Shown here one piece after another: positions 1-64,000 of a DNA stretch of 64,000 bases. Source of the stretch: Caenorhabditis elegans (Eukaryota; Nematoda; Chromadorea; Rhabditida; Rhabditidae); contig NC_003283.11 in NCBI RefSeq assembly GCF_000002985.6, forward strand, positions 10,106,001 to 10,170,000, in the 5' to 3' direction. Each line of letters starts with the position of its first letter. Position 1 is the first letter of the stretch. The notes below the pieces were generated by a model. It saw only the letters and a list, made by a program, of their open reading frames with translations. It was not told the DNA's origin and searched no databases. Made by a program: the position numbers and the translations under genes.

Positions 1-1513
1 GATATAAAATGTCATTGAAAAGTGAGTCTAGTAATTTTTTTCATTTTTAAATTTTTTTTAGAAGCAATGGCCGAGTCTTCAGAATGGAATAAAATCTTTC
101 CAATAAAATACTGGTACGGAGGTTTAAAAAACTACAAATGTTGGAAAGAAGTGGATCGTCATCTAGTTTACAGTCTATGTGGAGAAGCAACTGCATGTAA
201 GCTATAATTCAATTCAATAACTTTATAATGAATTTCAGTTGAAATAAACTACGAAGAGGCACGTCTCGCCGATTGTTTAGAAAATGCGACACAACGTCCA
301 TCTGATTGCTTCAGTTTGTATGTTCAAAACTTGGAGGTTTGTTTTATAAAATAAGTTTAATTCAATCTAAAGTTCGTCAACTATTTTAAAGCGAGACCAA
401 TTGAATTTAACTTTCAATATTTCAGAAAACAACCAATAGAAGCAATACTTCGAAGGATTGCTTGAGATACTTCAATTTTATGATGACTTATCTTTCTAAT
501 TCCTCAAAATCCTCTTTTGGTAAGGATTTATCGGAATAATTAAATGTGAGAAATATATACAGATTATGCTATCAAGTTTGTCTCAATAACTGATTCCCAT
601 CGATTGGAGCAATAAATGTGTGCTTTTCTAGACATAATCATTGCAAGCAGCACTCAACGACACAAAGTTGTGGGGAATGGTTGATTGATTGTTTGGCACG
701 AAGCAATATTGTTTCTCCAGATTGTATCGAAAAAATGTTCCCGAAGAAAACAAGTTGGATGGAACTATTGAAACTTTTTGGGAATCGGAGTTTTTGCATT
801 TTTATTTTATTTAGCACGACTATTACTGAAGAGTTTGCTCGAATATATTGGAAATTGGACAACGGGAAAACTATTTATTTATTTAGTAAGTGGCTATTTG
901 CTTTCAATTGAAATATTTTGATATTCAGTCTAAAACTATTGACCGTGCAACTGGCTATTTGAACGAAAAACGCGTTAAAGCAAACGCATCAGTTGAAAAA
1001 GAAAAATTCAGTGAGAAGGAGACTAAAAATGAATGCAAACGAACAAATACGGATTCTCGTGTAAATGAATCCGTTGATGATATAAAACATGAATGGACTC
1101 GACTCGATCAGCCAATCAGCCGATCAGTTGATCAGCCGCCAATCGACACAATACCAAACAACAACGAGAATGAGATACTACCAGACACCTCAAATGTTCA
1201 GGACAATGAGATTGAGAACAATCCAAAACCTGATAATGAGAAACTCATAAAAGATGATCTTTCTGCAGAAAATATCAAAAAAAAAATAAATTTTGGCCTA
1301 GTTTTTTTAAATGCTAAAATCTTTTTTGGGCATGATTTTGGCTTTATTCAAATTATCACGTTATTGGATCAAGAAAATTTTTTTGTGTTGCATTTGTTTT
1401 GTTTTTATCATAATATTAAGTATTTCTTTTATTACATAATTTTTATGTTACTTTTTTCGTTTAATTTAAATTATAATCAAATAAATCTGGAAAATAAGTA
1501 CAATATTTTTTAG
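1..1513 (+). CDS. DUF19-like Cys-rich membrane protein, 5'-partial, possibly broken
   Basis: This is the tandem paralogue of the next gene, truncated by the window edge. Exons read as 1-21, 62-196, 239-336, 426-519, 563-575 and 632-885. Shared landmarks are WYGGLKNYKCWKEVDRH in the second exon, a Cys pair in the third, and CGEWLIDCLARSN near residue 10 of the sixth. This pattern resembles the DUF19 (T20D4.11-like) extracellular domain of nematodes; its function is unknown. Two oddities stand out. The linker exon of the paralogue (about 40 residues) is reduced to a 13-nt exon. Joining the good donor at 885/886 to the acceptor at 928/929 is out of phase with the long Asn/Glu/Asp-rich frame ending at 1513 and gives an immediate stop. 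So the product may end near 931, or the gene may be decaying. A membrane segment could sit near 780-835. The family call rests on the Cys/Trp pattern only. Confidence 0.6.
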
Positions 1514-1788
1514 AGTGTGAACTGAAAATTGTCCAGAAGGCTTTTTTGTATATATTTCAAACACTCCATTTCAGACGCAGACAATAAAAGGTAAAACATT
1601 TAACTGATAAATCGATTCACTCTTTCAGAAACGTACATTCGGTATTGATTATGAGAATAACTACCTGAAGTCTACTATTCTTATATTTGATAATCTCCCA
1701 GTAATTTTTTTCATTAACAGTTTCAAAACAAAACACGAAAAAAATCTTCTGCAGAACTTTCTTCATCGAGCGGAAATTCAACACAATA

Positions 1789-3898
1789 ATGCAAAACTAT
1801 GTTTTACAACTTCTTCTCGGTAAGTTTTCCAAAACATATTTAATTTGGAAAATCAGTGTTTTACTTCAGTGTTTGCATTTTTCATCATTATAAAATCATC
1901 TGGAATACACGGTGATTTGAAAGAACTTAGAGTATGGTGCTGGGAGGATTATGTGCAGGTTAAATTGTGTATCTCAAAATATGAAAAATGTTTAATGTCA
2001 AAAACATTTGGATGCGTTGAAGAATTTGCAAGTTGTACAAATGTAAGTGTTTTTTGAGTAGGATCTTATGACTTTTTACTCTCAAAATTTCAAAATTAGT
2101 TCAGGAAAAGGAGCGAGAAGTTCAATCTATTCTTTGTGATAAATTTCTACAAAATGTAACAGAATCGGTTAGGCAAAACGAACCTGAATACAGAAATGAA
2201 CTGAAAAAGAAAAGCGAATTGAATGCAACAAACGTCAATCCTGAAGTTTGTAATGTTTCAATTTTAAACATTCAAGATGCTTCTGCAAATCAGCTTCCAT
2301 TACATTTATTTCAATTTTGTCATTGCTCCAAACAATTGGAAAATATTCAAGAATATAAAATGATACTAGAAAGTAAACTATATTTGCATCAATCTAAGAA
2401 ATTAAACTGAATCTGATTAATTTCAGATGCGGTTGCAGACTCCACAGAATTGAATAACCTTGCACCCATAAAATCATGGTATGGTGGATTCAAAAACTTT
2501 AGATGTTGGAAAGAAGTTGACCGTCATTTTGCATTCAATCTTTGCGGAAAAATTTCAGCTTGTGAGTTCACGTGAAAGCCTCAAAAATAGTTCAGAATTT
2601 TCAGTTAAAATAAATTATGAATGGGCTAGATACGCAGATTGTCTTGAGAAATCTAAACAACTTAATTGCGATACAATTTTCTATGATGAGTTGGAGGTAT
2701 ATTTGATGAACTGAATTTAATTTAATGAGATTTTTAATTTTTTCAAACTAAAACTCTTTGCACATTGAAACTTGTGTGAATATTATAGACAATCGCTGAA
2801 AAAAGTGAAACTCGCTTGAACTGTCTCAATTATTACAAAATGGTGCAAAAATATCTTCCAAAAAACGCACTATTATTCGGTAAGAAACTTCATAATGAAC
2901 ACAATTCTTAATGTAAACTTTTAGAATATAAAACCATTGATTTCATGACTAGTGGTGATTTTTACAACATGAAGTTTGAAGATGATAAATTATATATTAT
3001 CAGTAATGCAGATGATGTTACAAGGAGAAAATGTTTTCCCGTTAAAAGTAACTAAAACATTTGATTGACTCGAATATTTATATAAAATTATTTTCAGGAG
3101 CTATAAGTGTATGTCGTCATACCTACAACTATTGTGAACAAAACAATTTGAGCAAATGTGGAGAGTGGATCATCGATTGTTTAGTTGAAAGTAACAACGT
3201 GGCACCGGAGTGCATCGAAATTCATATACCTTCTAATAATTTCCTATTACCTTTTCTGTTATTATGTGGATTCGCTATTCTTGGATATATTTGTTGCTGC
3301 TCAAATCGGATCTGGAGATTACTGATCAAACTATGTGTTTGTTTGGTGAGTGAAAAATTAGAAAAACGTGTTGGGAGAGGTATCCTATACGAGTGTGTTT
3401 TTTAGGAATTTCTAGGTGTGCCGAACTTTGTTCACTGTATATGAACAAATATTTTTAGCAAATAGTTATTTTCAGGCTGAATTGTTTGATTCAATGAAAG
3501 TAAGAATTGACAAGAAGAGCGAGGAAGTTCGAATAATATCCATTCATAATAATATTGAAGAAAATCCGGTAGAAATAGAATTACTTCCCGAGCACAACAA
3601 TAATTACAACGGAGAACCTGAAAACAACAGTTCGAATACAAATAATGAAGTTAATGAGCTGTTAGAGGTTGTTCGTGATGAAATGAAGCCTAAATTACGG
3701 TCAAGTTTCATAAGAATGATCAAGTCATTCTGGAAAATGAATTTTTCTTTGTTGCGCCTTCTATTTTACTTTGCCATTAAATCTCGATGGTCAATTGTAT
3801 TTCTTATATTTTTCATTGCTTTCCCATTAATATGTATTTTTATCACACTTTATTTTTATTTTTACGTCATGCCTTATATTGGTTTAAAAAATGAATGA
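1789..3898 (+). CDS. DUF19-like Cys-rich secreted/membrane protein (527 aa)
   Basis: Nine exons: 1789-1819, 1870-2042, 2105-2372, 2427-2561, 2605-2696, 2789-2879, 2925-3047, 3098-3345, 3476-3898. The phase closes throughout. The protein starts with a signal peptide (MQNYVLQLLLVFAFFIII). Three Cys-rich blocks follow: WCWEDYVQVKLC..., CWKEVDRHFAFNLC... and VCRHTYNYCEQ...CGEWIIDCL. A hydrophobic segment LLPFLLLCGFAILGYICCC, an acidic Asn-rich linker, and a second long hydrophobic stretch before the C-terminus (IVFLIFFIAFPLICIF) complete it. The arrangement fits an extracellular DUF19-type domain tethered to a membrane. The family is nematode-specific with no known biochemical role. It is a tandem duplicate of the gene at the window start, with the same exon pattern. 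Confidence is high for the gene and moderate for the family name. Confidence 0.75.
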
Positions 3899-4035
3899 GC
3901 TAATTCTAAAATTTTAAAACAAAAAACAATTCTAAAAAATATGTATATAATCAACAGAAACCATAAAACAAAATGAAACTCAAAACCCGAATGAAAATAA
4001 ATAAAATGCAATTATATTAGAGTAAGTAATTCAAT

Positions 4036-6287
4036 TTACTGTTCCCTTAAACTATAATGTTCATACACGTATTTTGTTCTTCTTTTAACCGCATCTATCA
4101 GAGGTTTTTGATATTTTGCTGGATAATCTGTCCTACTCATTGGACCCATTGCAACAATTTCCTTGAGCCACGTTTTTCCCCAATTCCACATTTGAAGATC
4201 CCTGTAGTGCCGGATAATTCCTTCTTCTGGTGTCAACTCGTGAACATAAAATCCTGGAAATATCATAGTCGGACGATGGGTCCACATGGCGAAAACTTTT
4301 TCAGGCATAATTATGCATTTTACTGTATGTCCTGGAGGCCCGAAAACAGATGAATTGTGCCAACGCAGTGTGGGAGACCATTCGTCAATCTTAAAATTAA
4401 CGTTTTACTACTGGCGTAGTCTCAAAATTGGCAACATTATGAAAATGTTTTTCCAATTTTTTATTGAAAAATAATTTATTTACCTGTTTATCTCCTTCAT
4501 ATTTATCTGGCATGAATTCTGTTTTCATGATCCATTGTTGCCTGTATTGAACTCCAGCAATTTTAGGATCATTAACTTCTTTTAAATAATCGAGAATTGT
4601 TCCTGGATACTTTGTCATTAAAAGTCGTTCATCTATGTCCGAGAAGAGACTCCATTTGGATTCAAAACGACTTCGCAACGTACAATCCTAAAAAGTGATT
4701 GTTACGTTTTCGAAATTTTTAATATGGGGAATTTATGGTTAATGTGGAACCAGTTTTTTGCTGATGCAAAATCGAAGCTGTGACATTTTTCTATTTTTCT
4801 CAAAAACAACTATAACACCTTTTTTGGAAATAATTTTCGCGCATAAATGGTTTTTATCTGACATGTTCCAAAAGGTATGTTCTCTTTTAAAAAAAAAGAC
4901 TCACTCTAAAAGCAACCATCTGCCAATGCAACAATTCTCTATCATTTCTCTCCTGTAGATAAGTAACTTCTACTTCTCCCGTTCTCACATAATCATTCAA
5001 CATTGCACTGCTGTATTCATCAATGTGAAAAATATAAAAGTAAAAATGAGTCATTCCCTGAAAAAATACTATGGACATATAACAATTAATAGAAACGTTA
5101 ACCTGTAACTTATAGTGTTCAATAATTTCAGCAAGCAACAGCCATTTAGCCTCCTTTCCGTAGATAGGCGACATGCAGAAGGACAACTCTCGTTTGTACT
5201 CTGAAAAAACTTTTTTTTTTGACTGGAGTCTTGTTAAAGCTATTGAAATCAAATGTTCAAGAAAAAATGCGTTGTTTAACAAAATTGTACATAAAACTGC
5301 AAGATTGATAAGCGGTCTTGTGTACTCAAATTATCTTTTGTAAATATTAAAAGATGGAAAACTTCGTTCTCAGTGACGTTTCTTTTTCAAATTTAATTGG
5401 TAATATAAAAACTTAGAAAATGTGAAAAAAAAAATGTAAACTTCAGGTCTTCTCAATATTTTTTTCAATTTTAAAATATAAATTTGTCAACATATATTGA
5501 TTAGGAAACCAAAAAGGCTAATGTGACGTCAAAAATTATGAACGAAATAACATAAAATAAAATATTTCTCTAATATTTTGTCAAATTATTTAGATGGTCC
5601 AGGAAAATGTGAAAATACATTTTAAGTATTTACCAACCTCGCTGTGTTCTATCATGCAATTCAATTGGATATGTATAGTTATTGGTTGCTTGTGTACTGA
5701 CAGACACGCGTTTTGTTCCTTTTCTTTTTTGGCAATTCACTACAAACTCCGGAAAATTGTATGACTGAAATGACGGCAAAAGTTCAACTCCAGATTCATC
5801 GAAGTATCGGCAATATAGAATTGCTCTAAAATTAAAAGATTGGTTCAATTTTTCAGAAATTTCACGAACTTATATTTGCCCGGAGTTGTGATTGAAATGG
5901 AGTATTCCACATCAAATTCGTAGGCTCTGAGCATTGATACTTCTTCAATTTTCGGGGGTTGATCTTTTTTTATTTCTTCTTTCCATTTCCTTGTGTACCA
6001 TTCAAATCGATCCATTCTATCAATTTTATAGGTCGGTAGTTCTGAAATTTTATTGGAACGATAATAAAAATTACATACATATTTCCATTCATTGGAACCG
6101 AGTTTTTAAAAAAATAGGAAACTCCATATCACAAACCTTTTGGATTTAGTTCTACAGTAGTAGATATCACTTCTGAACCACTCTTCGATTGTAAACTGTT
6201 TGTTGGGGTAGAATTGAAACTGTACAGAATTACAATTGTAAACAAAAACACCGCAAAAAGGGAAATCTTAAAGCTTTTTGAATCCAT
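4036..6287 (-). CDS. Glycosyltransferase family 92 (DUF23) protein, 439 aa
   Basis: Seven exons on the minus strand: 6287-6137, 6041-5870, 5825-5638, 5200-5103, 5057-4905, 4687-4484, 4389-4036; the phase closes. The N-terminus (residues 1-25, MDSKSFKISLFAVFLFTIVI) is a signal anchor, so this is a type II Golgi membrane protein. GT92 hallmarks are KEAKWLLLAEIIEHYKLQG, then THFYFYI, then WSLFSDIDERL with the DxDE-type motif, and the C-terminal MWTHRP...FPGFYVH block. GT92 enzymes include a C. elegans galactosyltransferase acting on core fucose of N-glycans (GALT-1); many nematode paralogues are uncharacterised, so the substrate here is unknown. The length is normal for the family. The gene points away from the DUF19-like pair and is convergent with it (3' ends 137 bp apart). 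Confidence 0.88.
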
Positions 6288-8590
6288 CTGAAATTTGTAA
6301 CAATAGATTATAAAAGTACTAACTAAAAATGAAATGTTGCAAAGTTAAATTCAAGCGCGTAGAATCACAAAATCAATAAACTTTATTGCTGATTGTGAGA
6401 GCAAACACAGGAGTTCTAAAAATGGAAGAAAGTTTAGAATTAAGTTATATAATTTACAGGCAAAGATGTTGTAGTTCATACATGCCACAAACAAGGTTTT
6501 CCAATCTAGAAAGAAAATAAAAATGGCAGTCAACCTATTGTATTTCAGTTCTTGTTAAAATGACTCAAAAGAACTTTTAGAGCACAAAAGTATGATTCAC
6601 AGATTAATATTCTCAATATTTGGACAATATTTATTGTATGCAACTTAATTTTGAAGACAACTGTATTGGAAAAAAATCTGAACAAGTTTTCTGAATATAA
6701 AATCAAGTGTTGACTAAATGTTGCAAAAGTTTGTAAATTAAGTTGGTGGTCACTCTGTGCTACATTGCACTCTTTGCCTTTCTTTCATGACTCAGAAATT
6801 GTATATTGTCTGATTGATATTGCACCACAAAGTTTTGTTAATATTAACAATCATCTCACAACATGCTTTTGTTTTTATATTGTTTCTCTACTCGTTTATA
6901 TTGTATATAAGCCGTTTCCTCTGTGGGAGTAACCCTCTCGTTTACATGCATTATTTTGAGTTAAAGCTTTGGAATTATTAAATTAGATCAAAACCTGAAC
7001 ACAGAGGTTTATCAACTGAGAATGAAAAGTGTGAAGTGAATAAATTAAACTGCTCGGAGTTCAAAAATGAGATATGAATGAATCGATTGAAAAATGTAAA
7101 TGAACCAAAAGACGTCATAACAATGTAACCAAATAAAAAATCAAGGACAAAATGGTTGTACATTCAAAGGCTCAAGCAGTTTGAAATTATTAGAGAGGCA
7201 TGGAAACGCTATGAACCTAACTTACTAACAAAGGAAGCCTTTCAGCTCGCCCTCGGGCTTCCGAATGAAACCTATTATAATTGAAAGAGGACCTTAATAT
7301 AAGGCCACTCCAAAATTTTTGTAAGCTTTTCCACGTTTTTAAGTTCATGAATTTGAAAAAATCACGTTTAAAATATGATTTAAATGAACTTACTGCTGAT
7401 ACAATTGTCTTTTCTTGTTTGCAAATGTGCCAGGGAACAAGTGCGATGCGACTGTATCTCCGAAATTAGTTGAGAAAAATCAATCAAATCGAGGAAAATT
7501 TTCCACAAAAGATATCAGCCTACAACTGAACTTACGCTGGTTTTGATGCCAAAATACACGTCAACCTTCGTTTTTTATTTGAACTTTCAACAGAAAAATT
7601 CGATATTCTAAGCTGTGCAAAAGGCGCACAAAAAACATATATCCATAGTAGAATAAAATGGCATAGAAACGGAAACAAAAAAGCTTTAAACGAAAAACGA
7701 GGAAAAAGAAGATTGACTTTGCATATAATATACGGAAGAAAAAATATAATATTGTTTAGAATTCAGCTATTCAAAACAATTCTCACGGGCAGCTTGTGCT
7801 ATATTTTGATACAAAATTTATCATGAACATTTCTTTTTTGATATAGTTCTAAAAAACGTTGTACTATAGTTATATAATCGTAACAAAAAATTTCGTGGCC
7901 CTCGTACCCCTCGTTAAAATTGCAAAAATTGAAAACCCATGTTTTGATGATCCAAACGCTAGCAGTTGCAAAGCTGCTGTTTTTACAAGGTAATAAAATG
8001 TTGAAACATGCTGGTTTCACCGCAATAATTTTGTAGTAAAAAAGAAGAATAAAAACATTATCCGAAAAGACTTAGAGTTTGCAGTTTAGAAGTATATTAA
8101 ATAAATTGTTACCAAATGTATTAAATTTACAAACCGCAATCAATGAAACAACGATTGCGAAGAAGGCATACAACTTTCAAACTCTCACCGTTCCTTATCA
8201 GTTATTCAAAAATTTTTTGCAGTTTTCCATTAACTAAGGTTATCGTATGTATATTCGTATATAAACTTGTCAGGATTGTAAATTTTTCAAGTTTTCGCTT
8301 CCAAATTCTTTATTACGCAAAAATTCTAAATCATCACAAATTATATGTTCATTATTAATAAGTTCTCTAGTCATTTAAAAATTTTGACATTTATATTTTT
8401 CAGATTTTGATCGATGTGAAGTTATGTAAACTGAGCCAATATCTATATAAATCTAGAAAAGTTGTAAATTCTATGTGCTTTTATTGCTTGTATCGAGAAA
8501 ATCAGAACCGAACGCTTGTTCTGTTTTGTTGTTTTCCGTCATTTAATCCATTTGTCATTGTTTTTGTGGCGACACGACTTAGCGTCAAAT
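6288..8590. other. Intergenic, no gene recognised (2.3 kb)
   Basis: AT-rich sequence between the GT92 gene start and the small gene candidate at 8591. The open frames on both strands are short, lack plausible splice partners and have no protein-like composition. A TATATAAG string occurs near 6904-6911 on the plus strand but leads to no reading frame. The first several hundred bases presumably hold the GT92 promoter. Confidence 0.6.
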
Positions 8591-9267
8591 ATGGGTAAGG
8601 TCGGCTCGTCGAGAATCTCAGATTGGGTATTTGTATTTCAACCGTCGTTTTCTGTTGGCGCCCTCATTTCTGATCGATCTCTCACTTTGTTGCTCTCGGT
8701 CGATTATTTGTACGGTTTCGCGGCTTCCGCGCGGAGCAAAAGGGAGCGATACATTACACACACTTTTGAATAGACCCACAAAGTCCCCCGTGTGCTCCTC
8801 ACTGTGTCTGTCAGTTCGGTTAAGCACAGACAACGGCAACTGTCAGTTTCCTTTTTTTAAGCCATTATTCTGATTTGCTAATGTTGCTATGGCACAACTT
8901 GCTATCTGTGTTAAATGCACTTGTGTATACTGTAGAAAACATGGAAGAATATGAGGTAAAATATTGTTTATTGTACTTTAACTATATTTCAATATATATG
9001 TTCCAATTCCTATTCTGAAAACAAAAATAATATGGATTATTCAGTTTTAGTTATTTGACCGAACCATTGATAGTATGAATCTCTATTTTTAAATATGTTT
9101 AAACAATCCTATATGATTTTTTAAATTAAGCTGAATTAGTTTGGCTATAATCTGAATACTTTTAGAATGGTTTGCTGGATGACAGTTCGATCATCAATAC
9201 AACAATCAACGGTGACTCCAGAGTTCATCAACACAACGAGGGACCTGACGGTGAGATACGGAGATAG
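8591..9267 (+). CDS. Candidate small gene encoding a 41-aa acidic peptide
   Basis: Three tiny exons fit together in phase: 8591-8594 (ATGG before GTAAGG), 8936-8955 (after ...CTGTAG, before GTAAAA) and 9166-9267 (after TTTTAG), ending in TAG. The product is MENMEEYENGLLDD followed by a Ser/Thr/Asn/Gly-rich acidic tail ending GEIRR. There is no signal peptide and no recognised domain. The sequence around exon 1 and the first intron (about 8500-8880) is clearly more GC-rich than its surroundings, like a promoter or 5' UTR. An alternative donor (GGTGAGAT at 9250-9257) could extend the gene downstream. A second open frame (9167-9334, 55 codons) overlaps exon 3, so even the frame is not certain. 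This may instead be the remnant of a larger gene. Confidence 0.35.
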
Positions 9268-9550
9268 CCTTGGCAACGATGTTAGATGCCAATTGGCGCT
9301 GATCTTCGATAAAAATACAAACCCGTTTGAATAATATAAAAATATTTTGCATAATTTTTGAGTAGAATAGTTCAAAAAATCACAGTCATTATTCCGTCAT
9401 CTCTGAAAGTCGCCAAACAAAAATTTATTCAAAAGAAGAGAGAGAGAGAGATCTAGTGAAAGTTTCGTAGTTTACCCGTGTCACCAGTGTGTTTTGACTA
9501 ATGAGAAAATATGCAAAGGACATTTGAGATAAGAGTCGGGGAAAAAGGGA

Positions 9551-9558
9551 TATATAAG
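9551..9558 (+). promoter_or_regulatory. TATA box of the GH19 gene
   Basis: TATATAAG sits about 40 bases upstream of the GH19 start codon, preceded by an A/G-rich stretch. This is the usual position for a core promoter with a very short 5' leader. There is no obvious trans-splice acceptor between it and the ATG. Confidence 0.5.
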
Positions 9559-9595
9559 CAATAACTAGAATGAGATTTTAATTATATTCACTATC

Positions 9596-11212
9596 ATGAC
9601 TCGCATCAAAAGTGTCATTTTAACGGTTTTTCTCATTTTTGCACGTAAGATTCATTTAAATGTTTAAGCATTTCTAAACTCCTGAAGTTTTAAGATAACT
9701 CAATTGTGTCGGCTGTTGACTATGGAAATGCAAGTTCTTGTCCAAAAGCTGCCAAGTATGGAACAGGGCCTCCAGAATCATGCACTCAACCAACTGACCC
9801 AAACAATATGCCTGCTTCTGAATTAGAATCCTGGTTCACGAGAGAAATGTTTGAAGACCTATTCCCATTTGCCAATCTTGGATGGGGTCCTTCGAGTTGC
9901 TGGCCATATTCCTACGATGCTTTCAAAATTGCATCCAGATATTTTCCAGAATTTGGAACTTCGATCAATGTGAATAATACGGTAAGAAATTTGATGGAAT
10001 AGTTATGGATATTTCTGAAATAAGTAAAATAACTGCAGGTGTATACTGCGGATGAGAATAAGAAAAGAGACTTGGCGGCTTTCTTTGCCCACGCTGTTCA
10101 AGAAACTGGAGAGAACAACATTGCTCTATATGAGTAAGTGCATTTTTTGCTTTATTGTGTATTGTAAACTTTGAAAATAATCTTTTGGTCAAGTTAGAAC
10201 CTATAGGAAAAATCACATTTCCAGCACACTTTCCGATCAAGATGCTTCAAACTGTTTCTACCGTGGAGGATTTTATAACTGGTTTGAAGGAGGACCAACA
10301 AGTAGCTTTTTGGATCCTAAAACTCCTGGTTATACTCCAGCCGACGGAAATTCATGTGCATCTGCTGGTCTTTATTGTTCTGCTTCTGATCAAATAACTT
10401 ATTTCTATCCATGCTCAAATTCAACAATTTCAAATACTGCTGCTCCATATAAAGGATGTTATTTTGGACGTGGAGCCATACAAATTTCGTACAACTACAA
10501 CTACGGACAATTCCAAGATTGGTTGAGAACTGTAAATATTAAAGTTGATTTATTAAAAGAACCAAATCTTGTAATGACTAAAATGGATCCACCACTTGCC
10601 GTTCTGGCTTCTCTTTGGTTTTATATGACACCTCAACCACCCAAACCTGCAATGCATGATATTGTAATGGGAAACTGGAATAGTGGAGCAAAGAATGCAG
10701 CAGCTGGATATGATGGACCGATCTTTGGGCCAACTTCATTGATAATCAACAATGAATGTTCTGGAGAAGATCCAACAAATCCAGGAGGTCCAGGAGAATC
10801 TAGAAGAATCAAGGCATTCAAATGGTTTTGTGGTTACTTTGACACTCCAACAGGACCGGAGGCGACCCTCTCTTGTAAAAGTAAGTTCAGTTTCATTTTT
10901 AAATGAATAAGAAATTATATATTATATTAAAAAATTATCGAGTTAACATTTCCAGACATGCCTGTACCACTGGATCAAATTTTCTATAATCTGAGTTATC
11001 AGCCTGATTGGACATCCACCTGGAAAGATGTTCCATGCACTTGTGCACCAGCCAGTTATGGAGGTCTCATTTTCTATTATGATCCTGACTACTATCCATC
11101 TAGTTTTGCTGCTCAAAACGACTACAACCGTATTAAGTGTATTGCGAGTATCTATGCGAACCCATCCATGTATTCTATGGATAACAAGACTTCTCCATGC
11201 TTAAATTATTAA
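9596..11212 (+). CDS. GH19 chitinase-like secreted protein (447 aa)
   Basis: Five exons: 9596-9644, 9695-9981, 10039-10133, 10225-10880, 10956-11212, in phase. A signal peptide (MTRIKSVILTVFLIFA) leads into a domain of glycoside hydrolase family 19. Residues of note: WFTREMFEDLFPFANLG, AAFFAHAVQETGE (the Glu aligns with the general acid of GH19 enzymes, in the usual H/Q-E-T-G context), CFYRGGFYNWFEGGP, and the GH19 substrate-groove signature CYFGRGAIQISYNYNYGQF. Many Cys residues imply an exported, disulfide-bonded protein. GH19 enzymes hydrolyse chitin. In nematodes they could act on fungal walls, eggshell or cuticle; the role here is inferred, not shown. A TATA box lies just upstream. A truncated copy sits inverted at 38.5-39.2 kb. 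Confidence 0.85.
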
Positions 11213-11683
11213 CTCCATTTTGATTTATTCAGTTTCTTGAGATCATATCTGTTTCTATACATTCCAGATTCAACTTGTAGTATTATATACTTCTTGCGTA
11301 TATGTATTTATGTATGGCTAATGAAAAATGCATTCTTCATTGGATTACACAATTATTTTTAAAGTGGGCTCAAACGTACACTTGACCTGTAAATAAATAC
11401 TCCAAAAATGTAACGTGTATCATGTTCCGTATTCCAAATTTTATCAGCAGGACTTTCAAAAATATGATTTTGACTGCAATTATGAACCTGAAAAACAAAA
11501 AAACAAAAAAAAAACATTATGTTATTAATGATTTTGAAAAATACAACATTTATTATACTTTTTTGTTTGTATATTTTCTTCAGTGGTGCTTTGTAAAGTG
11601 GACTCAAGCGTCTAGATTATTTGTAATCGAATACCCGTTTATTGAAAATAATTCTCCGAAATGAATAAAAGAGTTATTATGAA
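11213..11683. other. Intergenic between GH19 and the iGluR-like gene
   Basis: About 470 bases holding the GH19 3' UTR and the promoter side of the next gene. No other gene is supported. An upstream exon of the channel gene could lie here, because its first ATG gives no signal peptide. Confidence 0.5.
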
Positions 11684-13514
11684 ATGTCTTGGTCTCCATT
11701 AGGTCGACCAATCCGAGTAGGCCTATTCGAACATGATCCAGATGCGTTCAACTGTTTTCGCCGAATGCCCAAAAAGCCCTGTGCAAAGCCAGGCGCTGAA
11801 ATTGAAATTATTTCAATGGTAATGCAAATATTGGATTGGCAATGGGAAGTTGTGAGTTTTTTTAACGAATTTCGCTTGAAAGTTTCTCCGATTTCTCGTA
11901 CTAATCATCTGCTTTCTTATTTTCTTATTTCTTATTTTTAAATGACTCCATTTTTCTGCCAATATACCGAGTTAACCCCTTTCAATAAAACAAACTTTAA
12001 TACATAGGTTTGCATTTTATCATTTTTTCAAAAACTACAGTTTTCAGATTGATACTGAAAAAGAATTTAATGTTGTTAATGATTTTGGAAATCCACAACC
12101 AGACGGAAATTTCTCCGGAATAATGGGTCTTCTGGCACAGGATAAAATTGATATGAGTGGTCTCTCAATGAGAATTACACCTGCTCGAATGGAATTTGCT
12201 CATTTCACATTCCCTATCAGATACTTTCAACAAGTTTATATCATTAAGAGACCGGCTGAAAATGACTTTAGAAATTTTGTTTTTGCTCCTTTTACAACTG
12301 ATATGTGGCTTCTTCTTTTGGCGACAATCATGGGAGCATCAACAATGAGATTTGCATGTGCTCTTTATTGGGATAGTCGAGTCGGATCCAAATTTAATAT
12401 TTACACAAGCAGCGTTTTGGTAAGATACATTCAAAGTTTTGTTGTAACATGTTCTGATAATTTAGGAAACTTTTGGTCTGATGTTAAAGCAGAGAGTTCA
12501 AGATCCAACTGCAGTTTCAACAATGCTTTTAGAAGGATTTTTAATAGTTGCAATGATGAGTATTGCCCAGTATTATCAAACTTCAATGAACTCACGGTTA
12601 ACTGCTCCACCATCTTCGAGAATTCCATTTCTACATCAAAATCAACTGATAGAACTACTTCTGGATAAGGAAACTTATCTCACATATTATTTTAATTTAA
12701 CTTTGGAAGGTTCAACAGAGAAAAATGAATATAACATAAAACGTGCATTGGCTATGAACCCAATTGTTGTTCGGGCAAGAGAAGCAGATTTAATTAAAGA
12801 AATTCAGTGAGTATATTACATGAATTACTAAATTAATCTAAGATTTCAGAAAAGGTGGAGTATTTTACTCAACTTATGATATCGAATTTTTACCTCAAGC
12901 AGTGAGCGTTTGGGACAAAAGACAAGGATTGACAGTTATAAGAGATACAAGTGGAATTCTTAGTTATGTTGCGTTTGGATTTAGTATCAGCAATCGAAAA
13001 CTATGCCAAATGTAAGTTTTTTATTCTAAGTTTTTGAGTCAACACTTGTAATTTAATACCTGAAATTTTCTGAACTTCATAATCAGTTCTAATTATTTAC
13101 CAACTGACTACATATAGTTCAGTTGCAGGTATTTAAATTGCAATATGATTTTTACAGGTTCAACAAAGCTCTATTGAAAATTCTTCCTGGTATCGCAAGT
13201 ATCACTTTGGGACCAGGTTATGGTACAAAAAAACAACCGGAAGACATAACTGTTCAAGTGAAAAAGACGCGTCTCAGTTTGAAAAAACACTTGGAGCAAT
13301 TATTCTACATTTACTTAATAGGATGTGGAATTGCACTGGCATTTTTTATTATTGAGAAGGTTTTTTTTAGAATGAGAGTTTTGAAAAGACAAAAGGTAAG
13401 TTTAAATGTTTTTGTTTGTTAATGCTACTAAGTAACTTTCAGGTATACCAAGTTAATCGTCAAGAATCCGATGTAACTCCAGAATGTACATTCACACCAT
13501 TGCCTTATCACTAA
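11684..13514 (+). CDS. Ionotropic glutamate receptor-like ligand-gated channel (450 aa)
   Basis: Six exons: 11684-11851, 12048-12419, 12466-12806, 12850-13011, 13158-13395, 13443-13514. They close in phase. Order of parts: ligand-binding half S1 (GRPIRVGLFEHDP ... GIMGLLAQDKIDMSG, which matches the SBP-like fold of iGluRs), membrane helix M1 (TTDMWLLLLATIMGAST), re-entrant pore plus M3 (LLEGFLIVAMMSIAQYYQTS followed by SRLTAPP, at the position of the SYTANLAAF gate of classical iGluRs), S2 (RAREADLIKEIQKGG ...), and a last helix (FYIYLIGCGIALAFFIIEK). The large amino-terminal domain is absent, so the protein is about half the size of AMPA-type subunits and resembles the variant nematode/insect ionotropic receptors. 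No signal peptide is visible at this ATG, so a 5' exon may be missing. From memory C. elegans carries a similar gene near aos-1. The ligand is unknown. Confidence 0.8.
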
Positions 13515-13573
13515 TACATTTTTAATTCAAAAAAAACTAATTTTATTCCAGAACGATATTTTAACACTTAATA

Positions 13574-14992
13574 TCAAATTACCGTAGTGATTGTTCTAGA
13601 TAGATTTGTTTCTTTCTTGTTAGTTACAGTATTGATAACTTTTTGGCGATTTGTCGGATCTAAAAGGAAATAAACCACAAAATTAAAACACGAACACCCA
13701 TAAAGATTGAAAAAGCTGAATGCTGACTGAAGCTCATGTGACTGTTGGGATATTAACTGAAAATCTTGATTTGTGAAAATAAAAAGTATTCTTCAAATTT
13801 ACCGGTTTGAACATGGAATAGAAATAGTTGTATAGATAATTTGCAGTCAGAAGCAGCGACACCACCAATGAATTTATGACTAAAGTCCGTTCTCCGCTTT
13901 TTCTTCTCACTTGACTTTTCATTTTCCTCAATTTGATGAAGATGAAAACCAAAATATTCATAAACACGGAGACCCATGGCAAGAAAATGTGTATGAAATA
14001 GCTTATCATGGAGTTCTACAATTTGTAAATTTTCACAATTTTGAACAATTGTTTTCTTACAATTCTCATTCTGAGAGCATGTTTCTCTTTGTCCTCACAT
14101 ACTGCTGACACTTGAAACTGTACTAAATCCATTTTGAAATAGCAATCATTTGGGATAATAATAATCATTTGACGAAAGAAGAGTACAAGCTGAAAGTTTT
14201 GATTAGTTTTGTTAAAAATAAACATGTTTTCATTATGTTTCAGAGAACAACTTCATGAACCAGGTTTGAAATATCAAAAAAAAATCAAGTTCTGATCCCA
14301 CGCGGTTACTTTCGAATGGAATGGTGGATGATAACTGTGTATGATTATCGCTGAATTACCTGTAGGAAAATCCCATAAGCATTGAGATGTAATCATATCA
14401 GCTCACAGAAATCTTTTTTTTACGCCTTTATTGATTTGAAGTGTTTTCAAAGATTACAGCAACCGTTTTAGACAATAAAACTCACAATCAAGAACTACAC
14501 GAACAACACATTTTATTTTTATTTCCAGTCATCAAATCGCAGCATTTAAAATATAAATTTATTTACCCATCCGATTGTCATGTAAAGCTTAAGACGCTCA
14601 GAACTAAATGCATCACTTCCGATTGGCTTCAACACTACCCATAATCTATTCACTGCCATCAATGTAGCCATGAAAAATTTGCTTTGATATGCCATTTGGC
14701 TGAATATTTCTACGAATTTCACAATTTCAAATGAGTAGAACGCTGGATCTTGGGTGAAAAAATATGGAAATTCGACCAAGATATTCTGTGTGAAGTTCAT
14801 GAAAATTTCTGAGACAATCATGTTAAACATATAAACTCTCGAATGAATAACTAAAATATTTATTTATTTAGCTTAACTTTGAGAATTAATACCTCTTTTC
14901 TTTTCAAGCATTACTAAAAGTATTGCATTAAAAATATAAGCAAAAATATGCATAAGTATAGCAAAAACTGGACCTTGCCAAATCATTTTCAT
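13574..14992 (-). CDS. 7TM chemoreceptor-like protein, 288 aa (class unassigned)
   Basis: Minus-strand exons: 14992-14893, 14850-14567, 14189-14103, 14015-13803, 13756-13574; the phase closes. The sequence is hydrophobic with loops typical of nematode serpentine receptors: TM3 region KFFMATLMAVNRLWVVLKP (a DRY-like NR position), a later helix IFLPWVSVFMNILVFIFIK, and a C-terminal helix FNFVVYFLLDPTNRQ. It is clearly a paralogue of the adjacent upstream gene. The TM4 region is several residues shorter than in the paralogue, so either a small exon was missed in the 14190-14566 intron or the gene is degrading. I cannot separate srv, srxa, srt or related classes by eye. The ATG was chosen because no upstream ATG lies between it and the previous gene's stop. 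Confidence 0.6.
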
Positions 14993-15133
14993 GAGGAACT
15001 GAAATGAAGAATGAAAAGAAGAAGGCTTCCCCGACAAAGTTATGGGAAAAAATCAAGAGATCGGAAACGAAAAGTAGTTTGAAATTTTATGAGATTATTG
15101 GAATATAATTGGAAAAAAAGGATCTTCGTACGT

Positions 15134-16872
15134 TTATGAAGGGCGGACTTTGATGTTTTTTAACCATTTAGGATCACAAAAAATGGTTCGAAGAACAAGT
15201 AAACGATTAGATTTATGAAAAAGAAAATATATCAAGAAGTTGATGTAATTCGCAGAAAAAATGTTAAGCCAACCGAGAAAGATTTGAAAGTTATTTGGAA
15301 GTTGGTTGAACTGCTGAAATTAATCATTTTCAGAACATGAAAAATAATAATTATACTCACAGGCTCATAAATCTTTCGAAGAGATGTATAGACAGCGTCA
15401 TATGCCATAAAGATGAATACAATTAGAGATTGAATTATGAACATTGTTTCGTGGCGTGAACGACGGTTTGCAGCAATTACTGACACTCGGGCGATGACTA
15501 AAAGTTGGTTATTCATAGTTTGGAAGTTGACCACAAAACTGTTTTTGAACTTTATACATATGTGTGCCAGATATATATATGTTTTATTTATTTGTATCTA
15601 AATATTCAAATCTCAAAAAGCATTAATAAATTTTTGAACATTTGTAAGTTAAATAAAATTTTGGACGAATTTTTCGAAAAATCGAACATTTTTTGGCGTT
15701 TTTATTTAATATTCGTTTAGGCTTGACTGTTGTTTTCGTATTTAAACAATCCCTACTATCGCTACTTCGCCGTTAAATGAAAATGTGTGTCATGTAATTT
15801 ATGAATTATGAAAGAATAAACTGATGTTCTTTGAAACAAAACTAATAAATCAAACACATATCCACAGAAATAATTTTTCAACAGTTAAGGTTCAAAAAAC
15901 ACAAAGCTAACCTACCAACTTTGAAAACTCCACTCCTCCGCAGTTTTGCATAAACCACAATCATTACATTTAAAATCAAAGTCAAAATCAGAAGATAGTG
16001 GGATTTGTATACAAAGTCTGGCTGAAATTATTCTATAAACAATAGCCATATAATGACACAAACCCATATAAGGTAGTTGCATTCAGTATCCAGAACAAAT
16101 GTTTCACTATCAAAACGAGGAAAACAGCCAAGAAGCAGGAGATACCAAGAACCAATAAATGCCAGTATCCAAATACCAACTCCAAAGAATGTAACAGTTT
16201 CAGAGTCGAAAAATTTACTGAATCTGGGATTTATAATGCACACGAATCGATTGGCAGCCATTAAAAATGTCATAATATATCGAATTGTGTTGACTGTCCA
16301 CATTTGAAGAGTCATAAATAAAACACAGACTGATTCGAGAAAATGAAGAGATGATTCATCTTCTGCTTCAAGAACATACTCGACCGAAAAATGTTGGCAG
16401 AAGTTCAGAACCAGTTCAACCCAGATCATATGAGTTATGTAACCTTTAGTTTTTATTACTGAAGAAATAACATATACATACATAGTTAACATTTTTGATC
16501 AAATTATTAAAAATTTATATAGTTTTGCTGCAGTACAAGAGCAGAACATATATATCTAAAACTTGGTTTCTTTAATGAAGAACAAAAATCACAGTATTCT
16601 ATTAATTTTTCTATTTTTTAATCAAATTTCCAATATCGTACTGTCGGTAAATGCATTAAATAAAACAATGAATTACCTTTACTATTTTTAGCCACTACAT
16701 ATAAAAGAATAATATTGAAGGAATAACTGAATAAATGAGTGGCATATGTCAATATCTTAATCCAATCCATGAATTCTTTAAGAACTTGATTTTCAATTAG
16801 AAAATGCTCAGAAGAGCTCACTCTGATCAGAGTAGTTTTTGACTGAAATGACCTGAAAGTGCAATTCTTCAT
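15134..16872 (-). CDS. 7TM chemoreceptor-like protein, 337 aa (class unassigned)
   Basis: Minus-strand exons: 16872-16677, 16458-16064, 16021-15916, 15497-15361, 15313-15134; in phase. TM1 is WIKILTYATHLFSYSFNIIL. TM3 carries YIMTFLMAANRFVCIINP. TM4 is GIWILAFIGSWYLLLLG, followed by a Cys-containing loop. Later helices are HYLLILTLILNVMIVVYAKL, TMFIIQSLIVFIFMAYDAV and INFLIYFLFHKSNR. Layout and charge pattern fit a seven-helix nematode chemosensory GPCR. A start at the internal Met (16771) is possible. The next gene downstream is its paralogue in the same orientation, 141 bp away, so the two form a tandem pair. Ligand unknown. Confidence 0.7.
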
Positions 16873-17637
16873 TTACATTGTATCCTCATGCTGCCTATAA
16901 ATAATACAATAATTGTTGTCAAAATTATAAAACTGGAGCTTGCAGCTATCGGCTACATAACATTTGAAACTATCATTCAGATGAAGAGGCGTATTTTCGA
17001 AAAGGAAAGAGCAAATGCACATTTTTATATGCTTTGGGTAGATGAAGTCTTTTTTTCTTTTTTCAAGACATGATGAGTTTTTTGCAGCTTTTGTTAACGG
17101 AATAATTGAATGTTACTAGGAAAAATATTCAATCCAAAAGGAAACATTGGCTGCGAGCCTCTATCAAAAATCTCGAGGAACTGAATATTAATAGAAATTA
17201 TGTAACGTAACTTTACTAACTGAAACATCAAAAATGTTTGAAACCCCTGGAAACAGTATTCTACAACATTTCATTTGAGGCTTCTGTGGCAAGTCAGCTT
17301 ACCTGTTTATTGAATGCGTCTGACAATTGAGCTGTGTGAGCTCTACATTTTGGTGTGCACATTTTCTATATGTTTTCTCTTTAATAATATTGTTTCAATT
17401 TCAAATAATAACCCAAAAAAATTAAGTTCAAGTGAGCTCTGGCAGTAGGCACGACGCAGGCATAGGCTGGCTTAAAAGCAGTTCATGACCCATTTTGTGT
17501 ATCCTTACTTTTAACCTATCAGTAGTATTTAAAGCGTACTAGATTAAATGTGATAAAAAACTTAGCGGATTTTTCACGTAAACTTATAATGTTCTTAAAA
17601 GGATATCTGTTCATTTTTATTTGAAAGCTTTTTAAAA
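16873..17637. other. Intergenic, no gene recognised
   Basis: About 765 bases between divergent genes, presumably holding both promoters. A plus-strand open frame at 16888-17073 has no partner exon or family resemblance. Around 17440-17480 there is a short run of AGGC/GGCA units that looks like a degenerate simple repeat. Confidence 0.5.
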
Positions 17638-18689
17638 ATGCCAAAAGTTGCTTTTATTCTAATAATTAGCTATTTATTATTTTATAATAGTACATCGGTA
17701 AGTATTTTCCATCAAATTAGAAATCAAAATAAGTTTTCTCAGAAAACACTAGAGGACCTGAACTCGAAGTATTATGATTTTCAAGAATCCGACACAGATG
17801 TGAATTCTTTGGAACAACGAAAACTTATATCTTTTTTAAATTTCATGAAAGATAATGATCGAGAATTACTTATTAGTCGTATTAGAATTGATGGTAGGAA
17901 TGAGTGAGAATGCTACTAATAAGAACTATGTTTAGAAGAAGACAATTCGCTGTCCAAATTTTTAGTGGATGCCTGGGAACTTGGCCATAATTTCCAGGTA
18001 AATGTGCAATACTTATCTTTATTATAACAGAAAACAATTAGTTTGAAACATTCTACAATCCAATTTACGTGTTATGTCGTTGTAATACTACAAATACACT
18101 TCACAGAAGGGAAGGAGTTGTCCTGGAAGTGGTGGCTAAAAACGAAAAATCTGATAAATTTGAACGTCATAAGTGGATCGCCATTTTTCTTTCCGTGAGA
18201 TTGTCGTGAATATTCGATAACTATTTGATATTCTATTTCAGGAAAAAGAAACAGGATACTATCTAGAATACGTGGAACATCTTGGTTCGATTAAATTAGA
18301 AAATGTGAATTCGGAATTTGAATCCGTGTTTATTATTAATTCTATTTATGAATGTCCGAGTCATAAGCAGTTTTCAATGAATACAAAAAACTCAGGTGTG
18401 TTCTTATTTTGTAATTTACTTTACACAAAATACGAACGAACTGTCAGACTGTCATATATTGCGGAATTTCCGTTTAAGATGATTAACTAAATCTTTGAAA
18501 ATTAAATGAATAGAATACAAATTAGAAAAAAATGAAAACAAGCTCGGCAATGATAGAAATTAGGCTTGATGACTAGGATTTCAAAACCTTCCTCAAATAT
18601 TTAAATTTTCAGGCAAATTCCAAAACCGAGATAATATTATTTCAAAACACATTGAACACGAGTGGACCGAAAGAGAATACGAAGTATGA
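17638..18689 (+). CDS. Putative secreted protein of unknown function (218 aa)
   Basis: Six exons: 17638-17697, 17743-17893, 17936-17997, 18042-18194, 18242-18395, 18613-18689; the phase closes at every junction, which is the main support. A signal peptide (MPKVAFILIISYLLFYNSTS) is followed by a charged helical region, then a compact core containing ETFYNPIYVLCRCNTTN, EVVAKNEKSDKFERHKWI and a later YECPSHKQF. Three Cys (two in CRC) could form disulfides. I do not recognise a family. The first intron could also be read through in frame, adding 15 residues, but its TTTTCTCAG acceptor and 45-nt size are typical of real introns here. It sits divergent from the 7TM receptor pair. Confidence 0.6.
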
Positions 18690-19526
18690 ATAGAACGTGT
18701 TTCGAATTCTCATCTAGTTACTTTTACTATTATACCTGATTTTATTTTCACACGACATTTTTCATAATATTTGAAGAGAATAGAATAAATATCTTGTTTT
18801 GATTTTCTGATATACAAATGATATTAATTATTAATGCAACGAAACTACATTGATGAATGAAATATCTATCATTTCAGTTTTGTACATGAGAATATGTATT
18901 CCCAGAAGGCAGATAACGTTAGCCTTCCTATAAGGTTACCTGCCAAAGGGCACTTTTAAGAATCTGTTATCTCTCATTCAAATCGTGACGTGTATTATCA
19001 ATTTGCAAGGCATAAACTAAAGAGGCTCGAAAACGCGATAAGACTATCCTAGAAAATTAGCGTGGCTTATAAAAGTGGAGTGTCGACAGTTGTTCAAAAC
19101 CACTTCATGGTATTTACTAAAATAACATAAAAACATGTTTAAACGTTTCAAAAACATTTTTGGTTTTTTTTAAATACACAGTCAACAGTTTTTGCAAGAG
19201 TACACGTCCCGTAAAATCCCCACTATCAATTTTATATTCTACAAAATTAAGGAAACTTTCGTCTTTTGTAGTTCATATAAGTTTATTCTATTTTTCATCT
19301 CCAATCACACAAATCACATCATATTAACTTATTTTCTTTCTCTTTGTCTCGTTCTGATTTGTACATTCCAATTACAATGTCATTCGTTATTCTTAGTCTT
19401 CTTCTTCTTCGGTTAATGATCGAACTTGGTGGGCAGGGCACACAAATAGAATGCTTCTCTTTTCTTTCTTCTATTTTTTTTTTCGTTTCAATTCTCAAGA
19501 ACTAATGGACAAACGAAGACGGTAAA
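18690..19526. other. Intergenic, no gene recognised
   Basis: About 840 bases of AT-rich sequence between two plus-strand genes. The region from about 19190 is pyrimidine-rich and likely includes the promoter of the following gene. The open frame at 19192-19416 is low-complexity and unsupported. Confidence 0.5.
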
Positions 19527-21479
19527 ATGATTCAACGAAAATGTGTTTTGGCATTGATTTTTATTTTTTGTGTTCGTGAATCTGAACAGAGGTTAGTTTT
19601 TTGTTTTGCTTTTCGTTTGATTATGTTTTCAATTTTTTATTTCGAGAACACGAAATTCTGTGAATGTGTATTGCGTAATATATCTCGTTGCGAAAACTAC
19701 AGTAATTCTTTAAATGGCTACTGTAACGCTCATGTTACGAGTTCAATTTTAAAAAATTTTTGAAATAAATCATTACTCTCAATAGAATATGGGAAATCAT
19801 GCAAAAAATGAGAAAATAATACGAAGAAACTATTTATGGACAATGGAATATCGATGTCCCTTTTCGAAAAGAAATTCATTACACAAATCGAGCCCATAAT
19901 TTGACAAAAGCGTTATTTATGGTACAGTTTTGAAGAAGTACTGTAGTTTTCGCTATGGGATATTGTCAAATATGTTGCGCAATACGCATTTTCCGATTTT
20001 TGCGTTCCCATAAAAGTTTTAAAAATCGATAAATTAATAACGTTTAATTTATTGAGTATTTCTTGATAATAAAACAGTAAAAATATAATTGTTATGTGTC
20101 TTGTTACTCAATACCATCAGTGGTAAATGAGACTTTCAAATCTGGCAAATAGGTTTTTTTCGGAGAAAAAATTGGTTCAATGAGGTAACCAACACTTTTT
20201 AGTTCAGTATACAATTAATTCCCTCATTTATAAGTAATGATGTATTTTTTGGAAATCGTAGCGATATCAGAAACACAAACTGAAGTGTGTATTGAAAGTA
20301 ACATTTTTACGAATACCGTATATCTTCTATTAATATGGCCTCCCTATTAGACTTGCACTCCCTATTAGTATTGCCCCTCGGAGACCTTCCGAAAATTAGT
20401 ATGGCACTCCCTATTAGTCTTGCACTCCCTAATAGCCTTGCGTTTACTATTTTTTATTGCAGGCCCGTCTTGTTAACTTCAGGATTTCAACAAAAAAATT
20501 TGCCTATTTTGCAACAGTTTTTCACAACATTTCTACGAGATTGAAGTTTTTGAACTTATATGTTACAATTAAAGTCAAATTTTCTGAATTTTTACATAAG
20601 ATTCGAGCTTTTTCAGAAAAAAAACTAGTAAGCTCAAAGTCAGAAAAATGTTCTGAAAATTAGTATTGCACTCCCTAATAGTCTTGCACTCCCTATTAGT
20701 ATTGCAAGCGGGAAGTCCATCGAAAAATAGTATTGCAGCCATATTAATAGAAGAAACACGGTATATGATAAGCATTTTCTAAATTCCGTAGCGACTGAAA
20801 CTTTGAAAAATTGCTAACAAATCATCATTTACTATATATAAAGCGCGTATTCCGTTTGTCCATAGTTTGTAGTCTATGTAGTCTTTGTAGTCTGCGAAGT
20901 TTTAGCTTCTGGAGGGATAGTGAGTTGGGGTTAGTGTAGGGATATAGTCGGGGTACTGTAGTGGTACAATGGTGGTACGGTAGGAGTACTGTATGATTAC
21001 GGCAGTTTCAGAAAAATTGGTTTTCAGCTCCAGAAGTCGGGGGCCGCGCCGGAGGTGCGGTCCACGGCTGGTAAATAATATAAAAACAAAACATTATCAA
21101 AGTCCCAATAAATAATTTCAGAGGACCACCAGGTATTCCTTCGCCAGCCAATCCTACACCTTCAAATCCGGTAACCGCTGCTCCAATTAGACGGCAACCA
21201 ACTGTAATACAAACAACATGGGCTCCACAGATACAGCAACCCCAGCAGCAGCTAGAGTCTCCACAGAATAATTGGGATCAACAACAGCAGTCAACAGATG
21301 AAGAATGGCGTCCTGATTGGAGAGACAGAGGACCTCCACCACCAGATTTTGATGGTTGGCATCATCATCATCACCATCGTCCACCTTGGATGCGGGGCCC
21401 TTGGTGGCGACGCCCGCCACCACCTTGGGGACCGCCTCCACCAGGGCCGCCTCCTCCATTCGGATGGAGAGGACTTTGA
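19527..21479 (+). CDS. Secreted Pro/Trp/His-rich protein (140 aa)
   Basis: Exon 1 (19527-19591) encodes a signal peptide (MIQRKCVLALIFIFCVRESEQ) and joins in phase to exon 2 (21122-21479). The mature part starts GPPGIPSPANPTP, runs through a Gln-rich stretch (QQPQQQ, QQQQS), then EEWRPDWRDRGPPPP, six consecutive His, and a terminal tract of PPWMRGPWWRRPPPPWGPP type ending GWRGL. It looks like an extracellular low-complexity or cuticle-associated protein; metal binding by the His run is only a possibility. The 1.5-kb intron contains a terminal-inverted-repeat element and other dispersed repeat. A 27-nt in-frame exon at 21028-21054 could be included but lies in repeat-like DNA. No family recognised. 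Confidence 0.55.
19900..20040. repeat. Dispersed repeat, related to 37490-37610
   Basis: The stretch containing GTACTGTAGTTTTCGCTATG, then a TTGCGCAATACGCATTTTC block and a GCGTTCCCATAA block, matches with divergence a second copy around 37520-37605. This unit is of a type I recall as abundant in C. elegans. It lies in the intron of the secreted Pro/His-rich gene. Confidence 0.5.
20314..20763. mobile_element. TIR element (MITE-like, TA-flanked)
   Basis: The left end TACCGTATATCTTCTATTAA and the reverse complement of the right end TACCGTGTTTCTTCTATTAA match over about 26 bases, continuing as TATGGC. Both ends carry TA, as for Tc1/mariner-type targets. The interior holds several copies of CTCCCTATTAG and TTGCACTCCCTA motifs in both halves and no coding capacity. 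It is about 450 bp and sits in an intron. Confidence 0.7.
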
Positions 21480-21679
21480 GAAATGTATACACATGATATC
21501 ATTGTTCATAAACCATTGGTCATACACCGATATTCACACCAAGAATTAACAATAAAATGAATAACCAGAGAGATTGAGTTTTAAATTGATGAAAGTGATA
21601 AATTAAATTAAAAATGAGATTGAAAATTTGAGATTTGAGAACGGAAAAGAAGCCAACAGAAAACCATGAAAGCAATAAA

Positions 21680-24294
21680 TTATACTGGTGGGAAATTGCA
21701 CATAAAACCAGTTGATTCGAAGCCGGTATAGATGAACAAATTGCGAAGTGGATTCTTTCCTTCCGAAATTGATTTAATAGCTTCTTGTCCAATTACTCCA
21801 CCGACACATGCTGCTGTTGGTCCAAAGTTTGGTCCGAACAAACTGAAAAATTACAATTTTGAAAATATTGCAAGTTTTTGCAATGGCAGCAGAACAAGAG
21901 TTTCGATTTTTGGACGTAACATTAAAATGGCATTATTGTAATTTCACAAGATTTTTACATACATTCTTAAAGGCGCACGGAGTTCTTTTAGATGGGTCTC
22001 AGCGCACAACAAAGTTAATGGTAGCTTTTCTTATCTTTGCGGCGGCTTCATTACATTTTTCAATGAACATATTAGGTCTCCAAATAAGTTCCGGGTCAAA
22101 AATCATAACTTTGTTCGCTGCGAATCGATTTTTATGAAACTGTGGGAATTTATGTTATCAACCATGATCTTTCATTTGGCAATAGTCACAAAATTTTTTG
22201 GCCGTCCGAAGTGCCCTAACTCGGAGCCAATTTTTTCAGGCATTTTTCAGATCTCGCTTCTTTTCAGGTTTCAATTGAGGTTTGTGTGCGGATTTTGCTT
22301 AGTTTAATACACAATGTAAGAAAACAAGAAAAGTTTGGAAAAAAATCCCTCCAAAAAAAAAATTTTTGTCGAAAATTTTTGCTTTTTTATACAAAAATGA
22401 TGTAACCATGTGTAAACTATTTTTACACATACAAAACATTTCAATTTAGTGCGTCACACTGAAATAATAACAGAAAACACAGCTTTTTCGAATTTTTGGA
22501 TTATTTCTCGAGATCCAAATATCATACTCAAATGTTTTGTATGTGTAAAAATAGTTTACACATGGTTACATCATTTTTGTATAAAAAAGCAAAAATTTTC
22601 GACAAAAATTTTTTTTTTGGAGGGATTTTTTTCCAAACTTTTCTTGTTTTCTTACATTGTGTATTAAACTAAGCAAAATCCGCACACAAACCTCAATTGA
22701 AACCTGAAAAGAAGCGAGATCTGAAAAATGCCTGAAAAAATTGGCTCCGAGTTAGGGCACTTCGGACGGCCAAAAAAAATTTGTGACTATTTGCAAATGA
22801 AAGATCATGGTTGATAACATAAATTCCCACAGTTTCATAAAAATCGATTCGCAGCGAACAAAGTTATGATTTTTGACCCGGAACTTATTTGGAGACCTAA
22901 TATTTAGTAAATTTTTTTTTGCTTTAAATTTCATGAAAAACAGTTGATTTGTGCGTTAAAAACAAAATGACAAAATTCGTTAAAAATGAAGTAGTTTCAT
23001 TGAAAAGTGCGAGAAAAAAATTGGAAGCAGACGCGAAAATTTGAAAAAAAAAACTACCATAAACCTTTTTTGCATATTTTTTGTTTTTTGATCAGAGCCC
23101 TGATCGAGACACATGAATAAGTCCGTGCGTCTTTAAGACGGAATGCTACCGTTTTTTGAAATTACGATACATTTTTAACTTGTTTTTTTAAATAATTAAA
23201 AAGATAATACATTCTATGTTTTTTATTGATTCATTTTATAATTTTCGTGCGAATAATACTCACTGATCAAATCGATCGGGTTGAACTGGTTGCATATCGA
23301 TGGTATGATTTCCAGCGGCCACCTCCTCGTTCCAGATTGGAATTAATTTCTCAATATCGTTTTCAGTGACTCCGGTAAGTTTATTTTCGCTGGAAGCGCG
23401 GAGCATACTTTTCACGAGGAAATATGATGTTGGAACGATCCGTTTGCACTTTCTCACAATTTTCTTCGCCGTGAAATCAGAGTTGAGCGTTTCGACAAAT
23501 GATGGATATGAAAACGTTTCAAGCACGAATTCTTCATCTACCGTAACCACTGTGCTCGTCTTTCCGGTTTCCGATTCTTCTTCATTCAAGCAATCCGGGC
23601 TTTTAGCTTTTCTTTAAAAGAAATATTGGGATGAGACTTTTAAAACGATTTAACTTACACTAAATAAGCATGGCCATCGAAATCGAAAAATGCGTAGCCA
23701 ATCCATCCGTAGATTGCTCCAGAAATAAATCTGATGTGGTGTTTACGGCAGATATTGTTCACTTTTGCAGTACGTTCGTAACTCTCGTCGAGAACAACAA
23801 CCAACGTGAATTTAGTCAAATACTCTTCGATTTCCGAATCATTTTTCGATAGAACATCTTCCTCGACGATGAAAAGTTTCACATTGCGGTTCAAATTATA
23901 AAGAAAATTGTATGATGCCGCCCATTTCTGAAAACAACGTTCATAAGATATGTATAATTCGAATTAATTACAAACCGTCATCTTTGAATTATCAACCGAA
24001 GCGTCGTAGAGAAAATTCATACCAATTTCTTCTGTATCAACAAGCCGATGATCAACTAAATGCATCTCGTCAACACCAGCGAGTGACAGAGTTTTTGCCA
24101 CTTCCGCACCAAGCTGTTTTCCACCAATAATCAAAACTTTAGAGTTTCGGATTCTGAAAACGAAACAATAGTATTTTATTCGAAAAAATTTAAACTTACT
24201 TATTTTGAGCTTCCATTCCCCATAAACGAATTTGTCGATCGTAAATCGCCTGTTCAGCTTTGCTGACCTCCATATTTTCTTTTGCTTCGGACAT
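21680..24294 (-). CDS. aos-1: SUMO-activating enzyme subunit 1 (AOS1/SAE1)
   Basis: Five minus-strand exons: 24294-24200, 24153-23976, 23927-23659, 23611-23264, 21842-21680; 350 aa, the usual length for SAE1. The N-terminus has the E1 signature AEQAIYDRQIRLWGMEAQ, then a nucleotide-binding VLIIGGKQLGAEVAKTLSLA, DHRLVDTEEIGMNFLYD, and the C-terminal FGPTAACVGGVIGQEAIK. There is no catalytic Cys domain, as expected: AOS1 pairs with UBA2, which carries the thioester cysteine. Together they adenylate and load SUMO in the nucleus. The gene lies 473 bp downstream of wdr-20 on the same strand, compatible with an operon. Its last intron (23263-21843) has been expanded by an 834-bp palindromic repeat. 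Confidence 0.95.
22069..22902. repeat. Large inverted repeat (palindrome) in aos-1 intron
   Basis: The arm at 22069-22441 (starting ATATTAGGTCTCCAAATAAG) is repeated almost perfectly in reverse complement at 22531-22902, with an 89-base spacer. Arms are about 372 bp with only a few mismatches. No coding capacity is seen. It resembles the foldback/palindromic DNA elements dispersed in Caenorhabditis genomes. Transcribed within aos-1 pre-mRNA it would form a very long hairpin. Confidence 0.85.
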
Positions 24295-24767
24295 TCTGCA
24301 AATTATGGCAATCACAAAAAATATGAAAACATTTAGCAAAAATGGTTAATATGAACGGCAAGGTGAACCGAATAAAATCGAGAAGAAGTAAAATAACGAT
24401 ATTTAAATAAATACACAATTCATTAGACCAGAAATTAAACAACGAGAATGAAACGGGGTGAGTTTTAGGGTGAAGAAAAACTAGGCACATGGATCCTACT
24501 GGCACAGTAATATAGAAAATTAAATCTGCGAAGTTGGAACGTTAAGTCATTAATAAAAGAAAAATGTGAGCAGGTGATCATAGTTTGCAAACAATGGCAA
24601 ACAACTTTGCCGGGCTTTACAATTAGAAATAATCCAGAAAAATCATGTTACAGTATACATCCTAAAGATCAGAGCATTACGCTTGACGACAATAAATAAG
24701 ATTAAGTGAACAATAAAAAAGAATAAGAACCTAGTAAAGAAAATTTAAGATACCCGAAGTGGAGTGG

Positions 24768-27700
24768 TTAATTTGCATTCTGCCAGGCATATGTTGGGCG
24801 ATGATAAACAGAAGTACTGGCAGCTGAAACCCGGTATGACGGGGATGTGATATTCGGTGAACGAAGTTGTTGTTCGCCTAAGTAACTTGGAAAACTTTTA
24901 GAGACATTTTCTTAGATTAAATAAACTCACTATTACTGTAGGTACTTGATGATCGTGAAGGTGGAACTCCATTCAAAGCATCTGAGCCGTATCCATATGA
25001 AGAAGTCATAGCGGACGTAGATCCAGATGGTTTTTGACCTGATTCCGGACTTGCTGTTCCTGGTGAATTGATGCAATCTCGTTTTGGTTGATATCTGCCG
25101 GGGCGGCCCCATGTGCAGATATATCCCTCTTGACAAGCAGTCACAACACAATCTTCTCGGAATTCAAGAACTGTCAGACGATCATGCGATACTTTTTTGC
25201 ACATTAACGGTTCTGAAAAATATTTCACAAGTGCTTTCTCGTTCATTTTGTCTTTTTTTTCGTGATAGAAAAATGATTCAAAAATTTCGCGATTTTCCGG
25301 ATCTGACTAGTGAATCGTATTTTAATTTTAAGTATAAGCTTACCGATCATAGGAACATCTCGAATCCCTGGACAAAATTTAGAACCCAACATCCGCGTTT
25401 CGTTACAGCAGCTTATTTGAGAAATTAGCCCGGGGTTTTGTTTCTTGGAACTGAAAATTAACATATTATTATAAATTCTGAATAAATCGACATACCTTTC
25501 AGAATTTACTGATGCACCATTCATCAATGTGCCAATTTTGTGGCCACCAACCGGATTTGATGTAGCACTGGAGCTTCCAGAAGTAAACTTCGAAAATCCT
25601 AGACGTTTTGTAAATTTCTTCTTTTTTTGTTTTTCTGGGCGAGGAGTTGTGTGATTATTAGTTATAGACTGTGAATCAGAAGATGCATTAACACCAGCAC
25701 CACCAGGAGAGACTTCCTGAAGATCTTCAAGTCTTCCAACTAGAGAATTCGTCTGTACTTCGAGGGTAGTCATTGGGGCAATTATTGTTGAATTTCGATG
25801 ACGTCGAATGTTTCCTTGGTTCAACATATCTTCTGTTATATCCCACAGGCATAGAAATGTGTCGTGTCCAACACTTCCTATTCGATAACGGACACTGTTT
25901 CCAGCTGGAGCTCCGTTGATAGTGTTAAACGAAGCAAGTGAACAACGAGAGAATGTTGAAGTTGCATTCATCACTCCAGAATTCAAATCTGCACTAGTAG
26001 ATGGTACTGGTCCCGAACGTATTGAGAAATCCTTTGCAACGTCGTCAAACGTAGATGTCATCGCAATACCATTATTTTCCAGATCTTCTTCGGTTGTGCA
26101 TAAATAAGGATCAAACTTGACCTGACTAACCCAACTTTTGTGAGCTTGTCCTCTGCAAACTACTCGTTTCTCAGCTACACTATAAACTGTTAGAAGATCA
26201 TCTTCGCCGCCAGTGGCAATCAATTTTGCATCAGGGCTCCATGAGAGCGTAAGCAATCCACCTTAAATTTCATGAATATTTGATTTTTTTCGAAGATAAT
26301 GAACCAACCGAAATATGATTTCATAACTGCCAGCAATTCTTGTGCATGATAATTGAAAATCCTGAGGAACCCATCATGTGACACCGTGGCCATCATTTTC
26401 CCATCTGATCCAGAGAAACTGAACTGGTGAATTGAACCTTCTCCAATTTGCCACCTGGTAACTGGATTCCGCTGAACTTTGCCTTTCCACGTGTGAATCG
26501 CGAACTTGTCACCCTGCAAAATCAATATAAATATATGCTTCCAATTTTAGAAACAAAAAGAAACCTCTTTATGAATAGTCCACGGCGGAGGCTGTGAGCT
26601 TCCATTATTGTTGCTACTCGCAGCAGAAATTCTTTGGTCATATACATAAAGATTGCCCGACACATATGACGCCAAGAAAATGTTTGAATCGCCTGAATAA
26701 AATATTATTGAAAACGAGTTTGTTTCTATTACTTACCAGGTAGCCAGCGGATACATGTGACGGAAGTTTTTTCGATGTATCTATCTTCATTGTACAGTCT
26801 GCTGAACGGTGATGATGATGATTTTTCTAGTGGGTCGATGATTTGTAATTGACCGAGAGTGAACCCTATTAGCAGCCTGAAAAGTATTAAATAATTTTGG
26901 AAACAATAATTTTGTCAATCGGTCATTATAGTATGTAAGGAAATGTATAAAATTAGCTCCAACGTTTGATAAACTTACTGGCATGATCCATTTTTAGCCG
27001 ATTCCTGGTTAAAAGCATGATAAGTCGGTGAAGTACCTTTATAAACTCTCTTGTCGATCGGTCGAGATAAATCAGTTTCAGTTTGAGTTCCTCTGAAAAA
27101 CAATAAAGTTTAAAGCTATCGATGAATAATCTAACCTATACGAGAACACATAAAGTTCTTTTCCAACATTGAAGCAAATCTTGTCAGCCTGTGCCTCATC
27201 CACCTATAAGTACAAGCATTCTTCAAGGTTGGGAGTTATCTTTTTGTCTGATAAAATCTACGATGTCTTGCAGAAAAAAATCTCACCATGTCTATTCGTG
27301 CTCCATTCGGCTCATTTTTATGGTGTTCGTAAGTTGAACTAGTTGGTGCCACAGCCTCGGGAGATTCCACACTTTTCTCTGCGCCATTGAGAAAGCTTAC
27401 ACGAACAGTAGAGCCCGCAGCTGCTATCTGACTTGCAGCAGCCGATGCGATTCCCGGTGGCATGTGGTACTGTGGAAGGGGCCGAGGACGCGAGAATTCG
27501 GCCGATGGGACGCTCCGATAGACACCTTCTCGCGTCTCGAAGTTTTTCTTTATCTCTTCTCGTGTAGGTTGAGAATGGGAAAGAAGGACACCTGCAAAAA
27601 AGCATTTATGGAAAAGTTTACCATTTGGCATGCATTTTATAATCTAGTGGATGCATCTTCGAAACGTTTTTTAATGAGGAACACTACTTATCGGAATTTG

Positions 27701-27949
27701 CAAAGAAACCTCAGAGGATTGAATTCGTCGATATTTAGAGATTGTCTAGATTGTCCTTTGAACTTTTTTCAATCTCATGAGACCTTATTAATCTAAAGCA
27801 ATGACAGTAATGACATAATCATAAAAATTGATCAACATACTTTTCAAGCCTTTAAAAAACTTACCTTCGGAAAGAACAGAAGATTGAAGAGCAGAATTAT
27901 TAGTACCACCTAGCGAAGTTGACGGTCCAAGCATATGCTGATGCATCAT
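24768..27949 (-). CDS. wdr-20: WD40 protein WDR20, USP12/46 deubiquitinase cofactor
   Basis: Eleven minus-strand exons, all in phase: 27949-27865, 27591-27287, 27203-27136, 27092-26979, 26876-26737, 26692-26565, 26513-26309, 26261-25496, 25450-25344, 25212-24931, 24877-24768; 769 aa. WD repeats are visible as SVTCIRWLPGDSNIFLASY, IHQFSFSGSDGKMMATVSHD, LTLSWSPDAKLIATGGEDD, and, after a long Ser/Thr insert, LTVLEFREDCVVTACQEG. The order and spacing match WDR20, which with WDR48 activates the USP46/USP12 deubiquitinases; in C. elegans this affects glutamate receptor turnover (knowledge, not sequence). The final exon uses TTACTTAG as acceptor; reading through instead gives a stop five codons later. 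An upstream in-frame Met (28015) is possible. The 5' end faces the oligoribonuclease gene. Confidence 0.92.
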
Positions 27950-28635
27950 CGTGTGAAACCAGTCTTCAAAAAACTTTAATACAACGATGACAAAATGATT
28001 TTCACAGGGGAACATTGCGAAATTTTAAAACCTTCATTTAAGTATGACTTTAATACAAACCTTAGCTTTGAGAATATTCGCGACATTCCGCATTTCAAGC
28101 CCGTCTGCTCATCCTTAAATTTGTCAATAAAGCAGAATTGTCAAATATCTGGAAAACTCGTTTTCAGAACAGATGACGGCTTTTGAGTTTGGGGTTTTAA
28201 GAGAAAAGAGAAACAATTCCAGAGGGGCAAAACACAGATTAAAAATGTTTCCAGGAAAAAAACAAGTTTTCAGAAAACGGGAATCAGAAGATAGAAGGAA
28301 GACACTGTTAAAGTTTGATATTTCATACCGTTGAATGCGTCGCGGCTCTAAACGCTACGCATGTCTGACGGAGCGCACTTGCACTTAATTTCTTTGTGTT
28401 GAATTTTTATCCGTTTTTCTTGAAAGTTTTTCTGGATGTAAAATGTTTTTTTGAGAAAAATTAACAATTCATAGTGAATTAATTTATATTTATTAAATGT
28501 TAAACTCTAAATTTCGATACCTACATGTTATCTGTTCTTTTTTACGCATTTGGAAACGCGGGTATTTAATATATTATGAAAAACAGTCTACGTATTGCCT
28601 AATATGATTATTTTTCCTCATCTTCATCCGCAATG
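27950..28635. promoter_or_regulatory. Divergent promoter region wdr-20 / oligoribonuclease
   Basis: About 690 bases separate the two divergently oriented start codons, so both promoters must lie here. No other coding exon is convincing. A GC-rich patch near 28330-28385 (CGTCGCGGCTCTAAACGC) stands out from the AT-rich background. Confidence 0.5.
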
Positions 28636-28642
28636 TTTTCAG
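28636..28642 (+). promoter_or_regulatory. Likely spliced-leader acceptor for oligoribonuclease
   Basis: TTTTCAG five bases before the ATG at 28648 matches the nematode acceptor consensus with no upstream exon in sight, as for SL trans-splicing. Choosing it excludes the in-frame ATG at 28633. Confidence 0.55.
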
Positions 28643-28647
28643 AGTGC

Positions 28648-31600
28648 ATGCTAGGAGCTCTTTTAAAGTCAATCAATATACCTATCAGCCGACGCGCAAT
28701 GTCTACACTCTACCATACCTGTGACAAAATCGAGCAACGAATCATTTGGATCGACTGTGAAATGACAGGCCTGGACGTTGAAAAGCAGGTTAGTTTTTTG
28801 TATTTTTTAAGAACTTTGTTAATCGATAAAACTTTTTCAGACACTCTGTGAGATTGCTTTGATCGTGACAGACTCAGAATTGAATACAATTGCGACTGGG
28901 CCAGATATTGTTATTCATCAGCCAAAAGAAGTTCTTGACAACATGGAAGAATGGCCAAGAAATACGTTTCATGAAAATGGTTTAATGGAAAAAATAATTG
29001 CAAGCAAGTACTCAATGGCTGATGCTGAAAACGAAGTGATCGATTTTCTCAAATTGCACGCTCTTCCCGGTAAGACAACTATTTTTCAAAAATAGAGTAG
29101 CCAATGGAATTTATTCAAAACGATAATAAACATTTATTTAGAAACTTACCCTCGAAGTTTATAAGATATAGAATTTTAAATAATAAGAAAGTTATGTAGG
29201 AGCTGAGCGTCCTTATTTTCTTTATAAATATCGGCAAATCTGCATTTTCCTCTCTTAAATCGCGTGTGTGCCACGGGTAGGTGTTTTTGAAAAAACTTTG
29301 GACATCCGATGTCGCGCAAACCTTCGTTTTTTTTTTCATTTTTGATGTGTCCAAGTTGGCAACGCTTATAGCTCAGCGCTGGATGGATGAAAATTCGAGC
29401 TCTTTTTTTTCATCTCTTCAAAAAGGCTTTTCCTACTTTTTGTTTTTTACCGTTTCTCGATCTGAGCTCATTGAGCCGAGATATTTTGAGTCAAACTCAA
29501 AAATCGCTATTTTTCCTCATTTTCCGGTGGTTTTAATTGAAGGAAAATTCGAATATTTGAGATTATTTCACGATTTTTTAGGGGTGTATACAACTCGACC
29601 AGCTCTTTCCAACGTGTATTTTGAAAAAATTCTACGACTCTTTTAAGCTATAGAAGTGGGCTCTTTAGTGTGAAATCGAAAATTACATTTTTATTGGTGT
29701 GCAAATTAGCGATTTTTGATGGTTTTTCGGCCATAAGTCGGTCAGTTTGGCACTTTTTGGGGTAAATTTTTCGAAAAACGTATTTTTCAGGAAATTGTCT
29801 CTTCAAAAATATAATTTTTTTTACAAAAAAGTCAAAAATAACTTCAGAAATCGCAAATTTCATGATTTTCTCTAAAAAATGACGTTTTTGCTGGAAAAAT
29901 AAAAAATTTTCCACTACCGAATGGGATTTTATGTTAAATTCGTAATTAGTACATAAATGCCGAATGGATGCTGAAAGCACAGCTCTCTACGACCATTTTC
30001 CACGATTTTAGTTTATTTAATTTTTGACCTCGAAATTTCAATTTCCCTCTTTTCCTGGACCAGTTTTTCACTGAAATGTGAATGTTATGTCCTAAATCTT
30101 ATTATTTTTGCTATGAGAAGCGAGACAAACAAAAAGTTTTTGGCCATGAGTTCCTCGAGCCCCGTTCCTGAAGTTGTGAGCTTCAAGCCTTGCTCAGGAA
30201 GCTCAAAAGTTCATTCTTGAACAATTTTCAAATTTTAAATGCTATCATATTCTCCTTTTAACGCTGATTTCAAATATATATTTTTCTTTTTCCAATTCCT
30301 ATTATGAGCTGAGTTACAGCGTTTTCAAGTTTCAGCAACGCCCGCCCGCCCCCTCTTTCCTCCTTCCTCTCCACAGAGTCTCCAGCGATGCATAGGGAGG
30401 CTGTAATATGGTCTCTAATTACTGTTACAGGATCACATATATATATATTTTACGACATATCTCTGGATAGAAGAACAATAGACATTGCCACATTTGTTTT
30501 GGTAAGAGGTCCCAATGGGCTGTAAAACAGTCTATAATATCCACCTTTCTTCCTGCAAGAATCTAAATTATAGGCAGAGCAGTCCGTAGGCCTGCTATGT
30601 CAGTAGGCTTTCACTGCCGGGTCAGAGCGCCGCAGGCGCTCTAAATCTAAATTGTGTACTGCAGGGAGACAATAAATATTTTTAAAACAGTAAAAACAGT
30701 ACGACTCAATCATTAAGTGCAAGCAGAAAACATACAAAAATGTTTTACCCGGTGTGGGGTCGAACCCAGGGGGCACCCACCCAGCTGCCCCACAGACCAA
30801 CCCTCTACCACTTGTCCATGGCGCGCGCGCCGCCACACACTCTGCGTGCGCGCCCCTCCTCTTTCACAGCAGCCGACGCCTGTGCAGGACCTTGCACACC
30901 TCTCCTCCCCTCCCCCTTCCTGCTCCGCGAGCCCGCCCCTCCTCAAACTTCAATCGCTTATATCTCCGCTCATAGTTGTGATAGAGACTTCGTTCTTTGA
31001 GCAATCGATCCCAAATTTCAAGGAGATCACGAATAACCCCAACACAAGTTCGAGGCGAAGCCGAGAACCTGCGCAAGCTACCTTTTCGGGCATCCCCATT
31101 CCCGAAGGGCTGGCGCGGCTTGCCACGGGTAGGTGTTTTTGAAAAAACTTTGGACATCCGATGTCGCGCAAACCTTCGTTTTTTTTTTCATTTTTGATGT
31201 GTCCAAGTTGGCAACGCTTATAGCTCAGCGCTGGATGGATGAAAATTCGAGCTCTTTTTTTTCATCTCTTCAAAAAGGCTTTTCCTACTTTTTGTTTTTT
31301 ACCGTTTCTCGATCTGAGCTCATTGAGCCGAGATATTTTGAGTCAAACTCAAAAATCGCTATTTTTCCTCATTTTCCGGTGGTTTTAATTGAAAGAAAAT
31401 TCGAATATTTGAGATTATTTCACGATTTTTTAGGGGTGTATACAACTCGACCAGCTCTTTCCAACGTGTATTTTGAAAAAATTCTACGACTCTTTTAAGC
31501 TATAGAAGTGGGCTCTTTAGTGTGAAATCGAAAATTGCATGTTCCCCCCTTTGTTTTTTTGGGCGCAATCCTCAAACCACCGCTTCGTGCGCTGTTCTCT

Positions 31601-34600
31601 TTCACAAATCTTGGGTTTTGAGGTAAAAGTATTGTTGAGTAAGCTTCTGGCTACATTTTAAAGTAAATTTTTTTCCAAAAAAGTTTGTTTTTCATTCTGA
31701 AAATCGAGCCAGAAAAAATGTTGTCAAAAAAATGAGGTTTTTGCCTTAAAAATAAAAATTTTTCCACTATCAATCGGGTTTTTATACTAAATTCGTAATA
31801 AGTACATAAATACCGAATGGATGCTGAAAGCACAGCTCTCTACGACCATTTTCCACGATTTAGTTTATTTAATTTTTGACCTCGAATTTTCAGTTTCCCT
31901 CTTTTCCTGGACCGGTTTTTTACTGAAATGTGAATTTTATGCCCTAAATCTTATTATTTTTGCTATGAGAAGCGAGACAAACCAAAAGTTTTTGGTCATG
32001 AGTTCCTCGAGCCGCGTTCCTGAAGTTGTAGGCTTCAAGCTTTGCTCAGGAAGCTGAAAAGTTCATTCTTGACCAATTTTCAAATTTTCAAATGCTATAA
32101 TATTCTCCTTTTAACGCTGATTTCAAATATATATTTTTCTTTTTCCAATTCTTATTATGAGCGGAGTTACGGCGCTTTCAAGTTTCAGCAACGCCCGCCC
32201 GCCCCCTCTTTCCTCCTTCCTCTCCACAGAGTCTCCAGCGATGCATAGGGAGGCTGTAATATGGTCTCTAATTACTGTTACAGGATCACATATATATATT
32301 TTACGACATATCTCTGGATAGAAGAACAATAGACATTGCCACATTTGTTTTGGTAAGAGGTCCCAATGGGCTGTAAAACAGTCTATAATATCCACCTTTC
32401 TTCCTGCAAGAATCTAAATTATAGGCAGAGCAGTCCGTAGGCCTGCTATGTCAGTAGGCTTTCACTGCCGGGTCAGAGCGCCTGCGGCGCTCTGAATCTA
32501 AATTATAGGCAGAGCAGGCCGAAGGCCTGCTATGCCAGTAGGCTTTAGCTGCCGGGTCAGAGCGCCGCAGGCGCTCTAAATCTAAATTGTGTACTGCAGG
32601 GAGACAATAAATATTTTTAAAACAGTAAAAACAGTACGACTCAATCATTAAGTGCAAGCAGAAAACATACAAAAATGTTTTACCCGGTGTGGGGTCGAAC
32701 CCAGGGGGCACCCACCCAGCTGCCCCACAGACCAACCCTCTACCACTTGTCCATGGCGCGCGCGCCGCCACACACTCTGCGAGCGCGCCCCTCCTCTTTC
32801 ACAGCAGCCGACGCCTGTGCAGGACCTTGCACACCTCTCCTCCCCTCCCCCTTCCTGCTCCGCGAGCCCGCCCCTCCTCAAACTTCAATCGCTTATATCT
32901 CCGCTCATAGTTGTGATAGAGACTTCGTTCTTTGAGCAATCGATCCCAAATTTCAAGGAGATCACGAATAACCCCAACACAAGTTCGAGGCGAAGCCGAG
33001 AACCTGCGCAAGCTACCTTTTCGGGCATCCCCATTCCCGAAGGGCTGGCGCGGCTTGCCGCGCTAGTCTGCCTTCCCTTCTACATTAAATCCCAATGTTG
33101 CAAGGTTGTCCATTTTTGTCGAAAAAATAAAAGTAGGGCAACTTTTCGACACATGATGTCCAAAAAACATGTAATGGTACTTTGAGAGTTTATAGCTCAG
33201 CGGGGAGTGGCCCGAAAATTTTGATTTTTGTTTCTCCCCCTTTCAAAAATCTGTCCCAGTATGGTCATCAAAACGGGGTTGCACAATTTTGCTCCGGGAG
33301 CCCACGGGAGTCGGAAAACTGAAGCTACTTCATTTTGGTGGATGTGTTAGTACTGGCAAAAAACCACTTTTAATTGATGCAAAATTCGAGTTTTTCTTGG
33401 ATCTTTTCAAAACTTGACACATAGTTAGGCCTGACGGAGCCCGATTTTTTGAGCCATAATTCAAAATATTTGACCTACTTTCGAAAATGTAGGCCATCAT
33501 TAAAGTTTTCGAAAAACTAAAAAGATGAACATTTATTTAATCGACGTGAAAAACTGCATTGCCTCCTTCTCTCTCTCTTGGTTCGCTCATTGATGTGAGT
33601 TGGATTATTTTCATTTCTTACTTTTTCACGTGAACATTTTTATTTAATTTTTTGAACAAAAAAATATTTTTAAGAAAACTTTACACAAACTCAAACAATT
33701 GTATTTTCCCTGCTCCGTCCTGGCCCGTTCTTGGAGCAATCAATAGCTAATCAAGTGTTGCTTCTTTTAACATTATCAAAATTTAAAATGGTCGTAACTC
33801 AGTCAGTTGAGGTCCAAAATGATCCAAATTTTTTCCAGCTTACCAACTTAACCTACTGCGAAGCCTAGCGCACTGTGTGCGCTAGTCTGCCTCTTCCTAT
33901 ATTAAATCCTGAAATTGCATTCTTGACAGAAATAAAAAATAAGGGCATGTTTTCGACATGGGGTGTCCCGAGAAATGTGACTGCACTTTGAGAGCTTATA
34001 TCTTGGCTTAGGGTTGGCGGTTTTTTGAGCAATTTGTTTCAATAGCTTACAAAGATAGCGCCTTCCATCGTCATCATTGTGGGGGGCGCTTTTGGGAAGG
34101 CTAAAACACTGATTTGGGCGGGATTCTGGAGTATGGTCGAAATGGATGTATTCTTTGTACTGACGAATTTCATGTTTTTTCAGCCCCAAATCTTCCGTTT
34201 TTCTGACATTTGGTTCCAATTTGTGCGCAAGAGAGAACTTCGTATTTCCAATTTTTTGAAACTATTTTGAAAAAAATTGGCCCACTTTCCAAAATGTAGG
34301 CCATCATTCAATTTTTGCAAAATCAAAAAGATTGATTAAACGTGAAAAACTTTTCTACCACTCTCTCTCTTTCTCTATTTTTGGTGATGAATTCGATAAT
34401 TTTCATTTCTTATTTTTAATAACGTGAGGAAAACTCAATTTTTAAGACTTTTCGAGATTTTTACTTTTTCCCTAATCTAATTGAGGGCCGCACTTTTTGA
34501 ACATGTTGGCTACTTTTAACCTGACTTCCAGCAGGACAGGCTGGAGGCCTGCAATGCTATTGTTTTTCAGTCAAACCCAAAAATCAGGGATTAGGGCCGC

Positions 34601-36881
34601 CTTCTTACTCTTTGAAACGTTAGGCCTTTTCTATCCCTACTCCCAGCAGAGCAGGCTGGAGGCCTTCTCTGAGAGGTATGTTTCTATAACTACGTATGTT
34701 TTTGGAAAGGTAATGAAAAAGGTCACCTAGGTCAGTTAACCGGATTGAGGGCCGGAGGCCCGAATACACAAAAGTATTGGACAGCCGTTAAGCCTATACT
34801 GAGCCTAAAAACTCGAGTTGAGGGCCGCAGGCCCGAATACACGAAGAAGTGTTGGAGATCCGTCAAGCCTATTTTTAGCATAATAATTCAGTTCGAGTGT
34901 CGCAAGCCCAAATAGACGCAGAAGCGTTGGACAACTTTTAGGCCTATTCTGAGCCCAATAATTCATGTTGAGGGCCGCAGGCCCGAATACACATAGAAGC
35001 GTTGGACAACTGTTAAGCCTATTTTAAGCAAAAAATTCGAAAAGTGGAAATTTTTATTTCTAAAATTAATATTAAACTAAATTTGGCCGGTCTTGACAAA
35101 CTTCAGCACATTTACTTGGCATTTACTCAACACTTGACTAAACTTTAATAAAGCGAATTATTCTTGAGTTACTCTACGCCGAACCAAACTGCGAAGCCTA
35201 GCAAATCTCCGAAACTATTTTGAAAAAAATTGGCCCACTATCCAAAATGTAGGCCATCATTCAATTTTTGCAAAATCAAAAAGATTGATTAAACGTGAAA
35301 AACTTTTCTACCACTCTCTCTCTTTCTCTATTTTTGGTGATGAATTCGATAATTTTCATTTCTTATTTTTAATAACGTGAGGAAAACTCAATTTTGAAGA
35401 CTTTTCGAGATTTTTACTTTTTCCCTAATCTAATTGAGGGCCGCACTTTTTGAACATGTTGGCTACTTTTAACACTGATTTGAGCGGGATTCTGGAGTAT
35501 GGTCGAAATGGATGTATTCTTTGTACTGAAGAGTTTTATATTTTTCAGTCCCAAACGTGCAGTTTTTGTGTCAGTTGGTTCCAATTTGTGCGCAAGAGAG
35601 AACTTTGTATTACCAATTTTTTGAAACTATTTTGAAGAAAATTGGTCCATTTTCCAAAATGTAGGCCATCATTCAAATTTTGCAAAATTAAAAAGATGGA
35701 TTAACCGTGAAAAACTTTCCTACCACTCTCTCTCCCTCTCTATTTTGGGGATGAATTCGATCATTTTCATTTCTTATTTTTATAACGTGAGGAGAATTTA
35801 ATTTTTAAGATATTTCGAGATTTCTACTTTATTTTAATCCTATTGAAAATCGCACAAGGGGTGTGCGGCAAATTTGCCAAAATTGCCGAGCTCGACAAAT
35901 TTTGAACTTTGCCGCACACGTAAAAAATTTGGCAGTGCAATTTTGACAAAAACTATTGGTCTACAAAAGTTTTGTAAAATGGCACAAAATTGAGTTATAG
36001 TGATGGTTAATCAAAATTTTGAGATTTGCCGCACACCCCTGGACCGCACTATTCGAAAATTTTAACCTCACTTCCAGCTGGGCAGGCCGGAGGCCTGCGA
36101 TGCTATTGTATTTCACTCAAACCCAAAAAGCCTTCTTACACTTAGAAACTTTAAGCCATTTCTATCCCTACTCCCAGCAGAGCAGGCCGGAGGCCTCCTA
36201 TGAGACTACGTCTGTTTTTGAAAAGGCCAGTTAATCCGGATTGAGGGCCGCAGGCCCGAATACACATAGAAGTGTTGGACAATCGTTAAACCTACTCTAA
36301 GCCCAATAAATCAGGATGAGTGCCGCAGGCCCGAAAACACTTAAAAAAGACCCAGAAAAAATATTATCTTCAAATGGCCATGGCTCAGTCAATTTTGGTT
36401 AAAAAAGATCCAAATTTTCCCCAGTTTACCAACTTGATCTACTGCGAAGCCTAGCGCGCTTGACGCGCTAGTCATTATTGTTACTAATTTATGATTCATC
36501 TAACTTACAACACATCTTACTTGTTTGAAACAATTTGTAAAATCAACAGTGAAACACTTTAAGCGTTTATGATATTAATTTTATAAGTTTCCTTGATTTT
36601 AATGATACATAATTGTAGGTAAAAGCCCGATTGCCGGAAATTCCATTTATATGGATCGTCTTTTCATCAAGAAGTACATGCCAAAGCTCGATAAGTTTGC
36701 TCACTACAGATGTATAGATGTCTCAACTATCAAAGGACTTGTACAGAGATGGTATCCTGATTATAAACATCCAAAAAAACAGTGTACCCACCGTGCATTC
36801 GACGATATTATGGAGTCAATTGCTGAATTGAAAAACTACAGAGAAAGCATTTTCGTGAAATCTACTGCGTCGTCATTTTAA
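28648..36881 (+). CDS. Oligoribonuclease (Orn/REXO2), 210 aa
   Basis: Three exons: 28648-28788, 28841-29069, 36619-36881. This DEDDh 3'-5' exonuclease degrades nano-RNAs in mitochondria and cytosol. Visible motifs: IIWIDCEMTGLD (Exo I with catalytic D and E), GNSIYMDRLFIKKYMPKL (Exo II Asp), and CTHRAFDDIMESIAELKNYR (Exo III His and Asp). The N-terminus before MSTLYHTCDKIEQ is basic and may be a mitochondrial presequence; a second start at that internal Met would give the cytosolic form. Length is normal. The remarkable part is intron 2, 7.55 kb long, of which about 7.2 kb is a Helitron-like array; removing it would leave an intron of about 316 bp. Confidence 0.93.
30756..30818 (-). promoter_or_regulatory. 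tRNA-like pol III A and B boxes, copy 1
   Basis: On the minus strand TGGACAAGTGG (30818-30808) matches the A box at 10 of 11 positions and GGTTCGACCCC (30766-30756) matches the B box, 41 bases apart as in tRNA genes. The flanks do not fold into acceptor or T stems, so this is a tRNA-derived (SINE-like) promoter rather than a tRNA. Confidence 0.5.
32691..32753 (-). promoter_or_regulatory. tRNA-like pol III A and B boxes, copy 2
   Basis: The same A box (32753-32743) and B box (32701-32691) with unchanged spacing as in copy 1, within the second large direct repeat. Confidence 0.5.
33067..33885 (+). mobile_element. Helitron-like element H2 (819 bp)
   Basis: Starts TCTGCCTTCCCTTCTACATT directly after the CTAG of H1 and ends GCGAAGCCTAGCGCACTGTG plus TGCGCTAG, with hairpin CTAGCGCAC-TGT-GTGCGCTAG. 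It is followed directly by the TC of H3. Non-coding. Its 5' and 3' ends match those of H3, which supports both boundaries. Confidence 0.75.
34258..35855 (+). repeat. Three copies of a ~250-bp internal block of H3
   Basis: Copies at about 34258-34520, 35210-35471 and 35625-35855 share AAACTATTTTGAA at the start, AAAATGTAGGCCATCATTCA, a CTCTCTCT tract, and TAACGTGAGGA...TTTTCGAGATTT. The first two are nearly identical; the third is more diverged. Confidence 0.75.
34741..35035 (+). repeat. Minisatellite, ~73-bp unit, four copies
   Basis: Each unit has TTGAGGGCCGCAGGCCCGAA, then ACAC..AGAAG.GTTGGACA and GTTAAGCCTATTCTGAGCC with differences. One further unit and part of another occur at about 36238-36340, separated from the array by the later blocks. 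GGGCCGCAGGCCC is itself a short palindrome. Confidence 0.75.
35857..36040. mobile_element. Small TIR element (MITE, 184 bp) nested in H3
   Basis: The ends are AGGGGTGTGCGGCAAAT and its reverse complement ATTTGCCGCACACCCCT. The interior has TTGCCGAGCTCGACAAATTT. It interrupts the H3 sequence ...AAATCGCAC / GGACCGCACT..., so it inserted after H3 formed. Confidence 0.7.
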
Positions 36882-37671
36882 TTTCTTTAATTTTGTTTTT
36901 GTTCTGTTTTTATTTGATTTGGGTTTGTTTTCTTGAATCTCAGTGATCATTTTCAATTTGTTCATACTTTTAGTCGTTAAAACAATTGTTTGGAAGTAAT
37001 AAATTGAAAATTTTTCCGCTTGAATTGAATGAAAATTAAAGGGATACTTTTGAATAACAATGTCTTCAAAATAGATAAAATATGAAAACTGAAAACCAGG
37101 CATACAAACAACAGAGGAGAAAGTAAATACAATTTCGTTAAGATGAATACAATTTTCATTGAGAACAACTAAAGATGCCACAAAAATTTTGCAATTCGAT
37201 AATTTTGAACTAACGATGTGGTCAACTGTTTTTTTCTTAAGCCTTGATGTAAAATAATCTAGAATAATAATAATCTAGATTATAATCTTGTTTCTGAAAC
37301 TTATTTTCTTGTTTATCGTTTTTTTTTGAGTTCTCAGGTTTACAAATTATAAAAATTTTACGAAACGTTCTTTTAAAAACTTCGAAAAAACGTTCTTCGA
37401 ACTGCATATATAGTACTGTAGTATTTAATTTTTATATTATATCGATTTATCGATTAACTATTTAAGTATCATAAATCGAGCCCGTAAATCGATACAAGCG
37501 CTACAGTAATCATTTAAAGTATTACTGTAGTTTTGACTGCGAGATATTCTGCGCGTCAAATATGTTGCACAATTCGCATTCTTAGAATTTGTTGTACCCG
37601 TAATACAGTAAGAATATCAAATTAAAAATGAAACATTCGAACAAGTTTTTTCTCATGATTTTCATTAAGTC
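36882..37671. other. Intergenic with dispersed repeat, no gene
   Basis: The 3' side of the oligoribonuclease gene, then a repeat at about 37395-37615 containing CTACAGTAAT, AAGTATTACTGTAGTTTTG, GCGCGTCAAATATGTTGC and TTCGCATTCTTAGAATT, related to the copy at 19.9 kb. The minus-strand open frames at 36873-37181 are AT-rich artefacts. Confidence 0.55.
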
Positions 37672-38196
37672 ATGTCACAAAATATCATCAATTTCAATAA
37701 CGAAAATTGGACCAAAAGGACGAATTTTACGATTGACAGGGAACAATTGTCCGAGTTGTATTCATATCTTACCCATTTTAACTTGTATACCAAGTCTATA
37801 AGAGTTTTCTTAATTTGTAAAACGATTTCATGATGCAAATTTTGAAACCTCAATTATAGAGCGGAAATGGAAGTGTGCAAAACTATTAGAGGCGCCTTAG
37901 TAGTAGAAGAAATAAAACGTATATTATTTTCAGAAATGATAAAGCTTGACGCTAAGTTGCGCAAACTACAAGAAAATCAACGTGGACTCGCAAAAATGAT
38001 AGTGATGAATAAGGGAAGAAAAGGAAAATCAACTAAAGATCTTCCACCCAGCACCACGCATTCGACTCCTTTACGACGCAGTACACGCATTCGACGAGCT
38101 CCTGAAAGATATGGTTTAACTATGAAGCCGCCTGCAACCTCCAATGGGATCCCTAATGCAAAAGGTCCAGCCGCCACTCGCAACGGAAGTTCCTGA
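37672..38196 (+). CDS. Putative small basic protein (149 aa)
   Basis: Two exons in phase: 37672-37784 and 37860-38196. The N-terminal half (MSQNIINFNNENWTKRTNFT, then DREQLSELYSYLTHFNL) joins to a helical charged stretch DAKLRKLQENQRGLAKMIV, a Lys-rich patch NKGRKGKSTKD, then PLRRSTRIRRAPERYG and a Pro/Asn tail. There is no signal peptide. The basic patches suggest a nuclear or nucleic-acid-binding role. The RRSTRIRRAPERYG motif resembles a stretch common near the ends of retroelement polyprotein segments, so this could be a domesticated or decayed element fragment. I do not recognise the family. Confidence 0.5.
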
Positions 38197-38338
38197 GAAA
38201 GAATCAAGGATAGAATCTGAACTTGGGATGTTAATAAATTTTTTGTGTTTGAATGTGATCACTGGCAAAGATTTCAGGTCAATCCTTACAGTTTGCAGCA
38301 ATTTGTAAAAACATTTGTTAAAAAACGCTTCTGGTCGA

Positions 38339-38440
38339 ATGTCTGCTACTGGTGGTGATCATATTGATCAAATGAATATGAGTACCTACGCGACTGGAGC
38401 ACCAGGTTCAGATCTTCCGGACACTCATGATGACAATAAA
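38339..38440 (+). CDS. Orphan coding exon (34 codons)
   Basis: An ATG-started frame encodes MSATGGDHIDQMNMSTYATG followed by APGSDLPDTHDDNK and ends exactly at a good donor (AAA/GTAAGT). Composition is protein-like and acidic. It ends in phase 0, compatible with the exon at 40133 of the methyltransferase-like gene, so it could be an alternative first exon of that gene. Against this, that gene has its own promoter-like region and ATG at 40018. The inverted GH19 fragment would then lie in the intron. Confidence 0.35.
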
Positions 38441-38479
38441 GTAAGTGTGAAATGCAGAAGAATTATTAGTTTTTTTTTT

Positions 38480-39186
38480 CAATGTTCTGGAATCCTGGAA
38501 TTGTCCGTAGTTGTAGTTGTACGAAATTTGAATTGTTCCGCGTCCAAAATAGCATCCTCTATGGGAAGCAACAGTGTTTGAAATTGTTGAATTTGAGCAT
38601 GGATAGAAATAAGTTATTTGATCAGAAGCAGAACAATAAAGACCAGAAGATGCACATGAGTTTCCGTCGGCTGGAGTATAACCAGGAGTTTTAGGGTCCA
38701 AAAAGCTACTTGTTGGTCCTCTTTCAAACCAGTTATAAAATCCTCCACGGTAGAAACAGTTTGATGCATCTTGATCGGACTGATGTCTGAAATTCATCAA
38801 TTTTGAAGTTTCTTGAATAGCATGGGCAAAGAAAGCCGTCAAATCTCGTTTCTTATTTTCATGCAGTATATACATCTGCAAAAATATGAAATAATCTCGA
38901 AATGTGGCAATACTTGAATTTTGAAGAAAAAATATTTACATACAGTATTGTTGACATTGATCGAAGTTCCAAATTCTGGAAAGTATCTGGATGCAATTTT
39001 GAAAACATCGTAAGAATATGGCCAGCAACTCGAAGGACCCCATCCAAGATTGGCAAATGGGAACAGGTCTTCAAACATTTCTCTCGTGAACCAGCATTCT
39101 AGTTTTGAAGCAGGAAGATTATTTGGATCCGTTGGCGGAGTGCATGATTTCGGAGGTCCATTGCCGCTTTTGGACACAATCTACCA
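38480..39186 (-). pseudogene. Truncated inverted copy of the GH19 chitinase gene
   Basis: Minus-strand sequence matches three internal exon regions of the gene at 9.6-11.2 kb. It includes WFTREMFEDLFPFANLG, the AFFAHAIQETS segment (parent QETG) and CYFGRGTIQISYNYNYGQF. The signal-peptide exon is missing, a small deletion near 39165 shifts the frame, the intron after QETS is short, and similarity stops shortly after YGQFQD, losing the C-terminal ~200 residues. It cannot make a working enzyme. Introns are retained, so it arose by DNA duplication, not retrotransposition. Confidence 0.85.
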
Positions 39187-39189
39187 TTT

Positions 39190-40017
39190 CGAAAACGATA
39201 TGCATACACAATAGAACAGTCTATAAAAGTGAAATTCGCATAAGTTTCTGCTTTAAAAGCTTACACGATATAAAAACAGCTATGAGTACGGAATTGATGA
39301 TAATCATAATATTCAATCAACATTTGAATGTGTTCAAGTTTTGTTTAAGTACTTTTTATTTATTTTATTATTCAAAACACACATTGACGATGCATCAATT
39401 TTTAAACTTGTATAGTCGCTATAACATAGCACATTTGGCAATTATGAAAACAATTATTAAATAACACATTTTTTCAGATTGACAAATTGAAATTTTCAAA
39501 CGCATGTAACCACTTTTTTCAGCGATTGATCTGCAAAGGATTCCCAGTATACACAAAAAAGTCATATTGATGGGGTTTAAAGAGAGCTCGGAGTAAAAAA
39601 TCTCGAAGGCACAAATCTTCCCATATTTTGTCCAGCTGATTCAAGAAAAACTGTTTGATTCAAAGTTTGAATAATTTTTTTAAAACTCCTACTGAATTCT
39701 AAATGTCTTTAATTACTTTTCAAGATATTCATAATTCCGATATTTAACCAATAAATCTCAAGATCATTGATTTCCCACAACACGCTGTCACCACCTACAC
39801 GTGTTCACCAGAAAGTCGTTTCCCAGATCGAAATTTAACAGTGTGCAAACTTCTTTCGCCGCGCTACTCCACTTGTTGCTCATCCATCTTTTCCGCTTCT
39901 TCTCATCCTCATTTTCACTCCCCCACTTGTGTTGTTTCCTCATTTCTTTCCACCAGAGCCTAGAGAAGAAGATATTTCTCGCCGTTTGTCCAGGTGTACA
40001 ACAATCAACGCTTCAAG
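39190..40017. other. Upstream region of the methyltransferase-like gene
   Basis: About 830 bases. The last 230 (39790-40017) are pyrimidine-rich (CCACTTGTTGCTC, TTCTTCTCATCCTC) and more GC-rich than the rest, as expected of a promoter and 5' UTR. No coding exon is supported. Confidence 0.5.
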
Positions 40018-42884
40018 ATGGTGGTCAGTTTTTTTTTCAATTTTCAAATACTTTTATCTAAACTTATATAGTGAATACACAAGAATTACACAAATCTGAT
40101 TCCGTAATTGTAAAAATATGCAATTGTTACAGAGAGTAAAGTTTGGAAAAGAACAGTATGAAGCTATCAAGAAATTTGAAGTTCAGCATCACGGAGATTT
40201 CTGGAAGTTGATTATGGATAAAGTAAGTTTGATTTTAAACTTGATACTAAATCTTACAACGTATTATCCAAATAAACATACCATGTCACGGTTTTTTTAG
40301 ACTTTAATTTTTTCTTTATACAATAGATTTTTAAAGGTATTATGTATAGTATTTTTTGTTACTTTTATGAAATACTCACAAAAAGAAGTAATCATAAAAT
40401 AGTAATTTTTCGCTAGAAGTCACAGGTTTCTATTGGATCTTCGATGCCTTGGCGTCTAGAGCCACTAGTGCTTTGGGGCCTAGATAGAACTAAAAGTTTT
40501 ACAAAGTTTTATTCTCGAATAAAATGGTTCAAATGCAATTTCTAACACACGTAAATTTTTAACCCAAAAATAAGTCTACTTTTTCAGATGGGAAAATCCG
40601 ATGGTCTTTCAATCTTGGACGTCTCAGAGGAAGCTTGTTTATTTGCTTTGACTTTGGCTGAAAATCACCCAACCAACAAGTAAGCATGGGCAATAAAAGA
40701 ATGGAATTAGAATATAGGTTTGTTTTCAGGCTAACAATTATGACATCGAGTGTAAGACCAACTTTCGATTTTCCTGTCAATGTCCAATATCACAAAGGGA
40801 GCATCCTGAGAAATGCCGATTCAATCGCCCAGGTGTGTTCGGAAGCGTTCTTTTTAGTTATTGAATCTCAAAGAACCAATCACATAAAAATCAAGTTAAT
40901 GTGACCTATCAAATAATTGATAGAATATCGAAAGATCTGGGTTGATTGGTGTAAGTGTGTGCGTGCAGATGTGTGAGTTGCCATCTGTTATGTAACAACA
41001 CATGCTCATTTTTTCTTCTCTGGAGCCGCCAAAACAGCGAAAAAGACCCGTGGTGACAAGATAATTGTGTCGTGAACCTTCGATCAGAAGATTTTTGAAG
41101 TTTACTCAGAGCCTTTTCGTTTTTTGAGGCGACGAATAAGATGGCGGATTGAATTACACGGTCTAGAGTTGAAGATGAAAAAAGCCCGCATGAAACACTC
41201 GTTAAATTAGAAGATACCGGGGTAAAGGAGACAGAGACGTTTGACCAAAAATCACTTGAATTACGTACTCCGTTGGCTTTTGACACTACTTCAAAATATA
41301 TCTTAAAGTTGACAAACATTGTTTACAATTGTCAAAAACTTTTGAAAAACTCTATTATCTACAAAACGATTGATCGAAAGTTTTAGATGTTTTTCAAAAA
41401 TGATAGAATGTTTAAAACTGTGAATGAATTGATAACAGCAATTAAAGATACCGTTCATTAAAAAAAACAGTTTTGTGTAAATACTTATGTATTTCAACAT
41501 ATGTTTAGTAATAAATTTCTAAAGGTATTGTCAATCCAAGAAATATTTTGTGCCACCTATCCTTGGAAAAATTTAAAAAAAATTATAGCAATTTCTTTTT
41601 TAAAAAATTCATGTGTTTTTTTTATTAATTTTTATATTAATCTTTAATTTTTATTACAATTCACGAATCAATCATTGAAACAATGATGTGTTAGAGTTCT
41701 ACATATTAAAAAAGAAGTTGGTATTTTCGAAAGTCAACAATTATTCCTCTCCCTTTGTAGATTTTAGAAATTACTTTCAACGAATCCGTCTGATCATTTT
41801 GTAAGTGTTGAACAATTAAAAAATATTATTCACGAGTTCATGCTACAGAGTTTCTCACGCCTCCGAACAACTTGTTGCCGAACTAGTTCTACTTATATCT
41901 TTCTCAAAAATAAAAACTTCCGCCTAAAATACAATTTATTTTCAGAGTGGTCCCTTTGATCTCATTATTTTCAACGAGATTTCACACGATATTGGAGATA
42001 TTGATGGATTGTTCAAAAAGCTGAAAACTCTTCTTAAAGGTTGATCGAATTCGGACGATACTTGAAGAAAATTGTTATTAACTTTTAGATGGAGGTCAAA
42101 TAGTTCTCTTTTCTCGCCCCAAGAATCCACCATTGCCAGTTCCCGATATATGTCTCATGCTTTGGAGAAAACTTGCAGCTACTAAAGAGGAATTGCTTGC
42201 ATCAGCAAACGCCGTAAGTGATTATTCAGCTGACTTTTTTGACTACTTAGACTTGGATTCCCACGGATCATGGGAAGATCAGTCATCAGACTAGATTACT
42301 GAGTATGATCGAAATGTTTTTGAAGCATCTCGTGATCTCAATTAAAACACAGATGGAGTACTTAGTCAGTAAGAATATAAAATTCCAGGAATTACGAGGA
42401 AATTTGATTTTAAAACACTTCCGTCAAAACCTATGCCAGTCCATTTCAGATCATAATCATCAATAAACCAACATTGTATGATTTCTAAATATGCTTGAAT
42501 GTAACCAAAATTTCATTAAAAATCAAAAAGTCAAAAATAATTTAATAATATTAGTCAGCATAAACCTTTGCCAGAAATTGTTAATTAACTCTCAGTCAGC
42601 TGTCATGAATTCCCAGTTGAACCTTTTTTTTTAATAGGAATTTGGGAAAGTATTCCAAAAAAAAAAACCAATTTCAGGCTCAACTCAATTCTACATGCTT
42701 CTCTGCAGCCGTTCCAATTTCTGTCGACAAGGTTCAATGGGAGAATATTTTGTATTCCGGTTGCTTCCCAGCCGTCAAGAACACCCCAAAATGTGATGAA
42801 CGTACTATTCGTGATTTCTGTGTTTCAAAGTCTGGAAAATTCGAATTCGAGGAGAAACTTTTGATCGTTATGTTACGTAAATAA
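40018..42884 (+). CDS. SAM-methyltransferase-fold protein with degenerate motif I (238 aa)
   Basis: Seven exons: 40018-40023, 40133-40222, 40588-40679, 40730-40832, 41946-42039, 42089-42213, 42678-42884; in phase. The core follows the class I Rossmann order: SILDVSEEACLFALTLAENH (motif I position), KLTIMTSS, FDFPVNVQYHKGSI, then GPFDLIIFNEISHDIGDIDG (motif IV) and LLKDGGQIVLFSRP (motif V). Motif I has DVSEEA where active enzymes have a GxGxG loop, so SAM binding is doubtful. This recalls the inactive N-terminal methyltransferase-like domain of anamorsin/Dre2, but the Cys-rich Fe-S region is absent. The C-terminal third has NSTCFSAAVP and VQWENILYSGCFP. Cytosolic (no signal). The two-codon first exon is the least certain part. 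It ends 208 bp before the first srsx gene. Confidence 0.65.
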
Positions 42885-43092
42885 TTATTTGATTTTGTTA
42901 TTGAATGTTTGTCTGCAGGGTTCACTTTCCCTAGTTGGTCCAATGATTGGATTTTATGAATAAACTCACGTACTCTGATCTTCTCTTTTGGTAGAAAAAG
43001 TTGCATTTTGCACGACACAATCCTGTGAAAAAACGGAAAAGTTTTCAGATTTCTGTATTCTGTTCCTTGTTTCATTCATTGATTCTATTAAA

Positions 43093-44548
43093 ATGTTCGA
43101 TCATTTGGATCTTAATTTACTTCCACTTGCGATCTTCTTTATTTTTTGTTCAACTATTGGAGTGATTGGAAATTTAATTATGATAATATGCTGCTCTGTT
43201 ACAAAGTAAGTGTGGAATTTAATAATTACTGGGCATATTAAATACCGGCACTATAAAATAATTTAATTTTCAGAAGACTTCATTCTCCTTGTTATTTTTT
43301 AATATCACTAACATGCCTAATTGATGCATTTCATATTAGTGGGCAATTTCCATTCCTCATTGAATATTTCACAGGAAGTTGGTTGAATTGAATATATTCT
43401 AACTTTTTTTCAAACTTCCAGTCACATCGAGTCAATCAGAATGCTATTTTATTCTGATTCTTCCAATCGTTGGATATTGTGCAGGTGGTCCATTGATTCT
43501 AGCGATGGGAATTGATCGGTTCATTGCTGTCAAATTTCCAACATCGTATCGGTATTATCAGCAGGCTTCTGTAAAATATCTTTCAATACAGTTGGTGTTC
43601 CCCATTTTCTACACTCTATTTTTTCTTGTCTTCGGATTTTTGGAAAGAGATTCAACAATGTAAGGTTTCCTGAGATCTGGAGCTTAGAAATGATACAGCA
43701 AGTTGTTTCTTACGTGATTTATTCAGGCAAATAACATGTGCAAACCCGCTTGCGCTTAATGGCCCTTCTTTTCAATGGTATAATTATACATGCGCATTTA
43801 TTTATTTTGGAATACTTTTTGTCTACATAAAAGTCTACGTTCTTCTAAAGTTTAACAAAACAAGTATGACCACTGCGTTTTCATAACATTTTATGTATCT
43901 TCTAGGCTCTCGCTTCAAAGCTGTATTTCGCTCAATCCTAGTAACTGTAAGTTTCGTCCTGTTTGGATGGGCAACTACAACTATTGCAAACGCAGCTTCT
44001 TATTCTGTTACAGACAATGTTGATATAGCTCATTTGATTCAAACTTATGCAGGAATTACTGTCAACTTTGCAGCCGCATCGAACGTATTCGTTTTCTATT
44101 CAATAAAGTAAGTAGATATTGTTGCTAGTTTTTTTCAAGTATAGTTTCTAAGTTATTCTTTTTAAATACTATTTTGGCAAAAGAAAAGTTGACTGACCGG
44201 CAAAGACAAAAATGTTTTGAATTTTTTCAGTTTGTTTTTAGAATTTTGCAACTTTACTAAGTTTACAAAAATTATAATTCTTAAGACCTAATGTATTAAA
44301 AAATGTATTGTCATTTTTCAGTCTTTAAGTCTAAAAATAAAAATTTCAGTTCCGAATATCGTGAAGCTATCCGTGCCTTATTTGGACAATCCAAGAAAAT
44401 CGGAGCAATTCACACCGAGACATCTACATCTCAAGAAGTGGTTCATAATTCAAAACGATCAAAGTCTGTTTCTATATTATCAATGCCCAAGTTTGTCTCA
44501 TCATCTAAATTATCTTCCACAAATCCCAGAAGAATGACACTTGTTTGA
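43093..44548 (+). CDS. srsx-type chemoreceptor 1 (330 aa)
   Basis: Six exons: 43093-43205, 43274-43377, 43422-43659, 43727-43863, 43906-44107, 44350-44548. Seven hydrophobic helices with the srsx pattern: TM1 GVIGNLIMIICC, KRLHSPCYFLISLTCLIDA at TM2, GGPLILAMGIDRFIAVKFPT (the DRY-equivalent DRF after TM3), NPLALNG in the second outer loop, SRFKAVFRSILVTVSFVLFG entering TM6 and NFAAASNVFVFYSINSEYR at TM7. Such receptors sit in ciliated sensory neurons in C. elegans; the ligand is unknown. Here the TM3-to-TM4 exons are fused into one 238-nt exon that equals the separate exons of its neighbours. First of five tandem genes. Confidence 0.88.
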
Positions 44549-44729
44549 TCTAATTTTGCTTTGACCACTTCATCTTTGTGTAACCATGTGAGCTCCGCCC
44601 TTTCTCATTCGCGTTTTCCCATGTGAATATTTGGGATGGCTGATAGTGTTGCTGATGTTGATTTGAGCTATAAACTACATTCTATAAAAATCTTTTCGAT
44701 CTTCTCAAACTGTTTCATTTCTGCTCAAA

Positions 44730-46159
44730 ATGTTTGATTATATTGACCCACTTATTCTCCCACTCGGTTTCTTTTTCTTCTTCTGTTCTGTGATTGGAGT
44801 TATTGGAAATGTTATTATGGTTATTTGTACTATTAGAACAAAGTTAGTTTTTTTTTGAATAATAACATAAATATAAATTAAATTCAAGACGCTTCCGTTC
44901 ACCGTGCCATCTTCTCATTTGTGCAACATGCATCGCAGATTTGCTTCATGTTTGTGGTCAATTCCCTTTTTGTGTACATCTTTTTGGAAATTGTACGTTT
45001 CAATACTACTCCGATTTTTTTAAAATCAATTTTTCAGTAACTTCCTCACAAGCTCAATGCTTCTATATTCTTACAATTCCCATCGTTGGTTTCACTACTG
45101 GTGGACCATTAATTTTAAGCATGGGGATTGATAGATTCATAGCTGTTAAGTTTCCAACGAAGTAATTTCTTGAAAATAATTTTTCATTTCTAATACATGC
45201 ATTCAGATATCGTTATTACCAAGAAGAGCCAAAATTTTATGTACTTGGTCAATTGGCGTTTCCTTTATTATACAGCGTGTTTTTCTTGGTGTATGGGTTC
45301 ATTGTTCGAGATACAAATGTTAAAAAGTGAGTACTATGAATTTTTTCTTTCTAGAAAGTAGAAGTGTTGTTTCTGATGGGAAAAACGGTAATATTGTGTT
45401 CTTAACATCAAACGTTTAGCCAACTCGTGTGTTCAAACCCGCTGTCCCTGAATGGATCTTCATTTCAAATGTTCACATATTCCAGTGCTGTTATCTATGT
45501 TGCTGTAGTGCTTGTATACTCCGCTGTTTACCTCATGTTAAAATCCAACAAAGCCAGTAAGTAATTTAAATGAAAATAAAATTATAAAAGTAATCAATTG
45601 AAGGTGCTAGATTCAAAAATGTCTTCCGATCGATATTGGTTACCGTTGGATTTGTACTACTGGGTTGGGTGACCACTACAACAGCTAACACTTTAGCGTT
45701 TGTTGTTACGAGTGACCTTTTTACGATTCAACTCATTCAAATGTATGCTGGAATTACTGTCAATTTTGCTGCCGCGTCTAATGTTTTTGTGTTTTATGCA
45801 ATCAAGTAAGTTTTAAAACAAATAATTGAGTTGATTTAGTTGGTTTTTATCTTGTAAAGAATACACTTTTAGAAAGGTTTACTAGTTTTCTAGAGAATGT
45901 AAAAATTTCATTGGAATAGTTTATCGATTGAAAATTTTTTGTTTAGTAAACAACAATTAAAAACGCATATTTCAGTTCCGAGTACCGATCCGTGATAAAA
46001 ACAATGTTCGGAATAAGCTTGAAAGGTGTAATGATCTTCGAACCATCAAGTACCCAAACAGTTACAAAAGTTGCCCCAGCTCGTTCAACATCTCAACCAT
46101 CAATCATGTTCCAAAAATCTTCTTTAACAGCAGCAGCTCGACGAATGACAGTTGTATAA
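44730..46159 (+). CDS. srsx-type chemoreceptor 2 (327 aa)
   Basis: Seven exons: 44730-44842, 44889-44992, 45038-45161, 45207-45326, 45420-45556, 45604-45805, 45976-46159; in phase. Hallmarks are GVIGNVIMVICT, KRFRSPCHLLICATCIADLL, GGPLILSMGIDRFIAVKFPT, NPLSLNG, LVTVGFVLLGW and NFAAASNVFVFYAIN. The C-tail is Ser/Thr-rich and ends RRMTVV, like the first gene's RRMTLV. Starts 181 bp after the previous stop, same strand. Complete and apparently functional. Confidence 0.88.
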
Positions 46160-46582
46160 TGCATTTCTTTCACTTCTAATATTTTTCAAATGTATCCTTA
46201 TGCATATATTTTTCACATTTGTCGTTTCAATAAATTGGTTATTTGGTCTGCCAATTCAATGACTTTTGATAATCAAATTGAAAAAAAATTCAATTTGATA
46301 TTTATTACTAACATGTACGTTGACTACTTGTCACAAACTTTATAACTGGCCAATGAGTAGGGAAAAAAGTTGAATGATTTATTGCTAAAGGTGCAAAATA
46401 TTAAACGATATCTGTATGCTCACTATCTAAAGAGCTTTGATTTTTGAACTCACCAAGAGCTGTGTCATAATCATCCTCATGTGGTAGGCGTACCAGGGGA
46501 CATCGAAGAGATCGTGAGAATATCCTTTATGACTACATCTAACTCAACCTAGACCTCACTAAAACATTTGCTGAAGTCCAAA

Positions 46583-48756
46583 ATGTTTGACTACGTTTCG
46601 AAGGAGATTCTTCCTCTTGGATTTTTCTTTTTCTTCTGTTCAGTTATTGGGATTGCCGGCAATTTTGTGATGCTTCTGTGTTCTTTCCGAACAAAGTAAG
46701 AGATCCTGAAGGTTGTAGAGCTATTCATAATTTTCAGACGATTTCGCTCCCCATGTTACATTTTGATAACTGTCACTTGTGTAGCTGATGCTATTCATAT
46801 CAGTGGACAATTTCCATTTTGTGTACACCTTTTCGGAAATTGTAAGTTACCGTGTGCATTTTGATTGATGCAACTGTGTGCTCTGATACTTGTTAGTTAC
46901 TAAATAATTTGTCCGCATAACTTTTACAGAAAGAATAGGGGGTCACAGAGTAATCTAATTTGCCTCTGAAAAATCGTATTTTGATGTACACCGTCATTTT
47001 GTTTTCCATGTTTCCCTAAATAAACAAATTTTGGACAGTTTTTTATAGTCAAATCATTTAAATCTTAAGATGATAAAAACAGTTAGAGAAGGAGTAATAT
47101 GTTTTGATTAAAAATATTTCAGTAACATCAACCCAAGCGCAATGTTTCTACATGTTAACGGTTCCACTCATCGGACTCACGTCTGGAGGTCCACTTATTT
47201 TGTCGATGGGCATTGATAGATTGATTGCTGTGAAATTCCCCACAAGGTGGAAAAGACGTTGAAAAATTCTCATAATGTGTTTAACTCCAGGTACCGTTAC
47301 ATTCAAGATGAACCGACACTTTATATTTGTGCTCAGCTGATGTTTCCAATTTCTTATGCTGGGATATTCCTTCTTTATGGGTTTCTTGTTCGAGATACAA
47401 ATTTTAAAAAGTAATTTTTTCCGAAAAAAAATTAGACTCAATTCCAACACGTTTAGCCAAATAATATGTGCTAATCCTTTGGCTCTCAATGGAACAGCAT
47501 TTCAAATGTTCACATATTCCAGTGGTATTATTTACGTGGCTGTGTTCATTGTATACTTGTCTGTTTATATCCTTTTAAAAAGCAATAAAGCTAGTAAGTT
47601 AAACATTTTTGTATCTATAAATACACATTAGTGTTTAGGTGCAAGATTCAAAAGTGTTTTTCGTTCTCTAGCAGTTACTGTAGGTCTTGTGATGTTTGGA
47701 TGGGTCTCTACTACAACTGCAAACACACTGTCATATTCGATTTCTGACAGTCCATATACTGCTCAACTCATCCAAATGTATGCCGGAATAACAGTCAATG
47801 CAGCTGCAGCTTCAAATGTTTTTGTTTTTTATGGCATCAAGTGAGTAACAGACAAATCTCACGACTAGATTGAATACTATACAAACGTGTAATTATGCGA
47901 TGTCATTTTGGAAAGTTTAACCACATTATGCACACTTTTATTTTTGGATTGAACTATCTGAAACAAACGTCAGAGTCAATCGAACCACGTGACAATCCAG
48001 TGCAATGTCCTTCAATCCACCCGGGAATAAATAAGACTAGACGGCAAAGTTCTGCTGAGTTTAAGAACCAATCCGCTAATTATTCATTCAACATCATGCG
48101 CAAACTTTTTTAATGATTAGAAAGTATATTAAGAGAATTTTGAAAAACCGCGGTGACTTCTAAGTTCAAACTGTGCAAACATTGTCAACTGACTTGACTC
48201 AATTTTCCCAGAATTCGGTGCCTTGGGAAAATGTTCAACAGCAACTTCTTGTTCAAAAATTTTAATAATAATAATTTTCTGGGAATAACCAAAAATAACC
48301 ACAAATTTCAATGGATTTTGATACAGTAGTTTTCAAAACCACTTGACTTTAAAATCATTCACGCATGAAAAAAATAATCTGCCTGTGTTCTCCGAAGGTT
48401 CCCGTGATTCGCGTTTAAGGTAACTGATTTATAGTTAGTTTTGTCGTAAGAGCAAGTACGACACGTTGGATGGAGATTGCATACTCCTTGATAATACTTT
48501 TCACGCATCAAAGAAGCGACGCATCAAATTAAATGCTTTCAGCTCAGAATATCGTGAAGTAATTAAATCATTATTTGGATGCAAGAGCAAAGTAAATACC
48601 CCTGCATTCGAAGCATCTAGTACCATGGTAACTGTTAAAACTGATCCAAATTTGCAAAAGAGACGATCTACAATCATGTTAGTCATTATTTCATCTTGCT
48701 GTGAAACAATTTATTTTTTCAGGTCATCCAGATCCGTCGTTCCAATCACTAATTGA
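46583..48756 (+). CDS. srsx-type chemoreceptor 3 (322 aa)
   Basis: Eight exons: 46583-46695, 46738-46841, 47123-47246, 47291-47410, 47457-47593, 47639-47840, 48543-48677, 48723-48756; the phase closes. Key pieces: GIAGNFVMLLCS, KRFRSPCYILITVTCVADAI, GGPLILSMGIDRLIAVKFPT, NPLALNG, GLVMFGWVSTTTANT and NAAAASNVFVFYGIN. The C-terminal exon pair lies 700 bp beyond the TM7 exon and is split by an intron absent from the others; its tail (NTPAFEASSTMV) is almost the same as in gene 4. Ligand unknown. Confidence 0.85.
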
Positions 48757-49052
48757 TGTTAATTTCCAATATGCATACTTTGATTTCTTGAACAGAACAC
48801 TTTTTCGATAAATAAAATCAATTTTTTGCAAATAATTTTTTTAGAGATCGAACAAAAATTCTTTCAAAATTTGGAGATCAGTTGTTCCCACGCCTGTCAC
48901 ATGTATATTCAACTTTTGAGTCTTTCGATCAACTCAAAAAGTTTTCTCTATTCTAATGTTAGTACCGCCTTCTTCATCAAATCCACCTTCAATGGTCATA
49001 CTTCATATTGAATAATTTCTCCTTCAAAAATACTCCTTTTTATAAATTTGTG

Positions 49053-50381
49053 ATGTTTTCGCATATTCATCCATTAATTTTGCCTCTTGCCTTTTTCTTT
49101 TTTATCAACTCCACCATAGGAGTTATTGGGAATGGAATCATGCTCATCTGTTTTTTCAGAACAAAGTAAATGAAAAAAAAGTTAAATTGATATTGAATTT
49201 GAGAACCAAGAACCAAGTTAAAAAATTTCAGACGCCTTCGTTCTCCATGTCATATCCTCATTAGTCTAACATGTATTTGTGATTTATTACATCTTTGTGC
49301 TCAGTTTGTGTACTGCGTGCATCTTTTTGGAAACAGTTAGTTTTATTTGAAATAAATAATTTATTATTTTTTCTAAAACAAAACATTTACAGTGACAAGT
49401 TCACAAGCACAGTGTTTCTACATGTTGACAATTCCATTGTCTGGTGTTGGGGCTTCTGGTCCGTTGATCTTGGCAATGGGGGTTGATAGACTGATTGCTG
49501 TGAAATTTCCAACAAAGTATCGACTGTTCCAACAAGAACCCAAGCATTATATTCTTGGCCAACTTGTATTTCCAATCGCGTACACGGCTATTCTTCTCTA
49601 TTACGGATTCGCAAATAAAATAGTTGATGAGAAACTGTCAGTTACCAGTCACATTTAAGTTGAATATTTTTATTTTCAGACAAGTCGCATGTGCAGTACC
49701 CCTTGCATTAATGGGAACTTCCTTTCAGTTTTTCACTTATTCAAGCGCCTTGATTTATTTTTTGGTAGTTATCGTGTACGGGATTGTTTATTTTCTTTTG
49801 AAATCGAATCAAGCAAGTAAGATTTCAAATTTAACAAAATGGTTTTTGGAAATTAGAAACTGTGTAAAATATTGGAAAAACTCAAACCTCAAAACAAATT
49901 CAACTCAATTTATGTACGTTTTTTTCACTTTTACAAAAATATGTTATCTGTGTTTAGTTTGATTTTTATCAATAAATTGTTCATATTCAGGTGCCAGATT
50001 CAAAAGTGTTTTCCGTTCAATATTGGTAACTGTTGGTTTTGTTTTATTCGGTTGGGTAACGACAACTCTAACAAATACATTATCTTATGAAATAACTTCT
50101 GTTGCATTCACTGCTCAATTAATGCAAATGTATGCTGGAATTACAGTAAATTTTGCAGCGGCTTCAAATGCATTCATATTTTATGCGATAAAGTAGGTAA
50201 AAGCAGCTTATAATTATGATGTTCTTATTTTAGTTCCGAGTATCGGGAAGTCATCAAAAGTCTTTTTGGATGCAAAAACAAAACAAATACGCCTGCATTT
50301 GAAGCATCAAGCACAATGGTTTCGGTATCAAAAACGTCTAAAATTCAGAGAAGAAAATCGACGATGGCTTCAATAAATTAA
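49053..50381 (+). CDS. srsx-type chemoreceptor 4 (315 aa)
   Basis: Six exons: 49053-49165, 49232-49335, 49393-49636, 49680-49816, 49991-50192, 50234-50381. Features: GVIGNGIMLICF, KRLRSPCHILISLTCICDLL, GPLILAMGVDRLIAVKFPT running on without an intron into KYRLFQQEPKHY, VPLALMG, LVTVGFVLFGWVTTT and NFAAASNAFIFYAIN. The intron after FPT has been lost (the merged exon is 244 nt = 124 + 120). C-tail NTPAFEASSTMV is shared with gene 3, making these the closest pair. Confidence 0.88.
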
Positions 50382-52832
50382 CAATTAAAAATTCATTTTG
50401 CAATATTTGGAAAAATAAACGTTTGTTGTTCTTGATTTTGTGAAACTGATTTTTAGGAAATTTAGAAACACAAGTTTCAAAGAAAGCCTGAGTTTGCACT
50501 CGTCATCTAGTAACTTGTAAGATTTGTAAAAATTCAATGAAAATTCATGTAGCTATTTAGAAAAAAAAAGAATCCTCAAAATGTGTTTATGAAATGAGAA
50601 TACATTATTTAAGCAAGAAACAATGAATGTTTTCTGTTTGTTTTTAGGTATTTTGTTTGTTTTTCATATTTTCTGAGGGTTTCCCACATTTTGAGAAATG
50701 TTATTCAGATTTTCGTAACAGGGAATAATTAATTAGAGTTATGTAGTTTAATAGCCGAATAACACTACATCATGTGGAGAAATTATTAAAAACCATTCCT
50801 GTGGTTCTAAAATGACAAAAAATCATAATAAAACGTACAAATTTTTTTTGGCAATTTTCTAAAAAAAAAGGTGAAAACTCTTTCGTAAATTTTTTGAAAG
50901 TCGTCGAACAAAAAAAGTTTCTCCCATTATTATATTTTAATTATGTTTAAAATATTCATATTACAATCTTACAAGGGTTCGAACATGCGACAGTGCAAAC
51001 TCTGTTTTCACCGCTTTTTGAATCAAGGTTAAAAAAACGTTGTTTTAATCATTTCCCCACAGGCCGTAGCCCACATTTAAATAAGAGGAATTTTTCCTTT
51101 TTTAAGTGTAAAACACTTGTTAAGGAAACGAATGAAAATGTAATCTTCTGGATTAACGGGTGTTTTTTCTCTTGGGCTTTCATTTTTCCATTCTGCACTT
51201 TCAAACACTGAGTTATTTTTGGTTTACTCTTAGTCTTTGAGAAATAAATAAAATAAGTGGATAAATTGAGTGATGTGAACTTAATGAGAAGCCCGTATCT
51301 GTTTTGTGTAGATTGCAGATATTTTCCCCTTTAGCACTCATTTCATCCGAATAAGTATCCATTTAATGTTTGAACATTTTATTCAAAGCGACAAAAAAGG
51401 GTTCAGAGAGGAAGGAAGTCACTTTAAGGATTAAAAGTTTTGCCTTTTTCTCCATCATTCGCACACTGTTTGCACTCATTTTTTGTATGAAATTACCAAG
51501 AGTTTGTTCGTACTTTTTACGATTGGACATTTTTTTCTGCAAAGAAAAAACATTTTCAAACGAATTTTTGCAACGTTCTATGTTGCTTCAGAATTTGTTT
51601 CAGTAATATTTCTAGTTTTTGGAACTTATGTATTATAACCTCACATTTTAAATATTAATTTTTAATAGTAAAAAATAAAACATGATTTTATGCGACAGTG
51701 CAAACTCTGTTAAAGTTTTTTTTCTTGGTCAAGTTTTTTACTAATGGGGAGGATAGTATAGCACAAGCAATCGCTGAAAAATCATAAAAGCGGATAACTT
51801 TTTTTTTAAAATTTATGAAACGATAAAATTAATTTTGTTTTTTTAATTAGAATTGTTGCACACTTCAGATGTACTATGATACATTGAAAGAAGTTTAAAA
51901 TAATACTGAACCAAAAATCCAATTCTAATTTTTCAATGATGCATTTTTTCAAACTGTTTCAAATCATTGAAGAAACGAATTTGAAATACAATCCGTTTTT
52001 TTTACTTTTTCTCACGCTTTCTCCAAAAAATAAAAAAAATGGTGCTCATCCGTACATCATGTTCCCAGATAAATTATTTATTGAGGTACATACTTAAATA
52101 TGTTTTTCTCTTTTTTTTTGAATAACAAAAATCATGAAACATTGGAATCCGGTTCTTTCCGTGCTTCAATGTTCCCTGATCTTGTTACTATTTCTTAATT
52201 CAGAGGCCGGACATAAATTATCAGCAAATTTTTTTTTGTAGATTAAAAGTCATCTCTTCAACTCGAGAGCATTGCAATTCTTGACCGAGAAAACACATTT
52301 ATCAGTTTTTCAGAGATTCTAGAGCCATAAATGTGGCTTGTCAAGCCATGTTTGAAACGTTCAATAAAATCAAATTTCCCGGCAGAGTGAAAAAAATCAA
52401 TGTAATAGTTTTTGTTTTCATAAATGAAGAAACGGACAAAATTGAATTTTTGTTCCAATGTTTTTAAAATAGGCTTTCAATGAACTCAATAAACTATTCT
52501 AAAGAGCCCACCTACATTTTCCCGCTAAAGTTCAACAAAGTGCAAAGTCTAAAACGGAAACCAACTCTCCTACTGACTAGTTTTTCGTTTTTTTTTTCTC
52601 ATTTTTTTAAAACAAACTGAAATGTCATTTTGAAAAATTAAAAGATTCAATCGTCTACAATTTTTTGTAGCTCTAGCAATTTTCCCAATAAAAACATTAC
52701 TTTTTATATATTGTTTCAGCAGTTTTTGTAATTTTGTTAGTATCTAAAATAATTGGTACTGAAGTTCTGCAATTAAGATCGTTTGCGTCTGGTTTGTAAA
52801 CCATTTGTTACTTTTTGTGTTGTTTTCAGGAA
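50382..52832. other. Intergenic in the srsx cluster, no gene recognised
   Basis: About 2.45 kb of AT-rich sequence with many poly-A/T runs. A 22-base string (ATGCGACAGTGCAAACTCTG plus TT) occurs twice, at about 50986 and 51692, without a longer shared repeat. The plus frame at 50993-51211 and minus frame at 52258-52458 look non-coding. The promoter of srsx gene 5 must lie at the right end. Confidence 0.5.
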
Positions 52833-54297
52833 ATGTTTGGTAACGTGCATCCATGGTTGATACCACTGGCATTTTTCTACCTAATTATCATCCCCGTTGG
52901 AATCTTCAGCAATGTGATCATGATCATTTGCTTCTTTGTCAATCCGTATGTTTTCAGTTTTTTGAAAAATTTAAATTTCTCCAATTTCAGACGCCTCAGA
53001 TCTCCATTTCACATTCTCCTCACGCTAACTTGTCTCGCTGACGGAATTCATGTTTGTGGCCAGATTATTTTCGTGTTTCAAATGCTCACCAACAGTCTGG
53101 GAAAATGTTTTTGTTTCTAAAGCAAACGTATCAGTTTCAGCGTATTCGTACCAATCAACATGTTACATGCTCAATGTTTTACCTGTCATCGGTTTGACCC
53201 TTGCTGCACCTCTTCTAATGCAAATTGGATTAGATAGACTTTTGGCAGTGTCTTTTCCAATCAGGTATATTTTAAAAATTTCAAAAAAAGTTAAAAGAAA
53301 ATTGTCAAATTATTTTTAATTTAGCTGCAGTCAGGAAAAGTTAAAAAAAACGTTGTTCAGGTATCGGGAGCTTCAATTTCAAAAATTATTCTACACTTCA
53401 ATTCATTTAATCTTTCCTATTCTCTACACAATATCAATTCTCTACCTTGGCTTTCTCGAACGAAATAATGAGTGAGTGGCTTTTAAACCTCCCTTTTCAA
53501 AAACATAATGACCGTTCAAAGTATTCATTTCCGTAATTGCAGACAAGTGAAATGTGCTATACCAACTGCTTTGGCAGGCATTTCCTTCAAAGTGTTCACT
53601 CTTTCAAGCCATGCAATTTACGTGTCAATAATATTGGCCTACTTGATGACCGCGATACTTCTCAAATTTCACGATACAAGTTAGTCCGAAGTTTTTGCTT
53701 TGTGAAATGATAGTGATCCGTCTTGATATGATAACTAGATAAGCAATTTATTTCATTCAGATTTCCATTTAGGGAATAATTTTTCAGGCTCTCGATTCAA
53801 AGCAGTTTTCAAATCAATTGGTGTAACTGTGGGAATAGTTCTTTTTGGATGGGCAATCACAACAGTCTCAAATACTTTTGGGTTATTTGTTACAGACGAC
53901 ATGGAAGTTTATAATTTGATTCAGATGTATTCAGGGATCACTGTAAACATTGCAATCTCATCCAATCTTATCATTTTCTATACAATCAAGTGAGTGAACA
54001 AAAAAACAACAGAAACCACAAAAAATACAATAATATTATGCATGAAAATGTGCAATGTCCAATTATATGCCTAACTTGATTTTCCGCAAAGTAATCATGC
54101 TAGAACACCAAACATGAAAATTTTAATGTGCATTTTTATATACGCACGACGCCTTATCAGTTATGAATTTCAGTCCGGAATATCAATTGACGGTTAAAAT
54201 GTTGATGGATGGCACGTGCGGAAAACTACCAACATTCTCTGACTCTGCAAGTGAACTACAAAATCTAAGAAAAAATACGAAATCTCAAGAAACTTGA
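52833..54297 (+). CDS. srsx-type chemoreceptor 5 (304 aa), most divergent
   Basis: Seven exons: 52833-52945, 52991-53094, 53141-53264, 53361-53471, 53543-53679, 53788-53989, 54174-54297; in phase. TTTTCAG three bases before the ATG is a likely trans-splice site. Pattern retained: GIFSNVIMIICF, PRLRSPFHILLTLTCLADGI, AAPLLMQIGLDRLLAVSFPI, CAIPTALAGISFKVFTLSS, FKAVFKSIGVTVGIVLFGWA and VNIAISSNLIIFYTIN. It departs from the others in having SxN instead of GxN in TM1, LDRLLAVSF instead of IDRxIAVKF, and a short Ser-poor tail. The same exon lengths show common descent with the cluster. Confidence 0.85.
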
Positions 54298-54858
54298 TTA
54301 TAATCGGTCGTTATCGCTTGTTTTAGAGCTTCTCAATCATATTAGCTTGTCTCACAATTTTTGTGTTTTTTTCACATATTTTTCAAATTCCATATCCATC
54401 GATCTTCCCTTTACTCAAAATCATCTCATAGGAAAATTAAATGAATCTCGTTTTATTTTTGAAAAAATAAAAATAAAATCAATCCGATAAATTTCAGAAA
54501 ATTAATTTGATTTGGGTCAAGACTTGCAGTTTACTCGTAGTTATTGTATTTCTCTATTCCGAATCTATTGTCTCTTATTTGCACTTTCGATCTTCCGTTG
54601 TTCTTAGCACTGTGTTGTTGTTCTCACTGTCCATTCTTTTCAAATCGGCTGAAAAAAATTTTGAAGCAATGTTCAAAGAAAAATAATGAAAAAAAATATA
54701 GAAATGCGAGAATGAATATTTATGGAAATTGATGTTTCTTTTCGAAGTTTCTTGAATTTCTTTGCTAGAATTTTGAAAGCGTTTTGAAAATCGTTCAAAG
54801 TGCAAAATGTTCACTAAAATTTCTCGCAAATTTTATAGATTGACGCAAATTTTATAGA
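54298..54858. other. Intergenic, no gene recognised
   Basis: About 560 bases of AT-rich sequence after srsx gene 5. The frames seen here on both strands are mirror images in low-complexity DNA. Confidence 0.5.
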
Positions 54859-54996
54859 TCAAACACCAGTATTCACCTCACCATTCTGCCGTTGAATTGC
54901 TCCCATTCGATCTTTGGGGAAAAGATTCCAAAAAAGAGTGTATCCAAATACAGTGACTGCTAGATTGAATCCAATAAAAACGAAGAGAAGAGCCAT
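54859..54996 (-). CDS. Candidate single-pass membrane microprotein (45 aa)
   Basis: A minus-strand frame starts MALLFVFIGFNLAVTVFGYT, continues LFWNLFPKDRMGAIQRQNG and ends EVNTGV. One strong hydrophobic helix (residues 2-23) is followed by a charged, protein-like tail. This amphipathic layout is unusual for random AT-rich DNA, and the region is more GC-rich than its flanks. AATG/GTGAGG inside codon Gly-39 is a good donor, so the gene may continue into another exon on the minus strand. An in-frame upstream Met exists at 55077. No family recognised. Confidence 0.4.
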   Translation of the reverse strand: MALLFVFIGFNLAVTVFGYTLFWNLFPKDRMGAIQRQNGEVNTGV

Positions 54997-57510
54997 TTTG
55001 GAAGTTTTATACTGATTGAACGTGGAATGAGAGGTAATAAGATTGAAACGGTGTTCCACGTGGTTTGAGCAGTTCACGTTTACACAGGTTATAAATGAAA
55101 CAAAAATGTTCTGACTTCTTGTCCTTGCCTGAAATTATCACCCGAGTTAACTATAAATGACGTGGTTAGAATGATGATAAGCGGGGAGAGACAGGCCTAG
55201 AGACAAATGATTGAGTCACACTGTAAGTGTAACCTGTCGGAAAAAGGAAAGTTTAAAGAGCAGGATGAGGAAATAATCCAGAAGAGAGTGTCAAATAGTA
55301 TGACAAATGAATGGCAAACATATGAGAAAAATGTGTAGAACTATTTACAGAATAGAATTTTGTGTAGAAACTTATACTATAATAAAAAGTCCGAAAATAT
55401 GATTTAATTTTTTTGGCTGAGCTATAAAGAATTTCTTTAAAATCGTCGAGTGTGTCAACATTAAATTTTGAAACGAGTTTTTTTCAAATAAAATTTTAAC
55501 ATCAAAAACGCTTCGGTATTATTTTTAAGTTATTCATCATAGAAACTAAATTTTTTGAACATAGAATTTCATAGCAGAAATTATTTAATCTACACTCATA
55601 TGGAAGTTTATCACTTTTCACCTAGTTTTCACAATACATTTTATGCAATATTTTGTTTGAAATTGTAGGACTTTCAGATTATGAAAACATTCTCGTCATC
55701 GTAAAAAGTAAAAAGTTTTCAAGGTCGCAAAACACTTTAAATTTCTCTGAAGAGGATTAAAAAGAAAATTCTTAGCAAAAGTTTGAGCAAAAAGTAATGG
55801 AAAAATTATGAAAGGAAAAAAGTAAAACTCAGATATTACAAAAAAAGACGTTCGGAAGAACCTAACTTCATTTTCGAAAAAATAAATCGGGATATTTTAA
55901 AAGCGAATCTCGACATTTCCAAAAGCATCTTTCGATTTTTAATTAAAATTTGAATCAGCTCTATTCTCTAATGAGATATATCTCAAATGTACGAGTACAT
56001 TCATTTAAGTGCAATGAAGCACGGCGAAATGCATCTTATTAGATATAAAGGTAGATTGGTTTGAGTCTTTTCATAATACCGAGAGGCTCAGACTCCTCCC
56101 TAATTTATTTTTCAACCTGGTAATCATATATGGCAATAAGCATTCTTAAGTTTCTCCCATTTTTCAGCTGTCTTCACTCTCTCGCTATTTGCTATTCTCT
56201 TCCCCCCAAAAAAGAGAAAGTGAGAAATAAAAAACGATGATGATGAATAATGTAAAGACCGGATACAAAATGAAAAAGAAGGAGCACTGATCGAGTAAGA
56301 AAAGGTGAAAAGACCTTAAGAACAAGAGAAATTTGCAAAGAAGATGAAGAGGAAGACATATGAAAAGACGAAGAAGATGAAATAGAGAGGAAATTAAGAA
56401 ACAGGAAAATAATAAATATATATAGGAAGAGGGAAGATCTCGCCTTGCTAACTATAAGTATTATAATCCTTGCTGGCATGCTCAAAGACTCGAAGAAAAT
56501 AAAACATGAAAAAGAGGAGAAAGTAAGAAGGAAACGAGAATCTTGATACATTTTTCCGCCCCCATGAAGAAATTGAAATAGAAGAAAAACTGGACAAAGT
56601 TTTTGGAACGTCTTCTCTCTTTTCCATTCAACAAAGGCTTTTGCTCTTTTTTGTTGTTTGTCGCTGTTTGATTGAGTCGCCATTAACGCTTTTTACATCA
56701 CATTCTACAATGGAAAAACCACTTACTGGAATGGGGGGCTTTGAAATTTTTGGAAAAAAAATTTGAAAAGGATATGGCGAAATATTTTATGCTCAGGAGA
56801 ACATTTTTTGAAAATTGCGTACTTATTTTATCCAACTGATTTTTAATACAGTTTGACAATTCGGGCACACCTAAAGTAAGTATCATACAGTTTTTAATAT
56901 CTAACGGTTAAGGTGTTTCCGAATCTTGGGCGTTTCGGTGTCTAGTTATAAGAAACAGAAAACACCTCCAAAACAGTGATAAGACTTGTCTGGAATCTGA
57001 TAAATGCTTATTTTCACTGTGACTTGGTTTGCCACTTTAACATTCCTAGAGCTAATTTTTCAGTGTCAATAGTTTCCAAAAATTAAAACTTTTCCAAAGA
57101 TTTTTTGTTTTTGATCAAAAACTTTTTTAAAAGGAATTAGTTTAGGTCATTCACGCCGTCAAAAAATGCCTACCAGTGTCTTTGAGAGAAACGGCATCAT
57201 ACTTTTTAGATGAGTAGATACGCATTTTTTGAACGCATAAACTTCTTAACTTAATCGCATACCAGCATTTTTGAAAATTGGAAAACTCGCACAGAATTTG
57301 TAAATTGAACATCTTTTGAATAAAGAAAAGTTCAAATTTTTGTCGTTTCTCTCACAAAAACTCATTTTTCATTTGTTATTGACATTTCAAATGTGACATT
57401 TCTGTGAATCACTGAGAAAATATTGACAGTTTGGTTTTGAAAATTCAGAAATCTATTTACGATTTTTCCACTTAATATTAAATCTAGGGGATGTGTGTGT
57501 GTATCTTAAG

Positions 57511-57549
<39 letters not shown>

Positions 57550-58260
57550 GGAAAACTAAGTTAATAACATTCTCTCTTTCTGGCAGGTGTGAAAATTCTA
57601 TTTGGGAATTCGATTACAACAGAATTAAATTGTATGTACAAATCATGGATTGATAAGGTAAAAAGAAATAAAGACGAATAATATGAAAAAAATCAATGGT
57701 GATAGATATGAAATGTGGCAGTAAGTAAGTCACTTTGCGCAAACACCTGTCTTCCTTTTGGTTGGCTAGGGCTCGCGGAGCTTTGTTTACTCTGCTGTGT
57801 CCGTTGTTCGCACTGTGATACCAAATGTCTTGGATACTCGTATTTAAGTGGGGTGAATGGTTCAAAAATTGGGAACTTGAGCAAAAAGAATAAGTGAAAG
57901 TAAAAAAAGAAAAGAAAGGTGCTTTCTATTGAAACAAATGAAAAGAGGAAAAAGAATGAGAAAAAGGGAGCGTTGAGCGGGAAACAGGGAAACGAGAAAA
58001 TAATACCACACAGGAAAAGGGAAAAGGAAAAAATGGGCGAGATTTTTGGGAATATTGACTTTACTGCAGTTTTCTGAAAACTATTTCCGTTCTTTTAAGT
58101 AGATTATATGTATATGTATTTTTTTAAATTTTAATTCAAAAAAAAATTTCATTTATGCACACACAAAATTATTAAAGTATTCAATGGCTCAACGGACAAG
58201 ATAGAAAAGAAAAACAGACATCTGATGAGGACCAGCCATAAAAATTAAATAAATACTATC
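54997..58260. other. Large intergenic region with purine tracts and a TA microsatellite
   Basis: About 3.3 kb with no supported gene. From 56190 to 56660 the plus strand is strongly purine-rich (runs of GAAGAAGATGAA type), producing a long Ser/Phe/Leu minus frame that I consider spurious. A second purine-rich stretch lies at 57890-58050. At 57720-57850 there is an isolated GC-richer patch (GGCTAGGGCTCGCGGAGC) of unknown meaning. Confidence 0.5.
57513..57548. repeat. (TA)n microsatellite
   Basis: About 13 consecutive TA units followed by an interrupted GTATATATACA, preceded by a short GTGTGTGTGT run at about 57494. Confidence 0.85.
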
Positions 58261-60457
58261 CTAGAGACGAATTTCTTCCCCGCCAACTCGATTCGTTCCT
58301 TTCTTCTCTTTTGGCATACACGGAATGTATTGAACTCCGGGTATACGGTTTAATATATTCATCACCCATTTCGGATAGCTGTATGTACATTCGTCTATTC
58401 CACCTGCATAGATCTCGCCTCGAGCACGAAGACCTCGTTGTTCGCGTGTTGCTCCTGAAATAGAAAAGTGTATTCAGCTGCTGCTTCTGTGAAATCGGAT
58501 GTAAACATGATGGTTGCATCAAGCATCGAGTTATCCACAACTTTACGAAAAAAAACTTTTTCAAGAAAGGAAGTCAATTTCCAGAAACACAAAAGTTATT
58601 TTCTGAATTTATAATAGATGGAAAAAGGGAATTTATTTTTTGGAGGAATGTGATGCACTCATAACTATTTACATACTTACCTCCAATTGAATTATCTAAA
58701 ATACAAGCACAAAGGGCTCCTACAAACATGGGCATCTGAAGTAATACGTTGAGAATTTGATTGAACCATCCCCAATCGGTGTCTACTGGAAAGAGCTTGA
58801 AATATTTTGGCACAATGAGACCAAACATCATGGAAAATCCAAAAATTCCCATGTTACGGGAGAGTGTCATGTCAACTGTTTGAAGATTAGACACAGCTAC
58901 ACCGACGACCATTGCCATTGAAGAAGCAAGAACTCCACCAACAAGAGGATCTGGAATTGTTGAGAGAAGTGCTCCAATCTGAAATTCATTTCATAACATT
59001 TACTTTATCTAGTCTTCCATACTTTAGTGATTAGTCCAAGGATAATAAGAAAAACTCCAGCCATAACCATAGTCCAACGAGAAGCAACTCTTGTAACACC
59101 AATAACTCCAATGTTTTCAGTATGTGTAGTCATTCCAACTCCAGGACCAAGAAGCCCTGATATTAAAGATCCTAATCCTTCAGCCAATATGCCTCTATTT
59201 ATTGCGTGACTCGGTGGGGGACGTTCTTCCGAAACTCTTGCCGCTGCATGATAATCTCCAACTGACTCGAAAACTGATGTCATTGCAGAGAGCAAAAATA
59301 ATAGGAAAAGACCAGTGTTAAACTGAGGGGGCCCGAACTTCCCCGGATACGGTACTTCAAGCCATGAAGATTCTCTGATAACTGCAAGAGAAATGTTCTT
59401 GTCGACACGAGCAGCACTTCCTTCCGGTGTTAGGTTGAAAATTGTAAGAGCAACACAGAAGATCCATGAGGTACAGATAGCAATTAGGTACTAAAAATAT
59501 TGGAAATCATTTAAACTTACATGTTTTTAAAAGTTCTCACTGGATATTGTCCAAAAAGATTGATTCGATACCAATGAAATTTTCCATTTTTTATTCCAGG
59601 AACAGGAACTTTGACTTCCGCTAGATAAAGAATTGTTGCAAACAAAGTAACAGCTTGTACTATGGCGACCCAATGCTTACTGATATGAGTTACCATTAAA
59701 TCAACTTGACTGAAAGCAAGAAGAAGCATAAGAGGGGATACCTGAAAGGTTCTGATTTTAAAGCGCTTCCAACGATATGATTAATTTTTAGAAATAGATA
59801 GGATTTGTTTATATACAGAGTTTTTGGTTGTTCGGAACTAAATTTACTGTGAGTGGCCCAATAAATTTGGTCAGCATTCCGACTAGACCAGTAGCTCCAA
59901 TGAGAATGGGTACAAACGATGAAGCGATGAGGCATCCTTGAAGAAGTGCGAGTTTCCCGTAATAAACCTCTTCAGGAACATAGTCACTTTCCGTAGCATT
60001 ACAAGTATTTTCAGGAAGACTCATAAACCCTTGAACAGAAGGAACATATGCAAAAGCCGTTCCTTGCAAAAGAGCCAGCCTAAAAATAAAAGTAATGGAC
60101 CAATCTATTTGAATTTTTTATACCTCATTCCAAAAAGTGTCTGAATTATTGTAGAAATGCCACTGCTCACAAATGTCGAACTGATGAGTGTCTGTCGTAG
60201 AACCGCTGGAACAAAAAAGATTTTGAGACTGAAAATTGGTTCCAGAAATTGTTCAAAATCTCACCAATACTCGATCCCGGGCACATTGAATCAGCCATAA
60301 TAAGAGGTACTGTTAAAAGTGCAGACACACAAACCATAACTTGCTGGAGTCCATATAAAAGAGCAATTCCAATTGGAGGAGTATCTCGGGCTTTTAAAAA
60401 CGGCCGTTGAGCCGTTTTCTTTTCTCTAATTTCAACTCTTTTCTCAGGATAATCCAT
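58261..60457 (-). CDS. Nucleobase-ascorbate transporter family (SLC23-like), 555 aa
   Basis: Seven minus-strand exons: 60457-60265, 60205-60124, 60079-59848, 59741-59541, 59490-59023, 58978-58681, 58454-58261; in phase. NAT hallmarks: a TM1 motif GLQQVMVCVSALLTVPL (QQ where many members have QH), LQGTAFAYVPSVQGF, AMTSVFESVGDYHAAARVS with the conserved TM8 acidic residue, and the exact NAT signature ENIGVIGVTR, plus the later GALLSTIPDPLVGGVLASSM. About 12-14 membrane helices. Family members import purines/pyrimidines or ascorbate; which one cannot be told from sequence alone. Length is normal. Upstream DNA (60458 onward) holds its promoter. Confidence 0.93.
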
Positions 60458-61427
60458 TTATCTGAAAAATCAAACGTTCAAACTCATAGGGGAAAACAAA
60501 AGGGAAAACGAATAGAGGTAGAGGTTTCAGCACAAGTTCGCACGGAACTTGTCAGCATATGTAAATGACGGGGCAGAAAACCAAAAACTGTATGTTTTAT
60601 GTAAAACAGAGATGACTGACGCCCACAACTGTTTTTAATGGGAACCTATAAGTCATATTTAATATTTTTATAGAATTTTGAAAGAAACAAGAATGTTCAG
60701 GACAAGGAAAACGGAACACTTTGAAATTAGAAGGCATGAAATTACACGTGGATTTGAATCCCCAAACGGCACGTTGGAATTAGAATGTGTAACAAAAGAC
60801 GTGAAAAAATATTATATTAAGCACGTGTTCTAATTGTCGAACTTCACTTTTTTCTTCTTTTATTTTTAAAAAACTTAATAATTTTAAAAAGCTTGGAGCA
60901 AATTCATTATTAGGTTTTGTCAAAAAAGTAGAATAGACTCGTACTTCGTCCCCAATAGAAAACAATTATTACCCTCAGAGTTCAGAGATCCACTGTTTGA
61001 AAACTACATGCATAATGATACATGTTTATAAATAAAAAGGCAGACTGAGTACATTTTTATTTACCGAAACTGATATGATCAACATATGATTTCAATGTGA
61101 CTATTATAAAATATCAAATATTATTTTAACTAGACTATTTATCATATGTTTTTAACTCTAAAAAGTTATCATGGACAATCGGTGGAAAAGATTCAGGAAA
61201 ATCGTTGTTTGTCAGACTGCTAGAAACAAAGTAAACACAAAAATGAAATATACAGGTAGATGGACGGATTAATGTGTTTTGTTCCGGCGCAATTCTAGTC
61301 GCATCAATAATAATTTTTGTGAAATAGCATTACTAAAAATTAGTGTTATTTTTTGGTTTGGGAACGTCTTTCCGACTTGTGAGAACTTTGTGAAAATATA
61401 TAAAATTCATGATTTCTTAAAGAAATA
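60458..61427. other. Intergenic, promoter side of the NAT gene
   Basis: About 970 bases of AT-rich DNA between divergent genes (NAT on minus, a small candidate gene on plus). No other reading frame with splice support was found. Confidence 0.5.
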
Positions 61428-61696
61428 ATGTCTGCAGCAGTGAAATTAATTAGTACGTATTACTTTTCTGAAAATAAAATAAAATAATATACGGTGTTTT
61501 TCCAGTTCGTATTGCTTACAAAATTATTAGTCCAAAACTAGTTTTTATTTCCTTGCACACCTTCAATCCTTTCGGGATATACTTTCGGGGTATACCAAAA
61601 TGGCAACATATGTCTGTGAAACGGGAACACTTGCTAATCAAATTATTTAAGAAAAATGTGAAGCTCATTAACGCTATTCCAGTACCAATGTTGTGA
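61428..61696 (+). CDS. Candidate small basic protein (71 aa)
   Basis: Two exons in phase: 61428-61452 (ATG TCT GCA GCA ... A / GTACGT) and 61506-61696 (after TTTTTCCAG), ending in TGA. The product starts MSAAVKLIIRIAYKI, continues through SLHTFNPFGIYFRGIPKWQH and ends NAIPVPML. It is Lys/Arg-rich and amphipathic, with no clear signal peptide; a small mitochondrial or ribosomal-type protein is conceivable but not shown. The intron is 53 nt with good splice sites. No family recognised; support comes from the open second exon (63 codons) and codon-like composition in AT-rich DNA. Confidence 0.45.
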
Positions 61697-63780
61697 ATCT
61701 ATGTGCACTCTTACTTTTCTTGCTATTTTTCATTGATAAGGTTAAGTCAGCTGGTTATAGTTTTTCAATTTGAAGAGACAATTTTAATTGACTAATGTTT
61801 TTTAAAAAAGTAGATTAAGGCTAAAATCAAATGAAATGGTGATATCATTGGCTGATCAATGGATATCTTTATGGAGATGGAAGAGAGATTGAGAGATAAT
61901 AATGGATACGACAAGATTTGATTGGCAATCTTCCAAGTGTGTCAATGACAGAATGTGTCAGAAAAAGATCTGAAAAGGATGAGAATGAACGTGTTCGTTT
62001 GTTGGAATATAATTCATCTATTTAGTACTAAAAAAAATGAAATGGTTTGCTAGAAACAGTGAATAGGAAATGAAATGCCGGAAGAATTAGAATCTGTATG
62101 TATACAAAGTGATAATGCATATTGTTGTGGTAGAGAAAGAGAAAAGAGGCGACAAACAGGCACGTATCATTGTCTGACGACTACTGGCAGAAGAGAAAAC
62201 GATGAAGAGACGTTCAATTTGGGACGAATTCGACAAATGGGCAAAAATTAAATGGGGTGGGGCAATTACTGATTGAAGTTTAAGAGTGATTGTTCAAAAT
62301 TTGAATTGAGATATTCTGGAGATTTTATTTTCCTAAAAACTAATTTTCCTGAGAGGCATTCAAGACGTGCCATACCTGATATACTCTTGGAAACACGTCA
62401 AAATTATTTTCAGAGAGTGTGATGTCACAATCGTTAAAGAGCCTACTGTCTTCATATTTATTACAAGTTCATTTTGCTTCATTTCAAAGAAAATGAGGAG
62501 CGCATAAAAAATTTGGGCAGGACACTTTTGGAATACTGCATGTTGCAATTTTCCAACAGTTATAATAAATAAAGTATAATTGATCTCAAAATTAAAAAAT
62601 AAAAACTTAAAACACAACAATCCTTTTCGTACAGCAAAACTTATTTAAAGTATTTGTCGAAATTATGATAACAGATTTTAAGGTCTAAATGTGACAAAAT
62701 GTCTACACTCAGTTAAATAAACAACAAAACATAATCATAAAAGTTGTATTTAACAACCAGTTTTTCATACAATTTTTACATACAACTTTATATATATATA
62801 ATTTTTTTAGTTGCACCGGGATTTTTTATGCTTTTCAAGAAATATTTAAATTCTGAAATTCTAGATGGATTTGTGAGATTGACGAACTATTTTTCCCGAT
62901 AAATTAGAAGGTATACTGTAGAAAAACACAGAGGGTTAAAATAGCTTTAATTTTTTTAAGTGTATTTTTAACTTTTGAGTTAACTTTGTTGACTACATTT
63001 GACTTCAAAAACGTATTCAGAAAGCCAAAAAATCTGAGAGATATCAATTGGATAGTGACTAAGCATCTAGTGTTGCAATTTACCAAAAGTCATGATTTTG
63101 AAAAGGCGGATTCTTTTAGAAAGTACTTTTCCAATGTTCGTGGCGTCATTTTTTGATTATTTCTTGTTCGACAAAAGACCAAGTGAATCATATCATTTTT
63201 AAAAAGGAAATTATAGTTTTTGCAGCAGACAAATAAATTGAACTATCTGCATGTCAATAACAATTCCGAACGATTTATTATGGGTGGTTCGACTTGTGCG
63301 CGCAGGGATTTGCATGGCGAATGAAGATGGTGTGATGATGGAGTGAGAGAGATTTTAAGGGCTCTTTTCGGTTTTCGTTTCAGATGGTAATGATGTTTTG
63401 TGTCTGTCATTTGTGTTTGTGTGTGTGTGGCTCAGCTCATTTAACAATTGTGATGTGATGATCGGGTCGAAAAACTGACAATAAAAATATGAAGGGGAGA
63501 GAAAAAAAGGAAGAGGGAGAAATAGAAAAAAGAAGAAATGGGTGGGGCGAATGGTGGTGATGGACGATTTGATGGAATATACTTACAAAATATAAAAATC
63601 TGTAAATCTGTGTGCGGCACCCGAAGCGACTACAACAATACGGATCACCGGATATTGGGGGCGGGTCGACTGGGAAGCTCGATGATCTGTTTCATTTTCA
63701 ACTAGTTAAAAAGAGGAGGAGGAAGAGGAAATTCTTAGAAATTTTTTGAAGGAAGGAAGAAATTGGGGAATTTTGTACAT
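61697..63780. other. Gene-less stretch including the egl-3 3' UTR
   Basis: About 2.1 kb. The part next to egl-3 (63290-63780) is richer in GC and purines and contains a GTGTTTGTGTGTGTGTGG run at about 63410; it probably includes the 3' UTR of egl-3. The rest is AT-rich with only short, unsupported frames. Confidence 0.5.
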
Positions 63781-63930
63781 TTAGTGGCTGCGTTTGTGGG
63801 CTTTTTGAACGGTGTCGAGCTTCTTGTTGGTTTGACCGACGATTGGCTCGATGAGATTGTATGGGGCTTCTCTTGTTCCGTGCAACATCAGCTCGAACTT
63901 CTTAAGGGTTCCGGCATGAGCTCCAGGTCC
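63781..63930 (-). CDS. egl-3: Proprotein convertase 2 (egl-3), last coding exon
   Basis: A minus-strand exon after a TTTCAG acceptor (63931-63936) encodes 49 residues: GPGAHAGTLKKFELMLHGTR, EAPYNLIEPIVG, and a basic C-terminus ending KAHKRSH and stop. The KFELMLHGTREAPY block is the end of the P domain of kexin/PC2-type convertases. EGL-3/PC2 cleaves neuropeptide precursors at dibasic sites in dense-core vesicles. Only this exon is in the window; the rest lies beyond 64000. The exon is GC-richer than its surroundings, as in highly expressed genes. Confidence 0.88.
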   Translation of the reverse strand, partial: GPGAHAGTLKKFELMLHGTREAPYNLIEPIVGQTNKKLDTVQKAHKRSH

Positions 63931-64000
63931 CTGAAACATTATTAGTGTTTACAGAAAATTTTGTGTACAGATTATCATATAAATGTTGTGCTTTGATCTA

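Follow-up and report, generated by a model that had tools for sequence, protein, structure and literature searches.

Stacked, non-canonical Helitron-like elements in an intron of a Caenorhabditis elegans oligoribonuclease homologue were probably brought together by separate joining events

The second intron of an oligoribonuclease homologue in Caenorhabditis elegans contains a stack of non-autonomous, non-canonical Helitron-like elements, which was probably built by separate joining events and not inserted as one concatemer. The stack lies in a stretch of 64,000 nucleotides (C5:10106001-10170000, contig NC_003283.11), hereafter the window, in which positions are counted from the first base; the genome searched comprised 100,286,401 bp in 7 contigs. 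The interrupted gene occupies 28648-36881 of the forward strand, with exons at 28648-28788, 28841-29069, and 36619-36881, a start codon picked by eye, and a translation that is open across the three exons. In a phmmer search against PDB its protein gave a best E value of 5e-54, which identified it as an oligoribonuclease (REXO2-like) homologue and agreed with the original prediction of a nuclease gene as the host. Intron 2 (29070-36618, forward strand, GT/AG boundaries) is 7,549 bp long. Without the 7,233-bp insert at 29239-36471 its length is 316 bp, as had been predicted from the growth of an intron of about that size.

The insert had been described as three head-to-tail Helitron-like elements without spacers, each carrying a GC-rich hairpin at its 3' end. 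The head-to-tail arrangement was supported. CTAG touches TC at 33066/33067 and at 33885/33886, the outer ends read ...GGCAAA/TCTGC at 29239 on the left and ...GCGCTAG/TCATT at 36471/36472 on the right, and all three 3' ends fold into hairpins of -9.1 to -10.0 kcal/mol. The count of three elements had to be given up. Only the boundaries drawn for the middle element, H2, enclose a complete unit, while H1 consists of two fused units and H3 of a family A unit, an A fragment, and a 5'-truncated family B unit. The insert is composed of five units, two of them without a 3' tip and two without a 5' end, and one fragment, all on the forward strand.

The first H1-family unit, H1a (29239-31124), begins with TCTGCATTTTCC, and related 5' starts are found at other loci. 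It is fused to the second, H1b (31121-33066), at 31121-31124, where the two units overlap by the 4 nt TGCC. Of the distal arm of the terminal hairpin, as folded, H1a retains only two bases, so that most of this arm and the CTAG are gone at the fusion. H1b lacks the first 30 bp of the family and ends in a hairpin with CTAG (33045-33066; DNA fold -9.1 kcal/mol), the stem of which reaches the last base of the CTAG. H1a and H1b were 90.1% identical across 1395 aligned positions, with an identity of about 99% in the last ~565. An unbroken junction between two H1 units at C3:11966959 may show the state of this fusion before the deletion. H2 (33067-33885) is a complete unit of 819 bp running from TCTGCCTTCCC to GTGCGCTAG, and its terminal hairpin (33865-33885; -9.8 kcal/mol) has a 9-bp stem with CTAG in both arms. 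Full-length H2 copies elsewhere were 99% (C4:11762703) and 98% (C2:14763003) identical to it.

The family A unit behind H2 (33886-35212) includes a 75-bp tandem repeat of about 4 copies (34745-35038). It was 98% identical to solo copies such as C3:8813231, which end in CTAGCAAATCTCCGATTTGCTAG, and is complete but for most of the distal arm of the terminal hairpin, stopping two bases into this arm. The A fragment (35211-35481) corresponds to A positions 373-642, is 98.5% identical to 34258-34527, and overlaps the A unit by GA (35211-35212) and the family B unit by 11 nt. The B unit (35471-36471) misses about 218 bp at its 5' end and terminates in a hairpin with an 8-bp stem and CTAG in both arms (36451-36471; -10.0 kcal/mol), directly before the host TC, the target dinucleotide, at 36472-36473. 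Solo copies of both families are common, A at about 1.1-1.3 kb and B at about 1.23-1.25 kb, and the B copies at other loci measure 1.18-1.25 kb. Within the B unit, 35861-35919 matches itself on the opposite strand; this inverted repeat inside B has words resembling GGCAAATTTGCC and may be one more small insertion. One long fixed element spanning the junctions was considered and rejected: among the matches listed, neither H3 at full length nor the array as a whole appeared a second time, although pairs of H2 with A and of H2 with B did recur. The array gave no strict match to two three-site patterns of heat shock elements.

The ends of these families resemble those of Helitrons in part. All starts of H1, H2, A, B, and X, a further family, carry a terminal TC, and the 3' ends of H1/X, H2, A, and B carry a terminal CTAG, a form of the CTRR of Helitrons. 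In H1b, H2, A, and B the terminal stem extends to the final base of the element instead of lying 10-12 nt from the end. At host junctions, defined as those at which no listed start follows, the 3' flanking base was T in 35 of 35 cases and the flanking dinucleotide was TC in 33 of 35, against a share of 6% for TC among the dinucleotides of the window; in three of the 33 TC cases the element ends as CTA/TC. The count covered ends whose flank could be read and that abut no further element, namely 18 of 28 A ends, 13 of 22 B ends, and 4 of 15 H1/X ends, and it left out one such B end, C2:867058, which is followed by TC. The 5' flanking base was A in 17, T in 10, C in 3, and G in 1 of 31 cases. The outer flanks had been read as the A and T of a Helitron target, which was too loose, since the 3' flank is nearly always TC and the 5' flank is A at only 17 of 31 sites. 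The target is N^TC. The elements sit as TC...TC, which is compatible with an untouched target or with a 2-bp duplication.

Because of the N^TC target and of a hairpin that takes in the terminal CTAG, the families are non-canonical Helitron-like elements. Canonical Helitrons of the Helitron1 type, as presented in the accessible parts of PMC4067079 and PMC5148889, likewise have a 5' TC, a 3' CTAG, a GC-rich 3' hairpin, and a T after the 3' end. They show no clear target duplication, with which the TC...TC arrangement may agree, but their target is A^T, and their hairpin lies about 10-12 nt inside the 3' end (PMC5148889), whereas in the families of the array it runs to the CTAG. Helitron2/Helentron elements are characterised by asymmetric or subterminal inverted repeats and a T-rich target, and their TT preference is not matched by the TC target either. 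The C. elegans Helitrons of Repbase (Helitron1_CE, HelitronY), compared by description from the available text of PMC6927752, belong to the same genome, and some C. elegans Helitrons are described in a portion of PMC4595182 as carrying satellites.

Exact junctions recur throughout the genome. The junction motif CGCTAGTCTGCC was found 22 times in the 100-Mb genome, compared with once for a reversed-pattern control. When end coordinates were gathered by pattern and then compared for adjacency, 23 exact junctions were obtained, mostly between distinguishable families. The 3' end of H2 was directly followed by an A or B unit, beginning with its 5' TC, in 10 of 10 exact cases and in 10 of 11 overall, the eleventh end (C2:862442, one mismatch) being followed by CCATTG. 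A listed start was abutted by 10 of 15 H1/X ends (H2 in 4 cases, A/B in 4, and H1 in 2). One of the others, at C2:12778836, is of H1 type and meets TCTGCCTTCTTCC, the TCTGCC start of a family outside the list, and was counted as a miss; another TC follows the remaining four. The corresponding figures were 2 of 28 for A ends and 1 of 22 for B ends, and the difference between H1/H2/X (20/26) and A/B (3/50) gave a Fisher P of 2.7e-10.

Viewed from the starts, a listed end stood directly before 15 of 49 A/B units, 5 of 10 H2 units, and 3 of 8 H1 units. Of the 10 H2 loci, 5 have unlisted (host) sequence upstream, 4 have H1, and one has A. Pattern hits with 3 mismatches (1 of 50 A/B starts and 3 of 14 H2 ends) or with 2-3 mismatches (5 of 33 A ends) were dropped from the adjacency comparison, and two H1 starts with a variant spelling (C2:14761067 and C3:5635994) were added by hand. 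The adjacency counts are lower bounds, because starts of unlisted families would be missed.

Several other arrangements were seen in the genome. CTAG/TCTGCC junctions with other, unnamed Helitron-like families occur at C5:16325539, C3:6663239, and C2:12778836. A subtype of H2 carries a repeat-rich internal insert at the same position in four copies (C1:5639628-5641381, C2:14765009-14766530, C4:13737955-13739383, and C4:15503391-15502381), and this insert is about 0.6-0.9 kb long in the C1 and C2 copies and in that at C4:13737955-13739383. At C2:14761067-14767839 there is a stack of five units in the order H1, H2, A, H2', A. The two A units of this stack are mutual nearest relatives among 34 compared, which suggests local conversion or a joint origin.

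The histories of H2 and of D, the A or B unit directly behind it, were then compared; they would be expected to agree if the two travelled as a pair. The pairwise distance of H2 was at most 4.0% in 38 of 45 pairs, while D distances ranged from 1.4 to 21.3%. Two H2 copies, C3a and C4c, align poorly owing to internal inserts or deletions, and C3a is involved in 6 of the 7 pairs above 4%. H2 copies only 0.3-0.5% apart precede D units that are 15-16% apart; the copies at C1:11726870 and C3:12007165, for example, differ by 0.3% and their D units by 16%. A Mantel comparison of H2 with D gave r of -0.003 (P 0.50) for 10 loci and -0.144 for the 8 loci with cleaner H2 alignments. Each of the three subtypes of H2 (full-length, internally deleted, and insert-carrying) is found in front of A as well as of B. 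In a tree of 33 A/B units, 12 of them behind H2 or X, 10 label changes were required against a shuffled mean of 10.0, and at least 4 changes were forced by well-supported branches; X_C6 and units not available at full length were left out of this tree, among them the A units behind X at C2:2712701 and behind B at C3:392197.

In their first ~100 bases, the D units behind H2 represent 5 of the 6 main 5' haplotypes of solo copies, as judged by eye. The haplotype GTTTTCGACATG was found in 4 of 10 units behind H2 and in 2 of 21 solos, an excess that hints at some inheritance of the joined state. These distances partly reflect recombination, since A and B are mosaics. The comparison nevertheless provides good evidence for several separate joinings of H2 to A/B, part of which recombination among A/B copies could imitate. 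The absence of correlation between H2 and D, together with the scatter of D units among the solos, speaks against concatemers and favours separate joining events at the 5' ends of residents.

The relative age of the partners was estimated from their divergence. At 9 of 10 loci, D was farther from its nearest neighbour than H2 was, even though more comparators were available for D; at the remaining locus, C4c, the H2 alignment is poor, and its H2 lies 0.7% from C1b over 402 positions. D exceeded H2 in the frequency of private substitutions at only 7 of 10 loci, and two of the three exceptions were poor H2 alignments. Across four arrays of the order H1, H2, D, H2 was the least diverged unit in 6 of 6 BLAST comparisons, with the H1 of C4 compared over only 108-250 positions; under MAFFT, the order of H2 and D was reversed in the C5-C1 pair (3.9% vs 1.6%). 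The upstream H1 copies were also more diverged than H2, and H1 therefore need not be the last arrival. The simplest reading of these sequence comparisons would be that A/B units are the older residents and that young H2 copies arrived at their 5' TC, with host sequence, H1, or A upstream. The successive insertion suggested in the original prediction was supported, but the site it proposed, the T after the 3' CTAG of an earlier copy, appears to be the less likely side, as every one of the 10 exact H2 ends adjoins the start of an A or B element.

The same final sequence would be produced if A/B elements homed to the TC that directly follows an H2 end (or an H1 or X end), and an insertion at GT after the 3' end of the resident is one reading of a maize pair in the accessible part of PMC2267711. 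For this to be the case, however, every one of the 10 exact H2 residents must have received an insertion, and yet 34 of 49 A/B starts are not preceded by a listed end. G before TC is rare at host sites (1/31), and by nearest-neighbour distance D looks older than H2 at all but one locus, which makes insertion from this side distinctly improbable. A composite transposon deserves somewhat more weight, although we still regard it as unlikely: H2 would have been joined to A or B once or a few times and have moved as a pair with its terminator bypassed, the A/B half being exchanged later by recombination or template switching. Exact H2 3' ends are indeed never found away from A/B, mosaicism is visible in the A/B copies, each D unit of the C2 array has the other as its nearest neighbour, and one D haplotype is more frequent behind H2 than among solo copies. 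For Helraiser, read-through beyond the 3' end was shown experimentally in the sections of PMC4778049 consulted, where it occurs without the hairpin, and maize Helitrons with several termini were proposed to arise from nested ones in the available text of PMC3288121. Against a composite stand the nearly identical H2 copies with strongly different D units, the pairing of every H2 subtype with both A and B, and the intact hairpin of H2. In addition, D haplotypes differ within about the first 75 bp, and therefore nearly every copy would need a switch very near the junction.

It is highly improbable that the array entered as a tandem multimer, made when replication of one circular intermediate continued beyond its end. 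Perfect head-to-tail CTAG/TC junctions do form in the joined circles of Helraiser (PMC4778049, same sections), and H1a and H1b belong to one family, with about 99% identity at the 3' ends. But the neighbours belong to different families (H1, H2, A, and B), by which a concatemer is contradicted for the order H1b, H2, A in the window, and H1a and H1b differ by 10% over their 1395 aligned positions and are not near-identical units. With neighbours that are unlike or 10% diverged, and with uncorrelated histories of H2 and D, the rolling-circle read-through that had been offered as the second route is disfavoured.

The source of the Rep protein was sought by a profile search of the genome with PF14214, which gave 13 matches at 7 loci. 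At the PF14214 loci examined on C2 and C6, no Rep-encoding element with matching ends or target was found. For the C2 elements, the 3' end was located in three of four cases sought. These elements (e.g., C2:1969838) end in ...GGCGCGTGCGAACGGCTGG, with CTGG and a hairpin 10 nt from the end, and are flanked by TC, TT, and TA, thus by TC in one of three, which indicated that they follow a plain T target, unlike the window families. They have the canonical hairpin spacing and a CTGG end, whereas the array families have CTAG and a stem to the last base. An A/B-type start 8.6 kb upstream of the Rep at C6, considered as the end of an autonomous partner, proved to be part of a B copy. Rep-encoding Helitron copies at C2:1966061, 1973832, and 1982243 lie on one strand at a spacing of 7.8 and 8.4 kb. 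They were rejected as a Helitron array, and since the one repeat unit read (7,771 bp) contains no CTAG/TC junction, they are probably a segmental tandem duplication.

Separate joining, which we favour, has to accommodate the exact junctions, their recurrence, the family asymmetry, the TC target, and the non-correlation of H2 with its partner. We propose that the 3' CTAG end of an element joins in front of a TC dinucleotide. The elements themselves begin with TC, and therefore the 5' end of a resident satisfies the N^TC target; it would be a ready-made site, exactly before which newcomers could stack without a spacer. H2 is the strongest case of this, with all 10 exact ends in that position. 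The left end of the resident is also the presumed site of Rep binding and nicking, and from HUH chemistry a Rep-bound or nicked left end might be the preferred acceptor for the 3' end of another element. We infer that the site of attack is the 5' end of the resident, rather than the 3' side of the other element, and that Rep binding there would be the cause. The asymmetry between H1/H2/X as upstream and A/B as downstream partners may reflect terminator strength or Rep affinity. A more tentative extension is that the left, Rep-binding end of other Helitron-like elements might be the only landing site that H2 can use. In intron 2, insertion would have come before fusion: deletions after stacking, with breakpoints inside terminal hairpins, presumably fused H1a to H1b and the A unit to the A fragment, and the fragment and B could have been joined within shared sequence.

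Adjacent Helitrons have been described in other organisms. In the accessible text of PMC2267711, two unlike maize elements meet at an exact CTAG/TC junction and are read as consecutive insertions; that is one case, in which the authors leave undecided the side that was hit, compared with 23 junctions and a strong family polarity here. The maize Helitrons covered by the available portion of PMC3288121 show a preference for inserting near other Helitrons and several termini per element, but there it is a matter of proximity and nesting, whereas here specific families are joined exactly end to end. Head-to-tail junctions and insertions next to another Helitron are likewise described for Myotis in the parts of PMC4778049 and PMC5876387 available, where tandem arrays are cited as support for rolling-circle transposition, while the neighbours in C. 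elegans are mostly of different families. The Metarhizium and Fusarium examples in the relevant section of PMC5148889 are single cases, one lying 2 bp upstream and not exactly adjoining, in contrast to the recurrent and exact junctions here. Among the titles and abstracts listed in literature searches, which covered full-text terms of mostly open-access papers, none reported obligate 5'-end stacking in C. elegans. Tandem Helitrons are known, and polar, apparently obligate stacking is apparently the new part; for the C. elegans genome, this concerns the number of junctions, their polarity, and the apparent exclusivity of H2.

The few cases from maize, bats, and fungi, as far as the available texts describe them, left two questions open: whether tandem Helitrons form as rolling-circle multimers or accumulate through repeated insertion, and from which side a new copy arrives. 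With 23 exact junctions in the genome of a model organism, the question of stacking becomes testable with existing strain genomes. If the more tentative view of H2 is correct, polar stacks would keep its new insertions out of host sequence, and an element confined to the ends of others would represent an unusual form of self-targeting in a rolling-circle transposon system.
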